DNA from: Conoideocrella luteorostrata
Taxonomy: Eukaryota; Ascomycota; Sordariomycetes; Hypocreales; Clavicipitaceae
Direction of reading: 5' to 3'
Assembly: GCA_032433595.1 (NCBI GenBank)
Contig: JASWJB010000096.1
Location: 62,001-126,000, forward strand
Length of the DNA: 64,000 nt
Part shown: in pieces, positions 1 through 64,000 of the stretch
How positions within the stretch are numbered: position 1 is the stretch's first letter
Layout of the letters: each line of letters begins with the position of its first letter
Program-made: the position numbers and the translations under genes
The notes under the pieces: generated by a model
Databases searched by the model: none
Told to the model about the DNA's origin: nothing
The model's input: only the letters and a program-made list of their open reading frames with translations

Positions 1-492
1 TATCAACAGAAAAGAGAACCTCAAGCATGCCAGTGGGCAGCTCACAGGCGTGTCATCACACGCGAACACACCAAGTCGACGGTACAATGCTCTACCTATG
101 TTAATACCCTGAAGACTTAGTGTGAGACCTAGGGTGTTAGAAACAAATGGATGTATCACCGGCAGCAGATCCACTTGTGTGCACAAATGCAAAACTGGCC
201 CGTCTAAGGACACACTTCTATAACGCGGGTGAAAGCAATCAAATTCGACGATGATCTACGCACGAAGAGGGTAAGCTTTCTAATTATAGCTATCTCATCT
301 GATATAATTAATCCGGTCAAGCCCAAAACCTCACGTGAACTGATTCGGGCCACTCTAGAGGCTGCATTCCGCCCACGCACATCATGATTCCCGTTGCCTT
401 GTGACTTTAATAATTTAAATACAATATGTCAGTGAAAAAAACTTGCTGGGTGATAATAGTACTCTTGTCTTCTTTGAATCGAGCTTTGTTAC

Positions 493-685
493 TGTTGGAA
501 TGCCGCCAAGCACAATAGGAAGCACAGAGCCCGTCACGTGGTCACCTTCTAGCCACGATATTTATACGACGATATCGTGCCTTCCACTGTGACTTCTTTT
601 CTTCTTCTTAGATAACAGACACTTATGAATATATTGAATTTGAAGCCGATGATCTAGATCATTGCAAAACCCTGTGCAACCCACA
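493..685 (+). mobile_element. Solo LTR, family 1
   Basis: A 193-bp element starts TGTTGGAAT and ends CCACA, and is flanked by a perfect 5-bp target duplication GTTAC (488-492 and 686-690). It has a TATTTATA promoter-like box and a pyrimidine-rich stretch, as expected of an LTR. A close relative lies at 34335-34539, sharing the GCCAAGCACAA and GTCACGTGGTCACC blocks. No internal retrotransposon sequence adjoins it, so it is a solo LTR left by recombination. Confidence 0.85.
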
Positions 686-1214
686 GTTACACAAGCGCAT
701 GCACTAAATCTTGTGCAAAGCTCCCACAGTTGTACGACTTGTGTTTGTAAACCTTGCCTAAAATCTTAGTTTTTGCTATACATAACATTGTTAGTGCTCT
801 AAAGGTTATCTTACTATGCTTCAGCGAAAGGAGGTGTTGCTTACCCGTGTTAGAAATGCTGTTAAGGGTTTTCCTCTTGTCTCTTACTTGCCCCTCGTAC
901 TTATACGATTCATGCCCACCTCTTGCCTCCACATATTGTCCGGCGTAATCGCTCACGGTGGTAGGGACCGTTGAACTGGAGCCCGTACTCGTAATAGCCT
1001 TGACTATTGCCGATGACAACGTGCTTGTGGCGACCGCTAGTGTCTTTCATCAGTTGATTGAGCCCATCATGTTTCGCGCGGCTGCGGTCATCGTAAGTAG
1101 ACGGACGCTCGTCTGTGCTAATCTATACGTAAAGCCTCGTCGCGTCTTTGCCGTTGGGTACTGGAGGAACAGCCCTCTTAGATAAGTCAAGGTTTCGCAG
1201 AGCGTTACTCGCTC

Positions 1215-1436
1215 TTGTTACGAAGTCAATTGATGGGAAGAGCTGTGCTACAGTGATTATAGAAAAAGAATCCCTCGTCTGACGCCCTCGTCCAAACCCC
1301 CCCAATAATACCCCTACAATCCAAGACACGCCTGTCTTAGGTTCTGCCCTAGGCCTAGGCCCAGAGGCCACGTATCATTTCTCTCACTGCCCCTGCATCC
1401 ACACATACGCTCCACACACACACGTGTAATCCAACA
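1215..1436 (+). mobile_element. Degenerate solo LTR, family 3
   Basis: This stretch aligns by eye with the intact LTR at 2145-2372. Shared blocks are GGGAAGAGCTGTG, AATCCCTCGTCT, ATACCCCTACAATC and CCCAGAGGCC, and the end is TAATCCAACA. The 5' part carries an internal deletion of about 25 bp, and I see no target duplication, so this is an older insertion. Confidence 0.6.
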
Positions 1437-1520
1437 GCGACATTATGCCCCCGCTGTGGAGGTTCTCTTGAAGGATCAGCAATGGTGCAGTTCACGCATC
1501 TAACAGCCAAGTAATTCCTC

Positions 1521-2092
1521 ATGAAGGCGTTGTATCAGGATGACATCTTCAACAATATTGCTAGCTTTGCTAATCAAACGGATATGGATTTGGCTTTGTT
1601 AAGTGGTCTTGTTCTTCGCCTGAAACGTTGTGGGGAAGCGGTTGTCACACCACGTAGTCGTGCCGTTGATGATGCGGAAAATGCCCGCTACCCACGTGAG
1701 GAATAACTTCCTTATTTTATGTCTAGAGATTTCATCGACATGGCTGTTAAGTTTCGGGTTTTGCTATATATAAGAGCCAAATTGCTACGTGGGGCGATTT
1801 CTCAAGACCGTCTTAATTCTTTGCTAATAAGGGCAATAAGGTTGAATTTTAAGCTTGCAAAGAATCTTATCATGATATTTTCTGCACTTCTAGCAATCCT
1901 GAACTTGTTACCATGCTCCTAGAAGCAGGCGCGGATCCGAACTGCCCGAATTATGAGTCAGTACATTACCCAAGCTATGGAAGGAACTATACCGCTTGGA
2001 CTAGCTTTTTGAACATAAGCTTTCTAGGTCTAGCATTTTGGGTGAAAGTATTGAGATGACTAAACTTCTTCGAGCTGATCCTTTGGCGTGTT
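1521..2092 (+). pseudogene. Ankyrin-repeat protein relic
   Basis: Short open stretches in shifting frames encode ankyrin-like sequence. The clearest is around 1887-1960, where the frame reads ELVTMLLEAGADPN, the second-helix and turn signature of an ankyrin repeat. The first open stretch starts with ATG at 1521 but stops after 61 codons. Later parts need frame changes. A solo LTR (2145-2372) is inserted just downstream. No functional product is expected. Many fungal ankyrin genes are accessory, so this may be the remains of an NLR-like or stand-alone ankyrin gene; I cannot tell which. Confidence 0.55.
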
Positions 2093-2144
2093 GTTAAATG
2101 TTCGAAGAGTCGGAGGGAACAGAAACACCATTAAGCTCGACAAA

Positions 2145-2372
2145 TGTTGGAATAGATAGGAGAGGTCCAAATTGGTTTGCATTTATGGGATGAGCTGTGT
2201 AGCAATGATGATGGATCGAAAATCCCTCGTCTAATGGCTTTGTCCAAATCCCCCTATAAATACCCCTACAATCTAGGACACGCCTGTCCTGAATTCCTGC
2301 CTCAGGCCCAGAGGCCTTTCTGTCACAGCCCGTGTACCCACATATCCACTCACACACACATTTAATCTAACA
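2145..2372 (+). mobile_element. Solo LTR, family 3
   Basis: A 228-bp element begins TGTTGGAATAGATAGGAG and ends AATCTAACA, and is flanked by the perfect 5-bp target duplication ACAAA (2140-2144 and 2373-2377). It contains a TATAAATA box. It sits in or next to the ankyrin relic. Relatives are at 1215-1436 and, as a 5' fragment, at 42248. Confidence 0.85.
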
Positions 2373-2377
2373 ACAAA

Positions 2378-3330
2378 GCGATATCTCCAGAAAGGATGTA
2401 AAAGAAGAGATAAATTAGCTATACGAGATGATCCGGATTCTGAAGATTATATTTATATAACGAAAATAAGAGAGAGGCAACTAACCGCATTGCTATATTA
2501 AACAAACCTGCTAAGTGAAGATGAGGGCAAAGAATTTGCAAGATTGAGTGCAAATGACAGTCGAAGTGATTAGGGCAAGATTATGCGAATTTATAGCTAA
2601 AATCCAATGTTGTAAGTAGTGAGTAATATTTTTAATTTTATTAGTTGTTATTATTAGCTTAAACTAGTGGCTTTATAGACAGTAACACTTAACATTCTCT
2701 CCCTCTACGCCCTACTGACTATTAGTCTTCGAAAGGACAGTTTCGCCTGTGGCTATGGCTTATATACTTAACGTAATAAGTTCTTCCTTCGTTTTCACTC
2801 GCGCTTTTCTCTAGTATCCGAATCAGAGCCACTGCTATCCGTCGAACTATCTGTGTAGGAATCGAGTCGCTTCTTCTGTTCTGACTTTAGGATAGCCCAT
2901 TACTATGCATGGTCTAGTCTGACTTCGATAAGTCCCTAGAGCCGAGCCAGTGCTTCCTTTCCTATACTATTTAGTTATTATTCTTACTACCATGTTTAGG
3001 TCTAACAATTATTCTTCGAACTCCTTAGCACTCTTAGCAATTTTTCTTAACTAATTATAACTAAGAACAGAAGCACTCCGCTATTTCGTCGCACTAAGTC
3101 AGGAATCGCGGTTAAAGCCTAGAACGTATTTCGGATTTGTCTCAAAACTATACTTTCCCCGACAAAGTCCTATCTTATTAGAGCCGCGATTTAAGATATT
3201 AGAGACGCATTTTATATATTTAACAAAGTAAGTGCAGTAACTGATGCTCTAGGCTAGATCAGACTTTATGTGAATCACGCCGTGCTTTAGTGTATTCTTT
3301 TACAGTTCCAAGTAGAGCCACTCCACTATC
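2378..3330. other. AT-rich gene-free stretch
   Basis: No open frame of note. Stops are dense on both strands and the sequence is TA-rich, which suggests RIP-mutated repeat DNA. I recognise no element in it. Confidence 0.5.
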
Positions 3331-3372
3331 CACAGAATGTTCTTCCTTGCTACGTTGGAACCCCTCGCCCTC

Positions 3373-5568
3373 CTAGCAGTCAGGAACACTGACGGGGATG
3401 TTCAGCGGCACGCTTGTCGCCAGGCCGCTCAGGCTTGTCTCCTTGAACTCGTTCCGCATGCCCTGTGCTGTTACCCTCATGGCGGAGATGGCGTCATCCA
3501 GCCGCACCTTTTGCGTGCCCGCCTCACTACTGAGAGCCAGGTTGGCGCTAGATATAGCCTTGATGGCGCCGAGGGCGTTGCGTTCAATACATGGCGCCTG
3601 CACCAGCCCGCCGATGGGGTCGCATGTCAGCCCGAGGTTGTGCTCGATACCGATTTCTGCCGCCTGCTCAATGGTCTCTGGGCTGGCGCCCATACATGCT
3701 GCGAAGGCACCGGCCGCCATGGAGCACGCCACGCCCACCTCAGCCATACACCCGCCCTCGGCGGCGGAGATGGTCGCTCCGCGCTTGTACAGCATGCCAA
3801 TAGCGGCGGCAGTGAGAAGGAAGGTCGGTACATCGCGCTCGGGGTCGTCGCTGATAAACTCGATGGTGTACTTAAGCACGGCGGGGATAATGCCCGCGGC
3901 GCCGTTTGTAGGCGCCGTGACGATGCGGCCGCCCGCGGCATTGGTCTCGTTGACGGCGATGGCGTAGACGGTTAGGTAGTCCATGGCTGGGAAGGCGGTA
4001 CGTCGGGATGGTGACGGCGTGATGGGATGGTCGAAGGAGCCGTGGACCCGAGGTGGTAGCCGCTTGCGGATGCCCTTGTTCTGCGTCTGGTTCAGAGCCA
4101 TTGAAGTCTTGCCTACTGGTCGCAGAGCGTTGGACTGCTGCTTGTTGTTCTCCTCTGCCCACTGCTCGGGTAGAGATCGCCGCGTGGGCGCCTCCTTGGT
4201 GGCAGACGGATATAGGCCCCTGGTCAGGCGTCGGTAGAGCGAGGGTGCGCGGCGATTCATCTTCAGCGAGCCCGGTAGAGTGGCTTCTGTTGACTCGACG
4301 CTCTCGAGGATGCTCGTGTCCATGACCTGCCAGATCTTAAACAGCTTCTGGTAGATCTCTTCGTCCGTATATCCGTGGCTCTTCTCGTTCTGATACACTA
4401 GCTGTGCGATTGTTAGGTTGTGCTTGTGGCAGAGAGCCAGCAGGCTTGCGGCGTCCCGGAAAGGATACTCGGGTCCAATCGAGGAGGAAGAGCATCCAGC
4501 GTCACTCTGCGCCTCCGTCATTGCCATTGCCGTTCCGCCCGCTATCTGGGGCGACAGGTCCTCCGAAGTCAATGCTTGGTTGCCAGGCCCGGGCAGCGCG
4601 GCCACTGGGTCGTTGACCTTAGTATCCTCAAAAGACCTAACCTCAGGGCCGCTCCTGCGATCCCCAGCCGCGTCCGACCTGCGGATCTCCTTGTAATACA
4701 TGTTCTCGGCCAAGTCGGCGGGATGCCTGCTCTGGACAGCCGATTTGGAGTTGATTGTCTCCAGCGTCTCATCGGGAGACTGCTGCTCAGACGCGATAGA
4801 CAATGCGCCGTTGACCACGAAACCACCTCCGACGCTGAACATGTCGTTAGTAGCGATCACATAGCCCTCGTCGTTAAAGACGGTGAAGCGCATGCCGTTG
4901 CTGTGCAAGGGCAGCTTGCGACCCCATTCCCAGATGAAGTCGCGATCGTAGTCAAAAGCAATCTCCTTGGGGGTGGTACTACGACCGCCACCCATCGAGG
5001 CGGCAAGCCCAGCGCCCAGGGCCAGCTTCTTGGTTGACTTGATCTCGGTGAAGCGATCGGGTACGTAAGCCGTCTCGACCGTCTCGACGTCGGCGCCTTC
5101 GAGGCCGAGCAGCAGCGCCGAGGGCGTCATGTGACCCTCGCCGGTGAGGGCGAGGCTGCCGTAGATGGATATACGGATGCGGTTGACCTTGTGCAGCAGG
5201 TTGGCCTCGACGAGGTCGGCGACGAAGATGTTGCCAGCGCGCATAGGACCGACGGTGTGCGACGACGACGGCCCGATGCCGATAGAGAAGAGGTCAAACG
5301 TGGAGATGACGGCGTGCTCGTGGTCGGCAGAGCCGTTCATCCCAGGCAGGGGCTTGGCCTCAGACGCTACATTGTGGCCGTTAGTGTTGTCGTTGTCGTT
5401 GTTGCGGGTGGAATACAGCGACCGCGAGGTTGCCACGGCTCGTCGTCGTTCAAGCTGCGCGGACCGTAGCGATACTGCGTCGCGCCAACATGGCTGGGTC
5501 TTCCTTGCCGAGTGATGCAAGACGCATCTCCGAATGGTCGACAACGCTTGTAGTGCGAGGCAACTCAT
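3373..5568 (-). CDS. L-serine dehydratase, iron-sulfur type
   Basis: A single exon of 731 aa for the one-chain 4Fe-4S L-serine ammonia-lyase, which turns L-serine into pyruvate and ammonia. The first ATG of the frame is at 5568; the frame is open 22 codons further up but without an ATG. Residues 1-55 are rich in Arg and Ser with no acidic residues until residue 30, which fits a mitochondrial presequence. The beta domain begins near residue 88 with the SSSHTVGP motif (about 101-108). The alpha domain carries TAPTNGAAG and the cluster cysteines in CMAEVGVAC and TCDPIGGLVQAPC (about 649-660). The chain ends in Cys, as in bacterial enzymes whose C-terminal Cys folds into the active site ('tail in mouth'). 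A long low-complexity linker separates the domains and makes it longer than the roughly 450-residue bacterial forms. It looks intact. Confidence 0.93.
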   Translation of the reverse strand: MSCLALQALSTIRRCVLHHSARKTQPCWRDAVSLRSAQLERRRAVATSRSLYSTRNNDNDNTNGHNVASEAKPLPGMNGSADHEHAVISTFDLFSIGIGPSSSHTVGPMRAGNIFVADLVEANLLHKVNRIRISIYGSLALTGEGHMTPSALLLGLEGADVETVETAYVPDRFTEIKSTKKLALGAGLAASMGGGRSTTPKEIAFDYDRDFIWEWGRKLPLHSNGMRFTVFNDEGYVIATNDMFSVGGGFVVNGALSIASEQQSPDETLETINSKSAVQSRHPADLAENMYYKEIRRSDAAGDRRSGPEVRSFEDTKVNDPVAALPGPGNQALTSEDLSPQIAGGTAMAMTEAQSDAGCSSSSIGPEYPFRDAASLLALCHKHNLTIAQLVYQNEKSHGYTDEEIYQKLFKIWQVMDTSILESVESTEATLPGSLKMNRRAPSLYRRLTRGLYPSATKEAPTRRSLPEQWAEENNKQQSNALRPVGKTSMALNQTQNKGIRKRLPPRVHGSFDHPITPSPSRRTAFPAMDYLTVYAIAVNETNAAGGRIVTAPTNGAAGIIPAVLKYTIEFISDDPERDVPTFLLTAAAIGMLYKRGATISAAEGGCMAEVGVACSMAAGAFAACMGASPETIEQAAEIGIEHNLGLTCDPIGGLVQAPCIERNALGAIKAISSANLALSSEAGTQKVRLDDAISAMRVTAQGMRNEFKETSLSGLATSVPLNIPVSVPDC

Positions 5569-6488
5569 GCTGACGGGCCTGCCTCGCTTTTTATTCCCTC
5601 CTTTGGACGGACTGACGGTCGGCAGGGAGGCCAATCAATTGGCCCGGACAGACACACACTGTGGTGAGCTGTGATGTCAAGTAAGCGCCAACATGAATAG
5701 ACTTTGGACGTGTGGAACTGTGTTTAGACGAGGTTTAATGTTTTTGAGATAATGCAAGTCTCTTGAGGAGGATGAGTGTCTGGCAATGCCACAACAGGCT
5801 TGAGCCGGAGCATGCCGTGTTTAACTCGCTTATCTGCATGTGGCTACTACGTACTGCGTAATCGGAGCCACTTAATTGGCTGCAGGTTGTGGTAGTTGTG
5901 GAGTGCCACAGGTGGGATCTGCTCTTCCGAAGGTGGCTAGCGACTTGTAGTGGCTCGTGGGTTAAACGGCGCGACGCCGTGGGCAGTAAATGTTGGTGTA
6001 CGGAGTAGGCGGTGACGGCACTATCTTCAATAGTAGCGGCCACATCAGCCATCACAATGATTCCAAAGTCCCACTAGACATAACCGGAACCCCGCAGATG
6101 GGGATATATGACAGCATTTCCCGTAACCGGTTGTAGCCATAAAGATTGATGACCGTGACGCTGTCTTCTCCTTCCCGGCCTTGGTGGGCAAATATCATCT
6201 AGGGCATTATTAGCAGTGCTTGGTGTCACGAAGTGAGCAGCTATGGAAGATCTAAGCAGTGGAATTGTCCTTGAATTCTATCTAATTGACGAGGAATTAG
6301 ACCTCTTGTTATAGATGAATTCTATCTATGCATTCGTAATCATCGAATTGATGAGCAGCTTTGAAATACTAATTTGTCAGTATTTGCCACCATTTGCCAC
6401 TATTCGCCACCTTGGTCAGTAGCTTCCTAAGCAGCTTATTCGTGACACTTGGAGTATCACACACTTTGTTCTGCGTGTTGTCGTGAAG
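5569..6488. other. Intergenic stretch upstream of the serine dehydratase gene
   Basis: Holds the presumed promoter of the serine dehydratase gene (its start is at 5568 on minus). I see no other gene. Near 6381-6411 there are three imperfect copies of a TTTGCCACC-like decamer. Several GAATTC-containing palindromic stretches lie around 6274-6325. None is assignable. Confidence 0.4.
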
Positions 6489-8005
6489 TCATACCTCGTT
6501 AGGGCTGCTATGAAGCATCCGTATGTTTTTGTTGGCCAAATAGTGAACTACTTTATTCTCGATATTCCGGAACTCGATAAAGTTTGGTTCAAATGCTAAT
6601 ATCCAAGGACGACTGATGCCAAAGCTTTGAGGGACCCCTTCCCAGTCGATTAGCCACTCTGGCTGCATTCGCCAGCCGTTCCTGTCGATAAAAAAAGAAA
6701 ATTCAGAGTAATTCAACAGGAAATCCTCGTCCAGGCTCTCGATGTGAATAGGCATAATTTTTTTCTTTTGCGGGAGAAAATCAAGTGAGGGGTCGGCTTG
6801 ATCCAGAAGCGACTGAAGCTCGAAAGTCTCCAGCGACAAGGTTTCGAAGCCATTGTCGCATGACAGGCACAGTTTCGTCCTAAGAAATTTTACTGACGAC
6901 ACCCTGAAGGGGAAATAACCCTTCTGAAAGAGTCTCAGGAAATTTTATCACTAGGTATAAGACTGGGCACCTGCTTCGCAGACTTATCCATACTAACATC
7001 AAACTCAAACACTTCAATGGTGGTCGAAATCGCCGAGTTCCTGACGCAGCAGAGCATCTGCCTGCCCAAAAAGCTGCCTGTTTTGAAAAAATTGCATTGA
7101 TTGTGGATCACCTTCGGCGTTACTGTCGAAGTCCACTCATCAGAACCCAAAGCAAGCAGCGGATAGGATGTCAGTGTTGCATCTGAAAGCACGAGTAGGA
7201 GTCGATATTCCTTCAAAATACCGACCTGGGCCACATTGGCCACAGCTAGCACTCTTTTTGGGATTTGCCCGCCATTAATATAATCCACCAGATAGACGCC
7301 GCTGTTGGTGCCCAATAGATACACACGGCCGCCGTCTTAAGAAATGTTAGTCGGGATATCATTCGCGTCATTATTGTGAGTACACTTACCATAGGGCGTG
7401 AGAGAGTTAATCCGCCACATGCCCTCAAAAATATTACTGGAAAGGATTGCAGTTGTGAAGAAATCTGCACGGGCACGAAGGCGACGCTGAGCCTTCTCTA
7501 TAAGTCCGAGCCATCTATCGCGTGCGGCCAAATTCGTGGCGTACAGCGTTAAGTCATATCCAGCCTTACCTAAACAGCGTAACATAATCGGCAATCCTTC
7601 TTCTGTCTTGGTTTCTCTGATTCCAGACGGCCAACACAAAATCGAAGATAATTGGGTAATGGTCCATGATGGAATTACTTTACCTACCTCCAAGATTACG
7701 AGAAGTTGCAAGGTCATAGGCCGTCGGTACGCTTTAATGTACTGGTTCTTTCCCTTCCGTTTGGAATACACAAAAAGTAAAGTATGATCGAAAAGGATGG
7801 CAGTAATTTTCTGTTGTTTTTTTGCTGGCTTCCCCAGCTGTATTTCCCCAACGAGTTCACGGCCGTTGTCTGTAAGCTTGAGATCGACTCTGTCCCTTGG
7901 TCTGAACCGTAGTTTCTCGTGAAGTAGCTGCAAGTTAAATTGGTTTCTTGCCCTGGCAGACTCTGGCTGGTTTCTCCTACCAAGACTTCGGCCCGCCGTA
8001 AACAT
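6489..8005 (-). pseudogene. Rom2-type RhoGEF fragment (PH and CNH parts only)
   Basis: Reads as the C-terminal half of a fungal Rho1 guanine-nucleotide exchange factor. Exon 8005-7390 encodes a PH-like domain (ILFDHTLLFVYSKRKGK, then YRRPMTLQLLVI). A 54-nt GT-AG intron (7389-7336) leads into a citron-homology (CNH) domain with YLLGTNSGVYLVD and, near the end, DPSLDFLPQKK, NYSEFSFFIDRNGW and FEPNFIEFRN. The catalytic DH domain is missing: a stop lies in frame 12 codons above the ATG. A one-base frameshift is needed near 6940 to join the two CNH parts. The reading ends at a possible donor (GTATGA) and I find no last exon. Such a product could not exchange nucleotide on Rho1, so it is most likely a duplicated and broken copy, though part may be transcribed. 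Confidence 0.75.
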
Positions 8006-8112
8006 CTTGAAGGTATCTTGTTTCTTGAGAAGGTCTTAACGCACTGCATTAAAAAAACAACTGAGAAGAATTGAAGATACCCAGACGCTACTAGACCAGA
8101 CGGAAAATTCAA

Positions 8113-9865
8113 AAGCTAAGGCCCTTAAATAATGACTCTAATGCAACGGCCGCCACACTTTCAACGGGCGATGTGTTATCCAAAGTAGCATTACATTAAC
8201 AGCAAGCTGCTCAGGTGACGACGCCCCTCGGTGCTTACTAGTATACGAGCCCCGCAACAGCTCCACAGTCACTTCTTCGTGGCTTTGACCCATTGTTACG
8301 GACTGTTCCCGAAAGCACTATTAATAGCCCAGCATAGCCAGCTGTCACGACTGGGGTACTGGTAAAGCAGAGTGATAGACAAGACTTCTGAAGTATTCGT
8401 AGCTTCTTAGCAACAAGGTAGCACTGTATTGTGAACGGTCTTAATCTCTGGCCTTCTAACAATCTGGTCTCCTCCTTCCCTACTTATGCTTCGCTGTTAC
8501 CCCGCAGCGAAGAGTTTGCTAGCTGCATGATACTCTCCTCCAATAGGCTGCGGTGCGTCGCTAGATTCACGACGTCACGTGGCCTCTACAAGCAGTAGTC
8601 TCTGACACCAGCACAGCCCAAACCTTTCGCCTGTGCATTAGCGTCTCAATTCAATTGTACGTACAGAGTACTCCGTACACACAAACAATTTATTACGCCC
8701 GGTGGAGATCCCTCCAATAGGCCTGCTATCTGCTTGTGTGCGTGCGGTGCTTCGTTTATAGCTGTAGCTCATGATAGCCCTTGTGTCATTGCCTTCTGGC
8801 ATATGAAGATCTCAACCCAGCTTTGCTGGATCGTGACCATCACCGAATGGTGGCAGAATACAACGAGAATACGCTGTTGCAGCGAACAATCCGATATACC
8901 GTTAGGGACATTACCAGAATCTCGAAACGACATCACTTTTGGCTACAAAAAAAATCGATCTATGTCAGCGGGAATGGTCCAATTGATTCATGGAATCTAC
9001 AGGGCCGACCAAGTAAGGAGAGTGGCGCATTCATTGATCGTCCCGGACTTCGCAAAACAGGGTTATCTTAAGGTTAGGCATACCGAAAACTTTGACATAC
9101 CAATCACACTAGATAATAAGTGGGGGATAATGTCTAGGTCTGCAACCATAAAATACAGCAGGATGATAAATTGTGTCTGGCGTCATCGTTGATCAGGTGT
9201 TATCGACTAGACCAATATGTACACACAGCTAGAATATAAGACGGCATAGGGGCGCGGACCGTTCATCTTTTGGTCAAGAACGAAGTCGGATGCCAGGCAG
9301 CTCTGTTTTGCAATGAGCCAGACCACTCCTGCATCGTGACCGTCCACGTTTCCATCGTGAGAGCCAAGCATGGAAGGATCGGGTTTGCGGTGCCTGGTGG
9401 TCAGACGATCAAGCGACCAAACGCTACGGCACTGAGTTAACCTCCAGCGGACCTTGGCTCCTTAATAAACGACCAAGGCGCAGACTATCCCCAAGACGAT
9501 GCGGCGTATTCGTCGCCGAATGCATCTTCTCGAGCCTTGTAGTTGACGATATAGATAAGGATACGAGGTCTAGTTCATATTTACCACAGGGTGACGGTAG
9601 ACATAGCCACTCTGTGATGGCTGTGTCACATGGGTTTCAGCCAGCCACTGCTCGGTCGTTTTGTGGGTAGCAAAACCATATGAGGCTGAGCACCTTTCGG
9701 TTTTGGAAGTGGAGTGGCTGTGCGGCATGCAAAACAAGAGGCCCTGCCTAGTATCGTTTTGGCCTGATTTACTCCAAGACTATTACCCTACTTCTCGTTG
9801 CCACTTCAATCGCGATTACTGGGCGACTAAGACACGGCAGGGTTTGTTCCGGCTGAAGTGGCTGC
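8113..9865. other. Stretch without recognised genes
   Basis: Contains a plus-strand open frame (8734-9192, 152 codons) and an overlapping one (8781-9071), neither with a motif, signal peptide or family resemblance that I can name. The composition is near that of the flanks. It may be old, unrecognisable repeat sequence. Confidence 0.35.
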
Positions 9866-10092
9866 TGTCTGAATATCAAGAGCGGGCCCCTCATCAAGCA
9901 TAGAAGCAATCCCGCAAAAGGTCACGTGGCCACCTTAGCGCGCCTCTTTCATGCGGCGCGCTCGGGGGCATTCCTCTTCCTCTTCTTCTTCTCTCTTAGA
10001 TAGTCACGAATGAATTGAATTGTTTTGCACATTGTTTTGCTTCACCTTCCGGTATCGATACCCTCGTCACCAGAAGCCCTGTGCTTCCTACA
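9866..10092 (+). mobile_element. LTR relic, family 2
   Basis: Strongly similar to the intact solo LTR at 29475-29667. Both begin TGTCNGAATATC; share GGTCACGNGG, the AGCGCGCCTCTTT / CGGCGCGCT pair and TTGCTTCACCTTC; and end CCTGTGCTTCCTACA. This copy has an extra segment near the 5' end and no matching target duplication. It might be the left LTR of the chromovirus relic that follows. Confidence 0.65.
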
Positions 10093-10555
10093 TTATCGGT
10101 CAGTTTCAGGCGAGGCATCGACCATCAAAAAGCAAGGTCATGCATCAGTTCGACTAGTCTGATTTGTACCGAGCGTTGACGCCTTAGCTTAGTAGTTAGA
10201 ACTGGCGAGATCAATGGCAAAGGACAATTAACCGGCCAAAGCGTGGTCGACAGGGGTTGCGACCAAGAATTGGCTACCACAATAGGGGCTGGCAGGGTGC
10301 CGACCGGAAATTGCACTAAGCTAGCAGGGTGCGACGAATCCCTAAAATCTCTACGAAGTACACTTTCACGGTATAAAATTTCTTAGGAAAATGTTAATAG
10401 GCTATTTATTATTACTAATTATGCTATAAAAATAAATTTCCATCCGCTGATTGTCGTGCATTAATTGTTTTGTCTTGTAAATCGCGCTTGTTGTCTGTCG
10501 AATTGTGAGCAAATGTGCTTGACACTAGTCTAACACGACCCAAAACCCACCTTTG

Positions 10556-11062
10556 ATATAAGCGGATGATATCTTACGGAAGCTCAAGCAGGCAACGAAC
10601 TAGGCACAAGCAGCAATGGCTATAGCTTAGCAATCTTAAGAGGAAGCAGCCAACCGTACCCGACAACAGGTGCCCGCGTTTAAAGTCTGTGATAAGATCT
10701 GGCTTGACTTAAGAAATATATGTACAAGTCGCCCTTGCAAGAAGCTAGATGCGAAGTACGCAAAGTTCTCGGGGATCGGGAAGATAAGCTCTCGTAGCTA
10801 CTGTCTCGATACACCACCGGGTATTCATAATATCTTCCACGTAGCGTTGTTATGGACAGCTGCAACAGACCCGTTGCCCTCGCAGATTCGTACAGACCAC
10901 CAACCACCTCCGCAGTTAGTTGATAGAGAAGAAGAGTATGAGCTAGAGGCTATCTTACGAGAAAGGTATGACCGACGAGGGCGAGGTCGCAAGAAGAAAT
11001 ACCTCGTTAAATGGGCAGGCTATCAAGAGCCGACGTGGGAGCCGGCGTCTGCCTTGTAAAGA
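10556..11062 (+). pseudogene. Ty3/gypsy chromovirus integrase C-terminus and chromodomain relic
   Basis: The frame from 10670 reads the integrase C-terminal module (VCDKIWLDLRNI, KKLDAKYAKF, LDTPPGIHNIFHVALL) followed by a chromodomain (EYELEAILRERYDRRGRG, then KKKYLVKWAGY and PTWEPASAL), the layout typical of fungal chromoviruses. Upstream codons are interrupted by stops, and the frame ends at TAA inside the chromodomain tail, so it is dead. It lies directly left of the proposed inversion breakpoint near 11175. Confidence 0.85.
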
Positions 11063-11174
11063 TACTGCCCTACTGGAAACTTGGAAACGTCTCGCGGAAG
11101 GTCGGAGTATTGTGACGGGTTACACCCTGAGTGAGACTCGGCCGCGGATAAATATCATGATTCGTATCTAGAGA

Positions 11175-11570
11175 CGTAGTTGGCGGTTGATAGATAAGAT
11201 CCGCTCATATAAGAACAAGACCGAAGCTTTCGAAAACGTTAGGCTGATGTTGTACACGACAGCCACGGAGAGGGGCAACTGAAAATCCAATACACTATTA
11301 GCATTATACCTTTCCACTGGTAAAAAGAACTGATGCAAGAAGTTTTCGGCAGAGGTACGGTTCCTTACTTAGAAGAAGATAATGAGCTGTTCACAACTGT
11401 AGGTCTCGATGTGATAGCCCACACCACTATCCACGACGCCCAGGACTAAGAATGCGATAGCCGCAAACAAGGCCACAAGAATCATCCAGTCATTCAACCA
11501 AAACTTCATCGTGGAGGAGTATCTCCGCGTGATGAAGCGTGCGATTACTAAGATAGTGGCTAGAAAATTG
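11175..11570 (-). pseudogene. N-terminal half of a split SAT4/fungal-rhodopsin-like membrane protein gene
   Basis: On the minus strand the frame encodes the first membrane segments of a SAT4 (PTH11-like, fungal rhodopsin domain) protein: FNFLATILVIARFITRR, then NDWMILVALFAAIAFLVLG and SGVGYH. The frame then meets TAA directly before a good donor (GTAAGG at 11368); a Gln codon CAA changed to TAA would explain it. A GT-AG intron (11368-11279) with a TGCTAAT branch site leads to exon 11278-11175, reading VYNISLTFSKASVLFLYERIL, the expected next part. The gene then stops abruptly in the Arg codon of QLR. The rest of such a protein begins at the matching Arg codon at 24575 on the other strand. Confidence 0.75.
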
Positions 11571-12161
11571 AAGACGGTATCGAGTGCGAGACATCACGTT
11601 CGCGCTCGCTAACGCGATATGGATGCCCTACGAAAGGCTGAGCGGGCGTGAGCGGGCGCGCTGGGCATAGTGAAAGGAGTTGTATGACTGAAGCTCCCCC
11701 GAATGAGTGTGCAGGATGACGTTCACACGCGAAAGGGTCAAGTATAGTTGAACGATGCAGCCGCACCACCTTGATGGCTTTCCAAGACTTGACGGTAGTG
11801 GCGAAAATGTCCTAGAGCCCGACTTCGAAGGATGGTGGTGTAGGCTTTATCGGTCAATGTTTCTCCCTCAGGTCAGCGCACAGGTACCTTGGAGGTATCT
11901 GCGGATCTGTACTGTACCAAGTGTCAGTCAGCAGCAGCGTGCTGGCTCTATCTATGTCAGTGCTGCAGTAGCCCCGCAAAAACGATTCATTACCCAGTCA
12001 TCTCCTTACAAACCAACGTTGGAAGGCTCTACCAGCTCATTCATAGCCTGCCGACCTCGCGCCGCTTGAGCATCTCAAATCAACCAAAGCCTGACATAAC
12101 GTTGCTCGCGTCGCATATCGTCTGCGTTCTCTTCTTTGTTCTATCGTCGGCATACCCAAAC

Positions 12162-12947
12162 ATGTCTGAGACACTACCTAGCGTCGTCCTCGTCCCGGGG
12201 GCTTGGACGGCACCCAAAGCATACCACAAGCTGATTGGTGTCTTGGAGGTGAAAACTTTCGAGGTTCATGTTCCGGCCCTGCCTACGAATGATGGCCAAC
12301 AACCCCCAAACTCTACCTTCGATGCCGACATACAGACTGTCCGCGAAGCCGTACAGCCTCTGGTCGACGCCGGCCAAGAGGTCATCATGCTGATGCATTC
12401 ATACGGCGGCATTGCCGGAACAAGCGCCATCAGAAACTTCACCCGAAAGTACCGACAGGCGAGGAACCTACCCGGTGGCGTAGTCTGTCTCATCTACGCG
12501 GCCGGATTCATGCTCAGCGAAGGCCAGACGATTCGAACAGTGGTACAAGCGGTCAGTCTCCCCGGAAGAAGCTCGCTCGTGAAATTCAGTAGCGACAACA
12601 GTGCGTGGTTTCCCATAGACCCCAGCTGGCTCCTGTATCACGACTTGGCACCTGAGGATCAAGAGGAGCAGGCCAAGCTGTTGAAATGGGGCAATGCTGC
12701 GATTTTGACTGGGCAGACTACGTATGCTGCTTGGAAAGACGTACCGACGGTCTATATTCGATCGTTGAAGGACCGTTGGCTGCCGCCTGAGTTCCAAGTC
12801 TTCTGTCTCCAGAACGCAGTAGATGCAGGAGCGCCTGTCCGCGTCGTTGCCCTTGATTCTGGTCATTCGCCTTATGTTAATTTCGCAGCTGAGTTGGCCC
12901 AGATGACTTTTGAAGCTGTCATCGATGCAGGCGTCTATTTATCATAG
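12162..12947 (+). CDS. Alpha/beta hydrolase
   Basis: A 261-aa intronless protein of the alpha/beta-hydrolase fold (AB_hydrolase_6-like). It starts SVVLVPGAWT (strand and oxyanion loop), has the nucleophile elbow HSYGG near residue 80, a likely acid in SLKDRWLP and the histidine in DSGHSPYV near the C-terminus, so the full Ser-Asp-His triad is present. There is no signal peptide, so a cytosolic esterase or hydrolase is likely; the substrate is unknown. The frame is open further upstream (to 11889), but the ATG at 12162 matches the family's N-terminus. It lies at the left edge of the RiPP-like locus and inside the proposed inverted segment. A role in tailoring or releasing a product is possible but only inferred. 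Confidence 0.85.
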   Translation: MSETLPSVVLVPGAWTAPKAYHKLIGVLEVKTFEVHVPALPTNDGQQPPNSTFDADIQTVREAVQPLVDAGQEVIMLMHSYGGIAGTSAIRNFTRKYRQARNLPGGVVCLIYAAGFMLSEGQTIRTVVQAVSLPGRSSLVKFSSDNSAWFPIDPSWLLYHDLAPEDQEEQAKLLKWGNAAILTGQTTYAAWKDVPTVYIRSLKDRWLPPEFQVFCLQNAVDAGAPVRVVALDSGHSPYVNFAAELAQMTFEAVIDAGVYLS

Positions 12948-13145
12948 GTTGGACCTTCGGTGCAAACTGCAAGCATGATGCTATTCTCAAGTATAATAGA
13001 GCTCTTAGGCTTTCATTGTCAGAATGACATAATTAAACAAGCTCCTAACGATACCCTAGTCCTTGTGTATGTGTCTAATATTCCACGTCATACCAGCCTC
13101 GTCGTTATCTGGAAAGTTTCAACTCCTAGTGTGAACTCTAATTAA

Positions 13146-14366
13146 ACACCAAAGAAAATATAACATTAGCTTGCTTGAAATTAAACTAGCCCCTTAGCCG
13201 CTGTGAGTTCGTAAATTACTGCGGGATAACAGGTTGGTCGGACATAAAAGGATCCACTAGAGCGATATTTCTTATATTAGAAAGGACCCGATTTGCATGG
13301 TGCCAATGGGATTTTGTTAGGCGAAAAAGAGACCACCAACAGTCCAGTAGACTAAGTCTAAATGCTTTCAAAAGAGAGACTCGTTAAAAAACCCTAGTAT
13401 CATACATTAGGGAGCCTGCGGGAGGTGCTTAGGCATTAGGTTAGGGCAGGAGAAGTTTAGGATTAAATAATCTCAGTAAAGCTTATAGTAAAGTTAGTCT
13501 TTACCTCTAACCCTAGGGGGCAGCCCATAGAAGGCATCTTTAGCTAGATGTCTATATGCTATTTTTTAAGTAAAGTAAGTCTCTACCTCTGCCTCCGGGG
13601 CGGTCCATGGAAGGCCTCTCTAGAAAAGTTAGTCTTTATCTTTGCCCTCAGGGGTTAGTCGATAGAAGGCCTAACACTTTAGGCTAAAACAGGCTAGATG
13701 TGGGTTACAGCGTTAGCTAGCGAATTTTTACAGCTCCGAGTAGTGATACTCTATCTAAGGGGGTGTGTTAAAACGAGAATTGCTTCTGTTAGGAAGATTA
13801 CTACTATGAGCAGCTAAGCGAAGGAGTGCTAAGATAATTCGGAAGTTTAAGGCTATAGGAGGCACGGGAAGCCACGATATTAGTGCCAAAGACACTAATA
13901 TTAAAGAAATTACGGGAGCTCACGAGAGGCATAATAATGTCGGGTGACTCTGGCTAATAGGCGCCTTATTTAGCTGGATACTGGGGGTATTTGGCATCAG
14001 CCGCTACTGCTGGATCTTTTTGTTCCTGGCGCAATGAGTAAACCCAGTGCCCACCGTGACATAAATAGGAGGATCACAGAGCTCTTTAGAAAGATTAGAG
14101 TTACTATTAATATTAATCTTTAGTTATTAATTTAATTAATTTAATTTAATTCTACTAGCCTTTCCTGGTTGCCACTGCTGCTAAATTGCTCTTAGATGCT
14201 CATAAAGCAGTGTAGCTAAGGGTTTAACTTAAGAGGTTAAGACCTAGTAATTATTAAGTCCCTAGGATCCTTATATTAGGTTTTAAAAAATAATTAGCAT
14301 GTATCTCCCTATAAGCACCTCTAATAAAGAGTATTGTTATATAAAGTTATGTTTATTAGCCTTTTA
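13146..14366. other. AT-rich, RIP-like block with short imperfect repeats
   Basis: No gene. Stops are dense, and there are runs such as AATTTAATTAATTTAATTT near 14130. Between about 13488 and 13680 three imperfect copies of a unit recur: it begins AAAGTNAGTCT(T/C)TA, has a GGGG(C/T) core and ends with a (T/G)AGAAGGC block. The block abuts the truncated 3' end of the adenylation-domain gene. Confidence 0.55.
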
Positions 14367-16170
14367 TTACTCTGTCTCGTGGTCCTTGTATAAAGTGGCA
14401 ATCTCGGCTTCATAGTCTTTTAACGTTCTTGCCCTTAGGACAGACCCTTTGTCAGCTCGCTGGAATGGTTTCTTTGGGGAGGTAAAAAGAATCATAGACT
14501 TGTAGATTCTAGCGTGCTGATCCATTTCTTCGTTGGCCTTATCAATCGTGGGCCAGATCTCTTCTCTCAGCGTCTCGGCTTGCTGCTTCGTCTGGGGAGG
14601 AACAGCGGCTTCGACCAGTAGCCCTGGGCATGTGTGGCCGATGCCGCAGACGAGGGCAGCGACGACGCCTGAGTGGCTGGCGACGGCAGATTCAAGGGGG
14701 GCGGGCTCGATGTTGCGCCCCGTGCTGAGGGTGATCATGTCGTCTTTGCGGCCGCGGAAGCGCCACATGTTCTGGCGATGCGGGTGTCTGGAGAAGAGGT
14801 CCTTTGTGGGAAACTCGTCTAGGTCCGGGAAGTTCTGGAAGACGAATTGCGCCTTTTCGAACGCGGGGTCGCGCACAAGAATCTGCTCGTGCAGATCCTC
14901 GGAGAAATAGCGCATCTGGCACCCGGTCAGGTCGTGGAAGTTATGCCACTCATAGTCGTCCTCGTGCTCAGGCACGAGGGCCAGCAGGGCTGCCTCGCTA
15001 GATCCAAAGGCGCATTCAATCCGAACTCGAGATCGAACCGCGTCGGCGATGGTCGTGGAGGGGAAGGGGGCTCCAGCCCAGATAACGTGGTGGAGGTGGC
15101 GGAGCGCGTCGACTTTACCTGCGTCACGGGTCAAGGCCTGCAGGTGGGCCGGGGCCATGATTGCTGCTTCGCAGAGGTCATGCTGAAAGATTTGGGAAGC
15201 AATATCCGGATTAAGGGGGCGGTCCGCGGGGGGGAGAATCATTGGCATGTTGAAATAGACGGCCCAGGGTCCGAGAGCAAGGAGGCCGACGCCCTAGTGG
15301 TGATTGAAGTCGTTAGCTAATATTCCATCTATTAAGCAGTCTTACGTACATGGCTCGGTGTGAGGCCAAGGAGATGGCATTTGTCTTTCCACACCTCCTT
15401 GACAAGTGTTGTCGGGCCGTGGGGGAGGATGCACTCTGGCTTGCCTAGCCATTGAATAGCAGCAACGGCATTGAATTTCCAGGCAATGAGCTTTGGATCG
15501 CCTGAGACTTGATGAGCTGCTGCGTGCCTTGTCAACGGAAGCCTGCATACATACCGGTAGAGCCCGACGTGTGAATGACGGCGTAGTCCCTTCCGCGCAA
15601 CTGATCAATCGTCATGCTGATTGGGTATCTAGCGGTTGGTGGTCCGTCCAGAAGCCATTCCAACGACGGCGACGGATGAAGGCGAGTCTCGGTGCCCGCA
15701 GTGGCAAGTTGGGCTGCCGTGACAAGATCCGCATCGTCTCCAGCTACAAGCAGATGACGGCAACTGGCTGCGGCGAGCAGCTTGGCATGAGCGGTCACGG
15801 GAGCCCAAGACGAGAGAAGTAGCGCCTGGCAGGTCGCGAGTCAGCGACGACACGCTGGAGCACGGGGTGTCCTTACCTTGTGTCCTGTCTTGGCCGCGGC
15901 CATGGTGAGAATGGGGTATCGGAGATCGGCAGGACCAACGTAGGCCGATGATTCAAAACTCTCGGATCTGCCGAGCGTCTCTAACAGCCAGTGAGCTGCG
16001 CGATCCGCAGCCTCTGACATGTCGCGGTAGCTGACTCTTCGGAGGTGGACTTTGCCATTGTCATCGACGCGGGTGATGGCGCCGAAGAGGCGGTTGGGTT
16101 CGACGGCTGCACGTTGGTCAATGATGTCGGGCAGCGTGGCATGCTCTTCGGTCAAGGAGGCGCAATTCAT
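14367..16170 (-). CDS. NRPS-like adenylation-domain protein, truncated (no carrier or reductase domain)
   Basis: Four exons (16170-15877, 15825-15555, 15501-15350, 15293-14367) give 547 aa; all introns are GT-AG, 51-56 nt. It is an AMP-binding (ANL superfamily) enzyme that should activate a carboxylic acid as acyl-AMP. Intron 2 interrupts the phosphate-binding motif TSGSTG/DPK. Later come WAVYFNMPM, FRGRKDDMI (hinge and A8 region) and the C-terminal lid ending KPFQRADKGSVLR and DYEAEIATLYKDH. That is the end of the A domain in fungal aminoadipate-reductase-like A-T-R proteins, but here a stop follows at once, with an AT-rich block beyond. Either it now works as a stand-alone ligase or its 3' end was lost. 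The GTG at 16191 is not used as start; the first ATG is at 16170. Confidence 0.8.
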
Positions 16171-17171
16171 TGTCGAGGCTGTAGCGATCACAGCTTTAGA
16201 AGAAAAGAAAGGCGCAAGATTGGAATGTCACTCATGGCGAGTGGTATTAACAAGATAAATGCTGACGTGAACGACGGTAAATGACAGAAAGCCAGCAGTC
16301 GACGCTGCGAAAAGGTCAAGTTTGTCAACATAACATTTGACCGACCCTGTAAGCCGCATCAAGGGTCCCAGCCAACAACGGTCCAACGCCGGGTGTGATA
16401 GATGATGCTTTAGCCACTGCTCTTGGTCGGATGGGTGTGACGAGACAAAAATCCCTCCATCCTATTTCTGACTAAATCAGGTTATTGACCACCCTACAGC
16501 CTTGTTCTGTGCATCTTTCTAGTTGCCCGGTTGGGGTTTGGGGGCGTCATGTTTGAACGAGACAACGGTGGCTCAGAGAGAGCGCCTGCATGCATGGAGA
16601 AGTTGGTGTGCGGGATATTTCATTGATAGTACATGTCGTGTATTACTTCGCCGCTATCGTTGACTGCGCGGAGACCAACTCGGGCCACCGGCGGAGGGAT
16701 GGTGGGGAAAATCTGGATGGCCCCCTATCCTGTCCTGTCCTGTCGCTCAGCCTAACAATTACACAATCCAACCCTTTAATTATTGTTAACAAGCTATGAC
16801 AAACAGGGTATAGGTAGCCAATTAAAACTATTTATTTGAGACTTACTCCGTACAGCAAGTAGAGTGGGGCAAAATCTACTACGTAGAATCGCTTGCAGAG
16901 TACTGTGAACTCATGTAGTACTATTTCTTAGTAGGGTAAAGAGGGTTGCTCCACACTAAAAATATATTTTTTTTAGAAAAAGTAGATAATACAAGCCGTA
17001 CTACGGAATACAGTGCTTTTATAGGTGATGTGACGCACCAGTGGCTATTAAAGTAGGACCTAATCTCCTGCTTGTCACGAGTGGTTGATACTTTGACGAT
17101 TGGATTGTAGATCAAGTCCGACCTCCATCCTTGTACATCTTTTGTGAACGTCCATTCAGCCGACAGCCCCC
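16171..17171. other. Intergenic region upstream of the adenylation gene
   Basis: About 1 kb between the start of the adenylation gene and the 3' end of the SAT4-type gene, both on minus. It should hold the adenylation-gene promoter. I see no further gene. AT content rises towards 16740-17000. Confidence 0.4.
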
Positions 17172-18404
17172 TTACCGGGCCGAGACGTTCACATCAATAC
17201 TAGTTCGCAAGTGAATGTGGTTCGGTGCAGGGTTCTCCACGTCCCACCGTCTTCCGCCCCCCTTGAGCTCGACCAGTGCCAAATCATCTGCGTCGTTGTA
17301 GGAGCGGCTTTTGTCAAGACCTCGTGACTTGTGCGCGAATTTCGCCGCAGCCCTCGGCGCCGCTTCCCCGTGCGCTCCCTGTCGCTGAGACTGAGATAAG
17401 ACACCGCTGCCAAAAAGGTGGATTAGGACCGGTCGATAGGTCGGCAGACAGGCGGCGATGAGGTATACGTTGGTCTCGACGATGCACCAGATCATCAGGC
17501 TGACCGACGACCATGTGCCGTCCTCGACGGCCGAGTCGCGAAAGAATTCGGAAAAGCGGAGAATCGACGTGGCCAGGCCGCTTTTTATTTCCAGTCCTGC
17601 ATGTCAGTCTCACCCTCTTTTGTTTTATTCTTCCCTTGGTGGAGCGAAGGGCTAAAGACGTACAGGCTGCCGGCCGCAAAGGCCACGCTCAGACCGAGCT
17701 TCAGCTTCAGCGGCGCATGCAGCTTCCACACGACGGGCGCGGGAAGCGCCAGCATGACCACGTCGGTGAGGATGTTAGGCAGTGAGCCCCAGCGGTAGAA
17801 GTCCTGCTTGTTGACGCAGGACCCCTCGACTCGACGATTCCAGTTATACTCGAACGGTCGGCACAAGCTCAAGGACATGACGCTACAGATGAGTCCCGTA
17901 ACGGCGACCACCGCTGCCAGGATGTAAATGGTGATTCGGTATTTTTTCGGCGCGAAGATTCTGTGGTAAAAGGCCAGAATCGCCAGCTTGGGCACGCCGA
18001 CGCAGACGAAGTATTGGAATGATACGGCGAGGAGATACTTGAAGTAGCGCGTCGCCACGGCTGGGTCGGTCCGTTCCCATACGATGAAGTGGCGGCCGAC
18101 GCCCCCGTATCTAATGAACACTAGTCCTCCCCACAAAAAACGTCAGAAATCGCTTCGATGTCTTTTTTTTTGTTTTAAAGTTTACCTTACCAATTGCTAG
18201 GGCTGACTCGCCCAATTGCAGCACTGTCGACACGACGACCAAGACGTCATCCAGACCTAGTTTCGTAGCACTAAGATGGCGCGACCAGAAGCGTAGACCC
18301 ACGAAACAGAGCAGGATAGGAATGAAAGCAATGGCCAGGCCTTCCAGCCTATCGCCGTTGTAGTCATTGAAGATCTCAGGTGGGAGAGGCGCGGTGTCTG
18401 CCAT
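17172..18404 (-). CDS. SAT4/fungal rhodopsin-domain (PTH11-like) integral membrane protein
   Basis: Exons 18404-18191, 18126-17664 and 17580-17172 give 361 aa. The second intron uses the strong donor GTACGT at 17663. Several membrane helices are visible: LEGLAIAFIPILLCFVGLRF, then LAVSFQYFVCVGVPKLAILAFY, the YILAAVVAVTGLICSVMSL helix, PNILTDVVMLALPAPVVW, and NVYLIAACLPTYRPVLIHLF near the end. CRPFEYNW is the Cys-containing loop typical of the family. The Ser/Arg-rich tail ends in the HIHLRT-type motif common in these proteins. PTH11-like proteins are thought to be G-protein-coupled receptors or membrane sensors; the ligand is unknown. It lies about 0.8 kb downstream of the precursor-peptide gene on the same strand. 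It is an intact paralogue of the split gene at 11.2/24.6 kb. Confidence 0.85.
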
Positions 18405-19167
18405 GATTGAACGGTAGGGCGGGGATAATCGAAACGGTGGTGGGCAAAACAAAAGGAAGAAAGAAAGTCGGAGCGACGGCATACATGTTGAAAATATACA
18501 TCACTATGTTGCATCTGAACATCTAACGCCCCGAAAGCCTGTTTTTTTCTCTCTCTCTCTTTTGACAACCCACATGTTTTGTCCTTCTCTGCCGCATGCT
18601 CTTGTTTTGCTCCTTTTCGTTTGTTCATTTTAATCTTCTCCCTCTGCTTAAAATAGACTAGACTAGACTTGTGACCTGCACATATATAATCCTACACATA
18701 TATTATCCTGCACATATATTATCCTCTAAAGAAGTGTTATCTCTGTCCTCTAGTGGAGGGTGGGACCACCGCTGACACACGCATGAACTTGTCAGCATGC
18801 ATGCACCGCACCGTCTTTGGGGGCAGGCAGGGGTGCCAATGTGAATCTCTCGGTGTGATGGAGATTCTGCCGTATCTTTGGGGCTATCCCGGTGCGGCGA
18901 CGAGAAATCAGCCTGGGTAACGGTGTGCGCCATTTTTCTCACATGTCTCGGCACCGCGGGACGATGGACATGGCTTTCATCGCCCGTCTTGGTGTGCTCC
19001 CTGGTTCACGTCACATCACGCGTCGTTGGTGGACAGGCTACGTTACGCAGAGGAGGGGTGGAAGAAAATCGTTCGTTTATTCTTGGTGAAGCTTACTCTG
19101 TACATGAGAGTGACTACGTTCCCCCAACGAATCTTGCCCCAAGCATCTTGCGCTACCATCCATCACT
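18405..19167. other. Intergenic region between the SAT4 gene and the precursor gene
   Basis: Contains the 3' flank of the precursor gene and the promoter side of the SAT4-type gene. Three direct copies of a CACATATATNATCCT unit lie at about 18679-18725. I see no gene here. The plus-strand frame crossing it is rejected as antisense. Confidence 0.45.
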
Positions 19168-19449
19168 TCAAGCTGACCACGAATTGCGCACAAGGTCATC
19201 TGCATCAACAACGGTTCGTGCAGACCAGGAATTCCTGACGAGGTCGTCGGCGTCGATGCCGCGGATGCGAATCCCGGACGCGGCCTTGGACGTGTCTGGA
19301 TATAAAAGAAAAGTGAATGAGCTCTTGTTCCTGTCATTTTCATGGCATGGGCGCGATAAAAGGAAACATTTTCCACATTTACCTCTGGAGGTGGGAAGGG
19401 CGAGGCCGAAGCCGAAGCCACAAAAGATTAGAAATGACGCTAAGTGCAT
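19168..19449 (-). CDS. Candidate RiPP precursor peptide: signal peptide plus two tandem core repeats
   Basis: Exon 1 (19449-19383) and exon 2 (19295-19168) are joined across an 87-nt intron with donor GTAAAT and acceptor TATCCAG, giving 64 aa. The ATG has a good context (ACAAACAATG). Residues 1-21 form a secretory signal (hydrophobic core LASFLIFCGFGFGLAL). A short leader ending IRIRG follows, then two copies of DADDLVRNSWSA separated by ARTVV-type residues, and then a stop. The repeats differ at 10 of 36 nt, all synonymous on minus, while the plus-strand reading changes amino acids; this shows coding selection on minus. A tiny secreted protein with near-identical repeats next to UstYa-family genes is how dikaritin precursors look (UstA and PhomA are known examples). 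Those use Lys-Arg sites; here only single Arg residues flank or lie within the repeats. The intron is also open in frame (93 aa if retained). The product is unknown. Confidence 0.75.
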   Translation of the reverse strand: MHLASFLIFCGFGFGLALPTSRGKCGKCFLLSRPCHENDRNKSSFTFLLYPDTSKAASGIRIRGIDADDLVRNSWSARTVVDADDLVRNSWSA

Positions 19450-19542
19450 TGTTTGTTTTGTAAAGATGATACGACGAAGTGTATTTCAGTGGGTGATGCG
19501 AGTGGAAGGATCTTATTCTTTAGAGAGACAAGCCGTCTCGTA

Positions 19543-19549
19543 TTATATA
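19543..19549 (-). promoter_or_regulatory. TATA-like box of the precursor gene
   Basis: On the minus strand the sequence reads TATATAA about 95-100 bp upstream of the precursor ATG. That is a plausible position for a TATA element of a highly expressed short gene. An imperfect GAGAC...GTCTC inverted pair lies beside it. Confidence 0.35.
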
Positions 19550-19771
19550 CTCATGGTGGTGGTGTGGGTGTTGGTGGCAACTGCTGGCAGAACCACTTGC
19601 GTGGCAGATACGATCGTCTCACCCAATCCAAGCCCGCCTCGAGAGCATGCGTCGCGTTCCGATGAGTTGCCGTCCTCGGCACCCCCTTGGCTTCTGTTCT
19701 CGTGCGCTACCCGGTCGGGCGTCCTATTCTTCCCCGTTCGGGGACTCGATTTTTTTTACCAAGAGCGATAA

Positions 19772-20300
19772 AAGTGATAAACTTACAAGGGTGAAAACCC
19801 TGTAGAGAATTAGCTTAATTAGCAAAATCTAGATTTTAGATAAAATCTATTTTAAATTAAGCTGTATTTTGATTTAGGTCCTGTTTAATTACTTTTATGA
19901 ATACGAAACCTTTGATCAATCTTTCGTACAAATATATATTAAGCTATAGTATTACTTGCTTCTAAGAAAGACTAATTTGAAGTAATGACATATGCGTCAG
20001 GGTCTAGGATAGGCTAGTATGAGTTCTTTGTCTTTCTAGGTGATAAAATATTCGACTTAACCAGGATATGCTAAACAAAAGATATAACTGATTGCGGCAC
20101 GGACTGATCCTGTCATGCGCCAAGACAAAAGCTCCGCTAGCAACAGTCAATGTGCGGTGATAGCTCATGCAAAAATAGCCTAGTAAGCTAGTTATGGCTA
20201 CCGATGCGGCTGAGTTACAACAAACACCAGGGAGTTCACGGTAAATAGGGGGTTAATTATCATTTGACGCAGCTCCCTCCGTAAAAGCCTCTGCACCCTT
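19772..20300. other. AT-rich intergenic stretch
   Basis: No gene. AT-rich to about 20000. It lies downstream of the methyltransferase gene and upstream of the precursor gene. Confidence 0.4.
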
Positions 20301-21284
20301 TCATTCTCTTCTGGCCGCCAAGATCAAGACGACAGGCCATGAAAGCGCTCTCATCGCTCCCTCATCGCCCATAGCCTCAGTCAATTGTTCAAAGAGCTTC
20401 TCCATGGCGGCATCTGGTCCGACCAATTCACGGGGCTTCGGAAAGCTAGCCTTGACAAATCTCTTGAGCATGGACACGTCCCAACGAACTTCCCAGAATG
20501 TCGGATCCTGCTCCTCGAGCACCGTCTCGTGTGTGCCAACCATGGAGACGGGCTCAACAGCAAAGTCACAAATGCGAGGGGTGAAGAAGGAGAGCCGGGC
20601 GGCCGTGTTCCACTTATGACGACGTACATTATGCCACTGCTCGGGTGCAAAGGGGATGTAGTCCAGCCAGCTGAGCATGCCGTCGGTGGCGCGCTTCCAG
20701 CTCTTCTTTTGAGCATCGTCGCCCCCGCTAACAACAGGGTAGAAGTTGAGGTCCATGATGGAGTCTAGGAGTGGCTGACAGGCAGTCGCAAAGCTGGCCT
20801 CGGTGAAGAAGGGTGGTCCGTAGAACCAAACTGCGAGCGTCCCGCCTGGACGGAGCAGGGTTGCCGCGTTGTTCATTGCAATGTGTGTGTCCATGAGGGG
20901 AAATGCTTCTGCGCAGGTTATAAGGTCAAAATAGCTGGGCGGGAAATGCTGCATGAGGTCTTCACCTCGAGACAAGATAAAGGAGAGACGCTCCAAGGGA
21001 AGCTTCGAGTATCGTCGTCGAGCAAAGTCCAAGCTGGTATTATCATTGTCGCTGGCAACAACATGCGCAAACTGCTCCGTCAGCGGTCCAACGGCAGAGC
21101 CTGATCCGGACCCGATGTCAAGAGCTGCTAAACGAGATTGCGAATGAGCGGCCTGGTAAGCATAGACGTGGCTGAAGACGGCATCGTCGTAGACCGGACG
21201 GGTCGTAATGTATTCATCCCAGTATGTCGCCTCGATATTGTGCAGCTTCCAAAACACATGGTCGTTCTTGCCGTGCTTGTCCAT
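20301..21284 (-). CDS. Class I SAM-dependent methyltransferase
   Basis: Intronless, 327 aa, starting MDKHGKNDH. The frame is open to 21530, but the upstream part does not resemble the family, so the ATG at 21284 is preferred. Motif I is LDIGSGSGSAVG (SAM-binding glycine loop), with the acidic end of strand 2 at ASDND, motif II around YFDLITCAEAF and LRPGGTLAVWFYG as the post-I strand and loop. This is the Methyltransf_11/25 fold, close to the fungal Crg1-type small-molecule methyltransferases. No signal peptide, so cytosolic. It is divergent from the UstYa-family gene at 21742, with which it shares a promoter region. Methyltransferases belong to known dikaritin clusters (UstM of ustiloxin); N- or O-methylation of a peptide product is inferred. 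Confidence 0.88.
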   Translation of the reverse strand: MDKHGKNDHVFWKLHNIEATYWDEYITTRPVYDDAVFSHVYAYQAAHSQSRLAALDIGSGSGSAVGPLTEQFAHVVASDNDNTSLDFARRRYSKLPLERLSFILSRGEDLMQHFPPSYFDLITCAEAFPLMDTHIAMNNAATLLRPGGTLAVWFYGPPFFTEASFATACQPLLDSIMDLNFYPVVSGGDDAQKKSWKRATDGMLSWLDYIPFAPEQWHNVRRHKWNTAARLSFFTPRICDFAVEPVSMVGTHETVLEEQDPTFWEVRWDVSMLKRFVKASFPKPRELVGPDAAMEKLFEQLTEAMGDEGAMRALSWPVVLILAARRE

Positions 21285-21741
21285 GATGGAAAAACAGCAG
21301 GACGTGACGGAATGGTGAAGTTGTCTAAGCGGGGCAAACACCAAGCTCTCACTTGGCGTGTGCACAGGAATGCATTGAGAGAACAAGCAGCATGCGGATA
21401 TAAGCAGGATTGATTGACAGGCTAGAAAAAAAGGCGCAGTCTCCTGTTTCGCACCCTCATAAAACGTAACAAATGCAAAAGGTCTACGTCGTGCAGTGAG
21501 GGGCGGTGTCATGCGCTCGAGGACCTGCATGGCAATTAATGCTAACTCACTTTATCTTACTGCAGTATTAGCTAGTGCTGACTGACTCAATCTTGCTGCA
21601 GGGCTTCGAAGTCGCGCAGGAGGGGGGTGGAATGGTCGGCACGCACCGTGACTCTCCCTCCCCCGTTTTCTGATTTTCATCTCTCTTGTACTGCTCTGTT
21701 TTCTCTTCACCCTTATCAGTTGACACATTATCCAATACAGG
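21285..21741. promoter_or_regulatory. Divergent promoter between methyltransferase and UstYa-A genes
   Basis: A 457-bp intergenic region between two divergent starts. It holds a perfect TGACTCA (21583-21589), the Gcn4/CpcA (cross-pathway control) palindrome. It also has a short direct repeat, TCTTACTGCAG at 21555 and TCTTGCTGCAG at 21591. Amino-acid-starvation control of a peptide pathway would make sense, but a single 7-bp site can occur by chance. Confidence 0.4.
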
Positions 21742-22843
21742 ATGCACGTAATAGAATACCATCGTCTTTTGCCTGCTCATGATGATGCCGAGTTTAGCCT
21801 CGATCACGGCTTAATAGTTAAGCCTAAAAAGTCCCGCATCACCTTTCTCGCCGTCTTTGGGCTCCTCTTAGCGTCAAATATCGTATTTGCTTTACTTTGG
21901 CTCAGTTGTCTTATGCACCGAGCTGATCCAGCCGACGCAGAATGCGTGCGACCTCAGTTGGTGTACTGCAAGTCCAGCCCGTCTCGACTCATACCCCTTG
22001 GTTTGAGCCCAGCTGACATTTTCTTTCCTTGGATCTCAACAGCCCCAGCATCCAGTGTCATTCGCTACGAAAAACGGCGTCTATGGCGAGATATCGATGG
22101 GCCAAATCCCTTCACCGGAAAGCCTCGGCCAGAATTTGATAGTGCATGGAGGAATCTCGTAGCTCGTGAGCAATACTTCCTATCTAGAAGAATAATTCTG
22201 CACAATGTGTTTTTTTAACTCCCTAATACCCTTAGCCATCATTATCAAAGTGTCGGGCAGTGAGCTTGCCATGTTCAGTGAGGGTGACAGCACATTGGCC
22301 TTCAAGGATGGTTCTGGATACATTGCCGAAATCGGTGTGTATCACGAGTTGCATTGTATTGTGGGTGGCTCTTTCCCTTCCTGTCGCTTTCTTTTCTTTT
22401 CTTTTCTTTTCTTTTCTTTTCTTTTCTTTTGGGTGAGGGGGGTAGATTTATCACCATAGCAGTGCCAATGCGTTCGCTAATAATGCTCGGAAGAAACGCG
22501 TGAGACGTTACTTGTATTTGGACCATTACTACCCGAATTTGACAACAGCAGATCGGGTAAGAGAAAATTTGCACATAGGTAACGTTTTTGGTCAAACAAG
22601 ACAGACAAGAGGTCATTAAATCATTTTAGTAACCGCCCATTAGACCATTGCCTCGAATACTGGAGAGAGTCTGCAATGTGCCGAGGCGACACAACCCTTG
22701 GAACATTGTTTTGGAACCATGGCGTGCCTACATCAAGAGTGTACACGAATAATGAGTGTGTTGACTGGGGAGCGCTTGATGATTGGGCGAGGCAGAGAAT
22801 GGTTGACATGGCAGATTACTCTCAGTTTATCAAGGATGAGTGA
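21742..22843 (+). CDS. UstYa-family (DUF3328) oxidative cyclisation protein A
   Basis: Exons 21742-22165, 22236-22360, 22494-22578 and 22644-22843 give 277 aa; each boundary keeps frame with GT-AG sites. Layout: a cytosolic N-terminus, one membrane helix at about 34-57 (LAVFGLLLASNIVFALLWL), then the lumenal DUF3328 domain with APASSVIRYE, FTGKPRPEFDSAW, DGSGYIAEIGVYHELHC (first HxxHC) and HIDHCLEYWRESAMC (second HxxHC). UstYa-type proteins are needed for macrocyclisation or oxidation of RiPP peptides in fungi, and the His/Cys motifs are thought to bind copper. Intron 2 (133 nt) contains nine TTTTC units in a row (an expandable tract) and splices at GGAAG. The gene is divergent from the methyltransferase and convergent with UstYa-B, 105 bp away. 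It appears intact. Confidence 0.88.
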
Positions 22844-22948
22844 GTCTGGAAAGTATATTAATTCTGAGGGATGTTACTCTGCGTTGCGGTTGCATGAACT
22901 ATTTTCGCGCCACAAAACATTGGTCCGCTTAAGATTCCCATCAAGAGC

Positions 22949-23772
22949 CTAAGTCAGGATTCCAGTGTCCGAAGAGTTGGCATATTTCTCCGCCCAGGAG
23001 AAAACATCAGCATAGCTCCGACATTGCTTGGGTTGGCCCCATCCATTAGTGAGATGTGTATCACGGTCTAACACCTCGAGGTTGGTATCTGCTGCGCATA
23101 TCAAGGCTTGTCTAATGTAATCAAAGCAGTGTCGTACGTGGGACGGAGCTATTCGTGTATTGGTATTATTATCCAAGTCGGGAACACCTGTGAGGTTATT
23201 CGGTGGCTGGCTTTCCAGCGCCTTGTAGTAGGCGACGACGATGGCATGCTGTAGTTGGGCTGTGAGCAGGAGGTTTCATCAGCTAAGCGAGGGATTGTGG
23301 GTTGCGGAAACTCACCAGGCAGTGTAGTTGGTGGAATACTGCGATGTTGGAGATAAAGGGCGCCAGCTCATGGTGGTGTACGAAGCCTCGCCCAACTGGG
23401 ATAATGGAGTTCCATGCTGCCTCGGACGACGGCGACGGTCTCTCGGTAAAGGTGATATTGTGTTGCCAGTAGAGGCGCACCTTGCCTGGGGGAACTGATT
23501 TTCACCTGACTCAGTATGAGACTTGCTGTTAGGCTGGGGGGGAGAGGTGGCTAACCTGGGAGGCCAAACGTGGACGTGCTTGGCGGATGAAGTCTTGCGA
23601 GCCCGGCCAAGTAGCCAACAACAACGGACAGGATGACTGCGGTGAGCATGTTGATCCATTTTTGGGCTTGAATTGACTGCGAAGACCTCGCGGTCGGCTC
23701 CAGGTCCTTCTCATGCTGTCTTAGTAGACACTCGCCGTCTCCCTCGTCGGTAGATGGCAAAATCGGTGCCAT
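22949..23772 (-). CDS. UstYa-family (DUF3328) oxidative cyclisation protein B
   Basis: Exons 23772-23556, 23494-23316 and 23248-22949 give 231 aa. The membrane helix is at about 42-60 (LTAVILSVVVGYLAGLARL). The DUF3328 domain has ERPSPSSEAAWNSI, then ISNIAVFHQLHC (first HxxHC, around residue 130) and HVRHCFDYIRQALIC (second HxxHC, around 172), ending YADVFSWAEKYAN. Both copper-type motifs are intact. It is shorter than UstYa-A and clearly divergent from it, so the two are different subfamily members rather than a recent tandem duplicate. Paired UstYa proteins are usual in dikaritin clusters (UstYa/UstYb in ustiloxin), where they act together. Confidence 0.88.
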
Positions 23773-24045
23773 GTTGTGCCCAGCTCAGGCTTGCAAGTTC
23801 GAAAATGGCAAATGGCGCAGCATCTTGACGGACGTTGGTCAGAAACACCATAATGTTGCTTGCTTATCAGCCCCATCAAGCCGAGGCTGCAGAAAGTGGT
23901 TAGCGCACAGTTTGGCCCCCAGGCTCTGCATTGTCATAACAAGACCACCACCACCACCCCCGCTTCGCCGTCCTGTTCTGGTAGATTTTTGTGGCGAACA
24001 GCTCTCTCTCTTGACTCGACTAGTAACCCTTTTCGTCACAACAAG

Positions 24046-24177
24046 ATGCGTTTGGTAATTATGCCGCTCCTTTTTCTTTTCGGCCTGAGCCTCGCGCCAC
24101 GGGCACTGCCCGGCCCCTGCGACTGGGATTGGACGCTCGCAGAAGGATGCTCTGACTGCATGAGCGGCCGCACATGA
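24046..24177 (+). CDS. Possible small secreted Cys-containing peptide
   Basis: A 43-codon frame with a good start context (ACAAGATG). Its N-terminus is a plausible signal peptide (MRLVIMPLLFLFGLSLA); the rest is short with three Cys and two Trp (CDWDW...EGCSDC). There is no family match I can name. It could be a secreted peptide, a second precursor-like gene of the cluster, the first exon of a longer gene, or chance. Confidence 0.3.
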   Translation: MRLVIMPLLFLFGLSLAPRALPGPCDWDWTLAEGCSDCMSGRT

Positions 24178-24574
24178 TGCGGGTGCGTAAATGCAGGACC
24201 TAAATGGTGTGAGAGGAGATATGACTACACGAGGCGATTGGTCCATCGAAGTCTCCATCCCAAGCAGATAGTCTGACAGAGCACAATGAAATCACAGTTC
24301 GTCTTTCCAACTTGGTGCAATGCCCTTCCGTTTGCTGACCGCCTTGCTATCTTCCTTGAGAATAAGGCGACTCTTTGATGCGTGTTTGGTCTTATTTATC
24401 CGCCTCTGAGCCGCTGCTTTCCAAAAACTTGGCATCAATGGTAATACCATTATATAAAGTATGACTGAAACTATATGCAGGCTCATGTCTAGCTTGTAGT
24501 TCGCTACCAGCATACTGGAGACTTTTCTGCTCACGGCCAATAAGAGATGCTAATACGAGTACTAAGAGTCCTTT

Positions 24575-25263
24575 CGATGGGCTGTTTACGTCATGCTGGG
24601 CATCGTGGCAGTATGGACCGTGTCCTACTTTTTCACCAATTTGCTCATCTGCTTTCCGGTAACAGCCCTCATAGAGCCCTTTTACGGCAATAATTGCATC
24701 AATGGTGTGCCGATGTGGCACTCCAACATCATCACTGACCTAGTCGTGGATGTGGGCATCCTTCTCATGCCCGTTCCCATGGTTTTACGACTCCAACTAC
24801 CGTGGAAGGAAAGGACATGCCTACTTGGAATCTTCCTGCTTGGCGCGACGTAACGTGACCCGTACTTGATACGTTTTGCGGACGCGGACTGATGATGTTC
24901 CAGGGTTTGCGCAATTAGCCTAACGCGCCTAATAACACTGTTGGAGGTTGCTAAGGAGTATATTCAACATGGTAACGACGTGACATGTAAATCTTGCGTG
25001 GAAAAAAACATTGTCCCGGGAAGCAGTCTAATGCCGCGGCTCTCGCAGACTATACGTCGCCAGCGTTCTACTGGACCAACATTGAGATGGCCATGGCCGT
25101 GGTCTCGGCCTGCCTGCCGACACTGCGGCCTATCTGGGTCCATTTGTCGAGTCCCTCACCTCAGCCCTCGGGCCAGCCATCAGGATCAGGCTCATGCGAG
25201 GAGGATGGACAGGCGGTACTCCACGGGCCATTATGGGCAAGCAATAAGGAGGCACGTACCTAG
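24575..25263 (+). pseudogene. C-terminal half of a split SAT4/fungal-rhodopsin-like membrane protein gene
   Basis: Exons 24577-24849, 24904-24971 and 25049-25263 encode the last five or so helices of a SAT4-type protein: WAVYVMLGIVAVWTVSYF, the Cys loop region, then SNIITDLVVDVGILLMPVPM, LLGIFLLGATVCAIS and FYWTNIEMAMAVVSACLPTL. The part beginning at Arg (CGA, 24575) has no N-terminal helices: upstream the frame hits stops at once, and I find no first exon between 24178 and 24575. The missing part matches what is encoded at 11570-11175 on the opposite strand, which ends in the same Arg codon. Confidence 0.75.
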
Positions 25264-25855
25264 TGAGAAACCAGGACGTGCGCGTCTAACATGCAGATAG
25301 AATAATGGCGGAGGCAGAGGGAGGGTGGCGCATTGTAAAACATTCCGAATAAAGAATATTGCTCCAACTTGACGCACCGTCTTGCCATACATAACCTAGT
25401 AGCAGTACCTTACACACCAGCGTATATGCACAGGACCGTACTTGATATAAGTAATATCTAGTGTGGCGCCTTGCAATTTCGGCGCCCATCGTACCAGTGC
25501 CAGTGCCAGTGCCAGTACTTGCACAGCCTGTGAGCCATTTAATGGGGAAGGTGCATATTTGCTGGACCGGACCAAACATGAAGGTTGGGTCGTTGTCGGC
25601 CCGGCCACCTGACATCCGAATCCCTCACTAGCCGTGTCCGTGAGTGTTGGTTCGTGAGCGTTGGTTTGGTTGAATTTTGAACCAACATGCCCCCGCCGCA
25701 AAGCTGACATTTCCCAGATGTGTAGATTTTTGATGCTGCACATGTCGCCAAAGACTTCAAAACAGCGCCATGTACGCTATTCAAACTGCTGTCACCTGAC
25801 GACAACGGCCACTATCTTGTCCTTGATCGACTTGGCATCTCACGCCCTGGCCACA

Positions 25856-27415
25856 ATGTGCGACGTTGGCATCGCAGCGCAGTTGCATTCCGAACTTTCG
25901 CCCCAGCTGTCTAGCCCGCATCTCGTCTCTGAGCAAGCGCCGCCGCGATGGAGCGCCTTCAATGCACCGCAGCCCGGCGCCGTCGTCAATGTCAAGACAG
26001 AAGCCGACGTGGCAGCTGCGGTAAGACGAGGCTCGTCTTACCTGGCCACAGGCATGTGCTGACCCGTAAACAGGTTAGATACTGTGCCTCCAAGGATATC
26101 CCATTCTTGGCCCAGAACGGAGGCAGCGCATGGTCCTCCAGCTTCGATCTCGGTCGCCGCGGTGTCTTGATCAACCTGGCAGCGTTAAACGAGGTCATTT
26201 TCAATGCCGACAAGACTCAAGCTACCATAGGCGGAGGATCCAGCGTCAAGAACACAATTAACCAGGCGTCTGCTGCAAAGGCTCTCGTCGTGACGGGCAA
26301 CTGCAACTGCGTCGGCACGCTCGGAGCCATCCTCGGCGGCGGCTTCGGCAACCTTATGGGATCATATGGCCTGGGCGTCGACAACGTGCTGTCCATGCGC
26401 CTTGTCACTGCCGATGGTCAGCTCCACACCGTGACGGCCAGCTCTGAACCGGATCTGTTCTGGGCTCTTCGCGGCGCCGGGCCAAACCTTGGAATCGTCA
26501 CATCGGCCGTCGTCAGGTCTTATCCAACTTCAGGGGCCGATCTAATGGCTTGGTCGGCTTTTGTGGCATTCTCTCCCGACAAACTTGAGCAGGTTTTCCA
26601 GGCCATTCAGGACATAAATCTCCAGCCAGCCATGAGTGTCTTGGCGTACTTGATGCCACCAGGTCCTCCTGAGTCGACGGAGCCGGCCGTTATCGTTACC
26701 ATGTTTCTGCACAAGGGGAATGACACAGCCGGACGTGCTGCCTTTGCCAGTATCTTCGCCGTCGGTCCTGTGGAAGTGCAGACCGCCTTGCTTCCATACC
26801 ATCAATGGAACTCGGGAGCGGACGGCTTCTGCACCCCTGGCGGCCGCAAGCCGTCATACGGCGCAGGGTTTCAGACTTTGCACCCCAGTACCTGGCGTCA
26901 GATATGGGACAAGTATATTGGGTTTCAAAAGAGGCCAACGGCGCACCACAGCATCGTCCTTCTCGAGGTGTACCCCATGGGCAAGGTCAGATCCGTGGCA
27001 TCCGATTCGGCAGCATACCCCCACCGTCATGTCAATTTTCAAGCTTTCGCCATCCCCTGGTACACGGATGAGTCATTAGATACCGAAGCCAAAGCTTTCG
27101 GCAACGCCGTACGCGATTTGTGGAGGGCTTCGGATGGGTTGCCTCGACCCGCCGGGTAAGCAACAATCTCGAGTCAGCGTGTTTTCTTTTGTTTCGTGGG
27201 ACTTTCCCTAGTTCTCTCCTTTATCTTAATTATCGGCTTCTTCTCCTCCATTCCCTAGATTAGAACTCATTTTAACATAAAGCAGGTACATAAACTTTGC
27301 TAACGGCGACGATACCCCAGAGACTGTTTACGGGGATAGTCTTCCTCGACTTCGATCTATTAAGCAGCGCTTTGATCCCTACAACCGGTTCAATCAGTGG
27401 TTTAACATCGTGTGA
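25856..27415 (+). CDS. FAD-linked oxidase (BBE-like, PCMH fold)
   Basis: Exons 25856-26020, 26074-27155 and 27286-27415 give 458 aa. FAD_binding_4 (PCMH) domain: NVKTEADVAAA, IPFLAQNGGSAWSSSF, then TGNCNCVGTLGAILGGGFG and DLFWALRGAGPNLGIVTS. The C-terminal BBE segment is YINFANGDD...RFDPYNRFNQWF. In bicovalent family members a His follows the first GG; here the residue is Ser (NGGSAW), while the Cys of the TGxCxxVG motif is kept, so flavin is probably held by Cys only. There is no clear signal peptide, unlike many secreted relatives. Such enzymes oxidise small molecules in many fungal clusters. It lies just outside the proposed inversion, downstream of the SAT4 C-half. It appears intact. Confidence 0.87.
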
Positions 27416-27804
27416 GGACAACGAAGATAGTTATTAATATATATAGCTACTCTTAATTATCTACAAACAATTAAGTATATACAACGTAACCTTATGTGCT
27501 TCCACGATTATAGCTACTGTACTAAGGGTCCAGTGGAGTATACTATAATACACACTTTTCGTCCGTGCGTCCTGTCGGGCTGCGTCCCGTCCCCTACGGT
27601 GAATGAGCATGGATAAGCCCATGTCAGGGGCAACAACACGGTGACGATTATTTCAAGGCAAGGCCGCCAGTGCTTTCCCACCGCGCTTTTCCTTTACCTC
27701 CGCTATCACGAACATTGGCGTGTTTGTTGTTTTAGTGTTTTTATTGTGCTTCTTTTTTTCCCCTCCAAAAGGGAACGTCAAGTAATTCTAGATCTTCCCT
27801 GCCG

Positions 27805-30800
27805 ACACCTTGCGTTGACCGAAAAATGCAGAACCTCCTCTTTTCACGGACCTGGGCCTCTATCTCGATCAAAAGACTCGCGCCCTGATCTGCTTTAGAC
27901 CTGAGTGCCAATGTGCTCTGTTCGTCGATGGTTCAAAGGTCACCTCACACCTGCGCGACAAACATAAGATTCCAGAAGAAACAAGGAAAGGCGTGACCAA
28001 GCTTCTTAGCTCTATGACCCCACGATGCACGAACGCAGACCAGCTAGAACCGCTCGAAGATGGTTCTCCGACGCATAAATTTATTCGACTCTGCGAAGGC
28101 TATTCATGCAAAGGCAAAGGCTGCGATTTCCGAATTATCAGCTTACAGTCAACTAAACGCCATTATTCCGACCCATCGACACAAGAGCGTTGCCTTTCGT
28201 CGGTTCCCCCACGACGACGGAGCGACGTGGACGCGCTGTTTAAATATGTCTATCTACAATCGTGGTCCTTGGGACCCGGCAGACGCTATTACATTGTTGA
28301 GCACAATGGAAATCAGCTACAGCCAGTCGGCGGCCGCAATGCCCAAGTCCACCTTGAACATGTGCGAGACCGCGAACTTAACAGGCGACATTCTCTGATG
28401 GGTAGTCGTGCAACAACGGAAGCGTTGGCGCCATCGGAGGCGAAGGCGAAGCGTTATCCCCAAAGCACTGGCCTCAGCTTTTCGGAGGAAGGACCGCGGA
28501 TCGAAAGGACGAGGTGGAAAGAGACGTATCGTGGGAGAGACCGTGCGTTGCTATGCGCGCTAATACAGATGCCGGAGCAGCGCGCCGACCAGATCAGACA
28601 CGCTGCGATTATGCCCTCGGCGGAACTGAGATCGACAATATCAACAATGAGCCATGTCTTAAAAGCTCACGGGAAGACGAGGAGAAAATTTATATGATTC
28701 TGACTCTTTTCGACACTGTCATGGATCGGTGCGAAGAGACCGCCCAAAAAACAAGTCGAAGTATGCTATGCTGGTTAAGGAGCACCAAGTCAACCGCGTG
28801 CTATCCAAAGCTATTTACTTTCGTACGTTATAGCTCCACTACAAGGAGGTACTGACTCTTGTTCAAGAGATATCTTGCTTGTCTCCTACGGGTCTATCGT
28901 ATGAGTCCGGATGTCAGGGCCAAGACGACAGGAATGCGAATAGGTGAGAAGTAGATGAGGTACATGGGCATGATATGGGATCATCCGTATTGGATTGAAG
29001 CTCAGGGTGATTCTAGCGAGAACACGTCACAGCCACTCGGTGAAAGAAAGAGGATGCATATGGACCTGCATTCATTCCCTTCCTCTGCTGACGATGACAA
29101 CCCAGGATCTGTAGACCTGGGCGACTGCGCAGCGAGAGCCGAAGGAGCAGTGTATGACGTACTCGTGCCCGAGGACGAAAGCGATACCGATGAGAGCATA
29201 CATCTCGAGGACGGAGACAGCGACGAGGATTATGTAGAAGAGTGCGAAGATGAGACAAGCTACGCCACGAACCTCCAGAGCCCTGCAGCCCCTGCGGGTA
29301 TAGCTGTCCGCACTCCATCTATGAAGGCGTTGCTTGAACTTCTATTTGGATTAAGCATGGCGTTTTGTACACAATCTTACACAGATGGGCAGCTTGATAC
29401 GACGGCGTTGTTCTACTCTAGCGGTATACTTGGCTTTTCGGCGGAATCCAATGCATTCTTGCCCGCTCGATCCTTGTCGGAATATCCCGTCAAGGCTCAC
29501 AGGCAAGGTCACGCGGTCACCCCAGCGCGCCTCTTTTATACGGCGCGCTTGGGGGCACTTCTCCTTCTCTTCTCCTCTCTTAGACAGACCTGATGAATTG
29601 AATACTTTGTTTATTGCTTTGCTTCACCTTCTGGTACCGGCTACTCGAAGCCCCTGTGCTTCCTACAATCCTATACTAGCTACCTATCCGCGCTTATCTA
29701 TATTCAGCGACTCTTATACCTCGAATATGCCCTTCCTCTTGAAGAATACGTCATTCTTGGCATTCCATGCCGGCCACGCACCAAGTACCTCCAGCGTTTA
29801 GACTTGGTTCGCGTCAAGTATATGGTCAGTGGCGCTCAGTCTCCATTTGAAGAGATGATGAGCCTCCGCGATTATGGTCGCGTGATGGCACGCACTGACA
29901 CCCCGCCATTCCTCTTACGCTGGAGCGAGGATAGTCAAATCGTGTTCCATGGCGATGTACTTCGCCTGTCTATGGGAGATTTTCGGCATCTACCGGAACA
30001 CTTAATATAGGAGGCCGGCCAACTGTGTAATGAGCTGATGTACGATTGGCAGCCGGAGATTGACCTATCAAGAGTCAAGGATGACTTCAAAAATGCTCGG
30101 AGAGGATTATCTTTCGTCCAACACCCGGACAACAAGCTTACCGAGGCTTACATGGACTTGTGTGAGCAGTCCTGCACAACACGCCACAACGGACTATTAC
30201 GGGGAGCGTCTTGGAGTCGGTCGGCGGTTAGTTCCTATCTAAAGAAGGCAGGCATCTATTTCTTCAGTACCTAGGAGGTACTATGCATATCGCGGGTGGC
30301 GGTATCCCCAGGTGCAGAGAGCTTTTTAGCCTATGGTGCGTGAATGGCGAAACGGGAATAAGAGGAGTATACGCTTACCATGGATCGATGATCTATTTGA
30401 CATGTCACCGCAAAGGAAAAGGATCTACAAACCGTGAGTTTATTGTAGCTAGATTCCTTCCGATTCAAGTTCGAAATTTGCTATTTAAATACCTGGTATA
30501 TATTCGCCCATTCACCGAGATGATATATCAGGAAGCACTTTTAAGATCAAAGAAAGCCTCCGAGTTTTCACCGCTGCTGTTTCGAAAAGACATGCTCCTC
30601 GGGAGTAGTCCTTGGCATACAGAAAAGTTAACCAGTATCCTCAAGAAGACAACACTAAAGGTATGGAAGCACGAAGTCAACGCACAACTTTTTCGACAGC
30701 TCTGTATTGGCATATCTGAAAAACATGTGCGAGAAGTCTTTGAGCCTTTCAATAGATTTGACGACAAAAGCCCTAAAGCAGACCGCAATGTAGTTCTCGC

Positions 30801-31200
30801 TTGGCAAAGCGGCCATTGACCGCTTCAGCGTGGTACAACATATGATCTTGACGGCGCGTTTCCAACAGTCCTCCAACCACAGCTGCTCCACCTGTACGAC
30901 TGGGCTTCCACAAGATGGCACGAATTCCTCCACTTGCCGAGCCGAATAGCTTCTCAGTCTGCGCCCATTGCACCCAAAAGCGACACCATGACTCAAACAC
31001 CAAGATTTCAGCCAGACAGATCTGATGGAGGGTCTAGCTCTACCGTCCGGGAGACCAGTTTCCCCAAAAATAGCTACACAAAACACGATTACTCATTAAA
31101 TCAGTCGAGCAGATCGGCGCCAAGCCGGTTGGCTCATAATTGGAGCGATTTTGCAAACGAAAATGATGATAAATTCAGCAGTCCAGTAACTTAGAGTCCA
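27805..31200 (+). pseudogene. Decayed OrsD/RecQ-helicase-associated gene, copy 1
   Basis: From about 27805 shifting frames read an OrsD (DUF3505) module with Cys/His pairs: CFRPECQCALF, HLRDKHKI, then CKGKGCDFR. Next come CEETAQKTSRSMLCWLRST (about 28735) and an acidic stretch (28955-29230). From about 29300 follows the middle domain that in fungal genomes accompanies RecQ-type helicases: LFGLSMAFCTQS, WSEDSQIVFHGDVLRLSM, LSFVQHPDNKLTEAYMDLC, STNREFIVARFLP and FNRFDDKSPKADRNVVLAWQSGH. Many stops and frame changes show it is dead. The helicase domain itself is not seen. A solo LTR (29475-29667) splits it. OrsD-type genes next to RecQ helicases are often repeated, subtelomeric or mobile; that is context only. 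Confidence 0.65.
29475..29667 (+). mobile_element. Solo LTR, family 2, inserted in OrsD/RecQ relic
   Basis: A 193-bp element starts TGTCGGAATATCCCG and ends TGCTTCCTACA, with perfect 5-bp target duplication ATCCT (29470-29474, 29668-29672). It contains TTTTATAC and an inverted GCGCGCC/GGCGCGC pair. The host reading resumes across the insertion, which shows that the LTR arrived after the host gene. Confidence 0.88.
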
Positions 31201-31578
31201 TGCACCTAGCAACGGCATTCGTGTGCGAAAGCAGAACGCAAGTCATGGGACAATGAGGGTGCAAAAAATTATGGGAACGATTTTCCGTATCTTAATCCAA
31301 ACAGCACCGGCAAAAGACGAATAGCTCGAGAGGAAGTTGCTGGCGAACATCTTTTTTCCGCAAAACGACGTAATATCCATGAACTACTGTGCACGGAGAC
31401 GTCTAACCTCGACCCGGATTACGGACCAGCAGAACGGGACGAACGGGAAGTGGATTTGCCAGTGTTTGGTCGCCCTGGAACTGTCAATAGCCTAAGAACA
31501 CTTGAGAACCAACAGAGATTGACCTCCTTCCTTCGAGACCGTGAGGTGAACTGGATTTATCCCGCAAAGTTCTAACCC

Positions 31579-32139
31579 GTGGTTAGACGAATTAGCGAAG
31601 ATTTTGAGCGCTGGAGAACTGTCGGGTGCCAACTCTGCTTTGTTACTCATGCCATCCCAGCCGAGGATTATGACATTGTTGATTGTCCCTCCACGGACGG
31701 TGATAAAGCGAGGAGAGTGCTCCATTGGCTCGGGGACGTGAAGCTGGAAAGGTTTTCCGGTGGGTTTAGCTTCTGCAGTCTTTGCATTGAAACAAACGAG
31801 ATTTGCAGAGAGATATCAACGGCCGAGCGTATGCGCACGGCAAACACCAAGGAAGAAAAGGATCGGCTACGAACAAGAGTTAGTTCAGTTACGGATTCAG
31901 ACGGGCTTTGCAACAATAAGAAGGCGGTACGAAAGACTATTGCTGCAATTTGTGTATATAATGGCCAGATCTTAGGAAAGACATTAACAAAAATAGTTTT
32001 GGATAAGTATGGAGTTGATTTGACCATAGAACGCCAAGCTACTAAATGGTTCGAAAGCCAAATTGCGTACAGAAGCAGCTGGATTCCACCGATACTTCTT
32101 GTTTTTGATTTGCTTGTTACTGGGTTTGAATTTCTCTGA
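31579..32139 (+). pseudogene. Cys-rich C-terminal tail of a RecQ-associated protein, first
   Basis: An open frame with no ATG-bounded gene context reads FERWRTVGCQLCFV, then FSFCSLCIETNEICREI. That is a CxxC...CxxC...C arrangement like the zinc-binding tail at the C-terminus of fungal RecQ-type helicase proteins. The upstream helicase is absent and the frame is cut at both ends. Confidence 0.45.
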
Positions 32140-32250
32140 AAGCACTTGTCCTATAGAGGTTACAAGGAGACTAAAGACACTAACCAAAGCGAGCCTGATA
32201 GCACTGAAGAAGACTTATAGCCAATTGACGATTGGAATACTGATGATGAG

Positions 32251-32763
32251 GTGGCAAATTGGAAAGCCGTCGCGGACTGGTGGATGAACAAATGCAGCTT
32301 TTGCGCCGGGCGAGGTATACGAGGGCAGCAGATTGAGCACACTGTGCGTACCTGCGAAAAAGGAGGCAAATTGCAGGTACGAAAAGGTCTAGGGGAGGCC
32401 ATCTATGAAGAAGGCTTCTGGGCTCTTGGCGGATGCCGAGGCTGTGCCATGCCTCGAGAAATCTGTCAAGCGTGGTCAAAAACAAGCACTGGCGCGTGGA
32501 AGAGAGACTTAGCAATAAGTTGCCAATATGGTAAACAGGTTTACGACACAGTTATTGGGCTCTACTACTGCGGTCATCTCAAATACAGACAAGATGTTCT
32601 TGAGGACATTATGGAGGAAGGATTACATGATATATGTGATGAGGATGCTGCGGCGTGGCTTGGACGGAAAATTACCGTCGAAGAAGTGGAGAGTTGTGAG
32701 ATCATGAGGCAGTTAAAAGGATGGACTGTCATGATACGGAACGATAGGATCGAGACTTCTTAG
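32251..32763 (+). pseudogene. Cys-rich C-terminal tail of a RecQ-associated protein, second
   Basis: A 170-codon frame with the same tail architecture: CSFCAGRGIRGQQIEHTVRTC, then GCRGCAMPREICQAW and CQYG. It is better preserved than the copy at 31579 and ends at a natural stop. Having two tails without helicase domains suggests remains of two related genes, or a deletion that joined them. Confidence 0.5.
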
Positions 32764-33189
32764 CGTTAGTGACTTAATAAGGTCTTAAATCTTCTGTTAG
32801 GATTTGTGAGTAAGTCAACTTTAAAATTATTAGAGCAACAGTCTATGCTGGATGGTACAGTAGACTTCGTTTTAAATTATCTACTCTAGTATTGTGTGTC
32901 CAGAAACGGGGCCCGTTCCCGGTTCTACGCGTGTTCGATGTGCAACGCATTCGAACGCGCCCCGTTCTTGTTTCGTGTCATATCTCGTGTGAACGGCTAT
33001 TCGAGCAAATCTTGCATGCCATCAATCTACATAACTTCTTTTCTGCGCGCATTGTGTGTTTTAAGTGGCATCTGTCGAGCCTCTATCCGTAGCCATGAAT
33101 TCATTGCCAATTGATCCAGTGCATGACCGAGTGCAAACCGAGTCAGCCCCAAGCACAACGAATATTAGTTGTCGGAGGCGACCAAACGA

Positions 33190-34334
33190 GAAAGAGTTAA
33201 GCTTTCTCTGATACGTTGGCTTGTACTTCAACGAGCAGGAGCCCGCAGTCTTGTGGACTCTCTGTGGATTTGCACTGAAGACGTACGGAGACCGCGTTGC
33301 TAGGCACCTAGGCGAGAAACACGACGTAACCAAAAAGGCGAGAAGGGGTCTCAACAAGATCGTCCAATCTCTTGAGCTACCTCACCCCGCCAAACTGGAA
33401 CAAAGATCCGATGGCTCGGAACAACATCCTCATCTATGCCTGGTGAGCAGTGCAATATGCAGACACTGTTTATTCTGATCCACAAGTCTGGATGTCATCT
33501 CGCGACATCTCAAAAAGATGCATCGCAAGAAAATGAACCTTAAAACAAACGGCAAGGGGAGCTGGTTGCGCGATCATATTGACGAGCATCTACTTTTCAT
33601 GGCTGGCAGGTCGGTGATATTCAAAATGTATGGCAAGTTAAGCCCAACTCCTAACAATGTCCATTTCGTGATTTAGACGTCGCACTAACCACGAGGGTTT
33701 ATCCTGCCATCTAGCGCCATGCGGCAGCTTTGAGAAACCAAGAAGTACATCTTCTGTTGTCTGCGTTGAACGTTTCGAAAAGTGCGTATGCGCTCAACAA
33801 AACGCCAGCTCTGGTGACAAACTGGATGCGACGGACGGGTTGGGCTGAAACATTCAAAAATACGCGCCGTGATGTGCTGGTTTCTCTTTCTAAACTATTA
33901 TATCCTGGTTCCGGCCAGCTTGAACTAGCTGAGCATAACGGCTCTGTTCTGGGTAGTCCGGAGGCTGATGAGAACAAATCGTTTCAAATAGTCGAAGCGC
34001 TTGACAGACTACTCGACCGATGCGGTGATACCGTGCGACATCCAGATGTTTCAATACGTCGGCGGATTCGGGGGAGGTTTATAGATCGACCTTACAAAGG
34101 ACCATTTGAGCTTGTCGCGTGAGCTAAGTCTGAAAAATAGTACCGGAGATTGTTAAACCGCTGCCTTTGCTTCTGGATCCGCCTGTGGCGTCGGCCATCG
34201 CACATTGTCAAGGCCATAACTGGTCGTTCTTTGCATGATTCACAATTGCACGCTCTGGAATCCCTTTGGTGCAACCGAATCTAGAAAGCCGATAATCTAA
34301 TGAAAAATGAGGCTCGTGACCATGTTGCAGAAAT
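33190..34334 (+). pseudogene. Decayed OrsD (DUF3505) gene, copy 2
   Basis: Fragments in several frames: the N-terminal zinc module (CGFALKTYGDRVARHL, CRHCLF), a linker, then NWMRRTGWAETFKNTRRD and ALDRLLDRCGDTVRHPD (33730-34122), which match the OrsD layout of copy 1. An acidic segment (DEGYEDEYDEVFENVEYG) lies beyond the inserted LTR at 34540-34788, as in copy 1. It carries frameshifts and a solo LTR. Confidence 0.6.
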
Positions 34335-34539
34335 TGTTGGAATCCTTCCGCCAAGCACAACAAGGAGCACAGAGCGAGTCACGTGGTCACCTTTCGGCCA
34401 CACTATTTATACGGTGATATCGAGCCTTCCACCTTGACTTGCTTTCTTCTTCTTAGATAGATGATATTGAATACACTGTTTTTACCCTTTTGATGCAGAT
34501 GATCTAGATCACCCGCACAGCACCCCTGTGCAACCCGCA
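34335..34539 (+). mobile_element. Solo LTR, family 1, inserted in OrsD relic copy 2
   Basis: 205 bp, from TGTTGGAATCCTTCCGCC to CAACCCGCA, with perfect 5-bp target duplication GAAAT (34330-34334 and 34540-34544). It shares GCCAAGCACAA, GTCACGTGGTCACC, TATTTATAC and GATGATCTAGATCA with the LTR at 493-685. Confidence 0.88.
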
Positions 34540-34788
34540 GAAATAAAGCATGTTGATGACAACAGCATACCAAATAGCGACGAAGGGTATGAGGATGAGT
34601 ATGACGAAGTGTTCGAAAATGTAGAATACGGTAGTGAGTACGACAATGAACATAATGATAGAGGAACATATGATAGTGTTGCTTCGCATGAGGAGCAAGA
34701 CAACTGCGCTGAAGAAGTGAACGAGATGCTAGACGACCATTTTGGTTTACCCATGGAGGTCTGGACATTAGCGCTATCTGTAGGTTAA

Positions 34789-37060
34789 AGTCGGTTTCCC
34801 ATCGAACAAGACGCGTCCGTGGATATAATTCTGCGCTTCTGTTACTTTATAGCTATAGAAGACTTTGAAGATGGCCAGCCTAGCTTGACTTTGCTTGTGT
34901 ATTTTAGTGCGGTGTGCGGTCTTTCCTGTTCTAGTGGGTCTGAATTTCTCCGTCCTGCTCAATACACGACGCATTTATGTGGCTTTATATACTGCATTAG
35001 ACTTGTGATTATTGAGGCGATGCTGCCGCGCGTCTCCCATGACTGCATTCACATGCCGGCGAGGCCGCGAACGGGGCAATTCTATATCCTGCAAAAGACT
35101 CGCCGTAAATACATGTGTGAAGGGGCTAGGCAGTATGTACAGTGGGAGAGTTGCACATAAATAGCTGTGCAGCCCTGCTGGAGGATCTCCACCGGGCGTA
35201 ATAAGTGTCGGCTAGAAATCTATCTTGGCTACAGTATCAGTTAATTTACTACGTATAGTATTGTACAGTACTGTGCAGGACAATTGTAAGGGTGTCTTAA
35301 TTTGACATACACGGTCTGTGAGACATTTCTATATACTTTCAATTGCAGCCAGTTCTATATTTATTTTCGTACCCTAGTATATACTGCTCTCCTAGTACCC
35401 ACCGTACATAGCATGACAACACAAACGCCAGAGAGAAAGATGGCTCGCAAACTACTCGATTTTATTTTCCGTATTATCCGTAAACAAGCTGGAGCATCCC
35501 TGAGTTCTTCTGAACAAGGCGATTTTGGACGAGCTGTGTGCAGCGCGACAACCCCACAAGAGCTCCTGAGACTGAATGGATATGTAATACAAAATTGCCG
35601 TTGGAAGCCGTATAGCGGGTGGCTCAGTCATTTATATGGCGGCAGCGACGGGGCACAGGAAACAGCAAGAAGTCTATACAACCACTACTTGAGCTCCAGG
35701 AACACGGATTCTACATCGCCGATTGTAAACCACAATCCAAGGTTAGGTCTGCTATCTTCCTGTACATCGCCTACATTTAGCCACTTGTCGACTTTTTAGC
35801 TAATCAGCTACAGCAGCCGTAGTACCACAGTAGCGAATTCCTCTTTCCAGATCCAAAACATAAGCAGAAATACCTATCTACTGCACAAGCAATAGCAGCC
35901 CTTCGACGCTTGACTTAAAATCTATAGACGCCGTGGACAATATCCCTGTATCGCTAGGCGGCAATTGCTATCGCTAAGCGGTATATTAGTGAACTTATAG
36001 AGAAGAAAAATTTTTACTAACTATCTAACGCAAGCTCTCTTATGCGAATAATAGCAGCGGGGGTAGCGCATTATCTATGTATACTATTAATAGTATACGC
36101 TATTAACAGGGCCTTACTAGCGCGCTTATAACTAAAGCTTCTTAAGATATACCGCTAACTGTCTACACTTTAGTAAATTTAGAATTAAAAATACTATAAG
36201 GATTATTATTTAGTAACGCAGGAAGTAGAGTAAAGCTAAAAGATAATCTACTAAGCATAGATATAGCTTAATATTAGTAGTAGTTAAAGAGACCACATAG
36301 CCTAAGTAACATTATAATTGCCCCTAAGAGAAGAAAGAGAGACATTATAGGTAGTAATTATAGCACTCCTGCCGCGGAATCTACTATAGTTATACTGCCT
36401 AAGGGGTTTATATATAATGCAGAATACTAGATTATTATTTATATTACCTATGAGTCTATAGTGTAGCTAAGGCCTAGCTTATTCTACCGCTACCTTAACG
36501 GCAGGTATTGCCTTATAGGCGCTACTTATAGGGCATATATAGAATAACTTAATAAACTCCGGCTTTACCTATTTAAATAGCTAGTTATGCTATAAGAAGT
36601 GGTTAGATTAATCCCAGGCCTATGGGTGTACAAAGCGTTCCGGTGTACTATTTATAGAAGCATAACAACTCGGAGAGGGAAGAGCCTGGAGCATATCTCT
36701 ACACATAAGCTCGGTGTCTCACCAGCAAAGGCTTGGGAGGTAGGAAAGATAAGCCAATGTTACGCAGACGTTCTCGTCAGCAAAAGGGCTAATAGCGTGT
36801 TTCGAAGTTGTGCCGCAATTATCTTCAAGATAGCAGTTAATAATATAAGTACTAATTGTAAGAGTCAATATTTACCGCTAGCCAAAGGCTTGCTCAACTT
36901 TGCTGCAGTCTGACTTTAACACATAATAGTTTGTAAGGATCTAGCACAGTGGGTTGGGGACAAGGCCAGGAAAATCAGGGTTTGGTTATTCAGTAATTCA
37001 AGATTATATTATTCTACGCGGTAAATAATAACAATAACACTATATAATAATAATACTATT
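34789..37060. other. Gene-poor, increasingly AT-rich stretch
   Basis: One plus-strand frame with an internal ATG at 35413 (129 codons, ending 35799) has ordinary composition but no recognisable motif. It may be the start of a lost gene. From 35800 to 37060 stops are dense and the sequence is TA-biased, like RIP-mutated DNA. Confidence 0.35.
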
Positions 37061-37065
37061 CCATT

Positions 37066-37447
37066 AAGGCCCTTAGGCGCTACTGTTGCTGCAATTGTTG
37101 GGGCTTATGCGGAGACTCTGCTGACAGCGAAATAGAGATAGCGGGCAAGCTCGTTCGCTCAGGGTCAAGTATCAGCTACACTTGCTGCTCCGTAGCTGGA
37201 GCTAGGCAGGTCTGATCTACATGACCGCTTACTGTTCTTGTTGAGTCGGCCATCGGGACCGTCGGGCTCGCTTCGACAGGTGATTCGGCACGCTTCGGGA
37301 AGGGTGTTGGAGTTAGCAATCTTGGTGGCTGCAACAGCAGGGGGCGGTGCTGTCGCCGATAGTGCCGTGGGAGCTTCTTTGCGGACCTTGGGCGCTGCAG
37401 TTGGCGCTATTGTTGGGGGTTTGTGCGGAGGCTTTGCTGGACAGTGA
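37066..37447 (+). pseudogene. Duplicated glycine-zipper membrane-peptide exon
   Basis: The frame ending at 37447 reads LELAILVAATAGGGAV, then LGAAVGAIVGGLCGGFAGQ and a stop: a Gly-zipper membrane helix as found in pore-forming or membrane-inserting proteins. No ATG opens this frame (a stop lies shortly upstream of 37201), so it is a 3' exon or a relic. A second, more decayed copy of the zipper end lies at about 37073-37135 (GGCGCTACTGTTGCTGCAAT aligned to GGCGCTGCAGTTGGCGCTAT), with G-to-A type changes. Confidence 0.4.
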
Positions 37448-39740
37448 AATGAGGTGGATAACAACAATGACAGCTGTAGACCCCAAGAATGCGGCAGGCT
37501 AAGGAGTAAACCAACTCTCCTTTGCAGTTTCTAGGTTTAAGGTGAATTCCGAAGAACTTCACGGCGAAGGGCCAACCGCCGAAGGTGGAAGAACCCTCAC
37601 CATGTGTCCGCGCAAGCTGTCTCTAGCTGTCACAGCAGCCCTCACAATTATAGACCAATACGGACTACCAGAGACATAACCTATATAACCCAGAGCTGAT
37701 TCGTAGCTTGCGTTAAATCATCGACGCGATCGAAGCTTCCGGCTTTGACGTTGGCTTAGGCGGCGGCTGGTTTATGACATTGCTTAAAGAGAGGTTCTGT
37801 ACTGATTTTCTTCAATTAACGAAGGAATCTGCCGCTTCTTTATAGAGTGAGTTTAGCGAAGGTAATGGGCTGAGTGCATTGTCTTCAAGTTAATGCTTCC
37901 CTATTGCATTATTAAATCTTTACACGCCTGGCTATTGACTCCGGATTCTGCTTCCACTGATTTATCCGGCTGGTTGCAGTTATGCTCGATCTAGGGACCC
38001 CGCAACTTATATCTAGACCTAGCAGCAGAGTGCGATGCGGAAGATAGGTAAGGCAACGCTTGCTAGAGATAACAAAGCAGTAGGAACACGCTTGAAGTTG
38101 CAGACTGCGCTAGTACAAAAAGAAAACTTTTATATCTTTAATCCCTTCGCAAGGGTTTTCGTAATGTTCTGTGTTGTTTAAACACGTCTGTAATTGTGAC
38201 CAAGATTATTGTAGAAATAATATTCTTAGACTAAAAGCTCGCATACTATTCTAGGTGTGTTTATAGGTTATTATAGTTAGCATGAAATATTAAAGCAGAT
38301 GTTTAACCACCACTGTGTTAGTGTAAGTGTGGTACAGTAATAATAAGGTAGCGAAAATGGATGTTTTATCTCCTCTGCACCCCTCTTTTGAAGAAAAGCA
38401 GAATTTAACCGCAATATAGTAAAACCTAGCTTATCCTATATAATCTAGTTATTCTTTTTATCTATCCTTACTGCGGACTTAAGCATATTCTCTTAAGTAA
38501 TAAAGTCAAGAACCTCTTGTTTTGTCCGCGAGATTAAGCTATTCCCTAAAGCATTCTTAAACATTGGTTATAGCTTGCGTCGGGTAAAGTCACACGTTAG
38601 TTTCATATCATTAACGGCAAGGTCTTGATTATCTGCCTGGACAGCTAAGACATTCCTAAGATCCAGATTCTAGTATAACATAGCCTAACCCTAAGACGGT
38701 TTTTCTAAGTTAATCTCCGTTATAAGAATTACAGTATCTAAATTACTATTACTATTTATATTAACGTTTTAACCAGGTGGGTTAATTTAGTTATTACTAT
38801 CTAAATATTTCCATAACCTTAGAGGCATTCTAAGACGCTCTAATATTAGAGAGAGGCTCCCTTCGCTGCTGTGGGTTAACCTAGTGGGATATACTCTAGT
38901 TATATTAATTAAATCGTATAAATTAGAGCCGTGAAGTATCTTTTCTCTATAGCAGTATATATTGACCCTATAGACTGCTACAGAACCATAGTCTTCTATA
39001 TATAATATAGTTTCTTGGGTTCCTTTTATCTAGTAACTAATTAGATAGTCAATAATATGCCGAAAGTCTCTAAGCGTAATATCCTTGTGAAATTCGTGAG
39101 GAGTTTCTCGCACTATAATTATAGGACTACACTATTTATAAGGAGTTTTTCTAGTTAAAGCCACAGAGGTTAAGATACTATAATTAATGCTTAAGCCATC
39201 CACTAAAAAGGTTTCCTGGTAACTTAGAGCAACAGAGTAGCCTTCTTTGCGTAGTGCCAAATAGGTTATACTAGAACCAAGGTTTTGGCTACGTATAGGG
39301 TTATGCTTAATGCGCATTGTTCCTCCAGTTGCTCTAAGATAATAATAATTGTTAATTGTTTTGTATAGTATCCCTATGCCTTCTTTTATTTTGCGTTCAC
39401 AAAGGAGCTATATTAATCTTGGCTGTACATGGCACACAGGGAAAAATATTGCTCGCTTGTGGTTAATAAATGGTCAAGAAAGCTGCATAGCAAAACGCTT
39501 GCATAGGAGTTTGTGGATTAGCTAATTAACACTTTGACAGACTTTAGAATAGTACTAAGCGCTACTTATCGCTTACACCGCTTAGCAGGATATGTGTTGC
39601 ACATTACACAGGAGTCTTCTGGCTCAAAATCGGAAAGTAAACCATCCTTGGGTCTTGGGGGAATACTAGCGCCTTCGCTGTTGAGGGGCATTAGCTTTTA
39701 GATCGTTTCCTCACATCCTACTAGAACAAAGTCAGTAAAC
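37448..39740. other. No recognised gene
   Basis: Decayed sequence. A minus-strand frame at 39132-39317 is part of a longer stop-riddled reading (38800-39320) that looks like a RIP-mutated protein gene, but I cannot name it. Confidence 0.35.
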
Positions 39741-41140
39741 TTACAGAATAAGATGTATATTCCTCCTGTTATCCTGTGACTCATTTGCACGTTTCACTTT
39801 TAGCCCCGTTTGTGACAACCCCTGTAGGGTTATTTCCGAGAAACTTGACACAAGGCTTGATTGTGGTATATCTTGGGTGAAGACGACTTTTTGCCCTTGA
39901 GCGTCGCTCTCCATAAGAGTTTTACATCTGGTAACGAGCATATTTTCCAAAGATTAAAGTGCAGTGTTCTAATTTGAGTTTAAGCATAGAACACCCTAGG
40001 CAGGATAGCAAGCACCGTGTCTACCTCGAGTGCTTATTGGCTGAGGCAAACTCCGAAGGTAGGCCTTTCACAAAAGGTAAGATTTTTTTACTGCATCTGA
40101 AGTAGGGAATACTTATGCTTAATGCTGGATTGTCCCCATAATGTACAATTAACTGCATCTTAGCATGAAGACAATAAGACGCCTCACAGTCTTGTTTAAA
40201 TTTGTTATTGAACTGAGCAAGAATACTACTCATGAAGTGAGGCATCTCATTAGATGTCAGTTGCGTCTATGCCTGAGTAATACTGATGCGATACTTAAGG
40301 CTAATACTTGTCTTCGGTTTTCGAGGAACTAGAGGGATTCGAGTCTTGCGGAATTGCGGATATTGCATTGCGATGAATGATAGTATGCAACAGTCTATTA
40401 TAGGTCGAGCAACGAATTTTAAGGTACGCCACAATTTCGATCCAAACCCAGGTCCGTAAGTCCGTTCAAGCAACTCATAAATATCTCTTAATTCAACACA
40501 TTCGTATTCTGGACAAGCCGTTCTCTTAGCTGAGTCTCTTCAACATCTGTTGTTTTAAGAAGGCTTGTGAAAGCTCTCCAAGTATGGTTGGCTGACTCGT
40601 TATAGCATGCCTCGTCTGAGTCTGGGCGTTCCCTAAGGGAATCTCGAAGTTGTTCCACCAACTGGTCAAGTCTTTTTCTGACATAGTCCATCGCAACGAG
40701 CTCGAATGTACCGGACGAAGCTAGAAGCGAGCTTTATTACAATCATAATTGACTTTGGAGGCACGCCGGAAAGCTTACTGTTGCGAAACAGATAGTCCTC
40801 TGACTTGGTACAATAGTGTTCCACCTGTTCGAGATTGCCTTTATGTTGCACAGAATTTTGATTCGTGTTAGAACCAAAGCAATCATTCCTAGCAACATTA
40901 ACCTCCACATAATCTTCTTGTTCACGCAAGGCAGACGCCGTGACTATATCCCAACCCTTGCACGGCGACAGTAGTTGCGCAATGCAATCGAGGAACTTTG
41001 AACCCACTGAGTCCCTTGCTGCTCGCAAAATTTCCGCTCGTTCGGTTTCTACATTAACACAATCGCATTCAAGTTCTGCATCATCTGGGTTCTCTTCCAG
41101 CTACCCATACTCGATATGGCTTCGCTTCTTGTCAAGATAA
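39741..41140 (-). pseudogene. OTT_1508-type deaminase-fold gene, inactivated
   Basis: On minus, broken frames form one protein of the fungal OTT_1508-like deaminase family: LVEQLRDSLRERPDSDEAC, then ERTYGPGFGSKLWRTLKFVA, YCLHAKMQLIVHYGDNPAL, YFRCSKK and, in the tail, SLVSSFSEITLQGLSQTG. The family's catalytic HAE reads HAK here, and the expected CSKKxCxxC zinc-binding pair is CSKKILPFV, so both active-site elements are lost. GAG to AAG and Cys-codon losses fit C:G to T:A (RIP-type) mutation. In-frame stops occur at several points. Confidence 0.6.
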
Positions 41141-41281
41141 GATAGAATATGCGCAGCCCATATGACATAGGCGATGCGATCGTCGGGTTCTGTACGACTC
41201 TCCCGTTTAGACTCTATTGGAACGGAACGCAGCATTATATGATGCAGCTCTTTGACAAAAGCAGAGTGAGTTGGTGACAAA

Positions 41282-41333
41282 AGAGATAATGTGAGCTAGG
41301 CGTCAGCAGAGATAATGTGAGCTAGGCGTCAGC
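41282..41333. repeat. Perfect tandem duplication of 26 bp
   Basis: The unit AGAGATAATGTGAGCTAGGC (first 20 of 26) occurs twice head to tail without mismatch. A third, partial unit (AGATAGACATCAGC) and further GATAATGT echoes follow. Confidence 0.8.
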
Positions 41334-43591
41334 AGATAGACATCAGCGTGCTTGCAGATAATGTTAAACTAATTGACTTTGGACAAACCTGCATCCCGTG
41401 ATGGGATACGGAGGGCGTGTTCCCCGCACGGCGCCTAGCCACAGTGTGACTAACTTCACTGATTTCAGCCCACTTGACGAAATGATTGGTCACAGGGAAG
41501 TGAAGTGAAGTTCCGGCACAAAACTTAATAATATTAATAGTAGTAACTAGACGGAATGCGCCAAAAGCTTAGTTGCACACATACTTTAACGCGGGATGTT
41601 GCGTGGCAAGGCTATACCAAATGCAGAGCTTTGATTCTATGGGTGTTGGCGCCTCTTTTCCCGGGGTTGTCGGGTCTGCAGAGGCTCGCGTAAATATCTG
41701 GTTTAGGTTTTGCGGTCACGACTCTAGCATCAATTGAGTTTCGCGGTCAACAACATTGGGTCGACATTTTCGCAGTCAGCTATTTACCTAATCTGGATAG
41801 CTGCGCCCGCAGCTAGAGCAGCCACATGGGCTCAGGGCGTCATGGCTATGAACAAGTTACTAGATGCACGTAATTTCTTAGGATGGGTCACTCTTCTCCT
41901 TTTTTTGTTATTTTAGTTATTTATGACGTATTCTATTTATCCACGCAAAAATTGGTTCGATATGACGCAATACAAGAGCTTAGCAGTCCTGAGCCTCGTT
42001 TTAGGAGACCTGAGCGGCACATCATGACACAGCTAAACCCCCTTCAACATGAGAAAGTGGATCCAACCTTGATATAGCGGAGTGGCGGTCGCAGGTTTGG
42101 ACAGGCCACGAGACCGCTTTGAGAACACGTTTCTCTAGCTAGTTAGCATGTGGCTTCTACGTCTAACGCTTCCCCGGCGATTTTCCAGAACCCCTTGGTT
42201 CCCTGAGCTGCTTGCCGCTGTACGGAGTATGTTCGTGCTGGTTTCTGTTGGAATTAATAGGAGAGGTTCAAATTTGTTCGCATTCATGGGAAGAGCTGTA
42301 CGCTTGACGAGGGATTCCAACTCAACCTAATTTTTTATATGCATGTCCTGTAGTTTCATTATATGTGGTGACTACGCACAAAGCATCGTCGACCAGCGAC
42401 TGATAGCTACGTGCTTTGATTAATGTATTGGGCTTTGTTCTCGGGTTATTAGCAGATTATACAATGTGGCGTGTGCGAGGGTTAGATCTCGTCGAGACGA
42501 GAATAGCTACTGTCCGGATGATGAGTGCCGTAAATGGCTAGATGAGTCAGGCAGTGGCCCGGATGTCTCGGGATGACAAATCAGCTTATAGAAGACCGTA
42601 GAAGTCGATGGAAGGAAGAAAGGTGCTACCAATAATAAGAGGCTTTCAGGGCTCTTCAGGAAGGTGAAGATGATTATTTTCAATATATTTACTTAAATCC
42701 ATCTATTTCTGCCGATTTTCACTGTTGCAAGTTGCTCTCAAACGCTTGAAGTCACATAACGCAACAGATCTATTCACACGCTCGTGAAGGAAATACCCAG
42801 CGCAGAGTGTTCGCACACTTACTGATAAGCTAATCAATCACTATCAGTACATAACACCAAAAGTAATCAATCTGTTTTCGGTAAGGGTCTTATCAATCAG
42901 TACTGATTGTTGGGATGTCTGGATTTAGGTGGAAGAAAAGCCAGGCTTGGGCTATCATTGCATGGAATCCCGTAACTCCTCCGGTACCACGAAGATATCA
43001 GAGTTAGATAAGACAAAAGAGTAAATAGGCTGTTGAATTGCGATCATCAATCCAGTCTAGTGTTCACAGTCGGAAGTTAGGGTCCATTTTGCCTCCTATC
43101 CTGTCCCGTGATGGCCACGTCGCGGGCTCATATCACACTCGATCAGTATTAATCTGTAACCAAGGTTTCTATGCCAGAGGCAGACAAAGAGCTTTTGGAA
43201 ACCGGATATGAAAGCAGTCAGAGCTAGCATAAAGTTTGCTTTGGTTACAGGCCACCTTGATGTCCAATGAAATGGACGAGGGAGGAGAGTCAGGGAGGTC
43301 ATGAGCCGAAATCATGTCCTCGAAAGAGCAGATACCGCCGCTTCAGTTGCTTTAGATAGGATGCTGGATCTCGAATAGCCTTCGAGCAGGTGTAATTCTC
43401 GGCGTAAACCCCGAGGTGGAGGTTTCGCAGTAGGCACGTATGGATCAGAAGCGGAAAGCAAAGACTGGAACCAATCTTTCAAGGGCTGGGTCAGATAAAG
43501 GTACCAAGCAGATAGCTGCCGTCCTGACTAATATCACCGGGCGTAATAGACTCTCTGTGTGTATGTACCTATATAGATCACTACGTAACTA
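41334..43591. other. Gene-free stretch with LTR fragments
   Basis: No gene. A 5' fragment of the family-3 LTR is at 42248-42310 (TGTTGGAATTAATAGGAG, then GGGAAGAGCTGT). A degenerate family-4 LTR seems to occupy 42511-42766: it shares CTGCCGATTTNCACTGTTG and the end CACATAACGCAACA with the intact LTR at 50675-50972, but no target duplication is visible. Confidence 0.5.
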
Positions 43592-45592
43592 TCAACTCCT
43601 CGTATAAGGATACTGGCGGCCAACACTCTCAACACGGACACCGAGCTTGGCCATGTCACCCGAATTAATAATGCCCCGACCGTCGAAGAGCCAGCGTGGA
43701 AGAGCCATGGAGTCAGCAATTTGTTCCCAGTTGAGGCGCTCCTTGATGTTGTACTCGTTACCAGTTCGTAAGCCTGTAGCATGGCCATTCGTCTTGCTCT
43801 CCTGCTCCTGCTGGCAGTCGGGACAGTCTCTCCCACAGCTAGGCTCAGTTTTGAACCGGTTCAGAGGGTCATGAGGCGGCTTATTTTCTTGCTGGACAAG
43901 GTACTTGTGCAAAGCCAAGAGCTCATTCTCCGAAGGAATCGCCTCCCTGAATGGACGGGGGTCCGCCTTGGGAATTGGCTTGCGACCCGCTGTCTTATCA
44001 GGAGCAGCCTCGACAGACGTGGACTTGGGCAGTCTTTCGTTGCGGAACTCGTCAAACTCGGTGGCAATAATAACGGCTGTTGCGTCATCGCAGGCACTAT
44101 AGGCGTCTCTGTAGACGGTGATTTTGCTACACTCTTTGAGGGGCCCCAAAAGGAATTGAATCTCGTTCTGAATAACTAGAGGGTTGCAGCAAGGATCAAA
44201 AACTGCAATTTCGCGAGGACGCTCCTCTAAAAGCGACCGAATCACCTCCAAAGCGGGAGCTTCACGTGTGTCGGTAGTATCTTTTTTAAAGGCATAGCCA
44301 AGAATGCAAACTTTTTTATCTTTCAGGGTGTCATTCAGGCATTTGACGATGCGATTGGTAAACCGGTCACGGGCGTACCCGTTCATTTTGACAACTTGGC
44401 GCCAGTACTCGCCAACCTCAGGCAAGCCTATAGAATCGGCAAGATAAACAAGATTGAGAATGTCCTTTTTAAAGCAGCTACCGCCAAAACCGATGCCAGC
44501 AACAAGAAACTTGTTTCCGATTCGCGGATCAACGCCGACAGCGCGAGCGACTTCGTCAACGTCAGCACCAATCTGTTCGCAAATAGCGGAAATAGAGTTG
44601 ATACTGGAAATACGCTGCGCGAGCATCGAATTTGCTACAAGCTTGGCCAACTCAGAGGACCAGACATTAGTCGTCAGAATGCGCTCGCGTGGGACCCAGG
44701 CTGCATAAACATTGGCAAGCTCCTCGGCTGCGAGTTTTCCAGTCAATGTAGGAGCGGAACCAATGAGGACTCGATCTGGATAGAGTAGATCGTTCACGGC
44801 GGTACCGGCGGCGAGAAATTCAGGGTTAGAAAGAATCTCAAAGTGGGCGCCAGGACGATGCATAGAAATCTAGCTATAGTATTAGCAAATCTGAATATTG
44901 GCCATCGTTAGAATTGCAGGACATTACAGTGTTGGCAACTAGCTGGGCTGTGCGGCACGGAACTGTGCTCTTCTCGACGATAATAGCACCTTCTCGAGCG
45001 TTTCGCGCTACGACGGTAGTGGCTGACTCAAAAGCTGTCATATCCGTGGCGTTTCCAGCGCCAATGCCATACCCTTTGGTTGGCGTACTGACCGCAATGA
45101 GGACAATGTCGGCCTCCGCAATACCGCCAGCCACATCCGTGGTGAAGGAAAGGTTGCTGGTGCGCGATGGAACTCGGATTTCTCTATGATCCATATTTAT
45201 GCTTCCAGTGTCCAAGGGGATTTCATTGCGTATGGACGTCTCGCGGGCTCCATCACGGGCAATACGAACAATGTCGTGAAGACCGGGCTCGTAGATGGGA
45301 GGATGTTTCGAGTTCCAGCGACGAATTCGAGCCTGGTCACTGTCCACGACAGTGACCTTGATATGAGGGTTTTGGATTGCAAGGACTACAGCAGTGGGTC
45401 CGCCTGCAGTGGTGTATTAGTTCGGCTTGTTCAGCCTATACGACAAAGAAAGGGACCTAGACGTAGTGTATGGAATCCTGCGCGTGCCGACTTACCCACA
45501 TAGCCAGCGCCAACGCAACAAATATTGCGGACGGAACCAGGGGTTCTAGGCGTACTTGAGGCGTTAATTGTGCCGTTGAGGTTCACAGCCAT
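43592..45592 (-). CDS. UDP-glucose 6-dehydrogenase
   Basis: Exons 45592-45496, 45403-44928 and 44869-43592 give 616 aa. It oxidises UDP-glucose to UDP-glucuronate with 2 NAD+. N-terminal Rossmann motif GAGYVGGPTA (split by intron 1 after the first G of GG), then YEPGLHDIV, VSTPTKGYG, STVPCRTAQ, HFEILSNPEFLAAGTAVNDL, and the catalytic Cys in GIGFGGSCFKKD. The C-terminal NAD domain has ILGYAFKKDTTDTREAPA and AVFDPCC. About 100 residues of polar linker (EENKPPHDPLNRF to CPDCQQEQESK) interrupt the last domain before LPRWLFDGRGIINS, as in other filamentous-fungal forms, which explains the length over the roughly 490-residue animal enzyme. The ATG at 45592 is the first in frame. Complete and likely functional. 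Confidence 0.92.
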
Positions 45593-46072
45593 GACCGCGT
45601 CGATAATAGTGGTAAAACGGTGAGGGCCAGGTAAGGGGGCGGATGGTATAGCCGTTGTAGAATCGTAACGGTATCGCACGCTCTGCGCAAAGGAGCAGTG
45701 CTGGGATATTAGTGCTAATTATGTGTCGACACACATTAGGACGGTAAGAAATGTCCCCCCGTGTTGCTTTGGGAAAGAGTCCGTGATCCGTAAATGTGGT
45801 CGAAAGGACTACGTCTCCTCTTATAGATGCAGACGCGGAAGCGATCTGTGGTTGATATGCGAGGGTGCTACTGAATATCGCTCAGCCCACCGAATTCGTT
45901 ACAGTACAAAAAACGCAGTTGTTGGAAGAAGATAAGAAGTCCGGTGCAAAGGGCCTACGATGAAGTCTCTTTTATCTTTCATGCGACTCCTTTTGAAGAA
46001 TATGATGTAAGTGACATGTGGTCATAATGAAAGAAGACTTCCTTTCCTAAAGGCAAAGATAAGAAACATGCA

Positions 46073-46865
46073 GATTAATTCAAAGGCCGTACTTTGGCGG
46101 GCCGTCTGACATCTCAAAACCAGAGAGCAAAGATAAAGAAACATGCCGATTAATTCAAAGGCCGTACTTTAGCGGGCCGTCTGACATCTCAAAACCAGAG
46201 AGCAAAGATAAAGAAACATGCCGATTAATTCAAAGGCCGTACTTTAGCGGGCTGTCTGACACCTCAAAACCAAAGAGCAAAGATAAAGAAACATGCTAAT
46301 TAATTCAAAGGCCGTACTTTAGCGAGCTGTCTGACACCTTAAAACACAAATAGTTAGTTATTTCTTCGGGGCGGTGTGCAAGACGGTACTCACAAGAACT
46401 CGTCCGTTGCCGAAGGAGCCGATTAATTCAAAAGCCGTACTTTGGCGGGCCGTCTGACACCTCAAAACACGAATGGTCAGTCATTTCTTCGGGGCGGTGT
46501 GCAAGACGGTACTCACAAGAACTCGTCCGTTGCCGAAGGTGCCGATTAATTCAAAGGCCGTACTTTGGCGGGCCGTCTGACACCTCAAAACCAAAGAGCA
46601 AAGATAAAGAAACATGCCGATTAATTCAAAGGCCGTACTTCGGCGGGCCGTCTAACACCTCAAAACCAAAGAGCAAAGATAAAGAAACATGCAAATCAAT
46701 TCAAAGGCCGTACTTTAGTGGGCCGTCTGACACCTCAAAACACGAATAGTTAGTCATTTCTTCGGGGCAGTGTGCAAGACGGTACTCACAAGAACTCGTC
46801 CGTTGCCGAAGGAGCCGATCAATTCAAAGGCCGTACTTTGGCGGGCCGTCTGACACCTCTAAAAA
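46073..46865. repeat. Minisatellite with two exact unit lengths (75 and 123 bp)
   Basis: Nine copies of the core TTCAAAGGCCGTACTTTNGC (first 20) run in one direction, with core units beginning at 46073, 46148, 46223, 46298, 46421, 46544, 46619, 46694 and 46817. The spacings are 75, 75, 75, 123, 123, 75, 75 and 123 bp. Short spacers contain GCAAAGATAAAGAAACATGC; long ones contain TTTCTTCGGGGCGGTGTGCA and CTCGTCCGTTGCCGAAGG. Unit lengths show no indel although bases differ. No open frame spans it. It lies between the starts of the divergent UGDH and FAD-oxidoreductase genes. Confidence 0.92.
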
Positions 46866-47310
46866 ACAAATCTACTTGCACAGCTCTGTCTGCAACGAGC
46901 CGACTATAGGTTCGCCGTAATTATGCTCCTACCATTGCCGCATTTTGACGGTCGGCAGTTTGATGTCGGGCTTACTGATAATGCAAAAACAGACCCCTTC
47001 CAAATTCCTGTCCTGCGCACACCACGTGCCCTGCTTTTGTTCGTAATGACGGCATTTATCAGCAGAGCGACGGCGTCAAAAGTCCGATATACGGCCCACA
47101 CAGCTGCCCAACTCCACTGACGCTTGTTCATGTATGTGGGACATGACCAATATTGAGAAGTAGCCATAGGTCTTAGTGATATATTGCTCCGTAAGCAGGT
47201 TCGGTCTTCCACACCGCTATTATTTCGTCAACGAATATATCTAGCAAGGATTCGCACCCTCCCGTTCCCCTAACCGCATACGAATATTCACACGCACATA
47301 CTTGAACATA

Positions 47311-48729
47311 ATGCCGATGCTAGAGCCTCAAAACGCTTCTAACGATAGGCCTATGTTTGCTATTGTTGGCGGTGGCATCTCCGGGGTTGTACAAGCAATC
47401 TACCTGGCGGAGAAGTATCCCTCGTTGAACATTGTCATCTTCGAGAAAAACGAAGACTTTTTAACTGGGACGAGTGCAATCAATCCAGGAAGACCCTCAC
47501 TTGGCTTTCACTATCAAGACCTACCGACTGCAACATTTTGTCAAGACAACACTGTCAACTTTACAAAGTTTCTGGAGCGCATCAAGTGTCCAACCATCTT
47601 CGCCGATGCGCCTCAGATGGGAATTTACGTCCTAATGAAGGATTCTCTGTCGATTCTTGGCGAGACCATAAGGCCTATCTTTCGTCCAGACGAGCTCGAA
47701 GGTTGTTTTGAAAAGATCAGACACCATGCCATTGACAAGTACTCCAACGACGAGGACTTCAAAAGGCATTTTGGCCACCCTGAGGCAATATGCCGTAAGC
47801 TCGATAAAGTCGAGTATGAACCACTTCTTACGCAAGAGACGCTGAAAGGAGTAGGGGCCTGCTATGAGACCTCGGAGAAGACATTTAATATACCTGGCAT
47901 CTGCTCCTACCTGCGCGAGTATGTTAAGAAGTTCAAGAATATCAAGGTCCTTACTGGAGCAATCGTCACTCATATCGAAAAGCCATGCGGTCCAAAGGAT
48001 AAAGATTACCGCATCACATGGGGTTCAAATGTGGATGACCGTACCCAAGTTAGCACTGCACAGTTCCTCACTCTGGCATGCTGGGAGCGGGTGGGCCACT
48101 TTCTAAAGCAACTCAACAGAGAAAACAGCCAACCAACACATAACCGGCTTAAGATGCTTGGCATTATCGAAATAGACATGGAAAAAGCTCGCCCGGAGAC
48201 AATCAGGCCCATATTTGTCGCATCTGGTGCTTTCAGCATGATCTCGCCGCAAGTACGCCACCAGCTACGTGATGGGCGCCTCGTCTGCGATTGCGCGTGC
48301 ACGTTGGCGATTAGAACAAATGTGATGGCTAGCGCTGATGATGTCCCATTACCCGCAGATTATGTACGCAAGATCGAAGGGAACATGAGCCTAGAGGAGC
48401 GATTAGATCTGGCGAAACCAATATTGGAAGGTGCGAAAGGCATTTTTGCTTGCATGAAAGATGCCAGACTAGTCGATGCTCGATTTGGGACCGTCAGAGT
48501 TCCCTTTGGTAGTGGGAAAAACATCAATATACATGCTGCAGCCAGTGAGCATCACTCAAGAGCGGATCATGGGTTCAAGGCGCTCGGAGATAGGCTGTTC
48601 ATAAACGAAGCCATGAAGGTTATCTACGCTGTCCACAATGCCGAGTTAGCAGCGGAATGTATCCAGTCTGATGTTACCAAAATGATTGGTAACTTGAAGG
48701 GTGTGAACGGAGGTACGAACGGCATTTGA
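47311..48729 (+). CDS. FAD-dependent oxidoreductase (DAO family)
   Basis: Intronless, 472 aa from the ATG at 47311 (the frame opens three codons earlier with TTG). The N-terminal dinucleotide-binding fold is FAIVGGGISGVVQAIYLAEKY, with an acidic end at IVIFEKNEDF, followed by TSAINPGRPSLGFHYQD, which resembles the substrate-side loop of DAO-type amine or amino-acid oxidases. The C-terminus has a second nucleotide-binding part (DARFGTVRVP, DHGFKALGDRLFINEAMKV). The substrate is not predictable. No signal peptide. The absence of introns contrasts with most neighbours and would fit a bacterial origin, but short intronless genes are common in fungi. It diverges from UGDH across the minisatellite. 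Confidence 0.8.
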   Translation: MPMLEPQNASNDRPMFAIVGGGISGVVQAIYLAEKYPSLNIVIFEKNEDFLTGTSAINPGRPSLGFHYQDLPTATFCQDNTVNFTKFLERIKCPTIFADAPQMGIYVLMKDSLSILGETIRPIFRPDELEGCFEKIRHHAIDKYSNDEDFKRHFGHPEAICRKLDKVEYEPLLTQETLKGVGACYETSEKTFNIPGICSYLREYVKKFKNIKVLTGAIVTHIEKPCGPKDKDYRITWGSNVDDRTQVSTAQFLTLACWERVGHFLKQLNRENSQPTHNRLKMLGIIEIDMEKARPETIRPIFVASGAFSMISPQVRHQLRDGRLVCDCACTLAIRTNVMASADDVPLPADYVRKIEGNMSLEERLDLAKPILEGAKGIFACMKDARLVDARFGTVRVPFGSGKNINIHAAASEHHSRADHGFKALGDRLFINEAMKVIYAVHNAELAAECIQSDVTKMIGNLKGVNGGTNGI

Positions 48730-50674
48730 TTTGTCGATTTTGTTTTTCTCAGGTACGGTACGGAGTACTTGAAAGGAGAATTGATAGAGGTGCTACAAGA
48801 ATTGATACGTGTGCTAATTACACCTTACGAGTGGCTACACTTTTCATTGGTCCAAAAGACAGCCAGCCCGTTTATTCATCCACACAAAGACGGTCTAACC
48901 AACCAGCTACTTTATTCCTTAAATAGCGGGCCAGTTGACCAATTATATTACATCTCTTCCGCTGAAAATGCTAGTCCCATGCCAAAAGTAGCAGTATTCT
49001 TGTGGTCTTAAAACGGAGTGAAAACAAGGATCGTCTTATTCTGAGTATTGCTAAATTATGACATAACTACAATACAATTATCTTGCGTCTCCATGGAGCA
49101 GAATAAGTCCTATTTTCCAGTATCTAGAGGTTCCCCTAGCTTATCGAAAGAGCACGTCTCTTTGTCCTGGCAGTCATGCCGTGCCACGTCGACCTCCGTT
49201 GGAACCTGCATCTCGTGGGGTTCATTATTAGCCTTAGCCCAGTCCAGATAAGCCGTCATCTTTTCCTTGTTCCATTGTCTTATTCCGGATGTCTTGTACA
49301 AAGAGGAGTTATCCTTCTGTCGTCCAAACACCATTCGTACCCGTGTCGTTCATATCGTAACGGGAGACCCGCTGCTCTGTGGTATTCTTGGATGGTTTTA
49401 AGGCTCCTCGCGGCTGAGCCGCATACCAAACCGCTCTAGTAGCAACGTATTTTCGATGTGTAGTCTGCGCAGCCCGATGAGCCCGCTGCAGGCCCACAGG
49501 TAGACCAGGCATTCTCATCGTGGCAGAAGTCGTTTGACAAGTGGCCGACGCCTCTGCAAACCACGAAATTTGGTTGTCATTTGGTATTGGCAGCGGTAGT
49601 ATGGCAGGGGGTGAGGCACTCTGCCCCGAGCCTGGACGCCTCAAAGAACAGGTCCTTGACGTTCTACTAAGACCAAGCGCATGACATTTGCTACATCTCC
49701 TCGGAGCCTGCCTACTAGTAGCATTTCTAGGCGTCCTTCGCTGAGGGGGCGGCACAGTTGCATCACCCACCGAAAGACTCGGTGACGTTGATAATCACCT
49801 AACAACTCTATTGTAGTAGAGTATAGGAATCAAGCCGCTTAACCTAATCCAGCTATAATAGTGAGTACCGCTCCGAGTAGTAAATAAACACCGCTCCGAA
49901 CATCACGACCCCTATTCGGCGCTAATAGAAAGGAGAAAAGAGACTTTGGCCATGGGTGTCTGGCGTTCATTCGCTTTACAGTCGATCGAGAGGCCTTTTA
50001 ACGGGTGATGGTGTCGTTTGCGTGTAATTACTTTTCTTCAGCCCTCTTGCATACTACTCGGACCTTTTCGCCAGCTTTACAGGTTAATGTTGTTTCGTCT
50101 TATAAATTTTCAACTTTGGCATATGATCTTTTCAGTCTATATCGTCCTCGGGAATTAGAGTTAAGGGGTTTTTCATGACAATTGACAACTTAAAATGTAA
50201 TAACATGGATACGGATTCAGAACCCAAAATTTCGCTTCTGGAAGTCCTTACACCACAAGCTCCCTCTCCTGCAGCCTCACAATCAAACGCCGCGGCTACA
50301 ATAGCGCTAGCCACAAGCAGTACACCAGGATTCATCCAAACCGTTATCGTTCGATGTGATGTTAAGAGAAACAAATTCGCGCCTGGGTCTGCGACAAGTA
50401 TCCTGGCAGATGATCCCGTCTTCTCCAATGCTAGGCCCCGCCCGTCCAAAGGTTCATCAAGCTTCCGCTAGCTTTCACCGTGTTGGAACTCTTGTCTACA
50501 AAAGACGCTGACCTTGACAACCAAATGATTACGTATCCTAGCATTAAAAACAAATTATGTTTTGCGCTATTCGAGTCGCGGTCCTATGTCAGCACTGTGA
50601 TTGTTGCGCGGAAAGCCAAGAAACCGTTGTTTGGCCAGCATATTGAGGGCAGATGGATGTATTGTGACTATATT
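48730..50674. other. Stretch with weak open frames only
   Basis: On minus, 49770-49309 encodes a basic, Ser/Arg-rich segment with RRCSKCHALG...TC, similar to a zinc knuckle, and 49334-49110 continues in another frame with MTAYLDWAKANNE. These may be the two exons or frames of a transposon-associated small protein. Plus-strand frames at 50175-50471 and 50480-50680 have no recognised motif. I do not call a gene. Confidence 0.3.
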
Positions 50675-50972
50675 TGTTGAGATTAGAGTGGCACCTTCGG
50701 AAATGACTGATGCCTCGTATTAGCTAGATTCGTACGATAGTGGAAGGTGGCACGATGCCAAGGAATGCAGGGCTGAGGCACCTGAATTCCAGGGAATTTC
50801 CCGGTCGCTGAAGGTCTATAAAGAAGGATCACGATGCCCGTCAGAGGGTATTATTCAAGTCAGAACATCATCTATCAATATCACTACTTGCACTCTCAAA
50901 TCTATCTATTCTGCCGATTTCCACTGTTGTAAATTGCTCCTTCCCTCACTAATGAAGGCACATAACGCAACA
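50675..50972 (+). mobile_element. Solo LTR, family 4
   Basis: 298 bp, from TGTTGAGATTAGAGTGGC to CATAACGCAACA, with perfect 5-bp target duplication ATATT (50670-50674, 50973-50977). It contains CTATAAAGAAGG (TATA-like) and ends like the degenerate LTR at 42511-42766. Confidence 0.85.
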
Positions 50973-51522
50973 ATATTCTGTATCTCTTTGGGGTCTGCGC
51001 TCGAGCAGCGTGAAAAATGGTAATCTGTAGGGCCGCTCGCGCTCGTTCTTGAAGTTTGAGGTTTGCTTGGTACTCAACTGAACCAACAGTTGGAATCAGT
51101 TGATTGATTACACAGTCTGCCTGGCTCCTTCACCTTTCACAATGATGCCACCAGATCATCGCATCTGCAAAGAAGTGTTTACTTAGCCACTATGCTGTAG
51201 AAGCAATGCCAATATCGCTAATTGTCCTCGAAGGAGAGAATACAATCAACAACCATCACTTGGTATTGCTGATGTTTCGTCCCAAAAGTTTTGCTGCAGC
51301 CGAACCTTATTAGAAAGTGATTCGATAGCACATAAAAAGACAAAGACTAACCCAGTTAATTGAATTTACATCAAACAGTTGTATTGTGTCCATCCAGTTG
51401 TTGAAAGAATCACCAAAATCAACATCTCCAACACTAGGTTTGTTCAGACGTGTAGCGAAAATAGTCCTAAGTAGTTTAGCATTCAGATCAAGCGTAAACC
51501 CCGGGCTGGAAACCTTTCATGT

Positions 51523-53287
51523 TTAGCGGATAACGTACTGAATATGTGAGAGAACAGGATAAGCCTTGAGGTAGGTCGCACAACAATGCTGAAACCTTCC
51601 CATGCGGTTGACAGCAGCGTCAAATGCAACCTTGTACTGCGTCAAATTGAACGCTTCTTGATTTTCGCCGAGGAGACATGAGGCCAAAGCCAATGCGCCG
51701 TGCACGGTACAACTCGCATTCATACCGTATATGGTCCAGCAGTGATGGCGCAATTGAGGCAACTCTAAATACTTTTCTTGAATGTCTAGTAGAGCAGCCC
51801 CCGATGCGATGCATCTCCACTTTGAAGATTGTCGGTAGCGGGAACGGTTTGCTGTTGGTTGAGAGCGGGAGAAGGGCCGATGAAGATGGAGATATAGTTG
51901 ATGGGCATACATCTCAAACATGCACCAGTGCGCATAGCTTGTTGGCTCCAGGACACGCAACGCTCCGTTGTCAAGGAACTGAGCAGACCAAAACTCGCGC
52001 TCCTTGGATAAGTCCGCATCCAGGGACTCTAATAGCGTGTCTTCTTCCTGTATAATTGTTTTGATTGCGTCCGTGCTGCATATTCGGCTGGCGAGCTTGA
52101 ACAATCTCATCTTGATGTTCATGACCACCGTCCCCGTTGCAGGCATACTTGCCATAGCTTCCTGCCTAACCACTAGGTCGGGAGGAAGCGTCTTGACGAG
52201 TGACTGCACATCCACATCCCTAAAAAGTATTGCCTGATACGTATGCAAAGACAAAATACTGATCCAGCAACGCCGACGCCTTTCACTGTCAATGTTGGAC
52301 GAATCGCGTGGCTCTTGCAACGACGAGCTGCATTTGAGGGCTGCACCCATATTCGTTGCTACCCCTATCGAGTGTGAGTTCCAAGAAGTATACCCTCATT
52401 TATTTGCTTACCCGATAGGCGTACTTACCTAGTAAATTCCATGCGGCATCCACACCGCTATCATGACATATTCCGTAACACAGAAGGATTACACTCTCCA
52501 GTGTAACTAGGTTGAAACAAAACATGAACTTATCGGCGGATAAACAGGCCATAGCAAGCGTTCGAAGCTCCGTGGCCAGTCCGCGTGTGCTATCGGATCC
52601 TTGGAATTGTCGTCTGATCGGTTTCAACACGGTGTCCTCAAATTCGAGGGTCTGAACAGCGACAGACAGGATTGAAAATATGAGGGCTAGCCACGACAAA
52701 TTGTCATGGAACTGCCGATCTTGATTCAGCGAAGTGTACCGTATTTGAAAACTTGTCTCGTGCAAGACAAAAAACATTGGCGCGATATATGTGAAGTATT
52801 GGGTCATAAGATAGTCGCAATAATCGGCAGGCGGCAAATAAGATACAAGCTCTTCGACAGAAGGGCTCGTCGTCATGTGGTGAGGGGGGACCAATGTCCT
52901 GTGTGTTTTAAGCATTGTCGCCTGGCTCGGTCGTTGCCAGTGCTCGTCCCAGCTGACACGCATGTAGTCCTCGTCGCCACGATAGTGGCTATTATCAGTG
53001 TTGGGTACTTGATCATCACTGCTTGGCGGCTGCTGAGAAACACCAGCGCTTTTGTCCTTACTATTCGAGTACCTACATCGTTGGAGGGTATTCCGGCGCT
53101 CGCAAGCTCCGCAGGGCGATCGGCGGTCACATCGAAGTTTTGAAGCCCGACAAGGCTCGCAGCTGGTAGCAATGCGTGGGTTCCGCTGCTTCCGACGCAC
53201 ACGTTTCCGCACGCTATCGGACGGAACTGTGGAGAGATGCGCATGTGCCTCTTTGAGATTGACATGTTCTGATGACGGCATTTCCAT
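51523..53287 (-). CDS. Zn2Cys6 transcription factor
   Basis: Exons 53287-52429 and 52364-51523 (64-nt intron) give 566 aa. The zinc cluster near residues 43-70 is CEPCRASKLRCDRRSPCGAC followed by ERRNTLQRC: C-x2-C-x6-C-x5-C-x2-C-x8-C, preceded by a basic patch (RKRVRRKQR). The middle-homology (Fungal_trans) region follows with YFTYIAPMFFVLHETSF, and AWNLLG/VATNMGAALKC spans the intron. The start is the first ATG in frame (53287). It would act in the nucleus; its targets are unknown. It lies 24 kb from the UstYa pair, so a role in that cluster is speculative. Confidence 0.88.
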
Positions 53288-53709
53288 AACGACAGTGGGC
53301 AAAGCAGGGTCAATTGGGAGATGCACGGGAATCAGGCACGATGTATTATTATTTTGACCGGAGGGGCTCGGAGATAAATAACAACTTTAAATGGAGACTG
53401 ACTAATATTTCCGAGGAGACCCCCCACGTAGTCCTAAACCTACTTAGCGCGGTCAGATGTAAGCACCGCTCGGAGATAAAAAAAAAGCCTCGGCGATTCA
53501 CGTTGAGGGCGAGCCAATGTCGAACTCCCCTGTCCAGTAATCATCGTGCCACGCCCCACCCTCTCGGTAGTGCAAGGTTTGACTATTCTTGATCTCAAAA
53601 GACACTACGGAGTAGACTGACTTGAACAGAGCAATCGTGGCACGATGACTTAGAATCCCGGGGATATGTGCTGATATATTGCCTTCGAGGTTCGTTACCT
53701 TGGCTGGGC

Positions 53710-53982
53710 CTGATGCCCGCGACGAACTCAGAAAGAGGCAAAATGGTGAAACAGAAGAAAGCGAGCTTGTCGGCGGTGCTATCTGTGAAGGACTCAGATA
53801 TCGATTACGACCGCTGCCTTTGTTTGAAAGAACGACCCGACTATGCTCATATGCGGCAGCTGTTCTGGCGGCTCTTCAGCGCTGGCGAGTTCAAATACGA
53901 TGCGGTGTTCGATTGGACGGAAAACGAGGCAAGAAAAAGTACAGCGAGTAAAACTTCCCACGAAAATAAAAGTACTAGATGA
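53710..53982 (+). pseudogene. Casein kinase 1-type C-lobe fragment
   Basis: The frame reads CLKERPDYAHMRQLFWRLF and FKYDAVFDWTE, the last helix of the CK1 kinase domain (in intact kinases the pattern is ExPDYxxLRxLF...YDxxFDW). No ATP-binding or catalytic part exists upstream, so it is a gene fragment. It is upstream of the Zn2Cys6 gene, on the other strand. Confidence 0.55.
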
Positions 53983-54600
53983 GCCTACTTTGCAAAAGGA
54001 GACATACCAAACCAGTCTGCGCCTTACTTGTCAAGATTTGGCTCGTGAGATGGTGAGAGATGGTGGCATGGACAGCACGATATGTCGTGCGCCAACGAGT
54101 GACTCAAGTGTAAGATGCCTAGTATTTCATTCTACTTATTCACTGAAGACAGTATAAACCAGAAAAATTCGAGACAGCTTAGGCGGTACTGATGTCGCTT
54201 GATTATAATTATTGCGCCTTTTGATTGTTCCAGCCTGTGCCACCAGCGCATCTCTTGATTTGCTGAGCCTCTCTCCCGCAATGAGTACATTTTCGGTGGA
54301 CCTGGGGCGGTTTTTTAGTTCGGCATGGCAAACCCTGTCTCTTCCTCAGGCTCTTAGTATTAATAAGCCTAACAATACTAGCTCAAACTCTCATGTTTAG
54401 TTAGAAACCTCAGATGCCGAGTGAGTCGGCTCTGATGTCGTTGGCGTGAGGGCCCTAAATCTTGTGAATGGAAGATTTTCGATCTCCGTCAGGAGCTTTT
54501 CCTGCAGCTATGAGACTATGAGGCTATGCTATCATCTGAACCAGGTTCGTCGAATTGAGCCCAGAGTGATTTTGGACCCAGCATTCTGGAGACGTTCTCT
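53983..54600. other. No recognised gene
   Basis: Short frames only. Nothing assignable on either strand. Confidence 0.35.
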
Positions 54601-54623
54601 GTACCGAGAAGACCACGAATTGC

Positions 54624-55300
54624 CTATGTCAGGGTATATGCTTTGTTATCGTACTCGGGCTCCGGATTCTCGTATGACTGCAGAGTATGGATCCCTTTGG
54701 CGCCCAGCGCGCCGACGTACCGGACTTGTCGAGTGGCGACGGACAAGGATTCATCTGGACCTTTTGCGTCGAGAAAGAAATTTGGTGCGTCTGGAAGATT
54801 GTGTTGTGTGGAGGGAAGAGTATGACCATTCAAATCCTTGCGAACCTTCCGGTCAAACTGCTCAGGACGTGCGCCGTAGTATACATCCGGCTTGGCTGGA
54901 ACGATTGTATCATCTGTCAACGAGTCAAGATGGTTGAAGAGAACATCACTGGCGGCAGTCTTGGCATCTCCGATGCAGTGGGAATAACTTTGGCCGTCAC
55001 CTGACTCTCTTTTGTTCCATGCGCATCTGCCCGTTTGAACTTTCGAAAGCCGTCTCGAGAGAGCTGAGACGGAGATAAAGATTGCCTAGGCTGTGAAATA
55101 ACTGCCATGATCTCATCTATGTTCTCTGGATCGGGGGGCAGCTGGTCGTCTGGATACTCATAGTCATCAGGCAGGATATCGTGATCGATAAGGTATTGCT
55201 GGAACGGTGATCCCATTCGTATTCGATGAGTCACACCTCTCCGGCGACTGGGAGCCTCGTTTTCGTCGCCCGAGGCTGGACTGTCTGGAGCTCATTCCTT
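54624..55300 (-). pseudogene. DUF7924-type fungal hypothetical protein relic
   Basis: Two overlapping minus frames form one family reading: PDDYEYPDDQLPPDPENIDE, RQSLSPSQLSRDGFRKFKRA and ADAHGTKESQVTAKVIP, then after a frame change near 54920 DVYYGARPEQFDRKVRKDL, PSTQHNLPDAPNFFLDAKGP and NKAYTLT followed by a stop. Many fungi carry this repetitive hypothetical family, which I link to DUF7924 from memory of its motifs; the biochemical role is unknown. Frameshift and early stop show decay. Confidence 0.5.
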
Positions 55301-56089
55301 GCTCGACAAAGTGCACTGCACTGCTGCCTGTTAGCTTCGCCGACAGCAATATCCTTGGAGTGCTCAACCATCGTAGGTTAGTCTGGTCGGAGCCACCCTC
55401 GTTTGCAATACGCCTGATACTCTTCCAAAACTCTGGGGAGATAAGCCATTGATTGGCGAGTTGGCGAAGGTCCTGCGTGATTAGCTTCTTGATGGTGTGC
55501 AGCATTCGCAAGGACAAGACTTGGGAGACCTTTAGTAACTTTACGCCTAAGATTTCGGGGATTATGGCTATTTCGCGCCTGCTTCTTGTCCAAAATACTG
55601 TGAATGTTAGAGGTATATATATACACAGGAGGACAGAACGGGGCAAGGGTAGAGAGGGTAAAAAACATGCAATGTTGCAATATGGCAAGAACCTCGAAGA
55701 GCTGCTTGAGGGTGTTCTATTCCTGGTCCATTTAAGGGGTGCCCAACCTGCACGTGCGCTTGAGTTGCTCAAACTACGACATTTGAACACCACAAATGGC
55801 GGAGTGAGGAACATTCTCATTGACATGGGGAAGGTTATGCTGGTGGCTGGCTATCACAAAGGATTTTCCAAGACAGAAAGGGACAAGATTGTTTACCGTT
55901 TCCTGCCACGAGAGGTCGGCACGCCAAGTTTTAGAGGCACTGAGAAACGCGCCCGCCTTGGTGCAAGTCTCATTGAATGATTGGGGATCGCGCAATAGGC
56001 ACGCCTCGTACGGAGTCGCATGCTTCTTCCGAAGCTAAAACAGCTAGATTCGCAAGCTCATTCTTGGAGTTCCTGAACTCGTAGCCCGG

Positions 56090-57330
56090 CACTTTGGGCC
56101 AATATTGGGCACGACATCATTGATATACTGGAGTCGTACAAGATCCCAGACGAGAAAACCGGATACTTTGTACTTGACGATGCGTTAAATAACGACACAG
56201 CAATGAGGACCATTGGAGATAGATTCGGTTTCTGCAGCGCGGAGCGCCGAGGACGCTGCTTTGGTCATGTGATCAACCTTGTGGTTAAGGCCATCCTCTT
56301 TGGAAAGGATGCAGACGCGTTTGGAGGCCGCGTGGGCATTGAGGATGCATGCGCCACGAATGAGCACGAGTTCTGGCGGAAGAAAGGGCCGGTTGGGAAG
56401 CTCCACAACCTTGTGGTAGCCATTCACACGTCTGACATACTTACTAACCTCCTCCGAAGTGTCCAGCAGCTGGACTCCGCGGCATCGGAAGATCCTAGGA
56501 TCAGAGTCCGTAAGCCACTAAATGTGACTGTAGACAATGAAACGCCATGGCTGTCGCAATTCTACATGATCCGGCGGACTCTGAAGCTCCGACCGTACCC
56601 CGAGACACTGGTTCTTAAACACAAGTAGGAGTGAGAAAAGGGAAACACTTAGAGACGACCCGGGCGACTGAAGGCGAGTGCAGTCATGCCTACAGTATGT
56701 CGTGACGAGAATAAGCTTGACGACAAGGACTGGGCTGTTCTGGACGCTTTTCACCACAATTCTTCAGAGCTTTGAGGACGCGGTCAAGGTGCTTGGAGGT
56801 GATGGGATCCAACGCAAGCGCAAAGGGGGACATACCGAGTCATATGGTAATGTTTGGGACGTGATTGCGGGATACGAATACGAATTTCTGCTGGCTGAAT
56901 TGGAGAAAGCTATAGCTCTGGTCGGCCAGCATTCTGAGCCAGAGCACTTCATAGTTAATATCAGTTTTGGCTGGAAGAAGCTTGACGAGTACTATGACAA
57001 GTCAGATGGGACTCCAATCTATTACACGGCGCTAGTACTCCACCCCGCTTATCGATGGGGTTATTTTGGGACAGTGTGGTCTGGACGGCCGGCATGGATC
57101 TCCAAAGCAAAAGATATGGTGCAGTCAGTTTAGGACAGAGGGGAAAGATGTTGGCTATCTCCATAGAAGAGCGGGGACGCCAGCTACGAAGCGGTTACGG
57201 ACACAATACTATTCCCCGTTCGAACAGTTCAAGGACGAAGCTCGGATAATGGTGCCCAGCCCTCATATCACTATGCATACAATTTCGGACTCTATTATTG
57301 GGGCCATGTCACTCGGCCGGCTGTTCTTTA
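56090..57330 (+). pseudogene. hAT-superfamily transposase relic
   Basis: Frames read YKIPDEKTGYFVLDDALNND, RRGRCFGHVINLVVKAILFG, EFWRKKGPVGKLHNLVV, PWLSQFYMIRRTLKLRP, then in a second frame EPEHFIVNISFGWKKLDEYY and YYTALVLHPAYRWGYF, which are signatures of the fungal Restless/Tol-type hAT core and C-terminal dimerisation region. A stop near 56628 and at least two frame changes disable it. I did not find terminal inverted repeats or the 8-bp target duplication. Confidence 0.8.
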
Positions 57331-57470
57331 TCTAGGCAAACTCTTTATATCTCTCTACCCAGTTTCAACGTCTATGATCTGTCACTGCACTATCCCCTAT
57401 TCCTACTTATTAAATGCAGTCTCTTTAGCATTGGAGCTTTGGGTTCTTGGGGGGGGGGGGGGGGAGGGAA

Positions 57471-59254
57471 TTAATCCAAATCTTGATCCACTGCGTACTT
57501 GCTGCGGTGTCTCAGGAAGTGTCCCCGGTAGGAAAGTACATATGGTACGGGTACTAGCACCGCGGCGATACAACCCAGTATCGTCAGTGTAAAGTGAGTC
57601 CCCACATTCTCATAGAAAGGAATGCCGACCACCGTCATCCCACCTGCAACGACATAGCGCGTCAAAGCCACAAAGGTAAGGGCCGAAGCTGAGTAGGTCT
57701 CGTACGAATCAATGATGTACATGTAAATGCATATAAAGATACCGGCAGTACCGTATCCAAAAAGCCATACGGCAAATATTGCCGACCAAATACTAATGCT
57801 GGAATAGTTGGTCCATCCAAGCCAGAAGAGTGATACAGGAATAGCAACAGATGCCCCATATGTACCCCACCATAGGCGAATCTCGGGCTTGAAGGGTTCA
57901 TGTGCATGTTGTCGGGCCCAGTGAGTTGTGTTGCGGTAGATGATTGGTAGAAGGAAGAAGTTACTCAAGGTGCCAAGGGATATCGCAACGAAAATGGTGT
58001 TCGATAATCCTTGGCTGATGTCGTAGGTGAACTCGAAGATCTGAGGCCACCCCACGAGGAATGTGAATAAGACGACGTAGATGACTGTGATATATGAGGT
58101 CATAACCACGATTATGGGCTCTGTTAGCATAACAAAGGGTCTAGTCATGCTTTGCTTAAGACGACTGAGCAAGGTCATTTCCGTAATTTCGTGTTCGGCT
58201 CGAAAACGATTGTCACCCGTAATGTTACGATAGTGAGTAGCCTTCCATTCCAAAAGGGTAGGGGCGTAAGTCTCTCGCATGAATAGCAAGACCACCCCGA
58301 GGACAAGGGCCCCTGCACTCAACATTATCCACTCAGCCCATCTCCAACTCAACACGTCCGAGGGACCTATAAAGGCCGCAATGACCGGACCTAGCGACGG
58401 CCCGGTAAAGGAGATGATAGCAAAGAGCGGGAAGGTCCAAGTCTTTTCTGTTCGGTCAAACATATCTGCTATGGTGCCTCCAGCGCAAACAAGGGGTGCC
58501 GATGCACAGCATCCGGCCAAAAGTCGAAAGGTAATTTGACTACCAATGTTGGGGGCCAAGGCAGATGCCATGATCCAAATCATAAATAGAAGCAAAGAAA
58601 TGGAATAAACAGCGGTGCGTCCGAACGTCTCGGAGAATGGTCCAGCTATAAGGGAGCCGATTCCCATGCCCACCAGGAAGAGACCTGTATCCAGTGAGCT
58701 TATTGCACTGCTTCGGTCATGGCTTGTGACGTACCTGTGGCGAGAGATTCGAAAACCTCGCTGACGCCAAGTTCTTTAGCTGCCTGTGGAATGACAACAG
58801 AATCGACGGCAGATGCTGCAGTGAGAAGTAGCCCAAGAAAGGAAATTTGCAACACAATCCCGATGCGAATACTCATCGGCCAATTCCTGGGCATGAGAGG
58901 GTCGTCTGGGCCAGCCCATTTGACGAGAAATACCTGGCCTCCTTTCTCTTTATATATCTCGCGATCTCGCACTTCTACTCCAGTAAGAATAGGGCCCAAT
59001 GTCGCTGTTTCTGGATCGAGAAAGTGCACTGCCCTCGTTTTGGATGGCCTAGGGACGGATTGCGTAGGCTCGTCAGAATGTTCCTCACCACTGGGCTGGA
59101 ATTCGAAACAGGACGTCTGGATACCAGGCAGCGATGGGTATCTGCGTGAAAAATGTAAGTCTCGAGATAAGACTGCATTAGCTCTAGCAGCATCAAGGTC
59201 TAGTTGAGCCTGGGCTGCAATGCCGGTTCGTCGATATTGGAAAAAACACTGCAT
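57471..59254 (-). CDS. MFS transporter, DHA1 type
   Basis: Exons 59254-58735 and 58684-57471 (50-nt intron) give 577 aa. A cytosolic N-terminus of about 110 residues ends DDPLMPRNWPMSIRI; then 12 membrane helices follow. The loop between helices 2 and 3 reads GSLIAGPFSETFGRTAVY, and RLLAGCCASAPLVCAGGTIAD with SFTGPSLGPVIAAFIG form helices 4 and 5, as in fungal drug:H+ antiporter-1 members for polyamines, drugs and metabolites (FLR1/TPO-like). Exact substrate unknown; plasma-membrane export likely. The G14 run at 57452 lies just beyond the stop. It could serve as an exporter for a local pathway, but lies 34 kb from the UstYa pair. Confidence 0.9.
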
Positions 59255-59459
59255 CGCGTCGACTCTTGTTCCTGACCAGAAGCAGATTCCAAGAGCGCGG
59301 TGGATTCACGGCATAGATATTATATACCATAAAGCCGCCGGAATTACCGCACTTACCGAACTGAAATCAGAAATTTCTTTCCATTGTCCTACGTAAATTA
59401 GCCAAAAGCGAGACTCGGAGCAAAAATTATTTCCGAAATTTAATAAGTACCTTGCAAAA

Positions 59460-61436
59460 GATTGTGACAGAGTATCTCCGAGGCGGTAGTCTCATTTTAG
59501 GAAGACGCATAGATTTTCTCCGTATGTTTCTCCGATCCTTGCTAGGAAGTCCGAGGGGTCCATTGTTTCCTAACCAAGAACTAGCATTATTAACCTATAA
59601 TCGAGCCGCTAGTGGTGGGTAGTATGGGCCTTCGGGTGGCGCGGTGGGGTGGCGCGGGTCAGCGCAGTTAACATATGGGCTGCCTCGAGGAATGTCCTTG
59701 CTTTTCGGTAGAGCCGGGACGTGGTGATTTGTGTGGTGAATTAAAAATGGATTTGTCTTAAAAAGGTCGAGCATGACTGGTTGCAGATAAGGAGCTAGAC
59801 AGGGGCGTTAATCCTTTTCCCTTTTCCGTCTTTACAACCCCCACATAAAAAGAGAATACGGGGCAAAAGCGATTGTGCGGTCGCTGCAAGGAGAGTGGCT
59901 AATGTGACAGGCGGTTTCCTAGACGCACGCAGGGGACATGGGAAAAAGGGGTTATTAGCAAGTAATGTAGAACAAAGGATTAAAGTAAAAAGGGTTACTA
60001 GGCCAGGCCAGACAAGTCTTAAAGCAAGAAAGATTAGACTAACTTTCTCCTATCACTTATGCGCTAACAAACTCTACTAGAGTTCGTTAAAGATTTGGGG
60101 GGCTCCATAAAACTATAGGGGGTAGAGTTCGTTAAAAAGTTAGTGTAAAGTTTATCAAAAGATATCTTGCTACACAGAGTAATAAAATATATATAATATA
60201 TATTATTAGAATACTAGATTAATAATAACTATAAGTTTTAAATAAGAGAGTTAATAGAATTTATCTAGATTTAATATTTATTTACTTAGAAAGTATTACG
60301 TTATTACACTATTTAGGGTATAAGTATATTGCGTAAAATAGATAGGTAAATCTAACATAGGCTATATTAGTTACTCACGTGACGAATCCAACTTATAAAA
60401 GAACAAATCTTACCTGTTAATAAATAAAAGGAATAAGAACCTTATAACTATTTAAGATTTAACTTATTATTACTTTATTTTATTTTCTTTTACTTAAATA
60501 CTAATAATACTAATACTATAAATAATATAAATAACTAATATATTATATTTAGTATTTTACTAGCTATATTTAGTATATAATATACTAAAACTAGTATATA
60601 ATAAGTAATAATAATTACTCTTAATATACTACCTTTAAAGAGCTTTATTATAGTTTTAATATATTAATATTTAAGACTAACTAGCTTAAAAATTAATACT
60701 AATTAAGTGTTTTAACTAAAATACTTACTTTAATAAAACTTATTATAATTTAAAAGCTTTAAAGCTTTTTATAATTAAATTTAAATTTTACCTATTATTT
60801 ATGCGCTAAACATATGTAGTAAACATAAATAAAAACCCTGCCTAAAAATTTAACCTATTATTTATGCGCCGAATATATATAGTAGATATAAATAAAAACC
60901 CCGCCTAAAAATTTAACCTATAAAAACAATATAGGGTAAATATAATTAAAAGAGCAATGTATATATAATTAAGTAGTTTTATAGTATATAAAGCTGTAGA
61001 AAATAAAGAAAAAATATTTCTAATAAGTTTAAATATAAATAAAATACTAAAATTTAATTTAATATTATAGATAATTATTTTAAATTTAAAAAAGTTAGGC
61101 TAGTTTTATGCTAATAGCTAGAAAAAGTAAATAGTAGGGTTACTATAAAAGTTTATATAATAATAATAAAAATAGCCTATATTATTATATAATAAGTAAG
61201 CCTAAGAAATAATTATTTTTAGTTAAGTTATAACTATATTTAGAATATATTTATTTATATATAACTATAAGTTCTTATTTATATTTTATAAAGACTATAG
61301 ATAGCTATATATTTAAGATAAAATAAAGTTATATTTATAAAAATAGTATTTATTAATTCTAGTAATAAAACAAAGAATTATTATATAAAAAGTTAAGAAA
61401 ATTCTAGGATTAATTAAGAATTAAGAGGAGTTAAAG
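59460..61436. other. AT-rich, RIP-like block
   Basis: From about 60120 the sequence is extremely AT-rich with TA steps everywhere and no usable frame. Two direct copies of CCTATTATTTATGCGC (60792 and 60850) with following AATAAAAACCC(T/C)GCCTAAAAATTTAACC are short internal repeats. Confidence 0.6.
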
Positions 61437-62617
61437 TGTGACAGCTGTGGTTAGTTCCCAAGGGATAAACCTAAGTCGTGGTTTATATTAGCAGAGGTTA
61501 CAGGGCGTTGTATGTTCTAAGCAAAGGGATATTATATTGCAATAGTTTAAGTAATTAATAAATACAAATAAATAATTATAATAATTAAATAACTTATTAA
61601 AGACTAACTATCTAAGATATCTAAAGAGTATAATATAATAGTGCTTATATAGTATAATACTTACTTTAGGGAAGGTAAGTATTTATAGTGCTTATCTTTA
61701 GAACTAAGTAAGCGTTGTATTTACTTACTTAAAATAACTAAGCGCTAGTTTTACTAACCTATATAATCTAACCTTTTGCTAGATAGTTTAGTAATATAGC
61801 AAAGGTAGACCCTAAGGCAGCCCCCTCTATAGCTTACTTAGCCTAGGGTTATAATATAATATCCCCTCTTTAATAGTTTTATCCTTAAGATTTATTATTA
61901 TTTTATAAATAAGTTACTACCTATTAATTCCTATAAGTAAGTTCTTTTCTTTTCTTTTTTATTCTTTATTCCTTAGTAATATATTCTTAACACTATATCT
62001 AGTTATATTTAAAAGCCTTATTGTGACGGCTGTGGTTGGTTCCCAAGGGATAAACCTAAGTCGTGGTTTATGTTGGCAGAACGTACAGGACGTCGTATCT
62101 AAGCAATAGGTGATGTCACGTAGAATAATAGACCAAAGTCGTAATTCTAATGATAATTTAAGTGAAGAAGGTATTCAGGTAAATGATCGTGTTAAAGACT
62201 AACTATCTAAGATATCTAAAGAGTGTAATTTAGTGGTGTTTATATAATAGGTGGTTCACTAGTAGCCTAGGTGAACCTTTATAGTGTCGTTGAGTGGTTC
62301 ACCGTTGGTTCACGGTGAACCTATAGTGACTCCTTGTATAGTTTACCGTTAGTTCACGGTGAACCTATAGTGAACTATACTTCTTAGCACAGAACATTCC
62401 TAGTTCTGTCCCGGTAGTCACGTGGAGTGGTGGGGTTTTAACGCCCTATGGCTAGCCTTCTTGCAGCCTGCTAGCTAGGGTTATAACACAATGTCCCCTC
62501 TCTAATGGTCTTGCCCTCAAGACCCAGTATTATTTTATAAATAGGTTACTACCTATTGGTTATTGTTTCGTAAGTTCCCTTCTTTCTTTCTTTTTCTAGA
62601 GATATACTACTTACGCT
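61437..62617 (+). mobile_element. Two head-to-tail copies of an LTR-like 5' end
   Basis: Both copies begin TGTGAC(A/G)GCTGTGGTT(A/G)GTTCC, at 61437 and 62022, and share GGGATAAACCTAAGTCGTGG, CTATCTAAGATATCTAAAGAG and the ATAAGTTACTACCTATT-type end. Copy 1 runs 585 bp, including about 30 bp matching the start of the gag-like frame of copy 2, and is heavily G-to-A/C-to-T changed; copy 2 is much less altered. Copy 2 also has two palindromic segments (GTTCACCGT...ACGGTGAAC, around 62321 and 62350). Confidence 0.65.
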
Positions 62618-63220
62618 ATGCCTAACTATGTAGAGAAGTCCCAGGCAAAATCGAAATCTGCCTATAATTATGCCGCTACTTCTGTATTTATTCGTAAATA
62701 AGGTTTTAAAATCCCCCTGTGTTCTTATTATAAGAAGAGAGGCTTTGCTTACATAGCCATAGAGGACATTAATTATTATTCCCTGTGTTACTCCCTAGGT
62801 TATTCCTGCGATAGTAATCCCGCATAGATAGTAAATAATATGTTTCTTTTCTTCTTTGTCCTTGTTTATACTTAAGCTAACTATCCTTCTTAGTTTAGCG
62901 GGTTAACGAAGAACTCTATTGCCTTAACCGCGAAGAAGAACTCACTAAAGAGTTAATAATCAAGCGTTAGCAACATTAGTGTGAACAGGAAAGAATTATA
63001 TAGCGTGCGTAGAGGGATATAAAAAAGGCTCTTAACTATCTTTTGTGGCTTTATTGTATAAAGCGCTAGTTACGTGATAAAGGTGTTATAATAGTACAGA
63101 AGGAATTAAGTTCCTTAGAGGAGTTAGAGGAAACAGAGAGGCAGGATAAAGAGGCTTATTGGGCTAAGCTTGTAAGAGTGTGGCAGCAAGAGTCTAAGGC
63201 TATCCACAATGTGTAAGAAT
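62618..63220 (+). pseudogene. gag-like ORF relic of a gypsy-type element
   Basis: Behind LTR copy 2 an ATG (62618) opens a frame reading KSQAKSKSAYNYAATSVF. It soon hits stops, but the later reading (EELTKELI...KELSSLEELEETERQDKEAY) keeps the Glu-rich coiled coil usual in these ORF1 proteins. Confidence 0.4.
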
Positions 63221-63359
63221 AGGGAGGTGCTAGTGTTCTGGACTAGGAGTCTATTTTACGGGACATAGGCATAGAGATCCCTAACATATTATTATAGTGC
63301 TTATCCTTGATTAAATCGTTGTATTATAGCCTTGTAATTTCCTAAATTTTAAACTAGTT

Positions 63360-63964
63360 CCTATGTGTTCTCTTCTGATCTATATCCTTTCTACTTAATA
63401 AGGTATTGTTATTGTTTCCCTTTTATTTATGTGTTTATTATTTATTTTACCTTGTATTCTATTTTATTTAAGACTTTAATGTCTTCTTTAGCTAGTGCGT
63501 TTTTTGGTGCTAGTTTAAGGAGTGAAATATGGAATATTAGGTGTATTCATATTGTTGTTAGTAACAAGAGTTTATAGTTATTCTCTGAAATTCGCTGTTT
63601 TACCTCAAAGGGTCCTAGTTTTTTGTGATCTAATTTGTCGCTTGGTTACGTTGTTTTAATGTTTTGTTGGAGTAGGTAGACTATGTCCCCTTCTAAGAAG
63701 ATTAGTCCCTTTAATCTTTTTTGATTATAGTATTTTTGCATTCTAGTGCAAATAAATTTAAGTTCTTTTCTTATTTCTTTGTGTATTTTTTGTATATTTT
63801 CTGCGTCTAGTATAGCTTTTTTAGCGTCTAGTCCTTATATAGGCGTTCTAAAAACTTCTGGATTATATCTATAGTTTACGTATACTAGTGATGTCTTTGT
63901 AGATTCTATAACTACGCTATTATAGGCTAGTTAGGCTATTAGTAATTTTTCTACCTAATTATTT
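63360..63964 (-). pseudogene. Ty3/gypsy integrase C-terminal relic
   Basis: The minus-strand reading, with stops, gives TKTSLVYVNYRYNPEVFRTP, KELKFICTRMQKYYNQKRLK, LEGDIVYLLQQNIKTT, SDKLDHKKLGPFEVKQRIS and HLIFHISLLKLAPKNAL, the integrase C-terminus of a chromovirus. Its orientation is opposite to the gag-like relic, so two elements or a rearrangement are involved. Confidence 0.75.
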
Positions 63965-64000
63965 TAATTATAGTTAATATAACATTGAAGGTACTATTCT

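What the first reader, a model, noticed from the sequence alone, without database searches (positions are those of the whole stretch)
19168..19449. A new repeat-bearing secreted peptide gene: candidate RiPP precursor with a DADDLVRNSWSA core
Seen: a two-exon gene for 64 residues with a signal peptide, a short leader, and two tandem copies of a 12-residue unit, then a stop. Known: dikaritin-type RiPPs (ustiloxin, phomopsin, asperipin) come from secreted repeat precursors beside UstYa genes. Inference: this is the precursor of a new cyclic peptide whose core lies in the repeat, perhaps the Trp-containing NSWSA freed by cleavage at Arg. The repeat is unlike the known cores I recall. It has no Lys-Arg sites, so the processing protease may differ.
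Basis: partly seen in the sequence, partly recalled or inferred. Interest (0 to 1): 0.95.

Follow-up and report, generated by a model that had tools for sequence, protein, structure and literature searches.

The report
Conserved tryptophan repeat peptide precursor
A small, apparently unannotated fungal gene encodes a probably secreted peptide with two copies of a 12-residue unit that recurs almost unchanged in precursors from distantly related fungi, several of them beside an oxidase of the type that ties such peptides into rings, so it very probably makes an undescribed ribosomal peptide product.

Summary
The window is from Conoideocrella luteorostrata. The minus-strand gene 19449-19168 encodes, if an 87-nt intron is removed, 64 residues: a hydrophobic N-terminus and two copies of DADDLVRNSWSA. 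The 36-nt copies differ at 10 bases, all synonymous; 0 of 300,000 random sets of 10 changes were. A database search found 16 relatives (15 at E<0.001) in Xylariomycetidae, Aspergillus, Hymenoscyphus and unnamed sources. With the window they carry 45 units; D1, D3, V6, N8, S9, W10 and S11 never vary. Six of 16 share an exact contig length with a UstYa-2 relative, three with consecutive locus tags. Two UstYa genes with the HXXHC motif lie 2.3 and 3.5 kb away. Six of 13 other UstYa places scanned in this genome also hold repeat precursors.

Two inferences need changing. Position 7 is H in 17 of 45 units, so release of NSWSA by a cut at that Arg is not general. The missing Lys-Arg is a lineage trait: 13 of 45 units are followed by KR, 26 by a single basic residue. 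Verdict: precursor of a new UstYa-type RiPP family; product and chemistry unknown.

The parts
19168..19449 (-). Precursor gene (exon 1 19449-19383, intron 19382-19296, exon 2 19295-19168), 64 residues
   Evidence: relatives. Splicing inferred, not observed.
19219..19254 (-). Repeat unit 1, DADDLVRNSWSA, followed by a single Arg (RTVV)
19171..19206 (-). Repeat unit 2, DADDLVRNSWSA, ends the protein
   Evidence: 10 synonymous differences from unit 1
19383..19449 (-). Exon 1: hydrophobic putative signal peptide MHLASFLIFCGFGFGLALPTSR
   Evidence: M1, A17, P19 invariant in 15 rows; no signal-peptide predictor was available
22949..23772 (-). UstYa-2 oxidase, 3 exons, 231 residues; identical to annotated QQS21_005649; motifs HQLHC and HVRHC; N-terminal helix 31-60 in the model
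   Evidence: Pfam UstYa 73.7 bits; 100% match; H127, H130, C131, H172, C173 invariant in 33 rows; model
21742..22843 (+). UstYa-1 oxidase, hand-made splice model of 267 residues, motif HELHC
   Evidence: Pfam UstYa 149 bits, profile 7-220; model not checked against an annotation
20301..21551 (-). Methyltransferase (open frame, stop to stop), between precursor and UstYa-1
   Evidence: Pfam Methyltransf_11 53.4 bits
17172..18500 (-). Fung_rhodopsin-domain membrane protein, next gene found on the other side of the precursor; membership of the cluster not tested
24566..24853 (+). Part of a second Fung_rhodopsin-domain gene; membership of the cluster not tested
   Evidence: 77.6 bits
25933..27159 (+). 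FAD-binding oxidase (FAD_binding_4); possible tailoring enzyme, membership not tested
   Evidence: 65.3 bits
14367..16227 (-). AMP-binding (adenylating) enzyme; membership not tested
   Evidence: AMP-binding_C_3 124.8 bits on 14367-15293; the frames 15532-15840 and 15841-16227 gave no Pfam match alone, and joining them to it is by eye

Best explanation
The gene is the precursor of a UstYa-type (dikaritin-like) RiPP. Shown: a repeat gene under strong protein-level selection, a conserved family of such precursors, and physical linkage in several fungi to relatives of the UstYa oxidase next to it. Inferred: the protein enters the ER through its N-terminal signal; the chain is cut after the basic residue(s) that follow each unit (Kex2 at KR in Aspergillus, Hymenoscyphus and two unnamed relatives; at a single basic residue, by Kex2 or another protease, here and in Xylariomycetidae) and the basic residue is trimmed; each freed fragment ends in DADDLVxNSWS[A/E]. 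The acidic DADD probably plays the part of the 'ED' motif before the ustiloxin core, so the core would be LVxNSWSA or the whole 12-mer. The UstYa oxidases then oxidatively modify it, most likely joining the only aromatic residue, the invariant Trp10, to another invariant residue (Val6, Asn8 or a Ser), with possible methylation by the neighbouring methyltransferase. The ring and its target are unknown.
For: 10 of 10 base differences between the two copies are synonymous. 16 relatives, 15 at E<0.001, with tandem units in Sordariomycetes, Eurotiomycetes, Leotiomycetes and unnamed sources (classes checked for four species). 45 of 45 units keep D1, D3, V6, S11 when anchored on NSW alone. 6 of 16 relatives have a longest contig identical in length to that of one of the 105 UstYa-2 hits, three with consecutive locus tags: Xylaria grammica 376342/376343, Aspergillus tubingensis 005564/005565, Hymenoscyphus albidus 8359/8358 (compared by eye). 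Two UstYa genes with the HXXHC motif lie 2.3 and 3.5 kb from the precursor. Six of 13 other UstYa places scanned widely in the same genome hold repeat precursors; four of these, modelled with an intron after the signal peptide, gave phase 1 in three, as in the window, and phase 0 in one (the script looked for introns only after the signal, so their position is partly by construction).
Against: No transcript, peptide or metabolite was seen. The gene itself has no dibasic site and only two units. 10 of 16 relatives were not shown to share a contig with a UstYa gene (three of these lie on contigs under 2.6 kb). On a tree of 46 of the 105 UstYa-2 hits the seven rows with a precursor on the same contig, the window's included, are scattered inside a 37-row starred group (6 changes; 116 of 500 shuffles as low), so the tree does not show that the group is dedicated to this precursor; short genes left unannotated may explain it. 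No S41 peptidase like that of many dikaritin clusters was found on this contig. UstYa genes also serve non-RiPP pathways (PMC12048977, section 22 read). Seven of the 13 widely scanned UstYa places gave no clear precursor.
Confidence: 0.88

Rival explanations
1. A secreted linear signalling peptide (pheromone-like or other), whose linkage to UstYa is incidental; the near-invariant sequence reflects a receptor.
For: The unit is nearly invariant over the relatives found, whereas repeat sequences of such precursors are described as highly diverse (PMC7329392, abstract); repeat precursors with basic sites include alpha-factor-type pheromones (same passages).
Against: Same-contig linkage to UstYa-2 relatives in 6 of 16 relatives plus the window; PMC7329392 says almost all pheromone-type repeat proteins, with three exceptions, lack a DUF3328 neighbour (abstract). 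The unit does not resemble the pheromone cores that I recall.
Confidence: 0.08
2. A decayed relic: the lineage lost the KR sites and most repeats, and the precursor is no longer processed.
For: Only two units, no KR.
Against: Selection on the peptide persists between copies; the Xylariomycetidae relatives share the single-basic form with two or three units each; UstYa-2 is intact and its splice model is identical to the annotated protein.
Confidence: 0.05
3. The coding frame is really the 308-residue plus-strand frame 18845-19771 and the minus-strand repeat is its shadow.
For: That frame is open and also shows a weaker repeat.
Against: 3 of 11 residues differ between copies in that frame against 0 of 12 in the minus frame; all 16 relatives carry the minus-frame peptide.
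Confidence: 0.005

Closest known systems
Dikaritins (ustiloxin, phomopsin, asperipin-2a)
   Same: Signal-bearing repeat precursor, acidic residues before and basic residue(s) after the unit, nearby UstYa genes and (as UstM in ustiloxin) a methyltransferase.
   Different: No Tyr in the unit (the known ether links are on Tyr according to PMC7329392, passages); unit nearly invariant over three fungal classes in the set found; no S41 peptidase found on the contig; single-Arg site in this lineage. Presence of a tyrosinase was not searched for beyond the Pfam scans.
KEX2-processed repeat proteins (KEPs), PMC7329392
   Same: Tandem units behind a signal; relatives P0107, P0108, P0110 and P0116-P0119 have KR after a unit.
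   Different: The window gene and the Xylariomycetidae relatives lack the dibasic site that defines the class, so a KR-based search would be expected to miss them.
Epichloecyclins (GigA)
   Same: Signal peptide and few repeats in a fungus of (recalled) the same family, Clavicipitaceae (PMC6514808, passages).
   Different: Core cyclises on Tyr and has KR sites; sequences were not compared here.
Other repeat precursors of the same genome (contigs C8, C532, C604, C612, C54)
   Same: UstYa genes nearby; hydrophobic start followed by repeats; C612 also lacks KR (EPDRHQSYLKERGLV); the C532 unit also has Trp (NNQAGWG).
   Different: Visibly unrelated core sequences, 4 to 10 units.

Membership tests
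Dikaritin / UstYa-type RiPP | UstYa (DUF3328, PF11807) gene in the cluster | tested here: met
   Two genes, 149 and 73.7 bits against a cut-off of 25; HXXHC conserved in UstYa-2 relatives
Dikaritin / UstYa-type RiPP | Tandemly repeated core in the precursor | tested here: met
   Two units here, two to four in relatives
Dikaritin / UstYa-type RiPP | ER signal peptide on the precursor | tested here: inconclusive
   Hydrophobic N-terminus with conserved A-x-P; no predictor available
Dikaritin / UstYa-type RiPP | Oxidatively cyclised core peptide product | not testable with these tools
   Needs mass spectrometry or NMR
Dikaritin / UstYa-type RiPP | S41 peptidase, recurrent in the clusters | tested here: not met
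   Two S41 matches in the genome, on contigs C268 and C190, not C96; recurrent but not required: the asperipin-2a cluster is described as four genes without one (PMC6514808 passages)
KEX2-processed repeat protein | Dibasic Kex2 sites between units | tested here: not met
   Single Arg after unit 1, none after unit 2; met in 7 of 16 relatives by reading
KEX2-processed repeat protein | Tandem units behind a secretion signal | tested here: met
   for the units; the signal is inferred
Alpha-factor-type pheromone precursor | As a rule no DUF3328 neighbour; pheromone-like core | tested here: not met
   UstYa genes nearby; core unlike those recalled, not compared by a tool

The most novel reading that the evidence does not exclude
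A single UstYa-modified peptide, with a Trp-based cross-link that I do not know to be described for this enzyme family, has been kept almost unchanged across Eurotiomycetes, Leotiomycetes and Sordariomycetes, as if its target were conserved; and one lineage (Xylariomycetidae plus Conoideocrella) differs in its maturation site, a single basic residue in place of dibasic Kex2 sites.
Probability: 0.35. Interest if true: 0.75.

Novelty: new member of a known kind. Interest (0 to 1): 0.62.

Why it matters
The repeat sequences of fungal precursors of this kind are described as highly diverse (PMC7329392, abstract); here a 12-residue unit is nearly invariant in precursors from three fungal classes, which argues for one conserved product and target. 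Its only aromatic residue is Trp, so it offers a direct test of whether UstYa oxidases act on Trp. It also suggests that searches requiring Lys-Arg sites or annotated genes miss members: this gene was not among the proteins returned by two searches, although its UstYa neighbour was.

Tried and rejected
The first protein search with the 64-residue letters gave 3 candidates and no hit; the second, with the 105-residue unspliced frame and words from residues 62-105 only, found 16 of 40 candidates. The first result was therefore a false negative. A search of viral contigs with the metagenomic relative P0107 found no relative. Rfam gave no match at the gathering score in the window. UstYa-2 has no convincing relative among solved structures by sequence (2 matches, best E 0.43) or by fold (3 matches, 0 with E<=0.001; model mean pLDDT 79.9).

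Considered and rejected: release of NSWSA at the internal Arg as the general route (position 7 varies R/H/K); a plus-strand gene; the array at about 46 kb as a second precursor (a 75/123-bp DNA satellite open in several frames on both strands). In the repeat scan, 20 rows passed the filter; by eye I set aside the overlapping or opposite frames of the same repeats, the L045 rows that repeat L044, two NDQRPTT-type rows in L042 and the HIGQIEPS row in L044. Contig C76 did not pass that filter (its copies are near-identical DNA) and is left out of the six.

Literature: searches. No text held contains DADDLV, DLVRNSW or RNSWS (its 7 papers matched only on NSWSA, all off-topic by title). A second search for six other fragments matched 42 papers, of which 15 were listed, none about a fungal peptide by title; 27 were not seen. 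Supplementary files, bioRxiv and most subscription journals were not searched, so a listing in a table of repeat proteins is possible.

Full report
The finding. The minus strand at 19449-19168 reads, after removal of an 87-nt GT-AG intron, MHLASFLIFCGFGFGLALPTSR-DTSKAASGIRIRGI-DADDLVRNSWSA-RTVV-DADDLVRNSWSA-stop. The two 36-nt units differ at 10 positions and every difference is silent. In 300,000 random sets of 10 substitutions none was silent throughout. The best plus-strand frame has 3 changed residues of 11, so the minus frame is the selected one. A scan of the whole window found no other such repeat except an array at about 46 kb. The gene was found once in the 46.4-Mb assembly. The intron is inferred.

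Identity of the organism. The hand-made splice model of the neighbouring UstYa-2 gene is identical over 231 residues to QQS21_005649 of Conoideocrella luteorostrata, a Clavicipitaceae fungus that infects scale insects. The genome announcement (PMC12352038, first of two parts of the text read) reports 48 antiSMASH clusters; the part read does not single out this one, though its class 'Other' includes fungal RiPPs, with two entries for this strain. The precursor itself was not among the proteins returned by either search, so it appears to be unannotated.

Neighbourhood. Along the window: an adenylating enzyme (14.4-16.2 kb, -), a Fung_rhodopsin membrane protein (17.2-18.5 kb, -), the precursor, a methyltransferase (20.3-21.6 kb, -), UstYa-1 (21.7-22.8 kb, +), UstYa-2 (22.9-23.8 kb, -), part of a second Fung_rhodopsin gene (24.6-24.9 kb, +) and an FAD-binding oxidase (25.9-27.2 kb, +). 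Which of the outer genes belong to the cluster was not tested. Both UstYa proteins carry HXXHC (HELHC, HQLHC). In an alignment of UstYa-2 with 32 of its 104 other hits, H127, H130, C131, H172 and C173 are invariant. The AlphaFold model (mean pLDDT 79.9) shows one N-terminal helix (31-60), as for a membrane anchor, and puts these residues on two helices (124-144 and 167-184). No solved structure gave a convincing match.

Relatives of the precursor. A search with words drawn from the repeat region found 16 proteins at E<=10, 15 of them at E<0.001. All 16 have two to four tandem units. Named sources are Hypoxylon texense, H. argillaceum, Truncatella angustata, Xylaria grammica, X. cubensis, X. 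longipes, Nemania serpens, Aspergillus tubingensis, A. bertholletiae, A. sergii, A. caelatus and Hymenoscyphus albidus; four have no name. With the window there are 17 precursors and 45 units. Anchored on NSW alone, D1, D3, V6 and S11 are 45 of 45, as are N8, S9 and W10 by the choice of anchor; an independent anchor on the acidic D[AD]D[DEG] gives the same 45 places, none without NSW; A2 44; D4 43; L5 39; position 7 is R 22, H 17, K 6; position 12 is A 36, E 8, Q 1. The relatives were found through shared words, so the set leans to conserved members. After the unit comes KR in 13, RR in 1, a single basic residue in 26, the end of the protein in 4 and Trp in 1. The dibasic forms are those of Aspergillus, Hymenoscyphus and two unnamed proteins; the single-basic forms are those of the Xylariomycetidae, two unnamed proteins and the window.

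Linkage to UstYa. By comparing by eye the contig lengths printed, 6 of the 16 precursors share the exact length of their longest contig with one of the 105 UstYa-2 hits: P0112/P0005, P0110/P0050, P0116/P0037, P0114/P0006, P0115/P0004 and P0119/P0026; the first three also have consecutive locus tags. For P0119/P0026 the printed species names differ (A. caelatus, A. pseudocaelatus), as each id stands for several sequences or contigs. The DNA of these contigs could not be read. On a tree of 46 chosen UstYa rows all seven linked rows, the window's included, lie in a 37-row starred group (and in a 32-row group within it, support 93/91, not starred), but they are scattered within it; this does not show that the whole group serves this peptide.

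Control within the genome. PF11807 matches 57 stretches. I scanned 22 fetched stretches covering 13 UstYa places other than the window's for tandem peptide repeats with mainly synonymous differences. Six of the 13 hold one: C8 (5 units, SADESYLPN-KR), C532 (9, NNQAGWG-KR or RR), C363 (AEYPVTWPN, apparently broken), C604 (4, EIDVADAF-KR), C612 (10, EPDRHQSYLKER, no KR) and C54 (8, VEDYFIGAD-KR). Five of the six begin with a hydrophobic start read by eye; C363 has no intact one. A seventh place, C76, repeats QCYNWIKRN by near-identical DNA and is unclear. Four more places, seen only in 3.3-kb loci, gave none, and eleven were not scanned. In C8, C604, C612 and C54 the best-scoring intron after the signal peptide is in phase 1 in the first three and phase 0 in C54; in the window it is phase 1; C532 needs none. 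In C8, C604 and C612, as in the window, the last unit ends the protein. Thus the window gene has the common anatomy of this genome's UstYa-linked precursors, and the want of KR is not unique to it.

How it probably works. UstA, the ustiloxin precursor, has cores flanked by acidic 'ED' and by 'KR' and is thought to be cut by Kex2 into 13- to 14-residue pieces before cyclisation by UstQ, UstYa and UstYb (PMC6514808, passages). The same plan fits here: acidic DADD, then LVxNSWS[A/E], then basic residue(s). By this analogy cutting occurs after the unit, at KR in some lineages and at a single Arg here. Cutting at the internal Arg7 is unlikely to be general, because His stands there in 17 of 45 units. 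Trp10 is the only aromatic residue in the window's unit, which makes it the natural site of oxidation; a bond to Val6 would resemble the Tyr-to-beta-carbon links of known dikaritins, but this is a guess.

Novelty. The kind of system is known. The core family appears undescribed in the texts searched, within the limits stated. Unusual points are the conservation over three classes, the absence of Tyr, and the difference of cleavage site between lineages. PMC7329392 reports that 65.6% of DUF3328-linked repeat sequences contain Tyr, so a core without Tyr is not in itself new (passages). Passages on RiPPs in the Hypoxylaceae survey (PMC8403587) mention only an ustiloxin-like cluster found through known precursor sequences.

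Changes made on re-checking: the distances to the UstYa genes (2.3 and 3.5 kb), the unit number of C612 (10), the order of Truncatella (Amphisphaeriales, hence 'Xylariomycetidae'), and the description of what was scanned.

Noticed in passing
G000 contigs C8 (L039 8.6-8.93 kb), C532 (L040/L041), C604 (L044 7.9-8.2 kb), C612 (L047 5.55-6.1 kb), C54 (L055 3.8-4.3 kb): Five further UstYa-linked repeat precursors with unrelated cores (SADESYLPN, NNQAGWG, EIDVADAF, DRHQSYL, VEDYFIGAD); the C532 unit bears Trp and the C612 one lacks KR.
   Followed up: partly
L042 4108-4242 (contig C363): AEYPVTWPN repeat near UstYa genes that looks broken (a stop soon after the start, a third copy in another frame); an intron was not tested. 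Left as it is.
   Followed up: no
UstYa-2, 22949-23772: The protein groups with Xylariales and other Sordariomycetes in a 12-row group (97/92); the only other hypocrealean name that I recognise among the 105 hits is the distant Cordyceps fumosorosea. Horizontal transfer of the cluster is possible but untested.
   Followed up: partly
46053-46741: Satellite-like array of 75- and 123-bp units.
   Followed up: no
10640-11059: Chromodomain fragment with a weak Tf2-1-like SH3 match, probably a retroelement relic.
   Followed up: no
17172-18500, 24566-24853, 11168-11593: Three Fung_rhodopsin-domain stretches around the cluster; why these membrane proteins gather here is unexplained.
   Followed up: no
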